This document shows positions 1-64,000 of a DNA stretch of 64,000 nt, one piece after another (the stretch's first letter is position 1; the number at the start of each line of letters is the position of its first letter). A program made the translations under genes and the position numbers. Under the pieces are notes generated by a model. That model was not told where the DNA came from. It saw only the letters and a program-made list of their open reading frames with translations, and searched no databases. The stretch comes from Rosellinia necatrix (Eukaryota; Ascomycota; Sordariomycetes; Xylariales; Xylariaceae), in contig JAGYVD010000002.1 of the NCBI GenBank assembly GCA_021209875.1, positions 6,076,001 through 6,140,000 on the forward strand, written 5' to 3'.

Positions 1-1905
1 GACTGCGCTAGTCATCTGCCTCCTGTTGCCTAGCTGTTCTGCCTTGCCCCGGTCGGGTGGAGGGGGTGCCATCCTTCATGCTGTGAGCCCATGCCCGGTC
101 CACGAACGTAACAGCCGCTGGTACGAAGTACTCTCCGCAGCGGATGTGCCATATAATACGACCTTGGTTGTGAGAGGAGATAACGTAGGTGGCGCCGGGG
201 TAATGACGAATCTACGAATGGGAAGTCGTCTGGGAAGGACACGAGGATTCTACCTCACTCGGAGTCGCTTGATTGTGAAAATAATGCGGAAGAACCCCGA
301 CATATGTAGGAAGCAGATTTTTGCGCCCCGTATTGTGCCTTGTAGTGGGCGTGATGCCTCTATTTTACTGATGGACCACACAGATATCATCGGTAAATAA
401 GAAAAGAGATGGGTCGAATCATCAACACTTGGGACCTGTATTGGGCGGTATTCTAAAAAGAGATGACGATCATAGGATAAGATCGGAACCCCGCTCGTTA
501 CCGACGAATCCAGGTTCCCCGCACCATGTCCATGTCCTTGGCCGAACAGGCCTTATATTGGTCCGAGGGGGGGTCAAACCGGGATCCCTATAGGACCATC
601 AATGCATACATACATACATACACACATACATACATACATACACACATACATACATACATACACACATACATACATACATACACATATACATACATACATA
701 CATATATACATTACATGTCGCTTGAATGGTGAGGGGCGGAGTCCTACCTGGTATGACGTGCATCTTACTCACCTCCATCATGCTGCTTCCGTCCTGAAAC
801 ACGCCAACTTATGGTACGGTCCGGTTGGCATTGTTGCCTGGGGCTGCCTGATCTAGGCAGCTCAAAGCTTGACCTGCAAGAGCAGCGGCGGTAATTCGCT
901 CCGCTTGCGCAGGTTCGCCGTTGTCTAATTGCCTATGTCGCTCTCGAATGTGCCTCTACCTACGCATATGAAGCCCGGGGATGATACGGGGGGAGTGGAA
1001 GGGGCAGGGGTGGAGAGGGGCGTTATAGATACTCTTATTGCCCAGGAAATCGCTGGTAGAAATCGGTTGTAAATGAAACGATTTTCACGATACCGTGGGA
1101 AGCACTCTCATACACGCAATCCCCCACCCCGCCCTTCCCTCTTTTCAGCCACGGACTATGACGTTGTATTCCCAGTGTAGCTTCTGCCGCTACCTGCGGC
1201 TCCCCCACATATGCTTTTTACACTTCGGCGAGATGGGATCCGGGAACTTTCTCACCAGCGAGTGACCAGATACGGTTCGCGGCCCAACACCCCAACGACG
1301 AGGCAACGCGGTGGCGGGTGAAATTGGGGCATATTGTCCATGCCAAGTCTATAATCTAAGCGTCGTACACAAGTCAAAATGACTCACCCACCTCTGTCTG
1401 ATAGTGGTACTTCGGCGACGGGAGGCCTCGACAATATCATGTCTAGCCAATGATGGGCATGAGTAGAGGCTACGTACAATGCAGCTAGGTGCCCTTAGAA
1501 TCGATAAGTATAAATTACCTAGAGTGACGTGTACTTTCTCTCCATCATAGTTTTAACCCTGCCATTGGAGTGGTTGAGTTATTATCAAGCTAGACACGAG
1601 GGAGCCGACCTTCGCTATCGTGCAGGTGAACTCCCACCCGGCCGTCCCCACCTTGGTTCGACGCAGCCTCACTGGAAGCGTATCTTTCACGTTGTAATAA
1701 ATGTAACCATAGGGAGCTACACCCAATGGGGTAATGGAGGGTGAGGAGGGAGCGGCAGGGGAAATGGCCGCAATACGTATAATGTGCAATATTAATATGC
1801 CGTGGCTACCTCAGCAATATATTGCTTCTCGTGACTTTCCTTCCCCTCCTTGTTGTGCTGAGCCACGCAGTTCGCCTATTTTTGCCGCCTGGGCTGACTT
1901 GACAC
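1..1905. other. gene-free left flank
   Basis: No open frame here has fungal protein character or splice-joined exons. The only structured element is the ACAT microsatellite listed separately. The stretch just before the kinase gene (about 1750-1905) would be its promoter, but I see no clear motif in it. Confidence 0.6.
603..712. repeat. ACAT-type microsatellite with 20-bp higher-order period
   Basis: A run of tacatacata/cacacataca blocks repeats about every 20 bp for roughly 110 bp, then degenerates into catatataca. The His/Thr/Tyr-rich and Cys/Met/Tyr-rich frames that cross it are translations of the repeat, not genes. Confidence 0.95.
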
Positions 1906-1941
1906 ATGATTGCACTTCTACAACATCTATACCAAACCACC

Positions 1942-4136
1942 ATGGGGCTGTTTGGCCTGGGTAAAACTGCAGCCGAGGCAGATCTTCAATACCTGGACGA
2001 ATGCCAATCCCAGATCCAGGACCGGATGGTTTGCAACATTTTTGGCCATAGATTTATACCGGAGGGCTCAATATCGCCATTATTTGACGGAATAGACCTT
2101 AATCGCTTGTTACCGGGCGCTTCTGAAGATCTAAAGAGATTCATCCGATCAAAAGCGAAAAGGGTCTGCCTGATCACCTTGAGAACTCTTAACTGCGCTA
2201 GGCCAGACTTAGTGGTAGTATTCAATACCTTCCAAAAAAATGGATTCACGGACGCCCTTCTGCCCATCGGCAATGTTCTCGAGGATAGCGGCCGTGGCAG
2301 CTCGCGGACCAATAACCAGGGATCGCGTGCTGTTGGCGATAATCCGGCCGATATTTCATTCAGTATGAAGCCGTGGAACTTTGGCACCAAAGTAGCCTTC
2401 AAAGAAAATCAATGGAGGTTCATCGCCCCCGTCTTCAACCAGAGTTGTCGTAAAAATGGTGGCAAGGAAATCCCCAAGAACGCTATTTTGCCTTTTCTAG
2501 AAAGAAACAAATTGTCACAGGGTGGTCACTTTAGCGACGTCTATCGGGTACTTCTTCTAGAGGACCATCAAGATAAACTCAAAAAGGTACGCGAATCCAA
2601 GGATCTAAACCCCAACTGCTCTTCGTCTGTTTGTCCTAACTGTAAATAGGATGATGGCGCACCTGGCGTGTTTGTCGCTCTCAAAGAACTCAAAAGCCAA
2701 ATTCCAGGGGAAGACCATTACGACGTGAAGACCGCATGGAAGCGCGAGACAGACGCTCTGAATCAACTAAGCGAGCTGGAACATCCTAATTTGATTCGCC
2801 GTATAGATGCGTTCAAGTCGTGCAATAGTTAGTAGCACCCGTTTTCTTTAATTTCTTGCATTTAGTGTGCGAGAGGTTCCTTTCCCACGTTCTCTGTGCT
2901 CGGCCGCGGCTTGATAAAGCCTTGAGGTATCGGGTACCTTGCAACGACCGTTTGCTGACTCTAAACTTGGAAGCGTACTGTATAATGTTCGAATGGGCAA
3001 ACGGCGGTACACTTCGCGAATTTTGGACCAACAATAAGAACGCTCATTTTGAACTCACCGGCAATCGAATCAAGCAAGTTTTGACCCAACTGTGCGGCCT
3101 GGCTGAAGCTGTTTGCATGTTGCACAATACGAACCCACACACGAGCACTGGCCTTGAAGAAATTGCTAATCAAAAGCTGAGCTTCAAGAATAAAGGGCGG
3201 CGGGGACTCGGTTTGGAGGAAAATATCGGCGTTTCGAATCGGGATAGAAATATCTCTGATAAATCCTCTGATAATGGCAGTGCCTCGCCATCAGACTCGA
3301 GCAACGTGCCTGAGATTAACCTTCCAAATGAGTCTCATGACAACATGACTAAGCACTGGCGCCATGGAGATATTAAGCCCGAGAACATATTGGTTGCTAC
3401 AAATCCGTTGTCGTGGCTTGGGACACTAAAGATTGCGGATCTGGGGTTGGCCAAACAACATGAGTTCGCAACAGCAGTTCGGGTTGAAGTCACATCTACA
3501 GAACACACGACGCTACACTACGAGGCCCCTGAGGCTGTTACTAATAGAACACAGCCTAGATCCCGGCGCTATGACATTTGGTCAATGGGCTGTATCATCC
3601 TCGAGTCTGTTATCTGGCTTCTTTATGGTTACGATGGCCTGCTAGAATTCTACCGGGATAACAAGAAATTCAAGCCCCATGGACAACATACCCCTTACTT
3701 CACCACCGAGACCAACGAAAATGGCTCGGAGATTGCTAGTGTGAGCGAAACTGTGACAAGTTGGATAACGGGTATACTAGAAAATGACCCGGAATGCAAG
3801 GAAACCACTGCGCTCCGGGAACTACTTGAGCTGGTGAAGGATAGACTGCTGGTAGTGGCAATTTCTACTAGAGAAACACCAAATGCGGTGCAATTTCGCG
3901 CTAATGCCGCGGAATTGCATAAAGGAATCAGCAACATCCTGTCAGCCACGGAATATGACACCAAATATCTATTCACCGGCAAAAGCCGGAAGGATATCGA
4001 AGTTCCCTGGTCGCTCAGAACAACTCAGAACGATGCTTCTCGAAAAAAGACCTCCCGAAACCAAGAATACCTAGGCGTTAATCGCCTACTGCCCCATAGG
4101 TCACCACAGCATGCAATGGCAAGTTCCTATTTATAA
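1942..4136 (+). CDS. protein kinase, spliced; C-terminal end unresolved
   Basis: A eukaryotic-type Ser/Thr protein kinase domain follows a roughly 190-residue N-terminal region that I do not recognise. Exon 1 is 1942-2586. Intron 1 (2587-2649) has donor GTACGC and branch CTAAC. Exon 2 is 2650-2827 with the VALKEL lysine. The next exon opens near 2974 (acceptor after a CTAAAC branch), which gives the hinge CIMFEWANGG; an acceptor at 2865 also keeps frame. Visible motifs are a loose glycine loop (SQGGHFSDVY), the catalytic loop HGDIKPEN, DLG in place of DFG, HYEAPEA and DIWSMGC. I chose ATG 1942 because it has an ideal ACCATGG context; ATG 1906 is in frame. The frame stops at 4136, but an open frame in another phase and more splice signals continue towards the HET gene. 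A kinase-HET fusion is possible. The domain call is firm; the limits are not. Confidence 0.82.
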
Positions 4137-4658
4137 CCCAAGATGGGATTGTCATCACCGGGCGAATAGCTGACGGCTATTATCCTTTCAAGGATGTATG
4201 TCAACCGCTACGCTATTCAACGTAATTTCTTGATTGCTGACCCGGTAGGTTTGTTGATGAAGACTGTGAGTAGGCTTGTTCGAGAATGAAAGAATGGGTA
4301 TCATGTTGACTCAGGCCATAGTATGTGAGTTGTCTATTTAACAACCCCGGCGAGAGATTAGTGGGATCTATTGCTGACCGTGGCCCTTGGATACTCGTCC
4401 AAATGCAGAGGGTAAGCTCTTCTAAGAAACGCTGCTAGCACCATTTACTGACGCAAATTTATAGCACGTGAGTCAACCTGCTCTGATATGATGAAAATTG
4501 CATGAACTGATATTTCGTCTCATGCCCTTGTCAGGCGGTAAGCCTTGTTTCTTATCCTAGGTTACATAACCAACGGAATAACACAACTAACTAAAGTCGA
4601 AACTAGGATGTAGGTGACCATACAAACCGATTGCGATATTGAAGCTAATAAGACTTAG
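4137..4658 (+). other. splice-signal-dense linker between kinase and HET genes
   Basis: A protein-like frame at about 4100-4195 (includes ITQDGIVITGRIADGYYPF) ends at a GTATGT donor. Then come donor/acceptor pairs that read as consecutive introns: 4196-4248, 4266-4321, 4325-4408, 4412-4464, 4468-4534, 4538-4596 and 4610-4658. The pieces between them are 17, 3, 3, 3, 3 and 13 nt. Most have a CTGAC or CTAAC branch site before the acceptor. The phase-0 reading of the 17-nt piece contains a stop, so this exact model does not translate cleanly. It may be a real intron cluster, alternative splicing, or a decayed join. Confidence 0.45.
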
Positions 4659-6746
4659 TTGGATGATGCTTGGGACTTTCTTGGGGATGGCGAATTTTCG
4701 ATCCCGTTAATGGAAGCCAATGGGTTTGATACGTCAAGGGTATTTCCGGAGGGCACACCACCCCTGTGCGAACACTGCCTTGCCCTTGACTTCAGGAGCT
4801 TAGGGCTAGTAGCGAGGGAAGAGTTTTATTTCCTGGAGATACGCGCTGGAGTATGTATCTTGTGCAGTTTGATTCTTGAACTTTGCGATGAATCGAATCT
4901 TTTCCGTCCCGACGACGCGGAAGCGGTGGAAATCTGGAGGGTTAAGGGTGGATTGGCTCTGCAAAGCAGGGGGACGCCGGTTTTATCTATCTATGGTACA
5001 CCATGTAAGACCATACGCAGCAAAGCAGCCGTTTCGACTTTACGCTGACATCTCTCCAGCCACCTATGCGGGTTTGGAGTCACAAAAACAACCTCTTCCA
5101 GTCGGGTTACCCAAACTTGCGACTATCGGAAGCCAGATGTATTTCATGGTTCTCAATCGATGGCTAGAGGATTGCGACAAGAACCACACGGGCTGTCGCC
5201 CAACAACATCCGAATTGTCTCTTTTTAGGACTCCGACTAGATTACTTGACGTCGGAGAAAAGGGCTCTCCAAGCGTTCGCCTCGTTGAGACGAAGAGCTG
5301 GGAGACATGTCAAGACCGGTGTCTCAAGTATATTGCTGTGTCCCATCCATGGGGCGAGCAAACCGAACACACCCATTATTGTACTACCCCATCAAATATT
5401 AGCCTTCACAAAGCCGGTATACCTACCGATATTCTCCCGAATACCTTCAAAGATGCCATTCAAGTCACAAGAGAGCTGGGAGTGCGATATCTCTGGATCG
5501 ACTCGCTCTGCATTGTGCAGGGAAAGGACGGTGACTTTAGCGAGGAGGCAATACACATGGAGACGGTGTTTTCTTCTGCATACTGTGTGATAGCCGCGAC
5601 ATGTGCAAGGGGCATGTCGAGCGGCTTCCTTGGGGCAAGGAACGACAGAAAGGTGATCAAGGCCGAGAAACCTGGGGAGTCCCCATTTTATATCTGCGAA
5701 TTTATCGACAATTTCCAGCGAGAAGTTATTGAGGGCCCATTGAACCAAAGAGGTTGGGTTCTGCAGGAAAGAGCGCTGGCACGGCGAACAATCTACTTTG
5801 CGAAAAGTCAGACCTACTGGGAGTGTGGCGAGGGTGTTCGATGTGAGACGCTAGCGAGAATGAGGAAGTAAGTAACCTCACACCATTAGAACCTAACCAG
5901 TCTTACATCCGACTAGGCGAGCCCTTACTAATAGAACCCCCCCCATCCAGCAACCAAGCCGACTTACTCGGCGATCCCAAATTCCCCAGGGTGGCAACCG
6001 AATCGACGAAGGGTGGGCGAATACGTCTGTACGAGCTCCTGTACAAGCAGTATTCGCGACTCCGCTTCACGAACATCTACGACCGGCCGCTCGCGATCGC
6101 CGGGATCGAGCAGCGGCTCATCCGCGCGTTCGACACGCAGGGGGGGTACGGCGTCTTCACGCGGTACTTCGGCCGGGGGCTGCTCTGGCAGCGCGACACG
6201 GAGTCGGCGCTGCCAGGGGTGATGGAGCCGATCCGGTTTCCGCGGCGGCCGCAGGCGTGCCGGGTGCCCTCGTGGTCGTGGATGGCGTACGAGGGCGCCA
6301 TCGCGTTCATGGACCTGCCGTTCGGCGAGATCGACTGGGAAGAGAGGGAGCTCCGCTCGCCCTGGGACCCCGCCCACCCGGGCCTGGAGTCGTCATCGTT
6401 GTCGTCGTCCCGGCCGAATAATAGCTCCAACTCGACTTGGCATACTGCTGATGCCAACGGAGGGGCTGGCTTGACGGTGATCGCGCGAGATTTCTCCGCT
6501 TCGGCGGACGCTTACCTTGTGTATGACAGAGGAGATAGACCGGATGATCATATAGTGAAGTGTGTTATAGTTGGGAAAAGGAAAGGGATGACGGAAACTG
6601 ACGGCAAACGAATTCACTACGTGCTGATTATTGCCCGAGAGCAGGGCAGCGGCCTTAATGTAGGGTATAAACGAATAGGGGTTGGTTCGTTACCCGGGAG
6701 TTTGATAACCTTGGAGGAAGCCGGTCTGCGAGTCCAAGTCTTATAA
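4659..6746 (+). CDS. HET-domain (heterokaryon incompatibility) protein
   Basis: HET domain proteins act in fungal non-self recognition and related cell-death responses. Exons are 4659-5004, 5060-5867 and 5951-6746. Both introns (5005-5059 GTAAGA with CTGAC branch; 5868-5950 GTAAGT with ACTAAT branch) close the frame exactly. An N-terminal Cys pair (LCEHC, then CILC) precedes the HET core: KYIAVSHPWG, RYLWIDSLCIVQG, METVFSSAYCVIAATCARG, and GPLNQRGWVLQERALARRTIYF. A typical C-terminal region with PSWSWMAYEG follows. No in-frame ATG sits at the left end; the exon starts after a TTAG acceptor at 4658, so upstream coding exists and may be the kinase. Base composition turns sharply GC-rich from about 5960 to 6420. 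Confidence 0.88.
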
Positions 6747-7221
6747 CACCTTTATAGCAATCCATTATGGACCAAAAGTGAGATTAGACAACAGCCATTT
6801 TGGTGAAGGGTCTAATTGAGTAAGCGCGGTTATATAGGGAGGTTTCAAGAATCACTTGGTGTACCCCCCAGTAATAGCGACCTATGCGCTAGAGGAACAG
6901 AGCAACACAATCAATTCAATTGGTCAAGAGTCTCATTTGCTTAAAGCAGTTAGTGTAAGTGAGGTACCATACAGAGTGTCGAGTAGTTACCCATTATAGT
7001 AGACTTCCATCCTTTCTACAACTTCGCTTTTCAATCGTTGCATTAGCCGTATTAGAATTGTGGTATTAGCAAGCGAGTAGAGGATTAACCACGCCTGTTG
7101 GAAACCCCCGCGGAGTGATAAAAACACAGTAGACGAAAAGGATATGATCTACGGGGCTGTGTAAGAAATGCACATGTATAATAATATAAATGGCAGACCA
7201 ATAATGGACTAGTACCACCAA

Positions 7222-7245
7222 TTTTTTTTTTTTTTTTTTTTTTTT
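7222..7245. repeat. poly-T run
   Basis: An uninterrupted run of about 24 T on the plus strand, perhaps the tail of a decayed retroelement on the minus strand. No coding remnant is attached. Confidence 0.9.
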
Positions 7246-7589
7246 GGCGCAGCGGTTAACTTCTATCTAACAGATAACGATGCAGCTATAAAGATTTGCC
7301 TGAAGACTTAGGTAGATTAGGCTAGGCCCTCTGCAACTACGAGATGAGGCCTCTGGTCTTTGGGTTATATAAGGCGGATGGAGATCAATTGCCACAGCAT
7401 AAGGCTGCCCCTTTGATTTGTTACCTATTCCTTTCTGCTATAGAGTTGGAATTGCTTTGCTACCTATAGTAGACCTTGCAATAGCATAAGTTAGTTATGT
7501 CTAAAATTACCAGCAGTAGAACTAGCGGTAAGAACAGTGGCATCAACGCTTAAAATCAAGGCTCTAGAGCGTATTCGGCAATAAGACCT

Positions 7590-8150
7590 TGTCAGATGTA
7601 AAAGCCACAGAGCCGAGCAATGGCTACCATATGGTGCGACTTTAGTAGTAAATTTGTATATATCAGGGCGAAGGGGCGCTTAGTGTAGATGGTAGGCCCA
7701 GGAATCAACAGAATTGCCCTACACCCACATTACACTATCTGCTTGCGACCCAGCTTCTACCCTCTGGTGAGTGCATCTCATTCTGAACATTCGGCCTATC
7801 AGAGACATTGAGACATAATCTGAGGGCATGTATCAGAGCTAATAGAAGACCGTTGTTATTAGGTCTTAGTGATATCTCAAGATACATTCACGAGTAGCGA
7901 TATTCGAGCGGTGTTGTCAGGTGCATAAAGCACATAGCGAGGTACTGGCTACCTTACAGTATAGTTCTAGTGCTATATTGGTGTATATAAGGACTAAAGG
8001 CCTCCCACCTCAGATCGCAGTCCAGGAATCAATTGAATCGAGCCCTACATCTGAACCGAGTTATTTACTTGCGACTCAGCTGTTATCCTCTTGTGACTAA
8101 AACTTTAGACATTCACCATATGTCAGGTGTCAAGCTTTGAGTAGCATATC
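7590..8150. repeat. diverged direct duplication, offset about 325 bp
   Basis: Segments at 7591 and 7917 start with similar GTCAG(A/G)TG strings. They share in the same order an imperfect TATATA, CCAGGAATCAA (7698 and 8022), GCCCTACA, CTTGCGAC (7742 and 8068) and CAGCT. The offset is 324-326 bp throughout, so this is one duplicated unit that has decayed. It may be a tandem LTR relic. Confidence 0.6.
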
Positions 8151-10470
8151 ATAGGCCTTGCGCTCTTAGCTAGAACTGGGATGATATTTAGGAATAAACA
8201 ATCTTGGAACTGAATTGTGTCCCAACGCCCAGAAGGTCTCTATTCTCTCTCTCCACATCCCTATTTTTGGTCCTCCTCCCGTTTTCTCTCTCTTCTAGGA
8301 CGGCGCCATCGTTGTTGTAGACCTCTTGGTGGGTATAGGAGCCGCTCGTAGCGGCGGTGCTGTCCATGATAGAACCGGGTCTGTACATGCGTAAGGATCT
8401 TCATGCCCGGATTATATGAGTAAAAGCGCCCCGTGGGGAGGATTTGAGTGGTGGAGAGTGAAAGAATAAGACAACACCTACGTGTTATTGCCAGACATGA
8501 CGATAAGTGTAGAGGTAGAAGTCGACTCAGGGGCAAATGGTTTGCCTATCGGATGGGGGATTAACGGCGGGGAGTGCTGCAGGGGAGTATGAAAGCTATG
8601 ATAATGTCGAAGGCAGCCTTTGCAGGAGCTTGGGAGCTTGCTGGCTCGACCGGTCTATGACTGAACGCTGTGGAATTGAATCAAACGATAAGATACTCGG
8701 CTTTATATAGCTCAAGAAGAGAGTAGCGAGAAAACTAGTGAGATGTGCCATCGCTCTCGTCTAATAGCCGCATTTTTCGTGCCATTATAACTACCTAGTA
8801 TGACCACTCAATTCTCTGCTTACCAGAGAGATAATGAGCATATTCAAGCATCACCACTCTAAACGAATAGCTTGAACCCACCTCCATCCCCCCCATCCCG
8901 TTTGCCAACTCGCATTTGTACTAGTTAGTAGGAAGGCGCCCCAGGCGATCAACATTCCAGGACCCGGCCGGAATCGCCACAGGGGCAGCATAGCATTGTA
9001 CAACAACAGCACCTCCGGAGGTTATCTAGTACACCCGGGGTGGACACATCTCTATCTCGGGATATGTGGGTCTTGGCTTTGATGTGCTGTAGCCATTCGA
9101 AAGCGAAGTTGTAGATGGGATGGAGACCTAGTAATTGACATGAAGTCCACCGTAGTGGTAACCACTCGACACTGTGGGTCGTAATGTACCTTTCAATCTT
9201 ATGCACAGTCAAAACTTGTTATATATGTAGCCAACTCAACTTCGGTCAATTTAATTAGTCCGTCAGTCCATCCGTCTGTGCTGCTTGAACCGTGATATCT
9301 TAAAACCAGGTCCGCTCCAGCCGCCACCCTGGGGTTAGTTGTTGGGCTAGCTCCATCCGCTAGTCCGTAACTCCGTAGTTGGCACAATGTGCCAACCTCT
9401 TTATGTGCTTCCATCGAGAGCCGCAAAATCCAAAAGTTTGGTGCCTCTAGAAATCTCGTGAATGGCAGTTTTACACCTAATCACCAGCAAACATGTCGTT
9501 ATAAGAGCAAGGCTCGATTAATCAGGTCATTGGCGTTGCTATGCTATCTAAAGGCTATTGAAATTATCTAAGGCTATTTCCAATATCTGGTGACCGCTGT
9601 ATGTTTGCTGTTTGAATCTATCCCGGGAGACGGCCGGGTCGAAGGTGGAGGGGTTTCGTTCACCAATACACGGTATTGAGTAGGTAGTGCTGTACATATT
9701 CAGTGTACACTACTACGTCGGCCAGGCATTGGATGACAGGGGAGACCGATCCATGCACTTCCAATACTACCGTACCGGAGACACCGTATCAAGACACCAC
9801 ACAGCAGCCCCCAACTGACTCAAATGCGCTCCAGCTCCTGTATTTTATATGCTATGAGCAGAACCAAAATCAATAGGAAAAATAAAATATTACTCTGGCA
9901 GGCTAAATATAGGTCAGGTAACTTTTGGGAGGCTCCGTTTTTATTTTATTATTCTATTTGGCGGCTGGGTAGGATAGTAGAGACTCAATCTTTTCGGGGC
10001 ACCATGTAGACTTGTGTGGCTTCTTCGTATTACCGTAGATCTGACTATAGGTATTTTACATCATCTTTTTGCGACATTTTACTGGCATGATGTGTTCTTG
10101 AATGGTCATGTAATGCGGCCGGTGGATCGAGTCACAATGCTGAGCCCGGCTGATTAGCTAAACGAGACTTGGCAACCATACACCGAACAGTTCCAATGTC
10201 CTACATCTAACTATGTAGGCTGGGCCAGCGATCGCACACCGGGTCGATCTGGCCGGCCAGGATTCTTATAAACGGCCCGGTTGGCGATGCGTTTGCTGCG
10301 CACGGGCTTTCCTTCGCCACCTCGCTCTTCTACCCCTCACCGAGGGGGAGATTTCTCGGTGATGGTCCGGGGTTTTTTTTATTATTATCTGGCCGTAGCC
10401 TTCGCGCCTGAAGGCTACAGCTGGATAACAAGCCCCTCTCAGTTCTTGGTCTCTGGGCGAGAGCGCGAGT

Positions 10471-10665
10471 ATGGGCCGCTATTCGAAGCGCACAGCTGAC
10501 TTGCTTGAGAGGCTTGCGCTTCCTCTCCAATCCGGTCCAAAATATGCCTGGGCGTGGTTTTGGGCAGCCATTCGAAGCGCACTGCCGACTTTCTTGAGAG
10601 GCTTGCGCTTCCTCTCCAGTCCGGTCCAAAATATGCCTGGGCGTGAGTTTGGGCAGCTATTCGAG
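10471..10665. repeat. 89-bp tandem repeat, about 2.2 copies
   Basis: ATTCGAAGCG recurs at 10481 and 10570, and the partial ATTCGAG at 10659, exactly 89 bp apart. The blocks between share TTGAGAGGCTTGCGCTTCC and CCAAAATATGCCTGGGCGTG with few differences. Open frames cross it on both strands because 89 bp is not a multiple of three; they are repeat translations. Confidence 0.9.
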
Positions 10666-13237
10666 ATCTTGGTTGCAAGTGGCCGGCTTTGCACTACTCG
10701 GCCTTCGTCTAGATGCCCACGCCCCCCCAATACATGCGTTCAACCCAACCGTGCTATGCCGCGTGAAATGTGTAGGTGCGCCGCTTTTCTTGGGTGCATA
10801 GACTTTGCCTGATATCGCTATTACACACATAGCCGAAAACAGTGTCTGGGGAGAATTATCGACAGTAAATACGAGGATGATTCAAGAAGGACGGTGACTG
10901 GCCTTACTCCGTACCCGGCAACCTCAGCTTACCTACTCTGGGCGCGCTAACCTGGCGGCGGTGAGGTAGGAGGTATCCCTACTCGCGGCACTTACACCCA
11001 ATTTCCCTGTCCAAAGCCCTATCGGATCCCTTTACGGTTCTCTTTAATTAACTAGTGTGAGGGCGTTCCAGACAAATTGAGGTGGTACTCGCCAAGAACA
11101 CATGGGTTGGGTTTTAGTCAACCTTTGCTAGACTGATTCTCGAACTATTTGACATTTTTGATTGGCGATATGCACATCACTCTTGCATGATTGTAGAAAC
11201 GAGTCCAGGTTGACCTGTGATGCACTCATTATATTTGTCAAATGGCATATAATTTGATCAACAGCGAATCTAGAATCCCGTAGCATGTCACCTAACATCA
11301 ACATTGTTGCCTCGATTGTGGAAGAGTCGAGGGGTAGTTACCTGCCGGCGGGGCTGTGTATATATTTACACTACATAGATGTCGTTACCCGTTACCTAGT
11401 TACTATAGTCGCTCCCGCGATCCTTGGCTCTCGCCCCACCAATCCCGCCCGAAAACCAGTTACAGAGCTAGATGTCGGTAATTGAAAGTGGACTACACTA
11501 CATAGCCTACGGCATGACGTAGGATGGTATGTTGTTTTTCGGGTATCCTTTAATAAGCAGTCAACCTTAGAAAATAATGAGCAGAATTCCGTTAGTTCAC
11601 GCACCAGTGGATATGAAACAGGGTCTTTACAGGGCTGCTGCATATGTAAGATGTTGCGAGGGGAGATCGCTAACATGTGCCCATAAAATGATGTTCTACA
11701 CTAAATGGGATATGATTCTATTGTTCCCATAGCACGTATCGCTTTACTAGTTTTGCCAAGGCCGCCTGCTAATCCTCACGTCGACGAAAGCTGCCTAATG
11801 ACTAGCGTCTACCACGTTGAGCTCGGCCGTCGGCTTGTCTTATTTCGTCCTGCTGAATCGTCCGTAGTTGGGATCTCGGTCGGAGCACCTAGTTTCGTTC
11901 GGCTTTTCTAAATTATCTATATCATCGCGTGACCGCTCTTGGCTGGGCATACCTTATTCCCTACCTTTATGCACGCCCATCCGCCACCGTCTATCTATGC
12001 CGCTTTCCCACTTCGTTCCTGTTCGCTTGACGGGTCTCTACACTAGATACCTAAGGACTGTGCATCCAACAAAAGCACTGACCTCAAAAGTATTTGATAT
12101 CAGGCGGCAAAATGCTGATAAGAAAGTAGCTCACTATCATTTTGCTGCCATATCCACACTGCTTATATTCTGCGAGTGGGGGCTGCGGCTTAGGTTGGAA
12201 GAAACATATCGGCGATCTGACACCTAAAGGGACACCTCAAATATTCCGGCTGCCGGAATCCGTCAACTCAATTATACACATTTCTTTACATTTTTGACGG
12301 ACCTCTATAATTGTCACGGCGGCGGTCTTGTCAACCGCTATGCCAATAGACCAGAAGATCTAGCAATTATCCCAAACGTCGGAGCATCTAGAACTTCCGC
12401 ATGCATACCGGAGAAGATGGCCGTATACTAACACAATAATTTTGTTATCAACACTCTTCAAAGTAGACTCCCGGCGGAGATCGCAATCCCCCCTACAGTC
12501 GCACATTCAATGCATATATAAACGCGTGTATTGAATGTGAATCCTCTTCTATCGTGCACGTGCCATCCACAGCGCAGTCGCCGTTCTAGAATGGCAGTAG
12601 TGTTGATTTGTCAGTAGGTAGTTATAGCGGGCGGAGCTGCAATCTCCCTCAGTCACAGCGGCCGAACTGAGAATTCTCGGGGTGTGTCTGGCGTACCTGG
12701 TAGCGGCTGGATTCCTGCCGCCACTGCAGAACAAGGGGCAGATGAGCTATCATAGGATCAAGTGCTTTAGGAGGCAGATCTGCAGAACCATAGCTAGACA
12801 CCGAGGTAAGACGTTTTTAATAAATCAGTACGATGGTTTCATTGGCAGATAGTTTGCCATTTAAATATAAGCCGGTTGAGTTAACTGTTGATCCAAAGTC
12901 TTTCGAATGATGGGCTTGGCTCTATTTTGTATTTTGTTGTCGTACGACACACGGCCACGGCACCGTTTAGTTAGTGCATGTCGGCGCAATGGGCAGAATC
13001 ATAGTATTTCGACTTTGGGTACCCCGTACAGCAAACCTCCACACTACAGCGATCGTCTGGGTATCTTGCTTAGCGCACATACTTGGCTAGTTTGCTTTTG
13101 CTATGGTATACAGGTAATAGGCTTGGCAATGTTGATAGTATTTCCTATTTCCACAAACGTGCTGTCTCGTTACCATACGTTTGGGCATCAACGTGAGACA
13201 GACTTCCTTTTCAGAGTCCTTTGGGCCTAAAAGATAT

Positions 13238-15629
13238 TTAGAGGTCTTCGTGACCATTCCCTTCCCCGAGATCCGCCGGGGGCTGCGGGAATTCGATGAG
13301 AACTTTGGGTTCGCCCGTCAGCGCGAACGTGATCTGATCCTGCGTCGGGACGTCCAGGAGGACTCGGTACTCTCCGGGGTGCAGGATCGTGTTCCCATTG
13401 CTATCGACCCGGGCCAACTCTCCCAACTTCATTGTCAAATTGGCCTCGCTCGTTTCCCCGGCGCCGATGCCCCTGAGTCGGGTGTACGCGGCCAGCTCCT
13501 TGATCGGATGCGGCGCTGGCCCGTATTCCCCGGAGAGGAATGCCAATGCCACGAAGTCCGACGTCACATTACCCGTGTTTTTCACCGAGATCGCGATAGG
13601 ATCGAAGGTGCACAAGTCCAAATATTTCAGCTCGCAATCATTCACAATATCGTCGATGGCGTATTGCTTGTTCGCCACCCCTCCCTCTTGGAATGTTGCG
13701 TTGAACGTGGTGTAGTGGAGGCCAAATCCGAAGGGCAATACGGACTCGTTGTACCACTTATACGTCCTCCCAGGATTGGAATCGCCTGGCCTTAGGTTCA
13801 TGTCCGTCAGGGGCACCTGGTTGACGTAGTCCGCCGGATATACGGTGGTCGGGAGCCTCCCGGCAGGGGCGGATGCCCCGGTCAGGATATCAAACACGGC
13901 GGTGCCGCCGTCTTGCCCAGGGAAGCCGGCCCAGAGGATGGCCGAGACGTTGGCGTTCACGAGGAGCGGCTTGTCGTCGTTCTGATCCCCCAGCCCGACA
14001 ACGACGCACGGCTTCCCGAGTGCGCATAGCTTCCCGATGAGAGACAGCTGGGCGCCCGGCCAGGAAATCGCGTCGCGGTCGAGGTCCTCCGACTCGATGC
14101 TCAGGTCATTCCCGCCGAAATAGACGACGATGTCCGATTTCCCGGCGGCCTCCAGCGCCGCGGCGGTCCACGTGTCGTTCGCGGACGCCGACTCGTTGCG
14201 CGGCCCGGTCGCCGTGGCGACCTCGAACCCCAGCTTCCGGGCGGCGTCGGTCGGCGTGTGGTAGTAGGAGGGGATCCCGGCGTACCCCCCGAGCATCGCG
14301 CGGTTCCCCGCCGCGGCGGGCCCGGCCCAGAAGCCGATCAGCGCCAGCGACGGCGCGCCCGCGTCCCGGAGCGGGAGCAGGCCGTCGTTCTTCTTCAGCA
14401 CGATCCCGTCGACGGCCGAGCGGAGCGCCAATTCCTGGGCCGCCGTGGTGTTGACGTCCTTCCACGCGAGCGAGCGGTACGGCGTCGCCTCGGGACCGTC
14501 GAAGTACCCGGCTCGTACCAGCCCCTCGTACAGCCGCCGGAGCGCCCTGTCGACGACGGGCTCTTCCAGTAGGCTCTGATCCCAGGCCCCCGGGACGTCG
14601 GTATTCGGCCAGACCTCGCAGATCGTGTCGGTCCCGGCGTTCAGCGCGATGGCCGCCGACTGGGCCGCCGTCTTGGTGTAGTTGTGGTCCTCGTGGAAGT
14701 TGAGGATAGCGTTACAGTCGCTGGTGACGTATTGATTCTCGTCGTTCCACTCCCAAAAGTCTCGTAGGACGGTCTCCATCAGGTACGTCGAGCCACACGC
14801 CGGGGTGCCGTTGACGGAATTGTAGGAGCACATGATGGACTTCACCTTGGAGTCGCGAGCACACTGCTGGAAGGGCGGCAGGTAATACTCGACAAGGTCC
14901 TGCATCGTGACGATCGCATCGAATTCATAGCGAGTGAGACCATGCCAGCGCTCTAGGTCGTATGCCGCATAATGTTTACAGGTCGCAATTACCTTAGTAG
15001 TATTTTCTACTCCTTGGAGTCCGTCGATCAAAGCCTTCACATACTCTTTGATGCGAAACGGGTCTTCCCCGGGCGTTTCCGAACCTCTTCCCCATCGCGG
15101 GTCCTTGTAGGGATTGATATTTGGGGTCCAGTAGTCGAGGCCAGCTCTGCCGGCATTGCTAAACGCTCGAGCTTCCGTGCTAACAATATCTGCAACGGCA
15201 TGAATGAGCTCATCGTCAAACGCCGCCGACATCAGAATCGGACTAGCGAAGGACGTGGCGCCGGAATATTCTCCCGCAGCGCTGAACGTCACCCCGGGGG
15301 ATCCCGCCACCCCGTGAAGGGCCTCGCTCCACCATTCGTACGGAGCCAGGCCTAGCCGTGCGGTGCCGGGACTGTTGCTATTTCACTGTCAGCTCTGAAA
15401 TGAATAGTCGAGCTAGTTTCCCTTACTTTACCATATTTGCGAGCTTCTCGGTGATATTCCAGGCTCCGATGAGTGCTGCCGCCCTCTCGGCGGGGGCAGC
15501 CGTAGTGTCACAGACCAGATTCGAAGTCAAGAGCTTGGGGCCATTCACGCAGTCAGGGAACACCAGCGTCGCCTCCACCATGGCTTCCAAGAGCGCCGGG
15601 AACGCAACTAAATAGTTCAGATGCTTCAT
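13238..15629 (-). CDS. GH3 exo-1,4-beta-xylosidase
   Basis: A glycoside hydrolase family 3 enzyme of the fungal xylosidase type, expected to be secreted and to release xylose from xylo-oligosaccharides. Exons are 15629-15427 and 15371-13238; the intron 15372-15426 (GTAAGG, GCTGAC branch, AACAG) joins into NPGTARLGLAPYEWWSEALHG, a family hallmark. The protein is 778 residues, normal for the family. Further motifs are NPYKDPRWGRGSETPGEDPF, CKHYAAYD, and YVTSDCNA with the likely nucleophile at about Asp286, where most relatives read SDCDA. The C-terminal part has the GH3 C domain and a fibronectin-III-like end. The N-terminus is only weakly hydrophobic and runs straight into ATLVFPDC, so the signal peptide is poor and the start could be wrong. 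The middle is much GC-richer than its surroundings. Confidence 0.93.
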
Positions 15630-16246
15630 GGTGGATTTTCTCGTCCTGTATATTCAAGTGCCTGGATTTAGGTGCTAGGGGTGTTCGAGATGTACGAGGT
15701 GAGTATGCTTTTCCCCCGTTGGTATCTTCTTCCGCTTATCATTCGCGAAGGGACAAGAGCTCTCCCGTAACGAGGTGAGGGATAAGAAGCGGAGAAAACT
15801 GCGCGACATTTTGAGAGAGAGAGAGTCTGGGGACTGCTTTACGTCGGTACGTCGAGCACGCATATCACAGTGCTGGATCGTTCCCCAATGGGGTTTCTTG
15901 GGGAATTTGGAGGCAAATCTGGTTTTGCAACGTTCTCCAACTCAGACCGATTGTTGATGACCTATTCTAACCCATCAGCGCGGGGTTCATGATTTATCCG
16001 CTTGAAGTCACCTGGGTCGGCCCAGTCGAAACATGGGGAACCAGTCTGGGCGGTTGCAAGGAAACGTAACGCTCATATATATACTCACAGGTAATTGGCT
16101 GACCCTCTTTCTTAATGCTGGACAGCTAATTTAACGACATCACAAAGTGCTCTGCTAAGGTAGTACTCAAGGAAAAACATATCACGCCACAAACAGCTTG
16201 CTGCTATATTGAACAGTATAATATTACGATCGAGTTTACTAACGAC
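15630..16246. other. intergenic between xylosidase and HET gene
   Basis: Promoter side of the xylosidase and 3' side of the HET gene. A purine-rich stretch (AGAGAGAGAG near 15812) lies within 200 bp of the xylosidase start. No gene seen. Confidence 0.6.
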
Positions 16247-18388
16247 TTACGCTAATATAAACTCTCTGTCACCCTTCTCATCTGCCAAATCCTCCATACT
16301 ACACGCCGCCTTCACGACCGCCGGCGAGCAAAGCCGGTAGCGCCCGTCTACGTCTCCAGAAGCACGAAGCACATGCGACGTTGTCGCTCCTTGGAACTTG
16401 ACGACTAGATCCCCTTGCTGCAGACGCCCATCGGCGTATCCTATCAACCCGCCACTACTTGTGAACATTGTCCTATTGATAGAGAGCCCTTGCACGATGC
16501 GGTAGAATCCCATCGCCGGGGCAACTAGGCGGAACAGGCGCTTTTCCTCCTTGCCAACAGACGACCGCATCACATCGCCCCCCACACCCGGGGACAGGAG
16601 CACATCTAGTGTGGCATCGACGTCGGACTCTACGAGCGCCAGTACGTCAGCATGCCGTTGGTTATGATCACTCGCGTCCTTCAGGCGGCCGACTGCATAT
16701 TTTCTCAGGATGAGACTGAACTCTCCGTTCGGCGGCTCGGTAGCATCGAGTAAAGCACGGAAATCCGCGGATCCCGTCTCGAACGAGCGGAGGTGCTGTG
16801 TTGGGGCATAGGCAAGGAGAAGCCGGCAGAACGTCAGGAATATGGGGTTCTCGGGGGTGTCACGCGCGGCGAGATGGGTGTAGAATCGTCTTAAATACTT
16901 AATCCGTTGGGCACCGTGTCGTCTCGTCGCTAACTCGTACTCAACAGACTGAGGAGCCATAGCCATGAGGTCCCTCTGGATTTCAACCCGTTTCTGGTCG
17001 TCTACTGCAGCGTCTATGGTCCCATATACCCGGCCTTTTACCGTTAATAGAGAGAAATCTTCATCCGCCTTGGTACTGGGCCTGCGTTGGTCGACCGGCC
17101 CATCCCAATGCGCGTCGGCTCCGCGATACGCGTGATCAACAGGTAGACATCCGAGCGTACCAAAGAACTCCTCGGACCACCGGGGGTCAACGCTCCAGTC
17201 CGGGACCCACGATGGGAGATCTGTTCGTCGGGTGTCACTCCACACGTGATCCAGCGGCCATAGGGATGCGTCAAGTTGCATAACCGCCACGGTGGCTCGG
17301 GCGTAGATCACGGGGATGGGATCCGTATAGTCCGGGGTGGGAAAGGGTTTGCCTAGCTTTCGGGATACGCCGTGCAGCGCGAAGACTTTATCCCGCAGGT
17401 CCGAAGCGTATCGGATCCGCGTGTGATGCATCATTGTCGAGAGGCCCTGCTGGCTCATGCTATGGTTCTCTACTTTCTCAGCGGCCAGAGTGCCGGTATC
17501 CTCAGAGATCAGGTCCTTATAGTCGGAGTACGCGTAGTAGCAATTGATGAAATTTCGACTCCCCTTCGACCACGGATCAAACGACGTTTCGGCTAGCTCT
17601 AGCGCCCTGCAGAAGATCTGCCACTCCATGGTCTGATGCCCACAGAGGACCGTCGCGTGGCTGGCAAGAAGGAGCTCCTGTAGAGTCCACATCCTCTCGA
17701 ACCACGGCCGACCTAAGACACTCTCAATGATCTCAGTGACCACGGTGGGTTTCGATGATAAGTATTTGGCATCTAACTTCTCTCAGCGCTTGAGTCCTTA
17801 CGATGCACTTGGCACACGACAAAACAGAGCGACACTAGACGTGCCCGGACCGCACTGACCGCATTCTCTCATGAACTGCGCATTCGCCTCCGCCCTGGCA
17901 TCCTCGTAGGCGTCGTCACGCAACGCATAGATGCGCGCCAGATGGAGAAACAAGGCTTCCGTCTTTTCGTCGCCCTCGCCAAGCCAGGCCAACACGTCGA
18001 CGGCGCCTTCATATATGTCCCCCATCATCGCAACCTGGCTGTTGCGCTCCAGGACACCCTCCGGCGTCTGGTCGATGCAGATGCTGTCGACCCAGAGCAC
18101 ACGGCTTTTCGAGGTGCATCTCAGCTGCCTCAGCGCGGCGTCGCAGTTGGCGGTGATAGGCAGGGCGGATGAATCGATGTCGATGCTGTGAGCCTGGCTC
18201 GGCAGTCCCCATACGTACGACAGGGCTTCATATCTGGTTGCAGCCTGGGCGTCGCCGCCATTCCGGGGCTCTTCAATGTGGCACTCGACGAGAGAGCCAC
18301 AAAGGGGTGAGGCCGCTGACTCGGCGGGATGCAGAATCAATAATCTAATCTCCCTAGGGCCGCTCAACGCGCGGTGTCGATATGCCAT
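16247..18388 (-). CDS. HET-domain protein
   Basis: A second HET protein on the opposite strand. The N-terminal exon (18388 down to about 17800) carries YEALSYVWG, RVLWVDSICIDQ, and RNSQVAMMGDIYEGAVDVLAWLG. The second frame (17743-16247) carries GRPWFERMWTLQELLLA, LRDKVFALHG and LPSWVPDWSV, the usual HET order. I chose ATG 18388 (MAYRHRALSG) because the frame upstream lacks an ATG. The join at about 17744-17830 is not solved: the good GTAAGG donor at 17809 and the TTAG acceptor near 17770 leave the frame off by one. A different donor, or a one-base error, must be involved. The stop at 16247 overlaps a GTAAGT string, so a further 3' exon is possible. Confidence 0.85.
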
Positions 18389-19795
18389 AGGGTGTTTATA
18401 AGGGGGGGTCGAGTTAAAAGTGATGTGCGTGCCTTGCCAAGACCCAAGACCACCACTGTCTGCGGGTTCGCCTACCACCAGGCTAGTAACATCAATGCGA
18501 CTTAGTTTATGAGATGTATGTGGTTGATTCTGCTCCAATTACTAGCTTAGGAAAGAGAGGGAGCGTATCAGAACGTCGATTCGCCAGAATCATCTTGGGT
18601 AATGTAATCCAGGCCCCAATTGTAGGCCGGGAGAAACAAGTTGGTAATTGGTGGGGAAGGGGAGGGGGGGACTGAAGAGGGGCGATGGGGGCGCGAATAA
18701 GACGGAAATAGGGGCGACCTCCTCAACTTGCTTTGAAGGATGCATAACCACTAACTATCCAAACAGATATTCACACACCTGGTTCTATAATCTCACGCTC
18801 TCTTCGGTACCTATTAGTCCGGAAATCACCTATACCGTCTGATTTATTACCTTCTATAAGCATATCGGATGCCTGTTTTTTAGATCGCACAACATCGAAT
18901 TTTAAAAGTTTCTATGCCTACCCTCAGCGCATGGGATATACATAGCCATGTTATTCACGCGGAAATACTCGATACTAAGACGTCCGGTACTGTTCTCGAA
19001 CTGCAGCAATGATTTATCTCATATCCCATGATCCAATCAATGTTGATCGTGAATTTGAGTCTAACAACCCTCGACAGCGTCCCCCCCTGATGATGCGATT
19101 ATAATATCGTCGTAAAACTCACCCATATGTCGTTTACGCCTCGAACTACTAACCATACCTATATGATAGCTTCTGACCTTTTACTAACCAGTTCTAATAT
19201 GTGTCGCCTTATACTCCCTCTAGCCAGTCGAGTGGCGGCCATCTCACCCATTTCACCCCTGGCTCCCATAGACAACCTTCTCCTGGATAAACCGAGTTGA
19301 ACCAGGAAGCATATACTCAATGACCAGTTCAACCCGACCGCAGTTGGAGACCGCAAGCCCCGTCCGCCCGCTTCATTGTCATCGAATTCGGAACCAGCAA
19401 ACAGACCCCTTTATATCCATGTTCAACTCTACGATCGTGTGCACCCCGAGTCGGCAACGAGAGAGACCATGTCAGATCATTTGAGAATGTCATCCGAGTA
19501 ACGAGGTCAACGATCGTGGGGGTCAATGGGACAGGAAGGAACTCCAGCCTATAACCCGCAGGGTCACAGTGGCACCTAATTCATATAGCCAGGGGGGGAT
19601 GTCAACATGGGAGATCTCTACTCCGGTACATCGAGATGCACGACGCATACACGCCTATACTATACTATATACTGGGCCCCCGGCCCTCGCCCTCGCCAAA
19701 CCACGCCACACAGGCCTCTCGCCCGCCCAGTCGTCCCCCCCTCCACAGTCAATACCCGTTACCACCGCCTCGCCAACAGTCCGTCCCCCCCCACG
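18389..19795. other. intergenic, no gene seen
   Basis: Contains the HET promoter side and AT-rich sequence of no clear origin. Short open frames only. Confidence 0.55.
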
Positions 19796-20253
19796 ATGCT
19801 CTCACGGCACGCACTCCGCCTCGCCGCTCTCCTATCCGTGCTCGCGACCCCAGCATCGGCAGACTGCGCGCGCTCCGACCTCCTCGCCGCGGCGCGGCGC
19901 TGCCCCTGTCGGCGACGGGCTTCGGCTACCGGCAGAACAGCCGGCGCGCGTGGACATCGCGAGCGGCGGCAGCAGCATCATCATCCTGACGCGGGCGCTC
20001 CCGATCGACCTCGACCGCACCACGGGCCGACCCGGCCGCCTGCGTGAGCTATGCGCTGCTGATCTCGGCGTCGGGGCCGTCTCCGTACGTGATCTCGACG
20101 CAACTCCGGCACTCCCCCCTCTTCCTCCTCTTCCTCCTCGTCCTTGTCCTCGTCGTCCTCCTCCGCGGAACTACCGATCAGCAGCATCGTCGCGACGACG
20201 CGGACGCTGTCCTACGTCCGGGCCGAGAACTGGGGGTGCCCCCCTAGACCCCC
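19796..20253 (+). pseudogene. broken small secreted protein gene, DUF8021-like
   Basis: ATG 19796 opens a good signal peptide (LRLAALLSVLATPASA) followed by DCARSDLLAAA, then the reading jumps frames. Family-like pieces appear in order: ATGFGYRQN, VDIASGGSSIIILTRALPID, VSYALLISASGPSPYVIST, and SSIVATTRTLSYVRAENWG. At least four frame changes separate them and internal sequence seems to be missing. The order and spacing match fungal secreted proteins that I associate tentatively with DUF8021. It is therefore a relic, or a stretch of very poor base calling. No full-length product can be made as written. Confidence 0.68.
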
Positions 20254-21053
20254 GACGATAACGGCCGAGGGGGTAGGAGAGGGAGTGGAAGGTGTGGTTT
20301 CGGTTGAAAAGGGGGGTTCTGCGGGCCAGAGACAACTCGGTTAAAGCGTTATGAATCACTATCTGCTCGTGTTTACCGCTAGGCTTGGCGCTGTTATATC
20401 ATCACGTTGTCGGGTGCAGTGCCATTTGAAAACGGTCGGGGGTCACTATCTATGGTGAATGTACGGACCGCCGCAATAACCCGATGGGATAATGCTACGC
20501 AGGACATTGAATTAGTAGGTATTCAGTATTGAAACCGGTAGCTTGATTCGCACTATAACGGTAACATTCTGAGGATTAGCGATTTCAGACAGTTACCGCA
20601 CGGTTGATACTCAAGCCACCCCAGGTGCCGTAATTAGAGAACACGGTGGACAAGACTCTCAGTAGCCACATGGCAGACTATGCCCAGAAGTTATATTGAC
20701 GGAAAGCTTCGCTTGGCAAGCTATTGACATAATTGGGTAAAACAAAATGAAACTATTTTCGTAAATCATGAACCACATAAAACCGACCAGCCCGCAATTT
20801 AACACCCCCTTAAAAAAATTAACATACCCAATCCCAGATTCCCATTACCCAGTCGTCCAATAACCATCATTACACACGCTAGAGGTTGTACATGTAAACG
20901 GTAGAGTATTACTTCTTCCTATCACAAACGAGAGTTCGGGGTATTTCATTGAACGAGGCGCTGTAGGTGAAACAGCTGGATCTCCTGGAACTTCTTCGTA
21001 CGTCTGTGCGGCGTAAGCGCAATTAGCGAGAGAAATGTGACCCCAACGTGTAG
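20254..21053. other. intergenic, no gene seen
   Basis: Short, mostly AT-rich spacer between the secreted-protein relic and the 3' end of the coiled-coil gene. Nothing recognisable. Confidence 0.55.
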
Positions 21054-22681
21054 TCAGTCCCCCCGCGACATCATCTTCGGCTTCCTTCCGGTCGAGAGGC
21101 GGTGCGATTGCACCGCCGAGAGGGAGGCCCTCTGCATGGCTCGCTTCTCCCGTTTCAGCGGCCGTGCCTCGTCGTCCGCGTGCTTGACTTGCGAATCGAG
21201 GAGCATGAATCCCTGCTTGAGAACATCGGCGCCGTATGAAAAGCCGGGCCAGATCAGTATGACCTTGTTTGCCGACTTGAGAGAGTGTAATGACGGCTTC
21301 GAGACCAGCCCGTTCGGCTTGCCGTTGACTTGCGGCTTCTTGGGCTGGACACCGCCCTCTAGCTCTGCGGGGAGCCAGTATTTCTCTGTCTCTTCGCTCG
21401 TTTCCGTGAAGGGCTCAACCTTTTCTCTGAGAACCTGGAGGCTGATCCAGCTCTCGACGGCGATCTGGCAAAGTTTCTTGATATCACTCTTAAATTTCGG
21501 TTGTTGGTCAGGGTTAAGTAGAATGCCTAGAAGATTGATAATTTCATCGGCAATGTCGTTAGCTCTGGCGAGGGCCACTTCCTTTTGTTCCTCCGGCGAT
21601 ATCGCTAAGAGTACACTTCGTAAGTGTATTTCCCTCTTCGGGTCGGAGAGCGATAGGTCGGAGAGCATAAAAGCCATACTGTCGGCGCTATCCTGATCCT
21701 CATCGTCGCCATCCAAAGGGTAGAACGGCAGAAAGATCCGATCGGCTAGCCTAGAACCCAAGCGGGCCAATAGAGCCGCCATCCGAGCCTTCTTCGCGGC
21801 GGGAGAGTTCGTCGCAGGGAATGGTATTGGTCGAACCAGCTTGCCAACTTCCTCGATGAGAGCCGTATTCGCAAGGATATCCGCTGGTAGGTCCATGCTG
21901 AAATGCTCTACAGCTATCAACTTGGCACAATTATAGATTTTGTTGATCTCGCTCAAGCTAATGATCACCATGTCAGCGCCTGTTTATTTGATTGGCCATG
22001 TAAAAAGGGGGGGAGGAAGGGGGGGTGAATATGGGGCTTACACATTCTCCCTCGACCCATCAACTACCTCACGGGAAAGGCTTTGCAGATCCTTGAGTTG
22101 GCTTGATCTGGCATTGAGCTCTGCTTTCGTCGTTCCGAGTGACGTTTCGAGCTCCTTAATGCGAGCGCCATCCCTTGCTTGCCGTCCCTCGTGGGCTATA
22201 ATAATGCTGTCGCGGTCTTTTACTCGCTTCTCCAAAGCTTCCACACTCGCTTGGAGCCTGGTGATCTTCGTCGCGCGTTCTCCTAATTGTTGATCCTTGT
22301 AGGCTATCGTTTTTTTTTGGCGCCTTCTATCTCGGTTGTCAATTCCCCGGCTTTCGTTTTGGCTTCCTCGCTCTGGGAAATAGCGCGTAACGAATTCGCA
22401 ACCTCGATATCGAGATTCCCTTGTAGTTTGGTGATAAGTCGCAGCAAGGAGTCGCAGTCGCTTTCCTTTTGTTTCACTGCAGCGTGCATTTCATCGTTGT
22501 CATGAAGGATCTTGTTGATCCAATCCGTCGATGCGTTAATATCCGCAAGCTTCCGTAAGAGCTCAAGGAAGCTTGACACATCCTTATTGCCCACCACTTG
22601 TTTGTGCGCCGTCTGCGCATCCACTTTTGGCGTGCCCACCCCCTCGGCCTTGACCTCTTGGGTGTCTGTCGCGGAGGCCAT
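21054..22681 (-). CDS. coiled-coil protein, frame interrupted at an A9 run
   Basis: An unrecognised fungal protein of about 514 residues if the break is ignored. The first exon (22681-22042) is almost all charged helix with heptad character (ALEKRVKDRD, RIKELETSLG), a likely coiled coil. The second exon (21957-21054) is a helical region without a known motif, ending in a basic tail. Intron 21958-22041 (GTAAGC, GCTGAC branch, TTAG) joins as ENVLSEINKI in frame. At 22310-22318 the sense strand has nine A. The frame stops right after KKKR, while the coiled coil resumes in another frame as IAYKDQQLGE. The coding length is one base short of a multiple of three, so ten A would restore it. A base-calling error, slippage or a mutation are all possible. 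Confidence 0.75.
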
Positions 22682-25600
22682 CGTTCGTGCTAGCGTGGTG
22701 GTGTTGAGTTGGCGCTATGAATGTCCTATCCGGTGCGAGAGGAGTGCTTGAGGTTTTCACAGAGCGCTGTTCACGGTGGATTTTTATGGCTTCTTGTATA
22801 GACGTTGGTACTTGTTCCCATGTTTACGAGCTCAGTCAGCGTATCGCAAATCGCGGCTATCATTTCTTGGCAAACGGGAGCGACAGTTGTTATATGCAGG
22901 CGACCTTGTACTGCTTTGATGATTATTCCTCGCCTTTGTTTGATGGTGGGAGTTGGGCATAGGATCTGACAACACCCTCACGACATGTACACTTCAATGG
23001 CTTTCCTCGGAGTCGATCCACGTTTGTCGGGTATCACACATAGGCCGGTTGCCGTAGGATGTCCCCGTCCCGAACCCAAGGTCGGGTACATCCATTTCTT
23101 ACCGAGGCGGCTTAATGCACGAATCGGCTGCATTGCTGCATTTTCTTCCCGAATGTAACGCTACGTCCAAACGTCTGACGCGAACCCCCTCATTCCCGTT
23201 TGGTCGCCCCAAGCTGAGTGATGGGACATGGAATGCCGCATTAACGCGTGTATACCCACGTCGCCGGCGTTGTGGCAAATCTTTGCCAACTCAAGCAATC
23301 CAACAGTATAATGCCTCGCACCTAAAAAGCGGAATAAATCAACACTCTGTTAGTGCGGATCAATCATGGTGTGCAAGCAAGATACCCAGCATCATGGGGC
23401 ACACCAAGCCGAAGCATAAACTTGTTTTGCACCACGCAGTCTCCCCGTCCGAATCCCCGCAGTTCCTAGTCGCACTCTATGAAATAAAACTTGCCACGTC
23501 TCTCTGTCGAGCCCAAACAACTCAGGCCCCTATACTTGATTAGGCTTCGGCATCTCTTGCCAGGGAGGAGAATCAGATGTTTTGTTGAAGGTAGATGGCG
23601 TTGACCGGCACCACGTCGACACGACTCATAGCCATGAAAAGAAAAAAAAAAACGAGAAGTCATATCTAAGAACGCAACCGGTCAATGCCATGTCCCACAC
23701 AACACCGAGACAAAAAAAAAAGGTACGGTCTCGAGGATCAGTCCGGTTAGAATATAAAGCCATAGATGGACTGCTTGGGAGCTCATCTCTCCGTGCTGCC
23801 GCTTACCCATAAGTATCAAACGTGTCAGAGGACTGTGGTGCCATTCTGGCCATTCAGGGGGCCGTCCAAGTCTGCAAGGGAACCAAAAGAGTGAATCTCT
23901 GCAGCAGGGATCCGTACAGAACCAAAGCCCAGCAAGTAGAAAGCCGCAAGCAGTCTAAATGCGGGACCAGTATGGCCTGCTAAGGATATTATCTGCCAAT
24001 GGAGGAATGGGGATGCGGGTTTTGGGGTCGAGTCACAGTCCGGGCATGGCCTATTGTCGGGGTCTTGCGCGCGGGCAATAATCGCCATGGCGTCCTATAG
24101 GTGCCACCCATGCCTCTAAAATGCCTAGCGCGTGTGTTGGCATCTATTATGATGGAAGCATATTGTATCAGTGCAGAACGCAGCGTACTTGAGGCACCCA
24201 TGGTGAGCAGAAAGGGAGAGGCTGGTAGAGGTTGGGCCGTGCTGCAATATTTGCCGCATTTAGAAATCGTCAAGGAAAATGTACACCGATTTCTGTAGCC
24301 TCAGCAGTACGAAAAAGTGACAGGTTCCAATATGTCTGCAGTCTGCACGAGCAAACGAATCAAACGGAAGCTACGGTCGTGGATCAACAACACATGGTGA
24401 GTCGAATCCGACGGGTCGGATTCCATTGCAGCCCGACAAACGCATAGGAGAATCTTCGAGTTTCGACTGCCACGTTGTTCAATCTGAGCCCGTCGAGCAT
24501 GTGAAAGTCATGATCAAGTCTGGGCATACCATCGACGATGGTCAGGATCCAAGGTAGGTTTCCTCCTCCGTCTGTTTGCCGAGCTGCGCAATCCCGTGAT
24601 AAATGCGTCGACGGATACCTCGTCCTTGGCCCCATGGCAATTGCAATACCTCGTCTGCGGCACTGAACTGGCAGTGAGCAACGCTCCCACGACGTCAGCA
24701 GCGTCCATTGGGCTGAGTGTTAGCAGGGTGGCAGGCTTGGCTGCAGAGCCGCCTTATACCACGGTGGTGAAGAACTGGCGCTATCTCCATATTCACGGGA
24801 TCCATGTTCATAGACGCCTGTGATTGGCCGCCATCTGAGTGTGAAGTCAAATCAAGTAGGTTTGTAAGACGGCAGATGTCTCGTCCTGGCCCAAGTATGT
24901 CCTCGCGTCGGGTGGTTCGAGGGCGAAGGCGAAGAGAGGAAGAGGGTGGCCAGCGATTCACAATGTTAGCGCCGCCCTAGTCTAGTTATAATTAGCAACA
25001 TCAAGTTTCGCAATGGCTGGGTATTTACGTGCTCGTCAGTCACTTTTCCAGGAAGATTGTACCGCCGCGATAGGTGAGAAGAGGAGATGAGTTAGGCGTG
25101 GTGCCGATTCGGTAAAGCATTCCCGGATCGGTCGCATTGCTTCCTGCTTGACTGAACTTTCTTTTCTTACTTCAGATACCCTAGCTAAATTCGCTAGATG
25201 GGGGGAAGGGGGGGGAGGGCGCTCGAAGGTGCACCTTGGAAGAATGAATTAGGGGGTGATTGCCCCCGTTGAGCTGGATTCTAAGTGGGTCCGGGGTGTT
25301 TTGAAGTCAAAGCCACTATTCACCAAAAAATTTCCCTTTTCGGACATGGTGCTGTGGCTCACTGGCTATCGTAAGTCCTTATAAGATTGTTAGTGGCGCA
25401 TTGTGCTTCGAACCACAGACCACCTTTCACGTGGGACACCATAGCCCATGAACTAGGCACGGTCGAATAATAGATAATAGGGAGATCTTTGTTCGCACTC
25501 CACTCTAGCCTATCAAATGATAGCCATCTATCTTTCCACATCGCGCAAGTAAACACACAAGCCCAACCCCACCCCCACCAGTCCAAATTCGCTCTGTCCG

Positions 25601-26690
25601 GTATGGGGAATATTTCGTCTAGAAATTGATAATTATGGTAGATGATCCGGTTCCGGCCATACATAGTATTACATACCAGTATCATAGGAGGTCAAAAGTC
25701 CAAACTAAAGATAAATCGCGCTGTCCCTTACGGCATATATAGAACATCCTCTCAAAAAGAAGTAGTTATTTAGAATCCATCCCACGCCTGTATTAACGTA
25801 GGCGGTACGTTTCAAAGGTAGGTCAGATCCGATTTCAATACCAGCTGCCCCGCTCACGTCATGGAGAATTTCACCGTTAATACCAATGTTACAACATCCT
25901 CAATAATAATTATCTGTCGTATCTCTAACTACCAAAATACTTCATTATCCAACACATCTTCGTTAGCCCTCTTATAGCTGCGAATCAAACCCTCCCTGTC
26001 TCCCACAAGCTATACGGCGAAAGTCAATGGATATCGAAGGTATTGAGAAAATCAGTTGTTAATACCCTGGAAATTGTCTCTATTGTACTCGTTACCTCTC
26101 AAAATGTGTGTGTTAATAAACTTACAAGAGCCAACTAAAAAATGTATCTGGGTGACAACAGTACAACTAACTAATGAGGTTGGACAATAACCTATAGTGT
26201 GAACACCAGACCCCTTGTCATATTTCCCGACGTAATTATAGTTTGACTTGTATCTCAGCTAAATACTAAGCATCAGCGACAAGTTGTTGTTTTTTTCACC
26301 ACTAATTACCAATACAGTACCTTCCAATTTATATTGAAATAGATATGAGTTATTGTTAATACGGCAGTTACGCAGTTAACCGCTGGTGTGCTAATAATTA
26401 ATGTACTACTCGTCCTTACCTCAAAAGCTAGTCTCATGGCTTAGGATTCAGCCACCAACTTATCAACAGCATGGGGCAACATCTGTCACTAATGAAATTA
26501 TACGACTGTTGCCATCTCTAATTATCTTCACCACCTTAATTACTTCCTAATCCAGTATAGTTATATCTCTACCACGGCGGCCTTCATCATCATCCTATCC
26601 ACACAGCAATCAGCCACTTTGTCTATAACTGCTACGACTACAGCAGAAAACATTAGAACAAAGTAGGAATAGGGCTTCACCATAGCCAAC
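22682..26690. other. gene-free AT-rich tract
   Basis: Four kilobases without a supportable gene. From about 25700 to 26690 the sequence is distinctly AT-rich with many TA-rich strings, as expected of RIP-degraded DNA. Poly-A/G patches occur near 23640 and 23713, and a G-rich patch near 25200. Confidence 0.55.
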
Positions 26691-28362
26691 ATGGCGACCA
26701 AATCAGATAATAAGGGCATAGAATGTGATGCCGGCACAGTCATCAATCAAGGCGGTAGCCTCAAATCCGAACCAAACCACAATGATAGCAAGATTGAGAT
26801 CACCGGTCCATGGGATGACGTTCTTCAGTGCGTTGAGCCATTTGACGGCAACACCCAAGCCCGAATCGCTACAGTCTCTTCCAAGACTTCCTCCGCACAA
26901 CCCGACTCTGCGGGACCTGACGACAAGGAACATCTGTCCGGGCCCTTGGGCACATTATTGAAGCTTGTAGGCCCCCTTCAGGGAAACGCCGAAACCAAGC
27001 TTACCCTGTTCTACTCGAGTCTGTCTCAAATCTCGAGGAAAAGACGCCGAGCAGACGGTCAGGAGCCCGCAGAGGCGCGTAACAACACGCCGGGCCAGAA
27101 CCAGCAGGAAGAGACGCAATCCGGACAAAACGAGATTATTGATCCTAAGAAATGCGGCAGCTGCGGACGAAGTGATCACAAGGCGGCGGTTTGTGTCAAA
27201 TCGGGGAAAGGCGGTTGGATGGAAGCATGCTGCAAGTGTGACAGCCGGCAGCACACGTACGAGCACTGCCCGCGCCGTCAGTAATGCGAGGACTTCGCCT
27301 ACCTCATCCTCAACCGCGGGGATAGATGCCCGGTCAAAAGCTCGCTGCATCTGGGGCGGGTTGTGCTCTTCGAGCTCACCCGGCCCGGCGCGCATTTCAA
27401 CGACGACGACGTTGTCCCCCTGCCCTACTCCGCCGCGTTTTCCAGGCAGCGGGCAAGGAACGTCCGGGACGAAGCTAGCTCGTGGGTCTATACGTGCGCG
27501 TCTGGCGCGGATACCGACGACCGGCGGCCGTGCGGGGTCACCCGCCACATGAGGCCGCTTGGCTGCGCCGTGAGCATCCTAGGCGACCAGCACTGGACGA
27601 AGGAGGATGACGACGACGGCGCCGTGGCGGAAGGCGACCGGAGATGCGAGAACTGCGGCTGGGCGGGCCACTCGGTGTACGAGTGCTTCGGGCCGTGCGG
27701 CTTCTGCGGCGGGACGGGCCACCAGACGATGTTCTGCGCGGCGAAGGACGAGGCGTGCCTGTGCGAGAGATACCCGCGGCACAAGCTCCGCGATTGCCCG
27801 GCGGTCTGCTGGTTCTGCGAGGTCGAGGGCGTGGCGGCCACCGCGCACAAGATCTCGGAGTGCCGCCTCGGCTGCCACTACTGCGCCAAGCCGGGCCACA
27901 GGGTGGCGCGGTGCCGGGAGGCCAGAGCTGCGGCGGCGGCGGCGGCGGGGGGCGAGGGGCGGACGTGCCCGCGCTGCCCGCCGGGGCGCTACCACTTCCC
28001 GTTCGTGCACCGGGTGTGCCCCGTCGGCCGCTGCCCGTCGCGGCTCGACTGCGGCGCGCACTGCCTGGCCTGCGGGTTCCGGACCTCCTTCGCCCGGACC
28101 CTCGCGCCGCGGGCTCGGCCGGCACGTGTGCCAGTGGCGGCGGGACTTCGACGGCGGCGGCGGCGGCGGCGGCGGGCACGCGCGGGACGCCGGGCTCGTG
28201 TGCGTGAGGGACCCCCGCCACGCCACGCGGACGGCGGCCCAGCTGGCCGAATTCTGCGCTGAGACCTTCGAGGCCTTGCTAGCCGCGACCGCAACCGGGA
28301 ACAGGGCGACCTACCCCGTGGAGTGCGAAGAGTGCAGGGGGCAGGGCGGTGGCAAGGAATAA
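26691..28362 (+). pseudogene. zinc-knuckle (CCHC) protein gene with in-frame stop and frameshift
   Basis: One long reading frame carries several CX2CX4HX4C zinc knuckles: CGSCGRSDHKAAVC, CCKCDSRQHTYEHC, CENCGWAGHSVYEC, CGFCGGTGHQTMFC and CHYCAKPGHRVARC, plus degenerate ones (CWFC, CPRC). Such knuckles bind single-stranded RNA or DNA; the role is unknown. A TAA at 27282-27284 interrupts the frame, yet the same frame continues at once with CEDFAYLILNRGDRCPVKSS and stays open. The change fits CAA to TAA, a C-to-T transition. Between about 28085 and 28120 the reading must shift by one base to reach the plausible C-terminus (GRHVCQWRRDFDGG, then AETFEALLAA, stop 28362). A 49-bp GT-AG pair over the stop (27277-27325) does not keep frame. 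It is either a young pseudogene or two sequence errors. The 3' half is far GC-richer than the 5' half. Confidence 0.72.
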
Positions 28363-28997
28363 TTGTACGCGCTAGTATAAGTTGTTTCCGAGATGAATGT
28401 TTGCGTCGCGAATGGCATTAGCAAGAAATCTCGACTATGAGTGGATATGATGGCTCAATCAAGAAGCAACTCAGAGGGGAATAAGGAAATAAGGGGGAAA
28501 ACACTTGCGCAACGATTGCTATAACACGCTTTCTCCGGCGCACAGCCATGAGGGATACAACATTGCATGCCAACTTACACAAATACAGCAAAACGGATGG
28601 CAGAAAGATGCGGAATATGGCGGAGGGGAAATCGATGACGGGTAACGCCCCTGGGTTAATCATTCTGAGATAGCCTCTTTAACCATCGCGACTATCCCCT
28701 TGCTTTACACACTAGCTAGATACTTGGCAGTTACTTCAATAAACAACGATGATTTCCACTTCAAACACATAAACACACATGGGCATAAACATGATATGTC
28801 TTCACGATGGAATCTTCTGAGATATTAATCATAGTATTAAACATTTTATACACCGATCCGCCATGATGGCCTTTCCCATCCATCAATCCATCCTCCCCCT
28901 TTTCTTTCTTTCTTAATAGACATTATTAGACCAAACCCAGCGCAGATTATAGCGCCAGTTTTAATCAAGCGCAGCATGTAAAGTCCACACCCCTGCT
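28363..28997. other. convergent 3' intergenic
   Basis: Spacer between the 3' ends of the zinc-knuckle gene and the ABC transporter, AT-rich. No gene seen. Confidence 0.6.
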
Positions 28998-31900
28998 CTA
29001 TGCCACCCTGGCAGCGCCCTCGCGATACACGATCCTCTTGAGCTCGTCCCTCTCGCCGCTCTGCTCGCACATGGCGCGAAACACGCCTGTCTCGCCGCTT
29101 CCGCTTCCGCTTGTGTCGCCCTCGCCCGCCTCCCACAGCTCCCGCGGCGTCCCGTACTCCGCGACACGGCCGTCGCTGAGGACGAGGATGCGGTCGAAAT
29201 CGGCGATGGTGCTGAGCCGGTGCGCGATGACGACGAGCGTGCTGTCGCCGAACTCCTCGCGGATCGACCGCTGGATCAGCGTGTCCGTCGCCATGTCCAC
29301 GGCCGACGTCGCTTCATCGAGGACCATCACCTTGGGCCGCGACACGATCGCCCGCGCCAGGCACAGCAGCTGCCTCTGCCCCTGCGACAGGTTCAGCCCA
29401 CCCTCCGAGATGGTGCTGTTCAGGTTGCGGAAGATATTCGTGTTCTTTCGGCTACTGGCCACGCTCGGGGCCGCTGAGGAGGCGGCGACCGGGGTGCTGG
29501 GTGACGTGTCGTCATCGCCGTCGCTGGAGATGAGGTGCACGCGCGCCAGCGAGTCGAAGAGCTCGGCGTCGGTGTGATTGTCGAAGGGGTCCAGGTTCGA
29601 GCGCACCGTCCCGCTGAACAGCACGGGGTCCTGCGGGATGATGGCGAGCCGGCTACGCAGGTCGTGCAGCCTGATCTTGGAGATATCTACTCCGTCGATC
29701 AGGATGCTACCCGACCGCGCCTCAATGAATCTGAAGAGAGCGAGTGTTAATGAAGACTTCCCGGCGCCCGTGCGACCGATGACACCGACGCGCTCGTTGC
29801 GGTTGATAGAGAAGCTGAGGCCCTTTAGGACCGGCGGTAGATCGTCGGCGTAGCTGATGACGAGGTCGTTGACCTCGACGCGGCCCTCGGTGGGCCATGC
29901 TGCGGGGGGTTTTACTCCAGCGAGATCTTCTGTGGGCAGCTCTGTGTACTCGACGATACGCTCGGCGGCGTTCATTTCGAGCTCAGCGTTGGCATAGTGG
30001 CGCACCGACCACATGACGTAGCCCGAGAATTCGAGCGCGAAGGATAGCGCAAAGCCCGCGAGTGCCGAATCCATGTCCGGGCTAAGGAGAATGAATACGG
30101 TCACGAAGAAGGCGAAAAAGCTGCCGACGACTGACATGCGCCAGCCCATCCAGCGGTTGAACAGCCACAGGTGCCATGTTGCCACCGTCCAGTCATCTAG
30201 CCGCCGGTACATGCGCTCGATATATGTCTGCGACTTGCTGAACGAACGGATTGTTAGCACACCCGTCAGCGCCGAGCCGAATTGCTCAAACACAGGTGAC
30301 TTTGTTATCGATTCCATCCTCTTCACAGACCGGGCAGCCTGAAGATATTGGTTGGCGACCAGCACAGAGATGGCAAGCAGGACGAAAGCCAGGAAAATAA
30401 TAACGGGAGATACAAATAATCCAGCTGCCACAACTCCGAATAGATTCAAGAAGGCATTGGCCGCGAAGGCTACGGCGTATGCGAGATGAGTATCGACCGA
30501 ATGGAAATCGGAGGTGAACCGGTTGAGAATGCGTCCAACTGGGACAGTGTCGAGCCATCTTAGGGGTGCTCGGAGAATGATGAAATTGAGGCGAGCAAAC
30601 AATTCTCTAGACGCACGAACGGAGCCGGTGAAGGTGTAGTACCATCGCAAAGTAGATAGGATCGAGACGACAACGGAGAGAGCGATATAAACACCGAGGT
30701 AATAATTAATACCATGTTTGGGGTCAACGGACATTGGTTTGGCCATGACATTGATGGCGGTCTGTTGGAGAGTGTATTGATACGCGTATGCCCGGGCGTC
30801 TGTTGGTAATTGAGACTTTGTCTCCTCGTATGTGCCTGTCCAAATGCGAAGCCACCATGAACGTCCGACCATCAGCACCTGGACAACAAGGAACAATACG
30901 ATAGCCCCAATCCAGAATAGCCAAGAGCCACTGTATTTGAGATATGCCGAGTAGACCCGCACCTTGATCGCCCCCTCTTCCTGCTTTTCATCCTCAACAA
31001 ATTTGCGTGGTTGCCGGGCCTTGGGAAGAACCTCTTCGACTGCTTCGGAGCCGGTTTGAGATATCGCTTCGGAGTTAACAGCAGTCATCTCTTCTTCCTC
31101 CCGAGCAACTTCTTCAATTCGAACCTCCTGTTGCCCTTGCTCGTGGCTTTTGATCCGTTCGAGGGTGCCCGTTTCTTCTAGCTCCGATAAAAGTCCGGCG
31201 TTGAGGACCTGGCCATCCCCAAGCTCTACCAAGTATTTCGTTTTTGATTCGCATAAGCCTACGTGGTGAGTAACCAATATGCGCGTTCGGCCCACGCCAA
31301 GTTCACCATTGAGACATTTCTCAAAGATGTGTCGGCCGACGTGAGCATCAACCGCACTGAAGATATCATCAAGTACTAGTACTCCAGCACGAGAATAGAT
31401 AGCCCGAGCAAGTCTGTCGTCATGTTAGCATTTTAGGGTACGGCAACAATGCAATGTGGGTACTATGATCTGTATTATTGACCATGTATGCCACCATTCA
31501 TTGGTTGGCAATTATTTTAGATAGAACTTACGTGATTCGCCATTTCTGCCCACCGCTAAGGTTAATACCATTGGCACCGAGTTCGGTCTCATCTCCATCA
31601 GCAAACATCTCGATATCTTTCGTCAAAGCGCAGACTTCCGTTGTCTTCTTGTATCTGTAGTCATCATAGGGTAGGCCGAATAAAATGTTGTCCTTTACTG
31701 TAGCGTTTTCGATCCATGGGATTTGAGCAACGTATGCGATAGCGCCTGGAATAATCCAATTACCCTTATTTGCTTTATCGTCGTGGCGTTTGTGAAGCGG
31801 GGGCGCCCGCGGCTTGGCGATTGTTCCAGATAAAAGGTCGACCTCTCCAAGAATAGCGGCCAGCATGAGCGATTTCCCACTTCCTGTTTTACCAGATATA

Positions 31901-33918
31901 ATGGATAACTCCCCCTTGGGGAATGCGACATTGATATGTCGCAGGATAAAGCGGTCCGGGTCCTCTTCATTGTCGGCCGGATCAGCATCGGAAGGCCAAG
32001 CAATCGTAGCATTATCAAATGCAATCTCATCTGCTTCTTGCGTAATCTCAGAGATCTCGGCTCCCCGCAAGTAGGTGTCAATACGCTTGATCGACACCCA
32101 GGCATCGAGGAGGTCGGTCGTCAGCTCAGGGATAATTGACAGAGTGAGTTCAAGAGCTTTGAAAACACTAAGACTGACAAAGGCGACGGACGGGATAAGT
32201 GACCCATGCAGAGTGGCATATACTGCTAGAGAGACGGCTGCAAGGAGAATCGGGCTCGTGATCCAGCAGGCGAAGAGCATGACATCATATCTGAAGGCGT
32301 CCCAGATGCACTTCAGCTCCTTTTCCCGGATCACTCCAATTTTGTTTTCCCATTGGGGCTCTAGAGCCGAGAACTTAATTTGTCGGATTCCCTGAAGGGC
32401 CTCTGCCACAATACCCATCTTCTCATCGCGGACATGCATCAACTTATCCTGCGCATCCGAGTACTTCTTTGAGAAGTAGATATTGACAGGCGTCACCACA
32501 AGCATAGTGGCAAAGCCGGCAACCAGCGCTTTCCAGCCCAGTAGATCCAGGAGGAATACCAGGGAGACAATCAACTTGAAGACGGACGATGGGAAGAACC
32601 AATTAAAATTCACAAAGTCCGCAACACGCTTCGCATCAACACCAATCAAGTTGACGGTGGTCTGCTTGTTCTTATTCAGCTGCTCTGTCTCGTCATCTTG
32701 GCTCTCGTCGGCTTCGGGTTGTGCAGGCTGTTCTGTTGGTTCAGTTCCGGTCGGTTCGGTAGGGGTCTTTTTCTTGTTTGCTTCTTTCACATCCTTTCGC
32801 CTCATCGCTTTCTGGAAGATAAGAGCCGATAGTTGAGCGCGGATAGGTATGCATAATTGAGCCCAGGAAAGCCAAAAGACGAGCGTTTCGACCCACGACT
32901 GGGCAAGAATCGCTACCACCAACCAGACAGCCCACGCCCAGCCTTCGTAGCCGATGCGTTCATGGCCATAGCGCCGTTCCAGAAGATGTAACAGTTGCAG
33001 TACAACCCACTGTGGCGCAAAATTGAGTACAGCCGTGACCACACTCAGCGTCCACTGTAACGCAAAGGACCACTTATGCGCCAAGACCACCGAGATCCAT
33101 AGAGGATGGTCAAATCCGCGGCTTTCCCAATCAGCTGTGACGTCCTTCGATCTCGTGAGGTGGTTGGGTCTCGGAAGGTCGGATAGATCTAGATTTTTCT
33201 TCATTGCCATTTTGAGGACACCGGATGTCCAGCTCCAATTATATTTACTCCATGCCGAGGCAGTGTCCATCCGGTCGACAAGTTCGCCGTCGTAGAAAAC
33301 GTCAGGTCGCCGAGGGATCATCAAGCTCACGAAGCCCAGGCACACGACCGCCAATATCTCGGCGGTGCGAAGGGCAAACATGACGCCGTCATGTTTCCAG
33401 AGACGGGGAGCAACCTTGTTGTCCTGGACGGCCAAAATGCCGGTTAGCACGAGGCACGAGGCCATCGAGTATATACCCAAGTCGTACGCCTCGACCGAAC
33501 GCCGGCTGGCTACGATACAAATGGCCTGAAAAACCAAAAAAGCCTGCCAAACTATGTAAGCGCATCAGTGATAATTCCGTCATGGCAGTTTGCTTACCCA
33601 GCTCGGCACAGCTAACCAATTCTCTATAAACAACCCATCTATTTGACTTGTAGGACCGAAGGCCGAGAATACAGTGACGGCAATCGAGATACATAACCCG
33701 GCAATCGACAAGGCGAGTATCAGGGCCTTGGGAACCTTGGTGCTGAAGGCCTTGACGGCCTCTCCAGTGCTCTGGCCATCCTTGTCCTCGTAGCCGTCGG
33801 TCTTGGGGGTTCGATCACGAATCTGTTTGGTGAGCTGGACTACGGCCGGGAATGAGAGGGCGGCGACGATGGCTAGACCGACGCAGGAAAACGCAAACGA
33901 ACTCGTTTTGTCAGGCAT
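28998..33918 (-). CDS. ABCC (MRP-type) full ABC transporter
   Basis: A full-size ATP-driven membrane exporter of the multidrug-resistance-protein subfamily, about 1582 residues, likely in the vacuolar or plasma membrane; substrate unknown. Exons are 33918-33598, 33543-31532 and 31413-28998. Both introns (33544-33597 and 31414-31531) start GTAAG and keep frame. Five hydrophobic helices before the first core form a TMD0. NBD1 has Walker A GKTGSGKS, signature LSGGQKWRITLARA and Walker B VLVLDDIFSAVD. NBD2 has GRTGAGKS, NLSQGQRQLLCLARAI, KVMVLDEATSAVD and the switch IAHRLSTI. In NBD1 the Walker B is followed by Asp where NBD2 has the catalytic Glu, the usual ABCC asymmetry. I start at ATG 33918 because all five TMD0 helices follow it. 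The frame stays open upstream to 34062 without an ATG, so an upstream exon is possible. Confidence 0.92.
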
Positions 33919-34380
33919 GGCGCGCGAGATGCCTCCGGAGAGTGTGCAGGACAGGAGAAGTTGGACGGTAGGGTGCCGGACACGGCAGTAATTAAGGAGA
34001 AGAGAGACTCCGGTCCAGGGGGTGTTGCCCAGCGATGAGGTCCTAGGTATAGTATAAGCCACCCACCCTCAACCAGTCACTTGCGGCTGCGTCTCGTGGA
34101 TGGACCCGGATGATGGGCCCCCGTGAATGCTGGACAGACAGCGAATTGTCGATTTGTAATGGTGGGCCATCGAATTCGCCGGACCGCAGCAGGCAATGGG
34201 CGATGTGATGTAGACTCCGTCGTGAAGACAGCAACCACGCCACGACAACAGTCACACCCTCCGGCGCGCAGATACGGAATGACAGGCAATGAATGGCCAG
34301 GCAATTGCTCAGCAGGCGATCAGAACGGAAGGAAGGCGGCGTGAATCACAGACTAGCAGCAGAAGCAACAACCAACAACA

Positions 34381-34441
34381 CGGGCAGGCGTGGGCGTGGG
34401 CGAGGGCGCGGGCGCGGGCGCAGGCGCGGGCATAGGCGCGG
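34381..34441. repeat. GGGCGC/GGGCGT hexamer minisatellite
   Basis: About ten imperfect six-base units (GGGCGT, GGGCGA, GGGCGC, AGGCGC) in the upstream region of the ABC transporter. Strong G-strand bias. Confidence 0.85.
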
Positions 34442-34785
34442 AACATACCTACGTAGTCGTTAGCGGTCGAAATTTAATGGCACTAATGACGAACACTATC
34501 GACTAATCAGGTCGCCGATCGACTCATAACGCCGACCCGCAAGGGAGGAGAATTAAGATTATCGCTCCAGTCAATCAGAAGCCGCGTTGACGTCCTAGCT
34601 TGCCACAAACGGATTGCCAAGCACGCTAGGTCCCAATGTATCGGATCCCAGTTAGGAAATCTCAGCTCGAGGATTGGCGCTATGGGGAGAGAGTTATTGT
34701 TCAGCAATACAGTGCCGCTTGCGACTCACAAGCGATGACTCGAAAATTTTCATGACAAAGCCAAGAGGAGATTTGGTACCACCCC

Positions 34786-34849
34786 TTTTTTTTTTTTTTT
34801 TTTTTTTGTAAGAGATTTAAAGAAGAGAAAAGAAAAAAAAAAAAAAAAA
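34786..34849. repeat. opposed T and A homopolymer tracts
   Basis: A T tract of over 20 (34786-34807) and an A tract of about 17 (near 34833-34849) are separated by about 25 bp, so the pair could form a hairpin. Such tracts are also typical of retroposon ends. Confidence 0.8.
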
Positions 34850-37800
34850 GGGTAAAACGGGCAGCGGGAAGGAGTCGTCGTGTCAAACCAAGCCCCCGTT
34901 AGCCAACGCAAAAACTGTGGGCCGTAACTCTGATGGAGCAGTCCAGCACGTATGTAGGCACCTTACCTATATAACTTAGGGTCGATGCCACATAGGTAAG
35001 AAGCCGCAGAGCCAGGGATATCAATGGAATTGACGAGTTGGCAACCGGAATGAGCTTTGTCTGGTGCAAGAGGAACAACGAGTTCAGTCCCGCACGCCAC
35101 GCCAACCACCAGAGGGTATTATATATGTATCAGTTCGTGCAGCAGGAACTCGAATCCCACCCATCTATCCATCTATCTCCCTATCTCCCTATCTATCGTG
35201 TCGGATGACATGCCTTGCGTAGGTTGGCCATGTCTTCTTCGTCAAGACGGTCGACCTACCTAGTGAGGGAAAATAGAACTGGTGTGTATGGCACGATGCA
35301 CAATGCAAGACGCATCACGACAGCCAACCGGCGCTCGCCATTCCCTCTTGGCAGCCTTCGAGGAGCACTAGCTCAGTGCAGCGGAACCATCAGCCGATAG
35401 GTGCGCAACTATGGAGATTATGACGCGCGCGCTCCTCACATGAAATGAGGTCTTGGGTGAGTAGTGTAGAGAACAACGTACTTGGATGTACCGCAGGCCG
35501 AGTGGAGAGAGCAAGAGCAGCCAATTGCTTTCCCTGCCAAGGACAAGACCGAGAGGGCCGAAGACGCAAGAGCGCGAGAGTGAGGTAGGGGGATGCAATA
35601 TAAACAGCAAGCAGTGCTATATAGTGTAGCAGCGAATGGCGATCAGCAATGCAAGACGATCAATAATGAACCCATGACCTTAGATGGTGGTTATGACCGT
35701 CTCCCCGCTTGCAAAACATAGGCGTTCTTCAACAGGGTGCAAGTCTACCAAACCTAATAAGAGCGCGGATTATTAATGCGAACCGTTTGTCGGTTACGCT
35801 ACACAACATGGGTACTATGTTCACACCAACTTCAAGGTTAGGTATCTAATAATTAGGGTACAAGACTTTGCTGGGATCGGCCGATCAACATGGGAAAGCG
35901 AGATACTGTGCTTACGTATTTCGGTTCGATGATTCCGGCACGATGTGTTCGTCAGCATCCCAGTTGACGATAGGTGCCCGCCAACCAGGTTGCGCTACCA
36001 TGTATCTGAACTAAAAGGTCCCCCGTTTTGGACAAGAAAACGCCGTTGACGACACTGGGGCCAATAGAGCCCCTCACGACTTCACGGTTCAGAACGGTTG
36101 ATCAAATCCGTCGCAGGTGTCTCATGCATCGCTACCCCGATTCGGGTCCCATTTAATACAGGTTACACCACTAAAGAGAAAAGGAAAGGAAAGAAAAGAA
36201 AAGAGAAGAAAAAAAAAAGCAACTCGAAGCCAGCAATTTGGCGCATGCTCGCCGCGGCATATGTACAGACAATAGGTGTCGTAGTGATGAGGCCGTCGTT
36301 ATGCAACTCGACAGGCAGAAAACCGGGGTACACTACTTACATACACCAGGACATACGCTAGTTACAGTCTGGGATTGATCTGCCAGTAACCTGGACACAC
36401 CGCCTCTACATGGGGCATTTAAGCTTCGCAGGGGTATCTCGGCCAGTCAGACAGTTCGAACTGGTTGGCCGGCGTGGAGACCCATGTGTAAACTGCGGTG
36501 TGTCTGCCGGACGGAGCATGAGCAGATGGTCCTGAGGTCTCTGGCAGTGCACTGTACGCAACAAAGCCGTCGGCTTGGGCGGATTCTGTGAATAACGATT
36601 CCGGCATTATATATATGCGGCACGAGGCAACTTATTTCCGAGACCGATACAGGTACACCAGAAGAACTCAAGAACATTCACCACCCACCTGGGCAGCAAC
36701 TGGAGGGGAGATCCGCTTTGTGGGCTGGGCGTGGGCGAGTGAGTGTTGGAGGTTGGAGTTTTGCCAACCCGTCAATCCCATTCTGGTGACGCAATGGAAT
36801 CTTGTTGGCTGGGTTGGACTAAGGCGATTTGAGCGTCTAAGACTAATGAAGCAAGTAAATACTATCTATAACCATTCAAGGCGTTGTCAATTCGTATGTC
36901 TGCGCGATCGTGACCAGAGCACCGGCTGCACTCGATTGCGCACTTGGGCAGGAATGGAACTACTCAACCGCCACACCAACTCACCCAAGGACTTGACCCG
37001 GCCCGGGCGACGACTGATGGGTGAGATGACTTATGGGTAAGGTGCTTGGCTTTCCCTGCCAAGACGGCTTCCGTGATTTGTCGTACACCACACCAGGCAC
37101 CGCCGTATGATCGATAACACAAAACACACCCTCTAGAGTGTGCGCCTCACTCAACTGATAATTATTTCCATAAGACTGAGATAGGTCGCCTCCCCGCATG
37201 GGGCGAGGATTGCTGGGCGGCGAGTGGTTCATGTCCAGAAATCCCACGCAACGGCCAGAGCGATCTCGAAGCCGGGCCATGTATCATACGTGTGCCGTGG
37301 AGGTTTGAGAATGTCCTACCTCACTCCCAGACCTACATACCGGCTGATCTAATTACCAAGGGTGCCTACATATGGTTATTTGCTTCGCGGCGATCGAGAG
37401 ATGAGGGTGCAGCTCTGTAAGTGACGACTAACCTCCCTACCTACGGTAGCCTACCTACCTAAGCTACATACGGTGTGTGGTGCCGACGAGGCAAAGAATG
37501 TTAGGTACCCGGCCTTGGTATCTCGATAAGTGCAATTTATTAAATTAAGCAAGGACTGTAGGCATCCCAAAGACCCGTGCTTCATCCACTAGAAACGGGT
37601 GCGGAATGGATGGCGAAGCATGGTGATTGGCTAGAACGCGTTCGAACGCGCCCCGCGACCGGTTGCCTTCTTCCAACTCTCATGCACCCCCAGCCGGGAG
37701 AGCAAGGAGTACAGAAATCCGAGCAGGGAGGTCAAGTCAAGCCCATAGGTAGGTACTTGCTTAACCTCCGGTACCCATAGTTAGGGGAGAAGCATGATGG

Positions 37801-37957
37801 AAGAACCAACAGAAGCTATTTTCTGTTATTGTGTACCTACATGTTTAACCTTGGTGGCTATCAGCACAAGCAGTGTCAAGCACCGATTTGTCTACCTATA
37901 CTAGGCCAATAGCTACTTGCCTACACTACTGGGCATCATATCGAGGAGAGATAGGTA

Positions 37958-38170
37958 GAAGGCAGGTAGGTAGGTAGGTAACTTCAACATATGATACAAG
38001 GGGGTTGGATTAGGTAAAGTAAGGCTGTTCCAACAACCTTAATAGGCACGATACGTTTCCAAGTCAGTACCTACCTGCCTCGTTATCTCCTACCTTATCT
38101 CCTACTTACCTATCTATCTATCTTTCAAAGGTAGCGACACTAGATAACTATCTACCTACCTACCTACCTA
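37958..38170. repeat. opposed GGTA and TACC microsatellites
   Basis: A short GGTA run near 37962-37980 faces TACC/TATC runs at 38069-38170. The arms are complementary and could pair across the roughly 100-bp gap. Confidence 0.7.
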
Positions 38171-39074
38171 CTTAACCTATCTACTTGCCAGGTATCTCAA
38201 CAAGCTACCCCCTTGCCCAAGCCTTCACCATCGGCAAACGGAAACACAAACGCCAAACGAAAGAAGAAGAAAAAACCCCAAGAATAGTTACTTGTGATTC
38301 CTCCCATTCCCGTCCTTCCTCCTCTTCTCACAATCTAAAGTACCTCGACTACCCGCACCTGCGATCCTTATTCCACACGCTGCTCTCCTCCCCGCCAGTG
38401 CTCCGTAGTCTGTTAGTACTTACGAACGGTTCCAACACCAAGACCGATCTGTCAATCCACCAATCCGCCTGTCTCCCTGTCTACCAACGCCGTAATACGC
38501 CCATAATACCGTAATCATCGAGCCCACCCTTGAATCTCGCGACTCAACGGCAACCGCCGCGTGATAATGCGCTTGGCCTCCCAAGCGAAACAGCACATCC
38601 ATCTATGCTAAGTGCTTGAGCCTGCATTGCGCCGAGCATTCTACCACCAGGCTGCAGACCCAGTTGCCTCTTTTTTTTTTTTTTTTTCCTTTTCTCTCTC
38701 TCCCTCTTCCTTGGCTTTTCCCTCGGGGTTTAGCTATCGCAAGGCCTAGAGAATTGTTCGTCATATTTCCATCCACTAGTACGCCAATTGACGACGCCGA
38801 TTTACCACGCGAATCTACCACGCAAATAACCTGCTGCCCGTGCCTTGGCTGGCCAGCTGCCACAACAACATCCCGTCATAGGGATACGGTCTGCTCTACT
38901 TCTCTTTCACGAGCTCGATTTGACTCGACTTGACTCGATTTGACCCGATTTGACCCATCCATACATCGGCAACGATTATCCATCCCCGCCGGATCCCCGA
39001 CCTCGTAATCCTAGAACCCGCACCGCGCCAAACCTACGACCACCCATGCCTACGCCCTGCAACGTGACGCTACC

Positions 39075-41369
39075 ATGAAGTCAACTCCTCTCATCATCAA
39101 TTGGCATGAGAAGAATGCCCCGATCTACTCCGCCCACTTCGAGCCACACGGGAAGGGGAGACTGGCGACAGGAGGTGGAGACAACAGCGTTCGCATCTGG
39201 AGAGTCGACGGCGAGGGCGAAGACCGCCGGGTCGAATACCTGTCCACGCTAGCCAAACACTCCCAGGCCGTCAACGTTGTTCGCTGGGCCCCCCGAGGCG
39301 AGACCCTCGCCTCCGCCGGCGACGATGGAAACGTGATATTATGGGTTCCCTCCGACACCCACCATCCGACCACCTTTGGCAACGAGGGTATCGAGGATAA
39401 GGAGACGTGGCGGACCAAACAGATGTTCCGCCCTACAGGCTCCGAGATATACGACCTGGCCTGGTCCCCCGACGCCACCTACTTCATCATCGGGAGCATG
39501 GACAACGTTGCTCGCATCTACAACGCCGGCACTGGTAAGTCCACCCGGCTTCTGCCTCGGCTTCTGCCTCGGCTCCTCCCTCAGCTTCTCCCTCGACCCC
39601 CCAACTCCGATTCGTACTAACAGCTATCCTCAGGCATGCTCGTCCGCCAGATTGCCGAACATAGCCACTACGTCCAAGGCGTCACTTGGGACCCCCTAAA
39701 CGAGTATATCGCTACTCAGTCTTCCGATAGATCCGTCCATATTTACTCTCTCAAAACAAAAGACGGCCAGTATACGTTGACAAACCACGCCGCCGAGACC
39801 CCGAAAGTGGCCAGTCATGCGAAAATGGATCTGCCTCCCCGCCGCATTTCATCGAATAGCCCGGCACCGCCAGATCTGAATTATCGCGCTCAGCTTGCGG
39901 CTGCCGTCGACACTCCGTCAGCATCCATCGGCTCCCCAGTGCTCTCGGCCCCAGGGACACCGCAGTCTGTACCCCTGCCGATGAACCCACCCAGCGTGGT
40001 CAGTCACAGTAGGCGCTCTTCATTTTCGTCCCGCCGCTCCGTGTCGCCAGCGCCATCGCTGCCGCTGCCCGCCATCATGCCCATGGCAGCCGAGGCTTCT
40101 CCAAAACCAGGCTATAGCAGCGGCATTGGGATGAAAAATGCGAACTTATATGCCAATGAAACTTTGGCATCCTTCTTCAGGCGCCTGACGTTTACCCCCG
40201 ACGGGAGCCTTCTGCTTACGCCTGCGGGTCAGTATCAAGTCCAACACCAAACAGACGGGCTCAAACCCACGTTTGAGGTGATAAATACTGTTTATATCTA
40301 TACGCGTGGTGGTATCAACAAGCCTCCTATTGCCCATCTGCCAGGGCATAAGAAGCCCTCTGTTTCCGTCAGATGCTCACCTATCTTGTACACGCTCCGA
40401 CAGAACCCCCCCCCGTCACGCAGCATATCACCATAGATACCTCATCAGCCGAAGACCCGATCCCGGCGCTTCCCGAGCCGATAGCCAAACCATCTCCGGC
40501 CATCATGGATCCGCCCCCACCCCCAGCCACCTCCGCTTCGGACTCCGACAAGTCGACGTCATCTAAGCCCCCCTAACATAGAGACGAGCGCATCCACAGC
40601 CGGACCCAAACCCACATTTGCGCTGCCGTATCGGATGGTCTATGCCGTCGCAACCCAGGATGCCGTTCTTCTCTACGATACTCAGCAGACAACGCCAATC
40701 TGCGTAGTGAGCAACCTACATCTTGCCACATTCACTGATCTAGCTTGGTAAGAATGCTGTTCTCGATATACTCGTATCTCTCTCTAACTATGTGCTAGGT
40801 CAAGTGACGGTTTGACATTGTTGATCTCGTCGTCCGATGGCTTCTGTTCGACGCTCTCATTCGCGCCCGGTGAGTTAGGTCAAGAATACAAGGGTGAGCT
40901 GGGGAGCGGTAAGAACGCTTCGTCAATGACAACCGGTACCGCTTCGAACCAACCAACACCAATGCCAACCCCGACCTCGATCTTCGCACCCCCTTCTCCA
41001 TTCCCAGGCCATCAGCATCGAAATTCGGCCAGCTCGTTTACAGGCCCTTCACCACCGCCGACCACGTCATTCGTAGGTGCAAGGCCCCCATCACCCACGA
41101 GGTCAAACTCCGCCTCCTCCGTAACAACCCAGGCTTCTGTCATGAACAACCCACCTCTCATCGTCGGAAGCGTTCCCAGTATCACAGCCACCAATTCCGG
41201 AAAAGTAACGGGTGTTCCCATCACAACACCACCAGAGACACCAGGTGCCTCCAATGCCGCTACCGGCCTCAAAAGAGATGCACCCATGAATGAGAAGGAG
41301 GATGGCGGTTCTCAACCGAAGAAACGCAGGATAGCTCCAACGCCGGTTTTGAGCGAATCACAACGATAA
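39075..41369 (+). CDS. CAC2: CAF-1 WD40 subunit (CAC2 / CHAF1B-like), frame disturbed at two C runs
   Basis: The WD40 subunit of chromatin assembly factor 1, which deposits H3-H4 on newly replicated DNA in the nucleus. Exons are 39075-39534, 39634-40747 and 40799-41369; introns have GTAAGT/TACTAAC/CTCAG and GTAAGA/CTAAC/GCTAG. Diagnostic motifs are the N-terminal INWHEKNAPIYSAHFEP, repeat ends such as NSVRIWRVDG and GNVILWVPSD, SSDRSVHIYSL, GHKKPSVSVRCSPILYTLR, LPYRMVYAVATQDAVLLYDT, and SSDGFCSTLSF. A Ser/Pro-rich C-terminal tail follows. After the nine-C run at 40406-40414 the annotated frame meets TAG at 40434. Protein-like sequence continues in another frame (TQHITIDTSSAED) up to a six-C run at 40568-40573, where the first frame resumes. 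Total length still closes to 714 residues. Confidence 0.9.
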
Positions 41370-42143
41370 GAGAAACTAAAATAATATGAATTTTGGACTG
41401 CTTTAGGACTTGAGCATTTAGTGGCGTTATAGGAGCACAACAATATCTGCTATCGCAACGGGCAAGGCGCCCCGCTGTCATGAAGGCCTATCGATTCGTC
41501 TATTGCCGGGCAGGATACACAGCTTGACCACTATGGCCCCTGTAGGTTAGGGATCTGTTAGATCCGTTTTCTTTTCCCTCTGTTTTATCCCATAGCTTAT
41601 GTATGCGTGTGCAAATGGCTAAATGACGGGAAAGCATAAAAGATGCGAATGTAGGGAAAATACATGAATTAGAGATATGATCAATCATTTATGAGAGCTA
41701 AGAGTTGTATTGATTCCCCTAGTATACGCCCCCATACCGTACATATGTTCCCATCAACCGTCGCTTGCTCTGCGTAACTTCTCAATCTTTGCGTTTCACA
41801 TCAAATGGGTCGCGGCACAAGTTTGTTGAGAATTGTAGGTCCACGGGAGACGTACGTACATAAATACATACATTAATATATTCAAGCAATGAATTGAACT
41901 TGTAGTGTCTAGATCCTATCGTGTAGCATTTCGGAATTTTACCATTTCCCCTTTCAACACTAGTTTGCTCTGCACCGGATCGATATCTTCTATATACTCT
42001 GTTAGTTTGCTCCTAGTAATTGTTTGCAAAGGAAATTGTTAAAACAAACAGAGCAAGGCAGAGAAAAGAAAATCCTAAATGTAAATAAGTATGTCCAATA
42101 GACGCGAAGAAAAAAAAAGAAACGGAAAAAAAAACAGATTAGC
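41370..42143. other. spacer between CAF-1 gene and ncRNA array
   Basis: 3' region of the CAF-1 gene and AT-rich sequence. No coding potential. An A-rich stretch at 42107-42134 is the T-run terminator of the first array member when read on the minus strand. Confidence 0.6.
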
Positions 42144-42256
42144 TAGCCACCGAGGGAATCGAACCCCCGGGACCTACCGATATTACATAACGAACGCTGA
42201 GTAAGTATATCAGGTAAAGCACGCTTTTTATCGCTAGGACCGTACCAACTCGGCCA
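42144..42256 (-). ncRNA. tRNA-like Pol III RNA gene, copy 1 (subfamily A)
   Basis: Internal A box TGGCCGAGTTGG matches TRGCNNAGYNGG exactly, and B box GGTTCGATTCC matches exactly. The 3' end folds as a T-arm: GGGGG, loop TTCGATT, CCCTC. A closing stem pairs TGGCCG with the 3' TGGCTA strand. The 7 nt upstream of the A box do not pair with the 3' end, so it is not a tRNA. TATA-like TTTTTTATAT lies at 42289-42298 and T runs follow within 20 nt downstream. The internal stem GGTCCTAGCGATA pairs with TATCGGTAGGTCC with two mismatches. Confidence 0.75.
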
Positions 42257-42386
42257 TTTGTTTTCATCTTAGGGGGGGTAGGCTAACATTTTTTATATGT
42301 TCCCCTGTCTGCCCCCTGTCTGCCCCCTCCTGGTACGTGGCAAGGTTCACCAAGAAAAAGTATAAAAAAAAAAAGGAAAAGATTGT

Positions 42387-42496
42387 TAGCCACCGAGGGG
42401 ATCGAACCCCCGAAGCTTAACGATGTTAAGTAAGTATACTGGTAACTATACTGTCGCTGTACGCTATACTTCGCTAGGCCTGTACCAACTTGGCCA
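42387..42496 (-). ncRNA. tRNA-like Pol III RNA gene, copy 2 (subfamily A)
   Basis: A box TGGCCAAGTTGG, B box GGTTCGATCCC. Closing-stem position six is A-U here where copy 1 has G-U, a compensated change. TATA-like TTTTTTATAT at about 42529; T11 terminator at 42364-42374. Confidence 0.75.
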
Positions 42497-42794
42497 TTCG
42501 TCTGAATCTTAGGAGGTCTAGGTTAACATTTTTTATATTTGTCGGGTAGAACCATCTCACTACCAACCACCAGTCGCACTACAGTGGCTGTAGTACTACA
42601 ATTCACATATAGGCCCAAGAAGCCTTGAAGGATTCAGGAATCAATTGTTCACCCATGTGAGCCCTAAATACTGCCTATCGCTAGTCTATCTATTCGCTCT
42701 ACAATATAACCAGCTGGTAATATTCTTCTCCCTTCTTCTCTCTCCTCGTACGTAAGCGATGTTTGCCGGGAAAAGGGATAAAAAAAAGAAATTC

Positions 42795-42905
42795 TAGCCA
42801 CCGAAGGAATCGAACCCCCGAAGCCTAACGATGTTATGTAAGGATACTGCTAATTATGTTTTCGCTGTACCGCTATACTCCGCTAGGCCTGTACCAACTC
42901 GGCCA
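42795..42905 (-). ncRNA. tRNA-like Pol III RNA gene, copy 3 (subfamily A)
   Basis: A box TGGCCGAGTTGG and B box as in copy 1. The internal stem AGGCCTAGCG pairs with CGTTAGGCTT over ten positions. TATA-like TTTATAT at 42941-42947; T7 downstream at 42781-42787. Confidence 0.75.
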
Positions 42906-43213
42906 TTCACCTTATTCTTAGGAGGTAAATGTTAACTTTCTTTATATCCCTCCCTCTCCTTCCTTCACTTTATACCTTGCCTTCCCTTCTAGTGCCTCTG
43001 ACATAATATGATAGCAAGGTTTACTGATAATGGTAGGCGTTAGAATGTTGACGAGAGATGAAGATTCAATTTAGCTATCTATCTCTCAGACTAACTAGTA
43101 TACAGTGATTCCCAGAAGCCTTCCGAAATGAAGGCTTCCCCAAGGAAGGCTTCCCGAAGGAAGGCTTCCGACGGGATGGCTTCACAGATAAAAAGGATAA
43201 GAAAAAGAATGGC

Positions 43214-43324
43214 TAGCCACCGAAGGAATCGAACCCCCGAAGCTTAACGATGTTAAGTAAGAATACTGCTAATTATGCTTTCGCTGTACCGCTATACTTC
43301 GCTAGGCCTGTACCAACTCGGCCA
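43214..43324 (-). ncRNA. tRNA-like Pol III RNA gene, copy 4 (subfamily A)
   Basis: A and B boxes perfect. It differs from copy 3 in the internal stem, where G-U becomes A-U, and has one C-A mismatch. TATA-like TTTATAT at 43361-43367; T5 downstream at 43202-43206. Confidence 0.75.
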
Positions 43325-43737
43325 TTTGTCTTAATCTTAACATAGCATATATTAACATTCTTTATATCCTTTCCTCTCTGTCTCAAGTCTTCTATCTGTT
43401 GTTCTACGTTCTCCTTTGTTACCTAACATAGTTCTAGCTGCGGGAAGTTTTCTTCATATGGTAGCTGCTGGCTATTCCATGCTATTTGTGAGGCCAACGT
43501 ACAAACGTACGAACGCACGTAAACCTCTGGAAGGAAACCTCCCTTACGGAAGGCATCTTGGGACCTTGATGTATGTTGGTTGGCTAGTTTGAGAGACCAG
43601 TAGTAAAATTAAATCTCCACCTCTCTAATATCATGATGCCTACCACTATTTTATAAGCTCGGTCCTATATCACTAGTGTTTGAACAAAATGGTAATATGG
43701 ATGGAAAATGGTGGGTGAAAAAAAAAAGAGAAAGTGA

Positions 43738-43849
43738 TAGCCACCGAGGGGATCGAACCCCCGAAGCCTAACGATGTTAAGTAAGGAATATTGATAATTA
43801 TACAATCGCTATACCGCTGTACCCCGCTAGGCCCGTACCAACACGGCCA
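43738..43849 (-). ncRNA. tRNA-like Pol III RNA gene, copy 5 (subfamily A)
   Basis: A box has one change (TGGCCGTGTTGG); B box intact. The upstream element is weaker (CTATCTATAT near 43870). T10 downstream at 43718-43727. Confidence 0.7.
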
Positions 43850-44062
43850 ATAGTCACTAGAACTAATTCTATCTATATCTCCTACTCCGCCCCCCTGCTA
43901 CTCTGGGCCACCTTAATATCTATGGTACGTAATATCATTTCATACCTACTCGCCTATATTTTATTTATATTATGTAGTTCCACTAGACTACTTTATTTCT
44001 TCCTTTATTGAGAAAAACAGATATCATATTTACACTTGTTAAAAAAAAAAAAAAGAATGTGA

Positions 44063-44174
44063 TAGCCATCGAGGGGATCGAACCCCCGAAGCCTATCGAT
44101 GTTGAGTAAAGAATATTGATAATTATACAATTGCTATACCGCTATACTCCGCTAGGCCTGTACCAACACGGCCA
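44063..44174 (-). ncRNA. tRNA-like Pol III RNA gene, copy 6 (subfamily A)
   Basis: Close relative of copy 5 with the same A-box change. Upstream TTTCATATAT near 44194; T14 downstream at 44041-44054, the longest terminator of the set. Confidence 0.7.
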
Positions 44175-45246
44175 ATAGGTCTCATGCCAATCTTTTCATA
44201 TATCCCCCATCCCACAATCATCCAGAGACCGGAGACGCCCGTCTAGGTTTCCGCCACGTGGCAAAACAAGGATGTTTTGTGATGAAAGGAATCAAGCTCT
44301 TGAATCTAAAACAACCGACCACTGCATAACCCCGATAGGGGAGATTTCAAGGAAGATTATTGATTACTAGGTGTCGGTGGGCTTGTCCACTTCCTTAGGT
44401 GGCCGTTGCTGTGTTTCTGGCCCCTTTGCGTTGTCCGCCTGAAGGGTTTGACACGCCCGCGTATACTAAGCGCGGCGGATTTCCAAGTTCTACATCCGTG
44501 GCCATCTCTTAAGTGAGATGATTAGCCTGGTCACCGTGGGAGTTCTGAATTGCGACCGAAAAGAAAGAGAGAAAGGCCAGAAAATGAAGTCTGCTCGTTT
44601 TCGGGTCGGATTTTATTTGGCGAACGGGTTCAACAATTAAGTAGGCAGGCAGGCGCCGCTCCAGTTAGCGACTACGAGGAGATGGATGCGTATGAAGTTG
44701 GGGTTAGTTCACTCGCCGATTGATTGCCTGCCGGAATGTTCGCCCGGGACGGGTCGGCCCGCTCCTTTCGCTCGACGCACGCCCCATCCATCCTGGAACT
44801 AGACCCCTTTTTTCCATTATCGCCGAACGTCGTGTAGCACTACCCCGTATTCGCTGATCATTTCTTCCCGCGAAATCCTCTCTCTCCTAAGAGGCCGGGT
44901 GCAATGAGAAATTTCTAACTGATTGTTTCGAGGCTTACTGAAATTCATATCGCTGTTTTCAAGTATGTAAAGAATGCTGCAGTATATGTGAAGGGAGCCA
45001 CATGAGACTCTTGCTTATTGGTATAGCTACGGCCACTTCCTATATTCTTAACTTCAAACGTGGCTTTACACAATTATACCTACCAGGTCTTTCTTGGTCA
45101 GATACATGAGGCGATCGGGATAGAGTAAAGAAATTCTTCTGCATGGCAATCTTGACCAAGGCACTAGCTCGGTATTGGTTTCGTATCCGATTAATTTAAA
45201 TAATGAATGATAAGATGAAAAATGATGAGAAAAAAAAAGAATATTT
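44175..45246. other. spacer separating the two subfamilies of the array
   Basis: About 1.07 kb, the largest gap in the array, holding the promoter of copy 6. No gene or further array copy seen. Composition rises in GC between 44380 and 44900. Confidence 0.55.
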
Positions 45247-45364
45247 TGACCGTCGGGGGAATCGAACCCCCAGGCCTAATGATACTGGGTAACAATGCTG
45301 AATAATAATCATATTTTCGCTAGATCGCTAGGTTCAGTACCGCTAGGCCATTCCAATACGGCCA
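45247..45364 (-). ncRNA. tRNA-like Pol III RNA gene, copy 7 (subfamily B)
   Basis: A box variant TGGCCGTATTGG and a second A-box-like motif TGGCCTAGCGG 15-20 nt on. Closing-stem pair seven is G-C here, against G-U in most copies. Upstream CTATATTTCC near 45387; T9 downstream at 45230-45238. Confidence 0.72.
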
Positions 45365-45932
45365 GTAGGTGTAAGATCGAAAAAGATCTATATTTCCAAC
45401 AACGAAGTATCGGAAAGCTGAGTTAGTCTCTGTTGTTGCAGCTTCGGGGGCTTTTTTAAGTTTAGGTCATTATAACCTACTCGATGGATTTGTAGGCGAA
45501 TTAAAACCCTAAGGCCTAGAGATACCTAAGGAAAGGACACGTCGGCATTTTGTTTGTTTCTTAGGTCATACTAGCGTAGCTAGCAGCTCTACGAGTAAAC
45601 GAGGTTTTGATCATTCCACGCCCGCTTGGCTTACCATCATTTATCTCCCGCCGCAATGTTGTCGCGGAACTGAGCCCCAGGCTCTGAATCTCCACCAGCT
45701 ACGGCACAAACTACTGTTTGTGATCTAAATCAGAGGTAGCTATGCAGGGTATGAGGACAAGTCTTTTCATTGAAGAAGATAATTCATTTATTGAGCTGGT
45801 ACAATGAAAATTAGAGGCTAGGGACAGCATCAACTATTAAGTACTTATTATTTACTTACGTAGGGGGCGCACTATAAGAAACATGGTGTTATTCAAGATA
45901 GGGGGAACTGAAGTGAAAAAAAGAGAATGTTA

Positions 45933-46048
45933 TGGCCACTGGGGGAATCGAACCCCCAAGCCTAACAATACTGAGTAACGATGCTGAATAATGATATTTT
46001 CGCTAGATCGCTAGATTTCAATACCGCTAGGCTATTCCAACATAGCCA
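45933..46048 (-). ncRNA. tRNA-like Pol III RNA gene, copy 8 (subfamily B)
   Basis: The most diverged 5' strand (TGGCTATGTTGG), yet the closing stem still pairs with AGTGGCC through U-G and A-U pairs. TATA-like TTTATAT at 46071-46077; T7 downstream at 45916-45922. Confidence 0.7.
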
Positions 46049-46124
46049 ATAGGGCTAATACTTAGATTTATTTATATTCTTAAGGGTAGTCAGGCCAACA
46101 GCAACATATGGCAACCTCCCACAG

Positions 46125-46559
46125 CTATACAGCAATAACTCCCGCCGGGATTACATGTCCGCACCTGGCTTCAGGGGAGCACTCGGGTATTGTGGTAATT
46201 GCCTTGCGTTTACTGGGTGTGGTTTTGTCTGCTTCGGCGTCGTCGGGTAGCAAGGCTGACGTCATCAAAAGCCCTTCTCTTTCCGCGCGCAAGGCCTCGT
46301 TGACTTGGCGATCGATAGTGCCGGAACCGAGTAGAACGTCTAATGCCGTACGATCTTGTTTATGCACGTGTTCGCGTAGACGTTCCACCTCGTGCGACAT
46401 CCTATTAACTCGTTTGATAAAGACTTTGATCATGTGGACAATTCGATCTTGTGGCTTAGTGATCTTAGTTATTAGAATCCATGTGATTCTGCTGACTTCG
46501 TCTACTGAAGTTGTTCGGTCCGCAAGTGCAAAATCAGTACAGATGTCCTGAAGGCATAG
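46125..46559 (-). pseudogene. orphan exon resembling an NLR-type N-terminal domain
   Basis: An open frame of about 145 codons lies inside the ncRNA array, antisense to nothing. It starts after a TTCAG acceptor near 46552 with an upstream AACTAT branch-like string. It reads DICTDFALADRTTSVDEVS, ITKPQDRIVHMI and HEVERLREHVHKQDRTALDVLL, then ends in a Lys-rich tail. The pattern of an amphipathic helical domain with ALAD.TTS..EV resembles N-terminal domains of fungal STAND/NACHT proteins. No upstream exon is visible before copy 9, and no NACHT motif is present. It is probably a remnant cut off by the array, though a short real gene is possible. Confidence 0.5.
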
Positions 46560-46662
46560 TTATGTTATAAAAATACTTGGCCTCCCCGCTTCCCCGGATG
46601 CCTTCGGGGATGTACTCCGTCGGCTTTGACTAACAAAAAAAAATTAACAAAAGAAAAGGATG

Positions 46663-46781
46663 TTGACCATCGGGGGGATCGAACCCCCAGGCCTAACGAT
46701 ACTGAATAACGATGCTGAATAATAATGTTTTCGCTAGATCGCTTAGGTTTTAATACCGCTAGGCCACACCAGTACGGCCAA
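46663..46781 (-). ncRNA. tRNA-like Pol III RNA gene, copy 9 (subfamily B)
   Basis: Closing stem TTGGCCGT with ATGGTCAA (one G-U). It has an inserted base in the middle TAGCG repeat (TAAGCG). TATA-like TTTATAT at 46803-46809; T9 downstream at 46635-46643. Confidence 0.75.
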
Positions 46782-47252
46782 TAGGTGTTATTTCTAACAT
46801 TGTTTATATCTTCGGAGTGATTTGGTCACTGAACTTTATATCATACCGTGGCATAAAAAAGAAAAATAATTCTAAAATTCTATAGGTCTGCAAGACCAAC
46901 CAATCGCGGCACCTTCATATACGAAAGGCTCCTAGCACTCTCGAGGTTACCTTTTATTATGGCGGACAAGTGAAAATGACCATTATCGTCGCCGATTCCC
47001 TTCGCGACTTGGCCTGAAATAATCACTAACAACACTATGAAACCGTCATCGATGAAATGGAGGATGCTGTATTTTGCCCATTTATGGTAAATGCTAAGTC
47101 AAACGGCCGAGTTTACCGAAAGAATGGTTTGACAGAAATTGACGATGCATTACTTGTTGTTGGTCCTCTATGTTGTAAACAGCGATAAATATACTAGGCT
47201 GATTTAAATTAAGTAGAGATCGCTAAAAAGGGGAAAAAGAAAGGGGGGGATG

Positions 47253-47370
47253 TTGGCCATCGGGGGGATCGAACCCCCAGGCCTAACAATACTGAGTAAC
47301 GATGCTGAATAATAATGTTTTCGCTAGATCGCTAGATTTCAATACCGCTAGGCCACACCAGTACGGCCAA
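47253..47370 (-). ncRNA. tRNA-like Pol III RNA gene, copy 10 (subfamily B, best fold)
   Basis: Reference copy for the fold. Closing stem TTGGCCGT pairs with ATGGCCAA over eight positions. The internal stem GGCCTAGCGGTATTGA pairs with TCAGTATTGTTAGGCC over all 16 positions (G-U allowed). The T-arm is GGGGG, TTCGATC, CCCCC. The apical loop holds repeated CTAGCG. TATA-like ATTATAT at 47392-47398, 22 bp upstream; short T runs follow downstream. Confidence 0.78.
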
Positions 47371-47554
47371 TAGGTGTCATATTTAAACTTCATTATATTG
47401 TCGGAGTGGTCGGGGTCCAGAACACTACGTCTTGCCGTGGCATAATTAAAGCATCATGTAAAAAATTTATTTATTATTGCGATAAAGATGAATACACCAG
47501 TTGGGTTCAAACGACGGAAAGTTTTCTAAAAAAAAAAAGAAATGATAATATGTG

Positions 47555-47672
47555 ATGGCCATTAGAGGAATCGAACCCCCAGGCCTAATGATATTGGGTA
47601 ACAATGCTGAATAATAATGTTTTCGCTTGATCGCTAGATTTCAATACCGCTAGGCCACACCAGTACGGCCAT
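47555..47672 (-). ncRNA. tRNA-like Pol III RNA gene, copy 11 (subfamily B)
   Basis: The outermost closing pair is A-U here, where copy 10 has U-A. The T-stem keeps pairing with G-U (GGGGG with CCTCT). TATA-like ATTATAT at 47694-47700; T11 downstream at 47528-47538. Confidence 0.75.
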
Positions 47673-47849
47673 TAGGGGTCGTGTTTAAACTTCATTATAT
47701 TGTCGGAGCGGTCGGGTTCTGGAACCATATGGCTTGCCGCAGCCTGGGAAAACAAGCCATGTAAAAATCTATTTATCACTGCGATCAGGATCAATATAGA
47801 GGATAGATCCAAGCGATAAAAGGAATGTAAAAAGAAATGATGGTATATG

Positions 47850-47970
47850 ATGGCCATCGGAGGAATCGAACCCCCAGGCCTAATGATACTGAATAGCGAT
47901 GCTGAATAATAATCATATTTCCGCTAGATCGCTAGATTTCACTACCGCTAGGCCAAACCAATACGGCCAT
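47850..47970 (-). ncRNA. tRNA-like Pol III RNA gene, copy 12 (subfamily B)
   Basis: Outermost closing pair A-U, A box variant TGGCCGTATTGG. TATA-like TTTATAT at 47992-47998; T5 downstream at 47829-47833. Confidence 0.75.
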
Positions 47971-48149
47971 TAGGGGCCATATCTAACCTTGTTTATATTT
48001 CTAGAGTGTTCGAATTGTAGAACCTCGTGTCTCGCCGTGGTGCAGGTCATAAATCATGTAAAAAATCCATCAATTGGTGATATTAAGGTGAATATACTCG
48101 ATTTATTAAGATGACATGAAAATTGCCAAAAAGAAATGATAATATAATG

Positions 48150-48270
48150 CTGGCCATCGGGGGAATCGAACCCCCAGGCCTAACGATACTCAATAACGAT
48201 GCCGAATAACAACCATATTTTCGCTAGATCGCTAGATTTCGCTACCGCTAGGCCAAACCAGTACGGCCAG
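48150..48270 (-). ncRNA. tRNA-like Pol III RNA gene, copy 13 (subfamily B)
   Basis: The outermost closing pair is C-G, the third pair type at that position in the family. Internal stem GGCCTAGCGGTA pairs with TATCGTTAGGCC. Upstream TTTATGT at 48293-48299; T5 downstream at 48128-48132. This is the upstream-most member and the end of the array. Confidence 0.75.
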
Positions 48271-49890
48271 TAGGGGGGGGAGTCTAACGTTGTTTATGTC
48301 TGTGTCCCTTTCTCTGTTCGCACTCCTGGCCAAGGCGCGAATAGAGTTTCCAACCTCTGTCTGTTCATCAGAGCTTGGAGGATATTAGTCAGGCGTGTGT
48401 GCAAGACACGTAGTAGATCGGTATACAAACACTCTGCGTGTACATTAGGCATTAGGCCGTTAGTCCTCCTAGTCGCGCCTACATGGCCCTGCTAGGGCCA
48501 TGGGACATGTCTGATGAGCAGGGGATATGCGCGAGATGAACTCATGCTTGAAATCCAGGGGCGGTGGGTGAGGAAGTCCACAGATCGACGAGATTAGGAC
48601 GACCATTCTTGTGAAGTCGAATATATGGGCCATGAGATGGCGCTTCCATTTGGCTGGGAGAGTCGTATTTGGGGCCACTCCTGTTGGCACACGTCAGGGC
48701 CGAATGATACGTGCTAAAGTTCGGTGGTTAATGGTCCTACTGTGGTAGCCTATCGGGTTGCATTCTGCGTAGGTGTGTAGTACGGTTGGGTTCGGCAGCC
48801 TCGGGAGATCCGCAGCCACACCCGAGGACTCCGCCGAAACATGCCATGCAGGTAGCTAGCTAGTGTATTAGTAGTTGTATTAGTATTTGCAGTGTACACT
48901 GCACCGTAGCATGAATGTTGGAAATGGCTGAGCTCCGCAGTTAGGGCAGCGGCATGGGATGGCTACGTGGGGTTAATTAGGTACAGAGCCCTTGGACTAC
49001 TTATCCGAATCGGGCTGAGGAAAGGCCAAGAGGGGCCGTGCTATAATATCCGGCGGTTTTCTGTGTTTTCCCCGGGGAAATAAGATTGCGAAGCGATGAA
49101 TATGACGCACAGTACAGTACCAGTAAACAGATAGGTAGGTTACCTAGGTACCTTAGTTTAGGTGGTTAGTCTAGGTGGTTAGTTTAAGTGATTAGTTTAG
49201 GTAGCTACCTACACTAGGTATTATATTATAGGCTATGCATGTTACACGATACCTCGTCGTTGTCGATAGCCGAGCTTGAGTCACCTTCCATCGGTCGGTT
49301 TCGGACTATGATAGAAGTTATGTGACCATGAGCCCAGTCTTGGCTCAGTCTAAGCTCCGGCGAGGCGCGGCGTGGCTCAGATGAAGCCCCATCACATATG
49401 CGATGCATCGGTGATGTCTGTACACTAGGTAGGTGGTTCGTTGGTCCCCAAGCACACCTTAGGCAAATGTACGTGATCAAGGTACTGTGGCTGGCCAGCG
49501 GCGGTTAGCGAACGTCATGTCATGCTGTGGTGAACTGTGAAACACCGCCTCGAAACAGGAGCTGAAATCCCCCCTCTCGTCATTTGTAGAGTGCCGCAGA
49601 GCCGATCCCAGACGAGGGAGGTGCAGCCCCCAATTAATATCTGCTCATTAGGTAGCATGTAGCTGAGGCAGCCTACATTAGTTCAAAGGACGGCTGCAGC
49701 CCTTGGCTCCTATTCACATCATTCTCCAGCGCCGATACCATTCGAACTGTTTGGGGTGGAGGGAGGGGAGGGAGGGGGGGGGGCTGCCGTATGTTTCGGG
49801 TATGGACTGAGTAGTAAGTCAAATACTTTGCGAAGATGTCTGTCTATCTGTCTATGCCCCCAGATCCGAGCAAATATGGAATGGGCATAC

Positions 49891-49953
49891 AATACATACA
49901 TACATACATACATACATACATACATACATACGTACATACACATATACACATAT

Positions 49954-49989
<36 letters not shown>
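49891..49989. repeat. CATA then CA microsatellite
   Basis: A CATA run of about 45 bp passes through CATATACACATATA into a CA run of about 20 bp. Confidence 0.95.
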
Positions 49990-50006
49990 GGTGGAAATGG
50001 TATTCG

Positions 50007-50070
50007 GCATGACATTCGGCATGATGGTTGGCATGATGTTCGGCATGATATTTGGCATGGTAGTTATTTG
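50007..50070. repeat. short GGCATGAT-type tandem repeat
   Basis: GGCATGA recurs every 10-15 bp (TTCGGCATGA, TTGGCATGAT, TTCGGCATGATATTTGGCAT). This gives Met/Phe/Gly-rich shadow frames. Confidence 0.8.
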
Positions 50071-51003
50071 GCATGAATCTTCTACTACTTACTGCCTAGG
50101 CATTGCAGTGAGCCTTGTCTTACCCGGTATTCCTTGTGGGTGGTTGGGATGGCGGCGAAGAGACCTAAGCCGGCTGTCGGCACGTACCTAGCTGGCGCAT
50201 TTAGAGCTCTCGGGAACGGCCTCTCCCCCGGTGCCGCCGGTACCGTATTGCACATTCCATGCCTCGTTACAGCCGCCAATCAGAAGCGCCCGTATCCGCA
50301 GGCCTGCGCAGGTCTAAATTTGAGTTGGCTCCACCTCGTTCTGCCCTACGCGACTTGTGGTGGGGAGTGTTCTTGTGTGTCTGTGGAGGTACATTTCTCC
50401 AGCTCTGCCACGAAAAGGGTACACGCTACTTCCCAAGACGGAAGGACAGCGGGTGGCTTGGCGGGGTTCTTCAGGGCAGTGACGCAACCCGGAGGTCTGG
50501 TACCCCCTAAACAGCTTCAGCTATGCAGGGTTGTTCCCAACCAACCCTGCCTCCCGTAGGCTGGGTCGACGGCTGGGTCGACGGCTGGGCACCAACCAAC
50601 AAGCAAGTGGCTTTGGAATTCGACCATTTGGTACAATAATAAGCCAATTCATCTCGCAAACAACATTTTCATAGTCGCAATTCAGGGTTTGTCTAATATC
50701 TGATCTCGTTTCGTTTCGTGTTCGTTTCTTTTTCTATCGTTTCCCATTGATTGCTCGACCCCCGAATATTTCGCTATTCGCCAGTTATTTGATATCGTCT
50801 GTCGGTCTATCATCCATCGTCTATCGTCCGCCGTCCATCGTCGCCCGTCGGTTCCGCCCTTCATTTCGACATCGACCTCGACTTCGACCCCAGCTTTGAC
50901 CCCAGCTTTGACCCCAGCTTCGACCTCGAATTGACCATTCGCTGCTTCGCCGTTTGTCTCTAGAGCCCCGACAGCCCAACTTAGATTGGGCCTCAACGCC
51001 ACA

Positions 51004-52962
51004 ATGCGCTCCCTACCGGCTGCGGCACTCCCACTGTCTTTGCTCTCCCTCTTCCCGACGGTGCTCGCGGCGCCGAACGAACCCATCGATAATGTGCTAG
51101 CCCGAGAATTGATGCGCCGTGCCGCGCCCGATGGCCCGTCCGGCAATTATGCGCCCGCCACCGTCGACTGCCCGTCAGAGAAGCCCACCATCCGGGATGC
51201 CGCCACGCTGTCGCCCTCCGAGGTCGCATGGTTGCAGAAGCGCCGTGCGAACACCATCGACCCCATGCTGGACTTCTTCAAGCGGGCCGGCATCTCCGGC
51301 TTCGACGCCGCCAGCTACATACAGTCCAACTCCCAGAACTTTTCTGTCGTCCCCAATATCGGCATTGCCATGTCGGGTGGTGGCTATCGTGCCCTGATGA
51401 ACGGCGCCGGCTTCATTGCCGCAGCGGATTCCCGGACCCCCGGCTCAACCAGTGCCGGCGGCATCGGAGGCCTCCTCCAGTCCTCGACTTACCTCGCTGG
51501 CCTGTCTGGTGGTGGCTGGCTCGTTGGGTCTATCTTCGCCAATAATTTTTCTACCATCCCCAGCCTGCGGGATGGTGAGCCCGGCTCGGCTCTGTGGCAG
51601 TTTTCTCGCTCCATCCTTGAAGGCCCCAAGGATAGCGGGCTTTCCATCTTAAACACGGCAGGGTACTGGTCCGATATAGCTGATCAAGTCGATGACAAGC
51701 GCGACGCTGGTTATGGCGTTTCAATTACCGACTATTGGTCTCGTGCTTTGTCTTACCAACTAATCAATGACAGAGATGGCGGCCCGAGCTATACCTTTTC
51801 ATCTATCGCTGACGCGGACCATTTCAAGAACGCCGACACGCCCATGCCAATCCTGGTCGCAGACGAACGTCACCCTGGTGAAACCATCATCTCCCTGAGT
51901 TCGACTGTATTTGAAATGAATCCCTGGGAGATCGGGAGTTTTGACCCGACTGTCTTCGGCTTTGCCCCCACCAAGTATGTGGGATCTAACTTTACCAACG
52001 GTGTTGTCCCAGATGATGGCCAATGCGTTCGAGGATTTGACCAGTACGGATTTATCATGGGGACGAGTAGCTCTTTGTTCAACCAGGTTCTGCTTCAGAA
52101 CCTCACGTCCAGCTCGCTGCCTGACATTATTACGGATGCCCTCACGTCTATACTTGAAAAGATCGGCCAAGACGAAAACGACATCGCCGAGTGGAGGCCC
52201 AACCCCTTTTATAAGTATCATCCGGAGAGCAATGGAAACGCGGACACTGAGCTCTTGACGCTCGTCGATGGCGGGGAGGATTTGCAAAACATTCCTCTGC
52301 ATCCCCTGATCCAACCCATTCGCGCCGTCGACGTCATCTTCGCTGTTGATTCCTCGGCCGACACCACGTACAGCTTCCCCAATGGAACGGCCCTACGCGC
52401 CACTTACGAACGCAGCCTGAACGAGATCGGTAACGGGACTAAATTCCCCGCTGTGCCGGATGCTGAAACATTCATCAACTTGGGTCTAAACCGGCGGCCA
52501 ACCTTCTTCGGTTGTGATACCTCAAATTTCACGTCCAGCGGCGGCGAGAACGTAAATATCCCGCCGCTGGTCGTTTACGTGCCTCTAACGCCTTACACGG
52601 CCTACAGCAATGCGTCCACCTTCGACCCGGCATACACGGACGACGAGCGCAACGCCTTCATCGAGAACGGCTTCAACGTCGCTACCAGGGGCAACGGAAC
52701 CCTTGATGAGCAGTGGCCCGCCTGCGCCGCTTGCGCCGTGCTCAGCCGCAGCCTGGAGCGTACCGGCACCGCCATCCCCGCAGCATGCCAGACCTGCTTT
52801 GACCAGTACTGTTGGAATGGCACGACGGATTCGACGCCCGTCACGAGCTTCGAGCCCCAGCCCCTCCTCGAGTTGTCGACTCTCAGCGCCGCCGTGAACA
52901 TCCGCATGGGTGGCCTTGTCTGGGCCGTCGTCGGCGCCGCCGGCCTCGCCCTTGCGCTGTAA
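51004..52962 (+). CDS. phospholipase B / lysophospholipase, GPI-anchored
   Basis: A secreted fungal phospholipase B of the cPLA2 fold (652 residues, one exon) that removes fatty acids from glycerophospholipids and lysophospholipids. I start at ATG 51004 ([17 protein letters not shown], a clear signal peptide); the frame upstream has no ATG. Motifs are DCPS near residue 56, SGGGYRA at 124-130, the nucleophile elbow GLSGGGW with Ser168, and the catalytic Asp in [12 protein letters not shown] near residue 422. Several NXS/T sequons are present. The C-terminus is a Cys-rich segment followed by a hydrophobic tail ([18 protein letters not shown]) typical of a GPI signal, so the enzyme is probably on the cell surface. 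The frame is intact and complete, unlike several other genes here. Confidence 0.96.
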
Positions 52963-53902
52963 ATCTGCCTCATGACCAACCTCACACGTGATTTAATGTG
53001 CTCCGCACCCCCAGCGCGGCATAGCAAATTGTTGTATACCCGCCCTCCTTCTATAGAGTTATTTTTCTTGACCACGGGCCTTTTACTGCATTTGGGTGGC
53101 GCGTTTGCTTTTCAGGTACTGATGTGAACGCGACGATGGCCTTGATGGTATTTTATATATACCTGGATTTACCTGGATTGCGCGGGTTTCTATCCAGTCG
53201 CGACGTGATCCGCGGCGAAATGAAGGCGACTTCTTCTACTTCCTTTATCTATCCCCGTCTATATATAAGTCTGAACATGAGCAGAACGCTCAAAGACACT
53301 GCGAAGCCCGTATTCTTGTCGGCATTTACTATTGTTAGGCTTACTCTGCCAGTATTATCTAGATATACTTAACATTTTTCGTCATGCTTGCGAGCATAAT
53401 AGCATTTACTTGATGTTAGTTGGTTGGTTAGTTGGTAGACAGTTGGTTTCTTCGATTGCCACTACGCTAGTAATGATAAGAGATGAGAGATATTTTTGTG
53501 GGACATCCGCCACCTTTTTTTCTTTTCTTTTTTATGTCATGAGATTATGGGGCGAATGAAGAAAATGAAATGAGAAGAACAACAAAGGGAGGTGGGGTGA
53601 GTGAACGGATGGATGGATAGACGGATGGATGGATGAATGGACGGATGGGTGAAGAAGGAAGGGCATGTACGTTACGGAAGAAAAGAAAAGAAAAAAAGGG
53701 AAAAGAGAAAAGGTATTGAATTAATTAAGAAATGCAAACACTCGGCTTGGCTTGGCTCTCGCGCTCCTCCTCCCTCCTCCTCCTCCTCGTGAGCCCCGAA
53801 CCGAGACCGTGACCGTGAAAACGGCACGTGAGGCGCAAGTCGGGCAAACCGGGGGGGAAGGGGGCGCGTCGCCTAACGTGCGTATCTGCGTGTGTGTGCG
53901 TA

Positions 53903-53945
53903 CGTATGTGTGTATGTATGTATGTATGTATGTATGTGTGTGTGT
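53903..53945. repeat. GTAT microsatellite
   Basis: GTAT/GTGT run of about 40 bp, the reverse complement of the ACAT runs elsewhere in the window. Confidence 0.9.
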
Positions 53946-55428
53946 GTTCGGCGAATGCGCCGGCGCCGCCGGTTGGCCCGGTAGCAAAGGTAAAATAGGT
54001 ATCTATTTCTCTTTACCTGAAGCCTTCCCCCCCCCCCTTTTTTTTTTTCGTCGCCGAGCGGGGCCGAAAGTCGAGACCGTGTTATCCCCCTCCTCCCTCC
54101 CAATCCCCTCTCTTCGACGGAACTTACCTCGAGGGGGGAAGGGGCGAGGTGTGAGGAGGTGGGAAGGCGGGGGGGAAGGGGGGGGAGAAGGGATAATGGG
54201 ATAATGGGAATGTGGAAATGTGGAAATTTTTCTTTCCCAAAACAGGAATTGGAGTAGTAGTAAAGGAGTATACCGACGTGTGTAGGTATGTATGTATGCA
54301 TCTCGCCATGCAGGTCGGCAGACGGACGGGGCGCGCATGGGGGGATTTGTTTAGGTGGATTGGGAGAAAACGGATACGGGGGGAGAGAGGAGGGAGGCGG
54401 GGAGAGAAGTGGGTTTCGGGTTTAGGTATTCTGTTTTTTTTTTCCTTTACTCTATTCGATGTGGAATTATTTTGCCATGTTGTTTTGGTTTTGGATTTTC
54501 TTTTTCCTTTTTGACCCCCAATGTGGGGTGATTTGTGTAGGCGTGTTTATGCAGGCGAATAAATGTGTAAGAGAGAGGGAAAGTAAGGCGAGCGAGAGAG
54601 TGAAGCCCCGGCGTGGTGGTATGTCTGTATGCATGTATGGATGTAGGCATGTAGGCTGGTAGATATAGGTACCTGTATGATATGCACGTCAGATCGGACG
54701 CGTGGAAGGTCTGTCTTGTATGTATATCTGTATAGGCGTCTATCTCTACCTATTCTACGTTGTTTACCTGTCAGCCTGGCCGTGCTACCTCGGCAGGTGA
54801 TGCGATTGACGTGGTTGGGTGGTAATGTGGCTGGATTTAATAGCCGATGAGTAACACCCACGGAAGAGAAATAACCCGAATTTGGGGGGGGGGGAGCGGA
54901 GGGGGTATGGAGATGCAATAGTAGTATTAAGTCACACACACACACAGAGAGAGAGAGAGAGGGCGCGGGAAAGAAACGGAGAAGAGGAGAATTGTCGGGA
55001 GAAATAGGGTGGCAGGGAAAGGGGGGAAAGGAGAAATATCGGAGATAGAGAGAATGGTAAAGAGGGATGGGTAATAGACAGGATGAGAGAGAGACAGAAA
55101 GATATCAAATCGGAGGTTTCGATGGTGGCCTAGACTTCGACTCTCGGGACCGGGATTTAAAACTCTGGACTCTGGACTCTAGACTCTAGGTATATCCCGA
55201 ACAAACGAATGTCCGCGGCTTGCCTTGGTCCTCTCACACCTACCTCCCCATACCTAGGTGGGTAAGCAGACCGACTGACAGTGACGTTGAGGACCGGCGG
55301 AGATACGTAGCAGAGACAGGTGGCAGGGACGCTACTAGGTCGCGTGTATAGGCCGTGTGCGTAGGTCGTGTGTGTGTTGTTGTTATTGTTGTTAGTGGTG
55401 GTGTGTGCCTTGCCTGGTGAGGGAGACG

Positions 55429-55460
55429 GTAGGTAGGTAGGTAGGTAGGTAGGTAGGTAC
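55429..55460. repeat. GTAG microsatellite
   Basis: About seven GTAG units followed by CATA units. Confidence 0.9.
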
Positions 55461-56640
55461 ATACATACGTAAATATATGTATGCACGTCAGAAATGATGT
55501 GTTCGTACATACATATTATAGACACATACGTAGCAGCCGACATGGTAAGACGACCTAGACTAACATACTTACCTACGCCTACCCCAATCCCTCTGCTACG
55601 GGAGAGAGGCGCCGTACAGTATATATGCAGAGTCTGCATACACGGATGGACGGGGCGCAACCTACATACGAGAATGAGATAATAACATGTAAGGTGAGAG
55701 CCGCGGTTACCGACCGACTGGTCGCTTCGGGAGGCCGGTGAGACTAATCCCCCTATGGTTACTTCAAGCTACGGCACGGTGTGGCGGTGCATGCTTGCCT
55801 GGGGGATATTTTTTTCTGTGATTTTTTTTTTTCTTTCCTTCTGTAGAATGCCGTTGTTGGTCTTCGTTTTCGGTTTATTGTCCGCCGTAATACCGGGGTT
55901 TGTTATATTCGGCTGGCTCGGGTGGGAAAACGGTATTTGTATAGAACCAGGGGCTCACCGGCCGGGAAAGACTTTGCGAAGTTCTGGGCTTGGTGAATTA
56001 AGTAGGTAAATTAACTAGGAGGAGAGGAATTTCGTGAGGCTAGTCCAACCGTTGCGCTGGGAGCCACAATTTGCTGTTTTCAGTCCCCGAGGCGGTTTTG
56101 TTTTATTAAAAGTTGAAACGTCCTTTCTTTTTCTAGAAACAAATCTGTAAGTTGGGTAGTATCAGAGGGGGACAACAACGAAAACAAAATAACAAGCCAC
56201 ATGGTGAAGTATCGAGCAACAAACAAATACATACGGTGAAAACTACTCTCCCCGGAAAGGATAAAATACCTGGATTAACGGCTAGACAACACAGGGACCA
56301 AAATAATGCAACGAAAGTGGTCCATTATAAGCGATTCGTAACGACATTCTAGCGACGCAGCACGGATATCGCGGCCGGAGAGGAAAAAATTACAACATAG
56401 TCCAACCCCAATCCTCCAATCCTGCATGTTTTTTTTTGGCTCGGTGATAAGAAACTTGAGTATGTAAAAAAAAAGTAGCCAGTAGTAGATCGTAGCGTCA
56501 TAAAAGAATAGGCCCAGGCTTTTTTTTTTTTTTGATGCTTCTCTGTGGGAAAAACGGGAGGCGTCGAAAAAGTTATTATAATGATGGTGGAGAGAGTGTC
56601 GGATAGTTAAGCAGTAGCCAGGTCCGGAACGCCATCGTCT

Positions 56641-58563
56641 TCATCTAAACGTATAAGTGGCATCGACTTTTACGTCCCGGATGCCTTCAGGCATCATTCG
56701 GAGCCACTCCGTCCAGCTTTCGAGACCGAATGGCTCCTCCGTTAGCCGGAACGATAGGGTTATTTGTGGGCTTGGATGCGTATTGTCGGGATTCGAGTGC
56801 GGTTTCAGGATTTGCAATGGAAGCGGCGCTAACATAATAGAAGGAAGCCGGGCGTTGCCCGAGGTTTGCATGTGCAAAGGGGCCGGAAACGCTGCTGCCG
56901 CCCCCTTTTCCTGATAACTGTCGAGGATGAGTTTTGGGAAGAGGGAGAGCAGCTTCGAGTGTAATTCGGCCGCTGATAGCATATTGGGAGAACGATGGGC
57001 GGCCCGCTGCCGCAGCTGGTCTGTCAGTACTCTAGTAAAGATGCCACGCTCTAGGTAATAGTCTTCTGGTGTTGAAGCGGCTATTAGTTCCAGAACACCT
57101 CTTCGGCGGACCATCTTCGACGCTGGGTAGTATGTCGAATCCATGAGGATCAGCGTATCCGAAGTAGCTTCTTCCAAGATGTGCTGGATCCCCGTCCAGC
57201 GGATGGTCCCGGCTTTCTCGCGATTTCGTGAACTGGGGGGGGTTTATTGTCAACAACCAATCCAAGAACTGCTTCCGAGGGATTTCTCCTCACCTCGACA
57301 GGACCATCTCCCTATTGTCGTCCAAATAGCTGTGCCCGTTGTAGTAAACGATTTTCAGCGTATCTCTCGTGTCGCTCTTGTCGATGAACTCGTTGATTTT
57401 CCGGGAAAGCCACCTCCAAGGATTGGAGTAGCCATCTCGTGCGGCCGCGGGGATTTTGACGATCTCGGGCACATAGTGGTAGCATTTTTGGAACACATCG
57501 GACAGTTCTTGCACGGCCCCTGCTATGTTTGGTTCGTGCTCGTCCTGCCAATAGATCAAGAGCGCGTACACGCTGGAATACCGACTCCTAAACGGCGAAG
57601 ATAGGACAGTGGATGCCACATTCTCCAGATCGTGCTTGACCGATCCGGCGTGCGGTGCCGAATAGGGCGCATGGGACGCCGCGAGAGGGCTCGGAATCGA
57701 CACATGCCTGTCTATCCTGGGGCCTGAGGGAACAGATGGAAGAGGTGTCCTGCTGAGCCGGGTCTCGTTCGGGGACACCCGGCCCGGGGATGGACTGTGG
57801 ATTAGGGGTACCAGGGGCTGGATCGAGGTCCATTTCCTGCGAATTTTGAGCGTAAGGGGGAGGGGGTGGCCTCATCTGGCTCAGCGCCGGACTGATGGGC
57901 CTCCCGGCGAGGGTTGCGAGCTCCTGAAGCGGGCTAGAAGAGCGGTACTTTTGCACGGCCTCTTCCCACGACATATTATGATGATTAGGATGGCACTTCA
58001 ACACGGCATCTGGTCAGTTGCCTGGTTTTTTTTTTTTTTTTTCTGTTTCTTCGTCTGGAGAGATACGAACGAAGATTTCCCATCCACGCCGGAACGGGCT
58101 GGATACTTACAGCGACTCGGCGTCTGCGACAATCGTGGCAGGCGCCTAGCTTGCGGATGAGGGCGGCCTTTTCCCTCTGCGCGGCGGAGAGAGGCCCAGT
58201 CCGCCGGCGGCTCGCCCGGCGGTTACTCGAGATCTCGGAGCCATCCTTGACGGAGAAGATGGACTGGGACGACTCGACACTGTAGGCTGTAGTGGATGTG
58301 TCAGTCGATGTAGCCGTGACGACCGTGGTGTCGGAAGCATTGGTCGAAGTACTGGAAGCCGTATCTTTCCTCATGGGCGGCGAAGACTGACTAACAGAAT
58401 AATCCGAGTGATTCTCGATCTTCAAGGGCTCGGGGTGTCCAAGGTGGGTGGCGGCGTGTGCCAGGCGAGGCTGCTGGGGAGTCTCGTAAACATGTTGTTG
58501 GGATCTCTCATCCGTCTTGGTGCTTTTGGGGAACGACTCTGCCAAGGACGGTGCAGGATGCAT
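56641..58563 (-). CDS. Cys/His zinc-motif protein with a degenerate caspase-like domain
   Basis: Four exons: 58563-58111, 57995-57812, 57723-57294 and 57232-56641, totalling 552 residues and in frame throughout. Introns are 57996-58110 (GTAAGT, CTGAC branch), 57724-57811 (GTACCC donor, strong CCCTCAG acceptor) and 57233-57293 (GTGAGG, TTGAC branch). The N-terminal half is Ser/Thr-rich and disordered, then ALIRKLGACHDCRRRRVA joins across intron 1 to CHPNHHNMSW, a likely zinc-binding site at about residues 142-157. The C-terminal half follows a caspase-like layout: VYALLIYWQDE, a helix pair, then IVYYNGHSY with the His in place (about 340) and TIRWTGIQ. Where caspases and metacaspases have the catalytic Cys after an acidic residue, it reads LILMDSTYYPAS (about 384). 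It is therefore probably a non-proteolytic relative. ATG 58569 is the alternative start. Confidence 0.75.
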
Positions 58564-58999
58564 TATCATTAGGCACACCTTCGTCAGAGTGTAATAGCTA
58601 CCTCATACTGAAAGACTGGCAGCCACGTTGGTTGCTCGCTTGGTTGTTCCCGTAGAGACTAAACTCAGGTTGTCGAATGAGGCCCAACGCTGACGGGGAG
58701 TGTGCCGGAGTTGGGCTGTCATACAACGGGCAGAGAGACAACACGCGCGGATGGTGTAGTGCGTAGATGGCGCGAGTCAACAAACGAACGAGTGCCGGAG
58801 GCGGCCAAGAGGCGAATGGGAATGGAGTGGGCGTATCCGTTGGGCAGAAGCTACCTGAAAGGAAGCTAAGTCAACAAGGTAGTGCTGTACACGGCGTGAG
58901 GGCTATCGCGGGTATGCAGCTGCGGGTAGACTACTATTGTCTCGTTTCCCCCTGCCACGGTCTACGCTAGATAAGGTGGTATGTGGTGAGTGGTATGTG

Positions 59000-59330
59000 G
59001 TAGAGAGAGGTCTGTAGCGAAGTGGTACGTAGCGAAGTAGTATGTAGTATGTAATGATGTAGTGGAAGTAGTGAGGTAGTGATGTAGCGAAGTAGTGAAG
59101 TAGTGAAGTAGTTATTGTAGTGAAGTAGTTATTGTAGTGATGTAGTTATTGTAGTAAAGTAGTAGAGTAGTAGAGTAGTAGAGTAGTAGAGTAGTAGTAG
59201 AGTAGCGTGTAGCGTATAGCGTATAATAGCGTGTAGCATGTAACTAGCTGTAGCATGTGGCAGGTAGCAACATGTAGTATGTAGCGTGTAGATATGTAGT
59301 GTGTAGATATGTAGCATGTGTAGTATGTAG
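59000..59330. repeat. GTAGT/GAAGTAGT satellite-like tract
   Basis: Imperfect short units GTAGTGAAGTA, GTAGAGTA and TATGTAGCGTGTA repeat for over 300 bp. Confidence 0.85.
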
Positions 59331-60002
59331 GTACGTACGTGATTCTCGCGTGTTTACCTGATCTCTATTCCAGAAGGGCGTGGACGATATGCAGGTATAT
59401 ATAACTTGCATGTATAGGGCCCCCGTCTCAAGTGTGATACATACGGCTCATATGCCTCGATCGACACACAGTCGCACCAGCAAAACCCGGGGTTGTCTTG
59501 TGCTTCCCCGTAGGTAAACACGGCCTTAGCAAGCAAGGTAGCAGAGGCAACTCTAGGTGGTATGAGGATATTATTGCGAACACTCGGGTTCCTATATTAC
59601 TGGCCAGATAGCTCGGGACGAGGTGGATAGAGAGGATGAATACAAGATGGGTGAAATGACTCCACGGGGGGGTAGAGTGGGTATGTGAGCAGGTAGAGTA
59701 GGTAGAGCAGGTAGAGTAAATAGGTAGAGGGAGGTATAGAAGTAGGGGTATTGTGGTTGTAGAGTAGTATAGAGGAGGGTAGAGTAGAAGGGTCTCTGTC
59801 GATTATTATTGCATGTACGTATTCGAGAATGCCAGGGGTTCGGACGTCTGGTTCGCTCGTCTCGCTCCGAGCTTTTATTCAGCACCTCAAGCTACCACTT
59901 CGCATTGTCATCATTAACACCAACGCTAGCTTAGCACCATCCTACATTACGACCTGGCTAACTAACCGGCCTACCGAATTCTTGCTTTGCCTGCTTGCGT
60001 CC

Positions 60003-60130
60003 CTGCCTACCTACCTACCTGCCTATCTATCTACCTGCCTTACCTATCCTATCTGCCTTGCCTACCTACCTATCTGTCTGTTTGTCTGTCTGTCTGACTG
60101 TCTGTCTGTCTGTCTGCCTGTCTGCCTGCC
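60003..60130. repeat. CTAC/CTGC/CTGT tetranucleotide tract
   Basis: CTAC units pass into CTGT/CTGC units over about 125 bp, then GAGT units. Confidence 0.9.
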
Positions 60131-60958
60131 TGCTTTACCGAGCGAGTGAGCAAGTGAGTGAGTGAGCGGGTGAGTGAGCGAATGACTGATCGACTGGTCG
60201 ACTAACTGACCGAGTGGACTATCTGAATAGAGTGGATTAATTGAATCTCCAACTCCGGGTACTTACCCAATTTCACCACAACCGTTATATCCTCCAGTTT
60301 GTGTATACGAGATAGATACATCGGGAAGCTGGATCCTCCGAGGTTAGAGAGTCGTCTGGGGACTCAGGTACCTTGCGTGTGGAGATGTTTCGAACAAGGT
60401 ATAGCAAATAGCGATATTATGTACCAATCGGTCACGCAGCATTGCCATGTGGTGAGGCAGGCCGGTAGCGAAGGATATGAGTATTATCATTGGTGGCCAT
60501 AGTTGGCATCAGGCAGATGGAACAGGATATAATAGGGCAGAGCCGAGACCAAAACCAGGACTAAGACCAGGCCTAATACCCTGAAACGGTACAGCTGAGG
60601 AAGGAAGAGACGAAGAGACGGAGAGTACGGGGAGACGGGGAGACTGGGAGACGGGGAGACGGAGAGAGAGAGAAGGGGAGAAAAAGAAAGAGGGAAAGAA
60701 AGAGAAAAGACAGGAAACAAGAGAAGGGAACAACAGACAGACCGACAGATCACGAAGCGCTGGGCGACAGCACACGCAAGGACTGACTGGATATCGTCAG
60801 ATCCTCGTCCAATTGCCTATCACGGTATGAACAACCAAAGAAAGAAAGAAAAAGCCTGACATGCGTAACTACTTGTAAGTCCCCTGGTTGCTGTCTGCTT
60901 GTCAGTCCACAGTTGGCTTGCTGGGTCCCCTGCTCGCTCTGCTTGGTATATATGTACT

Positions 60959-61085
60959 TTAGTAAGTAAGTAAGTGAGTAAGTAAGTGAGTAAGTAAGTA
61001 AGTAAGTAGGTAGGTAGGTAGTGTAAATAGGTAGTATAGGTAGTATAGGTAGATAGGTAGTGTAGGTTAACAAGTATATAGGTAG
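60959..61085. repeat. GTAA/GTAG tetranucleotide tract
   Basis: GTAA and GTGA units followed by GTAG and TATAGGTAG units. The opposite-strand frame gives Leu/Thr/Tyr-rich sequence. Confidence 0.9.
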
Positions 61086-61288
61086 GTAAGGTAAGTAGGT
61101 GGGTAGGCATGTAGGTAGGCATGTAAGTATGTGGGCATGTAGGTTAGGTAGACCATGGGAGACAGTGGGGACGATGGGTGGGAAATGCATGGTGGGAGGT
61201 GGGAGGTTGGTGGGATGGAGGTATGGATGGTGTAAGTCGCTGCTGCTGAAATGGGACGGGCACAGGTACGGACAGGCATTACAAGACA

Positions 61289-61345
61289 AGCAGACACAGG
61301 CGCAGGCACAGGCACAGGCACAGGCACGGGGACGGGGACACGGGT
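61289..61345. repeat. CAGGCA hexanucleotide repeat
   Basis: CAGGCA units become CGGGGA units, about nine in all. Confidence 0.9.
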
Positions 61346-61640
61346 ACAGGCACACGGGCCCCAGGGCACAGGGCACCAAGGCCCGCGCCTGCGCGCCTGG
61401 AGACGCTAACACGAGCGGGTCCTGGCTGGTCCCCGATCTGAGACCCCGCTTCCCAGATCACACCCCCTATTGGCATTCCGCACAGCTGATGACATGCCTT
61501 TATTATTAGTAGCACGTAACGGGTTAATCCATCACCCTCTCCCCGACACTATCAATCTCGTGGCCGCAACATCGTGATATTGTTTCCCCACGGATACCAA
61601 ACTTGCAACAATTCGGATGCAACTCTACAGCGGAAAAGTC

Positions 61641-61702
61641 CCTACAGACCCTACAGACCCTACAGACCCTACAGACCCTACAGGACCTACAAACCCTACA
61701 GG
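61641..61702. repeat. 9-bp tandem repeat CCTACAGAC
   Basis: About seven units, the last ones varying (CCTACAGGA, CCTACAAAC). The 9-bp period keeps all frames open, giving RPY and LQT repeats; with no gene context I treat it as noncoding. Confidence 0.9.
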
Positions 61703-61839
61703 CGCCGCCGGACAGGCCCCCAGTCCAGCCGCCAGCCAGAGCCGACCGAGAGGGGGCCCGGTATAGCAGCACCGTCCCTCGCTATACCGATCTACAGTAC
61801 AGCGTATATCCCGGCATCTCGAGCGTCTGAGCCTCCAAG

Positions 61840-61925
61840 CAGCTCCAAAGCAGCTCCAAGCACGCAGCTCCAAGCACGCAGCAGCCCCAAGCGCCTCCAA
61901 GCACCTCCAAGCACTTCCAAGCATC
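61840..61925. repeat. CTCCAAGCA-type short tandem repeat
   Basis: CTCCAAGCA recurs about eight times with small changes in spacing. Confidence 0.85.
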
Positions 61926-64000
61926 CAACCGTCGTCCACCTGTCAGAGGGCGAGGGCCATGCCGCCGAGAGGACCTTCCGGACTAGGTGCTTGAACCCCA
62001 GACCACGCTTGGATTTATGCTTAAGCTTAAGTGAAGGTGAAGGGTGACGGGTGAAGGTTGAAGGGGGGTGGAGGGTTCATTCAGTCAGTCAGACGCCGAC
62101 GGCCTTCGCAGCCGGCATCCCCCATCGATCGCCTCCCCTTCCGGCGCCCGGTTATGTATTCTTGTTACTATTTTATCTTATTTCATTTTATTTATTTTTA
62201 TTTTCTTATTTCTTATTTCTTATTTTTATCTTGATCTTATTTCCTTGCCCACCCCCCCTCTCCCCCCAACGTCTTGCGGGATCTGGTCTAGCGCCGCGTC
62301 GAATCTGCACTGATGCCAGGTCAGCCAGCAGGGGTCGGCCGCTTAGATGAAGGACGGGAAAATTAATGCTCGCCTCGAATGATACCTACTTCCTCACACT
62401 AGAGAACAACACACGCCGAAGCAGACGCTCTAATATCGAAAATCTCCGTCAGGCCAGCACGGCTCGACAGCCGGTCTGTCTTTTCATTTTTTTTTCTGTT
62501 ATTTTCCCCTCGGGCTACGGCGGATGCTACCTACCAATCCAGGTATACATGTACACGTCCAATACCTTTGCGACGAAACACAAACGAGCCGCAAATTACC
62601 AATCACGGCCATCGCCGGCATAGCAAGCCATAGGGATTGGCCGGCGGCGGAGACATGACCACAGCGATACGCCTCTCCCCTTTTTCCTGCACCTATCCTA
62701 TCACGTCAGGCATCTTCAGATTCCGAGGGCACTAATCCAGAGAGGGGGAAGGGTAGGAAGAATGACGACGAAAATAAAACGGTCGAGCAAGAGACAGTGA
62801 GGCGACAGAAACGCGGGGCGGTCGACGCGCGCGAGCGTTGACGGCGCCATTATATGCACCTGTTGCAGCAACCGGCCCCGAGGAATGGGAGAGACCCTCT
62901 TCTCTCGCTCGCTCTCTTTTTTTTTTTTCTCTCTCTCGCTTCGCCCTCACCCTTTCTTTCTACGGCTTTCCGGCTGTGCCATCACCCGGCATAATCCTCC
63001 TGGCCAATGGGATTACGTTAAATTCCTGCATTTGGATTCGTTGAATCGACCGAGGGGCGAAAGACGACGAGTAGGTAGCCGTGGTTGTGTAATTGTAAGG
63101 GGGGTGAGGGGGTTAAAATTGTCCATTCGCCTCGAGTCCACACACGACCAACGCAACATCAGCCCAACCACAGCAACCACAGCAGCCGATGGTACGCTAG
63201 GTACCTCATCATCAGACTTTTTCTTCAGGTCAGCCCCAACTTGGTCAGGTTAATTCGCTCAACTGGTTGCTGTGTGAATGCAGTCGGCCTGCCGTCTCGT
63301 CATCTGATGGTACTAGGTCGACCTCTTCAGGCTCGATCGTCGAGCCGCCCCGAATTTCTGGTTGGTGAGGCAGCGCGCTGGTGCTGCACGGTCTGCTTCC
63401 CCGTCTTCACCTGACGTTTTCCGGTGGGAAGGGCGCCGACGGGGTACCGAAGGGGTGTCCATTCAAAAATTTTCCTTGCCGCGCTGCTTTACCTTTTTTT
63501 TTCCATCGCGCGCTACCCATCACATCATTCGCTTGATGATGCCTCGGTGAGGTTAAATAAACGATTTACACATGTCATCGTACTCTTCGGTCAGACACGG
63601 GGGTAATAATCCTGGTACTCTCCAATTCTTTACCCGGTTTTTTTTTTTTCGGTTTTTTTTTTTTTTCTTTGGTCTTACTTTCTCCTCTTTCCATTATACT
63701 GGGACGATATTATCCTCGGTGTGTCTTCCGTCTTCGGGCTTGTCCACCCACCCATCGCTCTCTCTCACCCTGGGTATTTCTTCCCACTTTCACTTCCACT
63801 TACACTGGCTGGTGCATTGGGACTTTCGTTCATCACGCTTTAGTCTTTTCCCCCCATCCTCGCCAAGCCAGGCGGGGACGGGGGGCGTGGGTTAGATTAG
63901 ATTTGCCGAAATGAGACAGCCCATGAGAGCGCGCAACGTAGCGTGCAGCTGAGAGACTAGCCCATACAAATCGGCCGCCAATGCTAGTTTTGCTTCTGGG

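Follow-up and report, generated by a model that had tools for sequence, protein, structure and literature searches.

Candidate Pol III genes for a tRNA-like RNA family, clustered in an array in Rosellinia necatrix

The window, by which we mean the whole 64-kb stretch of DNA analysed, carries an array of 13 elements of 110-119 nt each on the minus strand at 42144-48269, and every element combines A and B boxes with a TATA-like box upstream and a T-run downstream. Across the 49-Mb genome, for which a protein match points to Rosellinia necatrix or a near relative, the family that includes the array counts at least 34 copies, which lie in five same-strand clusters and at ten single sites. Judged by their sequence, array and family are fairly probably nuclear Pol III genes whose product, a tRNA-mimic RNA, would make use of tRNA-handling enzymes, with a hairpin as its specific module. 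The family as such, its promoter anatomy and the conservation of its structure can be read from the DNA itself. A previous sequence-only reading had described 13 minus-strand elements, each with an A-box-like motif at the 5′ end and a B box towards the 3′ end, and all of them were recovered, with both boxes in 13/13; of the length range given there, 110-121 nt, the lower end held and the upper end came down to 119 nt. The 21 further copies outside the array had escaped that reading. The array elements are listed here with their family-model scores (all are training copies) and their best TATA-like hexamers.

48151-48269, minus strand: c1, T(-1) to A73, R1 119.3 bits; TATA-like element CATAAA at -29, 48293-48298, minus
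47851-47969, minus strand: c2, 117.4 bits; TATA box at -28, 47992-47997, minus
47556-47671, minus strand: c3, 120.7 bits; TATA box at -28, 47694-47699, minus
47254-47369, minus strand: c4, 128.8 bits; TATA box at -28, 47392-47397, minus
46664-46780, minus strand: c5, 121.6 bits; TATA box at -28 (equal match at -60), 46803-46808, minus
45933-46048, minus strand: c6, 127.7 bits; TATA box at -28, 46071-46076, minus
45247-45364, minus strand: c7, 115.8 bits; TATA box at -28, 45387-45392, minus
44063-44174, minus strand: c8, group-B-like RNA with group-A promoter spacing, 100.2 bits; TATA box at -28, 44197-44202, minus
43738-43849, minus strand: c9, group-B-like RNA with group-A promoter spacing, 101.3 bits; TATA box at -28, 43872-43877, minus
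43214-43324, minus strand: c10, group B, 98.7 bits, P2 not favoured in the predicted fold; TATA box at -42 (equal match at -27), 43361-43366, minus
42795-42905, minus strand: c11, group B, 102.5 bits; TATA box at -41 (equal match at -69), 42941-42946, minus
42387-42496, minus strand: c12, group B, 92.8 bits, P2 not favoured in the predicted fold; TATA box at -41, 42532-42537, minus
42144-42256, minus strand: c13, group B, lowest-scoring of the 13, 81.8 bits; TATA box at -41, 42292-42297, minus

With the family model these training copies scored 82-129 bits, three copies left out of training scored 85-102 bits, and the best of 22 ordinary nuclear tRNA loci reached 21.4 bits. All 13 GGTTCGA-type B boxes of the window are on the minus strand and inside array elements, and the pattern GGTTCGATYCCNNNNNTGGYNA gave 29 matches genome-wide with 0 for the reversed-pattern control. 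The TGG of the D-loop and the TTCGAT of the T-loop are present in 34/34 copies. Core identity averages 0.77 (496 pairs, 32 copies) with upstream flanks at 0.57, the level of shuffled sequence (0.57); likewise, nine copies from nine different sites have a mean core identity of 0.78, with flanks of 0.575 upstream and 0.593 downstream at a shuffled level of 0.574. The spacings within c1-c5 are 300, 298, 302 and 589 bp, and the only ORF of at least 120 aa in the 6-kb array stretch has 147 aa and no Pfam match. In copy L012, a segment at the T-arm is duplicated.

The B box, as in type-2 Pol III genes, was found in 34/34 copies. The best A box fits 8 or 9 of 9 scored positions in 32/32 copies scored, and in 32/32 copies scored a T-run of at least four begins 4-20 nt past position 73. 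In c1-c13 there are two A-box-like motifs, one 88-97 nt and the other 73-83 nt upstream of the B box; the A-to-B distance of about 90 nt reported earlier thus describes the first motif. Group-B copies (9/9) have their better A box on the acceptor strand; in 19 of the 23 group-A copies scored it lies 14-15 nt further in (two ties, two opposite). A TATA-like box, absent from the sequence-only reading, stands at a near-fixed distance in 34/34 copies, with a 5-of-6 match only in L011, L030 and L147. The best hexamer lies at -27 to -31 in 24 copies, at -35 in one and at -41/-42 in nine group-B copies, in a scan with eight hexamer variants that were picked after viewing the copies, without a shuffled control and with ties in a few copies. 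Since the better A box differs between the two groups, the distance from TATA to A box is held at about 42 bp. In a comparison set of 22 ordinary nuclear tRNA genes, half (11) carry a TATA tetramer in the 70 bp upstream; its distance ranges from 4 to 67 nt, with no common place.

In the predicted fold, an acceptor stem of 6-7 bp and a T-arm accompany a D-loop that has GG but no stem, and a long hairpin, P2, stands in for D-stem and anticodon arm. That the elements lack a 5′ acceptor strand, as had been stated, is contradicted by GGCCGT at the first A-box motif, which pairs with ATGGCC at the 3′ end. Copy c4 serves as an example:

47363-47368, minus strand: 5′ acceptor strand GGCCGT, partner 47255-47260
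47355-47362, minus strand: stemless D-loop ACTGGTGT with the invariant TGG
47344-47355, minus strand: second (better) A box TGGCCTAGCGGT
47343-47354, minus strand: P2 5′ strand GGCCTAGCGGTA, partner 47280-47291
47280-47291, minus strand: P2 3′ strand TATTGTTAGGCC
47262-47278, minus strand: T-arm, 5-bp stem, loop TTCGATC; B box 47265-47275
47255-47260, minus strand: 3′ acceptor strand ATGGCC, then A73 at 47254

Among the 31 aligned copies, the four outer acceptor pairs are formed by 31, 31, 30 (one gap) and 31, respectively, and the 3′ acceptor strand is conserved although it lies outside both promoter boxes. In the three-helix structure 94.7% of 721 cells are paired, against 37-57% in slid-register controls; six pairs (0/500 shuffles) and 11 cells (6/500 shuffles) are changed on both sides, and the covariation score is 0.196 (3/500 shuffles). 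These pair counts are not independent because all copies are paralogues of one genome, and with the register slid by +1 as a control, the number of cells changed on both sides is even higher, 13 against the 11 observed. In c6 the outer P2 pair is A-U and not G-C, a change on both sides. Variation in the acceptor stem is mostly one-sided, from G-C to G-U, and the column pairs 6-133 and 7-132 are unpaired in five and nine of 31 copies. Predicted probabilities of acceptor stem and P2 both exceed 0.5 in 26/31 copies (mean folding z -2.5); in the other five, which are five of the eight aligned group-B copies, the predicted ensemble does not favour the two together. The canonical T-stem register has a probability of at most 0.5 in 10/31 copies. 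A D-like hairpin GGCC...GGCC is pairable because GGCC occurs four times (98.4% of cells, one pair changed on both sides, counted without a shuffle control); as main fold it was rejected at a predicted probability of at most 0.33. In the 3′ arm of P2 a 13-nt direct repeat is individually significant in only 15/33 copies (L012 excluded), and this is therefore only partial evidence for modular growth of P2.

Like canonical tRNA (RF00005), the family has A and B boxes, an acceptor/T stack of about 12 bp, a T-arm whose loop fits TTCRANY (TTCGATY) and a D-loop GG; unlike it, the predicted fold has a hairpin insert and neither D-stem nor anticodon arm, and the TATA box is near-fixed. A D-stem plus anticodon arm with one anticodon was found neither by ARAGORN nor by Rfam. 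Without introns, ARAGORN called 0 tRNAs in the 64-kb window, and with introns of up to 120 nt it called 2/34 copies, with differing anticodons (Val-AAC, Ala-AGC). Rfam at gathering thresholds gave 0 matches in the window, as would be expected from the earlier proposal of a structured tRNA-like family distinct from intron-containing tRNAs and scattered SINEs; ARAGORN, the family model, the TATA box and the flanks support that proposal as well. Relaxed Rfam on 42000-48400 returned only short matches to tmRNA models (RF00023 and RF01850, up to 16.7 bits) and apparently chance matches. No RF00005 row appeared in either Rfam search; in the relaxed one, overlapping matches of the same clan had been cut to the best, and a weaker tRNA match may hide under tmRNA.

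The tRNA-like domain of tmRNA (RF00023; compared with the description in the available text of PMC3968760) is alike in its acceptor stem, T-arm, stemless reduced D-loop and long helix at the place of the anticodon arm, as far as the predicted fold goes. This topology was found in the pair counts, and acceptor stem plus P2 are predicted in 26/31 copies. In contrast to tmRNA, the family is nuclear, has Pol III boxes, is 110-130 nt long and carries C3-G70, G3-U70 being the alanine signal of tmRNA; the Rfam tmRNA models, with their best match of 16.7 bits, cover little beyond the T-arm. ARAGORN in tmRNA mode, which looks for a tag reading frame, called 0/34 copies, the E. coli tmRNA gene scored 11.2 bits (E 0.36) with the family model, and SmpB (PF01668) had 0 matches in the genome with a control positive in 10/14. 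When the family model was run on the motif-bearing viral, bacterial and archaeal stretches sampled (5′ motif, 39 viral-contig and 15 bacterial/archaeal stretches; 3′ motif, one viral-contig stretch), nothing convincing was found (best 12.9 bits, E 3.8).

Vault RNA and the rodent 4.5S RNAs are Pol III RNAs of about 100 nt as well, and in vault RNA the A and B boxes are internal and the two ends pair. To our knowledge, no tRNA mimicry by acceptor stem and T-arm exists in vault RNA or the 4.5S RNAs. The shoulder domain of the vault protein MVP (PF11978) had 0 matches with a control that was silent too, and Ro60/TROVE (PF05731) had 0 matches with a control positive in 1/14 only. Neurospora milR-1 and milR-4 share with the family a filamentous ascomycete host, Pol III, TATA-like elements, hairpins and a tRNA link; unlike the family, milR-1 lacks predicted A and B boxes and milR-4 adjoins true tRNAs, and the accessible text describes no tRNA-mimic fold for these genes (PMC3547838). 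The WEIRD RNA of Magnaporthe, 1.1 kb and retroelement-linked according to the available text (PMC2104539), was rejected as an identity. A role of group-A 3′ ends as retroelement primers was also rejected: the primer-binding-site pattern (3′ end plus CCA complement, at most one mismatch) had 8 genome matches versus 2 in the control, and since 4/8 sit, by their coordinates, on family copies themselves, there is no sign of a primed element family. AfuSINE2 has Pol III boxes and tRNA-related sequence in common with the family; its described features include target-site duplications and a region unrelated to tRNA (PMC5063351), whereas the family unit is preceded by a TATA box and closes with acceptor strand and T-run.

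A tRNA-derived SINE family would account for A and B boxes, many copies and tRNA-related ends. SINE copies, however, typically start at the transcript start and have no upstream promoter. Here, 34/34 copies have a TATA-like box at a near-fixed distance, in a place before the transcript where retroposition would not carry it along; each cluster is on one strand, and each copy ends with the conserved acceptor strand and then the T-run, with no further shared body. The near-fixed TATA distance and the flanks at shuffled-level similarity argue against retroposition, and a SINE origin, already weakened, is extremely improbable. A tRNA with a large or misplaced intron, also weakened by now, is very improbable: B box and T-arm are tRNA-like and ARAGORN in intron mode accepts 2/34 copies, but the two calls differ in anticodon, the window has 0 calls without introns and there is no RF00005 row. 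The copies could also be decaying remains of old tRNA-like genes that resemble each other through gene conversion only, in line with the spacing of c1-c5, as after tandem duplication, and the duplicated T-arm segment of L012. This is highly unlikely given that D-loop TGG and T-loop TTCGAT are kept in 34/34 copies, and that core identity at nine sites is 0.78 while flanks are near the shuffled level.

Two further explanations concern function. tRNA genes are known as boundaries in yeasts, and the copies might act as DNA, as rows of TFIIIC/Pol III sites that form chromatin boundaries with the RNA being irrelevant; 13 promoters in a row in a 6-kb stretch whose sole ORF of at least 120 aa (147 aa) has no Pfam match would suit this. 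We consider it quite unlikely, as 10/34 copies are single, the boxes include none of the 3′ acceptor strand and only the lesser part of P2, and some pairs of these helices are changed on both sides. Alternatively, the genes might encode Pol III precursors of microRNA-like RNAs with P2 cut by Dicer, the tRNA-like end being a promoter by-product or an RNase Z signal. In Neurospora, according to PMC3547838, milR-1 has TATA-like elements and is transcribed by Pol III, and the transcript that yields milR-4 contains a tRNA and needs RNase Z; several copies here have a long imperfect hairpin in the predicted fold. But the helix directly after the D-loop has about 10-12 bp and in many copies gives way to internal loops, and the length and sequence of the 5′ arm are variable; moreover, a miRNA hairpin would need neither the acceptor strand nor the D-loop GG, both of which are conserved. 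This explanation is unlikely.

For a tRNA-mimic gene family, transcription, processing, partners and role are what we infer. TFIIIC would bind the A and B boxes, TFIIIB the TATA box about 42 bp upstream of the working A box, and transcription would end at the T-run. The product would be a tRNA mimic of 110-130 nt, its tRNA elbow built from acceptor stem, T-arm and the stemless D-loop with GG, and P2, made partly of repeated modules, would replace D-stem and anticodon arm. Group-A transcripts presumably begin at or near the acceptor stem, and RNase P may trim the longer leader of group-B copies; the 3′ end would be finished via the tRNA 3′ pathway, by RNase Z and CCA addition. The tRNA-like half may provide stability or docking to a tRNA-handling protein, and P2 would be the specific, non-decoding module.

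No description of such an RNA family was found in the titles and abstract openings of the open-licence literature, and in a fungal screen that listed 17 conserved RNA structures, 'tRNA-like' is absent from the main text as available (PMC8216456); the family looks like an undescribed one. It is possible, if rather doubtful, that the family represents an undescribed class of ascomycete tRNA mimics, nuclear and non-decoding, with a tmRNA-type domain, dozens of copies, TATA-assisted Pol III transcription with a shifted A box, a place in the tRNA pathway (CCA, perhaps charging or contact to eEF1A/ribosome) and a repeat-built hairpin for a dedicated partner. If true, a tmRNA-type tRNA-like architecture would arise without trans-translation, and this would raise the question which tRNA enzymes accept a body lacking the anticodon arm. 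The promoter geometry would be a natural experiment, in which the A box moves within the RNA and the TATA distance stays nearly constant.

The thirteen elements of a putative tRNA-mimic Pol III gene family that the sequence-only reading had placed on the minus strand (c1-c13, 42144-48269) were all recovered at their positions when the window was re-read and scanned for B boxes, and every GGTTCGA-type B box found by pattern scan in the 64-kb window lies inside one of them, on the minus strand only. The family extends beyond the window. Over the whole genome (49.1 Mb, 12 contigs, here C1-C12), the pattern GGTTCGATYCCNNNNNTGGYNA gave 29 matches and its reversed control none; a pattern for the 5' half (GCCTAGCG, 55-85 nt, GGTTCGA) gave 32 against 1 for the control. 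One match of the latter, C5:2773921 (locus L145), is not a family member by its sequence and has no match to R1, a covariance model built from 31 copies. Both patterns combined give 34 copies, a lower bound for the family, and each of the five clusters has its members on a single strand.

Genomic distribution of the 34 copies
C2:6076001-6140000 (the window), minus strand, cluster of 13 copies
C2:1.787M, cluster of 3 copies
C10:2.309M, cluster of 4 copies
C9:1.669M, cluster of 2 copies
C1:1.356M, cluster of 2 copies
Single copies, 10 in number: one on C1, three on C2, two on C3, two on C5, two on C8

Allowing GGTTCGATYCCNNNNNTGGYNA one mismatch raised its matches to 34, with 1 in each of two controls. 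Beyond the original 29, these comprise three others among the 34 copies, and C3:4076534 and C10:3423680, which were judged by eye to be chance matches. The 5' pattern with two mismatches was excluded from counting (60 matches versus 40 in the control); a one-mismatch match to it at C2:4992402 stands outside the 34-copy count.

The copies share a promoter plan that comes in two versions. Within the 55 nt searched upstream of each copy, the best TATA-like hexamer was taken without a shuffled control from eight variants chosen after viewing the copies. Counted back from the first base of the element, T(-1), it starts at 27-31 nt for 24 copies, at 35 nt for L006:1174 (L numbers denote genomic loci, followed by the position in the locus) and at 41-42 nt for nine, namely c10-c13, the three at C2:1.787M, L012 and L034:1501. 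The match is just 5/6 in L011, L030 and L147, and c5, c10 and c11 have a second, equally good hexamer. In the nine (group B), the better A box is at the acceptor strand itself, with 8-9 of 9 scored positions; among the other copies scored (group A; n = 23, leaving out L129 and L147) it lies 14-15 nt further in for 19, with ties in c6 and c9 and the opposite preference in c8 and L034:1762. Since the better A box shifts along with the TATA box, the distance between them is nearly constant: it is 41-42 bp throughout group B and 41-45 bp for 18 of the 19, L006:1174 being the exception at 49 bp, even though the A box occupies one or the other of two regions of the RNA. Copies c8, c9 and L034:1762 combine a group-B type RNA with group-A spacing and look like intermediates. 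T-runs begin 4-20 nt past position 73, the last base of the element, in all 32 copies scored. Ordinary nuclear tRNA loci have a TATA tetramer within 70 bp upstream in 11 of 22 cases, at 4-67 nt, six of them at 36-48 nt and without a common place; this set leaves out eight loci on C12, which looks mitochondrial. In Pol III genes the TATA box sets the transcription start about 28-30 bp downstream. On this rule, group A transcripts would begin at or beside the acceptor stem and group B transcripts would carry a leader of about 10-13 nt.

In the predicted fold, GGCCGT pairs with ATGGCC in the acceptor stem, the D-loop has 8-9 nt with an invariant TGG, a long hairpin (P2) that replaces D-stem and anticodon arm starts with GGCCTAGCGG(TA) against (TA)TCGTTAGGCC, and the T-arm stem has 6 bp if nt 48-66 are counted. 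Pairing was assessed on an alignment of 31 rows (omitting L012, which has a duplicated T-arm segment, and L129 and L147, which were found later) and, because the middle region of group B is partly misplaced by MAFFT, P2 was counted over its first 12 pairs. Across the 24 pairs examined, 94.7% of 721 cells are paired. Changes on both sides occur in six pairs, a number never reached in 500 shuffles; other pairing measures were equalled by 0, 6, 3 and 3 of 500. Slid registers are paired in 37-57% of cells, but cells with both sides changed number 13 in the +1 slide against 11 in the observed register. The D-loop has 9 nt in twelve aligned copies. In eleven of these, the additional base in front of P2 forms an A-T, G-T or G-C pair with one inserted ahead of the T-arm, which amounts to an insertion in both strands; the twelfth, L016, is unpaired there. 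At position 73, which corresponds to the tRNA discriminator, 32 of 34 copies have A, whereas L129 and L147 have G. Because the T(-1)-A73 pair, present in 29 of 31 copies, is broken in the remaining two, this base may act as a discriminator.

In thermodynamic prediction, both the acceptor stem and P2 exceeded a probability of 0.5 in 26 of 31 copies, the exceptions (c10, c12, c13, L002:1499, L034:1501) being five of the eight aligned group-B copies. The canonical T-stem register exceeded 0.5 in 21 of 31, with a competing shifted stem in several of the other ten. The mean folding z-score is -2.5; the stability of some group-B type RNAs does not exceed that of shuffled sequence (c9, 0.1; L034:1501, -0.5). 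L012 (1394-1522, C2:0.898M) has a partial tandem duplication ahead of the T-arm, with AGGCTTCGGGGGTTCGA twice, and looks structurally damaged, alone among the copies read.

A promoter alone would not account for the conservation. The 3' acceptor strand lies outside the B box in every copy, and the better A box of group A includes neither the acceptor strand nor the D-loop TGG, yet all of these are among the most conserved positions, which argues that structure is kept. Mean core identity is 0.77 (496 pairs of 32 copies), versus 0.565 at 75-200 nt upstream and 0.564 at 40-140 nt downstream, where the shuffled level, made from upstream sequence alone and used for both, is 0.572; c1-c7 flanks are slightly above theirs (0.579 and 0.593 versus 0.561). 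R1 scored 85-102 bits on copies outside its training (L129, L147, L012) and 21.4 bits at best on the 22 tRNA loci.

The array is flanked by the gene of CAF-1 subunit B (WD40 propeller, 39075 onwards) and a lysophospholipase gene (50986-52962), whose product shares 97% identity with a protein of Rosellinia necatrix; all further matches, mostly in Xylaria, reach at most 83%. On the strength of this one protein, the genome would be that of R. necatrix or a near relative. Copies c1-c5 (46664-48269) are spaced by 300, 298, 302 and 589 bp and c2-c5 share, by eye, some sequence ahead of the TATA box, as tandem duplication of a 300-bp unit and the loss of one copy would leave them. Between c10 and c11 (43108-43190, minus strand), GAAGCCTTCC-type units form a short tandem repeat. 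Elsewhere in the window, a domain scan found a HET-domain (heterokaryon incompatibility) protein fragment at 4876-5871; ORFs at 16247-18538 resemble it by eye, and a Pfam scan of the ORF at 16247-17743 gave no match. Contig C12 carries mitochondrial-type tRNAs at 71-86 kb and at 186 kb, and two of these occur twice (71544-71692, 186278-186426); this may reflect a large mitochondrial genome that contains a repeat, or else an overlap in the assembly.

That the RNA belongs to no recognised family, as first proposed, agrees with the search of Rfam 15, which gave no match at the gathering score. In its likely mode of action the RNA resembles the tRNA-like domain of tmRNA. It is not classed as tmRNA, because SmpB and a tag frame recognised by ARAGORN are both missing. 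The G3-U70 pair, given in PMC3968760 as the signal that marks tmRNA for alanine, was not found among the 31 aligned copies (C3-G70 in 30, one gap). The Pol III small RNAs milR-1 and milR-4 of Neurospora and the tRNA-related SINEs of Aspergillus, as described in PMC3547838 and PMC5063351, have plans unlike that of the family. For the time being, we place it with the Pol III tRNA-like RNAs, a known kind, from which it differs in plan.

The promoter plan, the predicted fold and the copy number are the parts that can be read from sequence. Pol III would transcribe the genes of the family, and RNase Z would be expected to cleave past position 73, followed by CCA addition, because the RNA has an elbow and stem of the appropriate kind. 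We take the RNA to be non-decoding, since the predicted fold has no anticodon arm. The tRNA-like half would stabilise the RNA and dock it to a tRNA-handling protein. The 5' side of P2 is variable in length with TAGCGA repeats, and its 3' side keeps TTAYTCARYATYG-like units, where a 13-nt direct repeat is significant in 15 of 33 copies; it is this hairpin that would carry the specific function.
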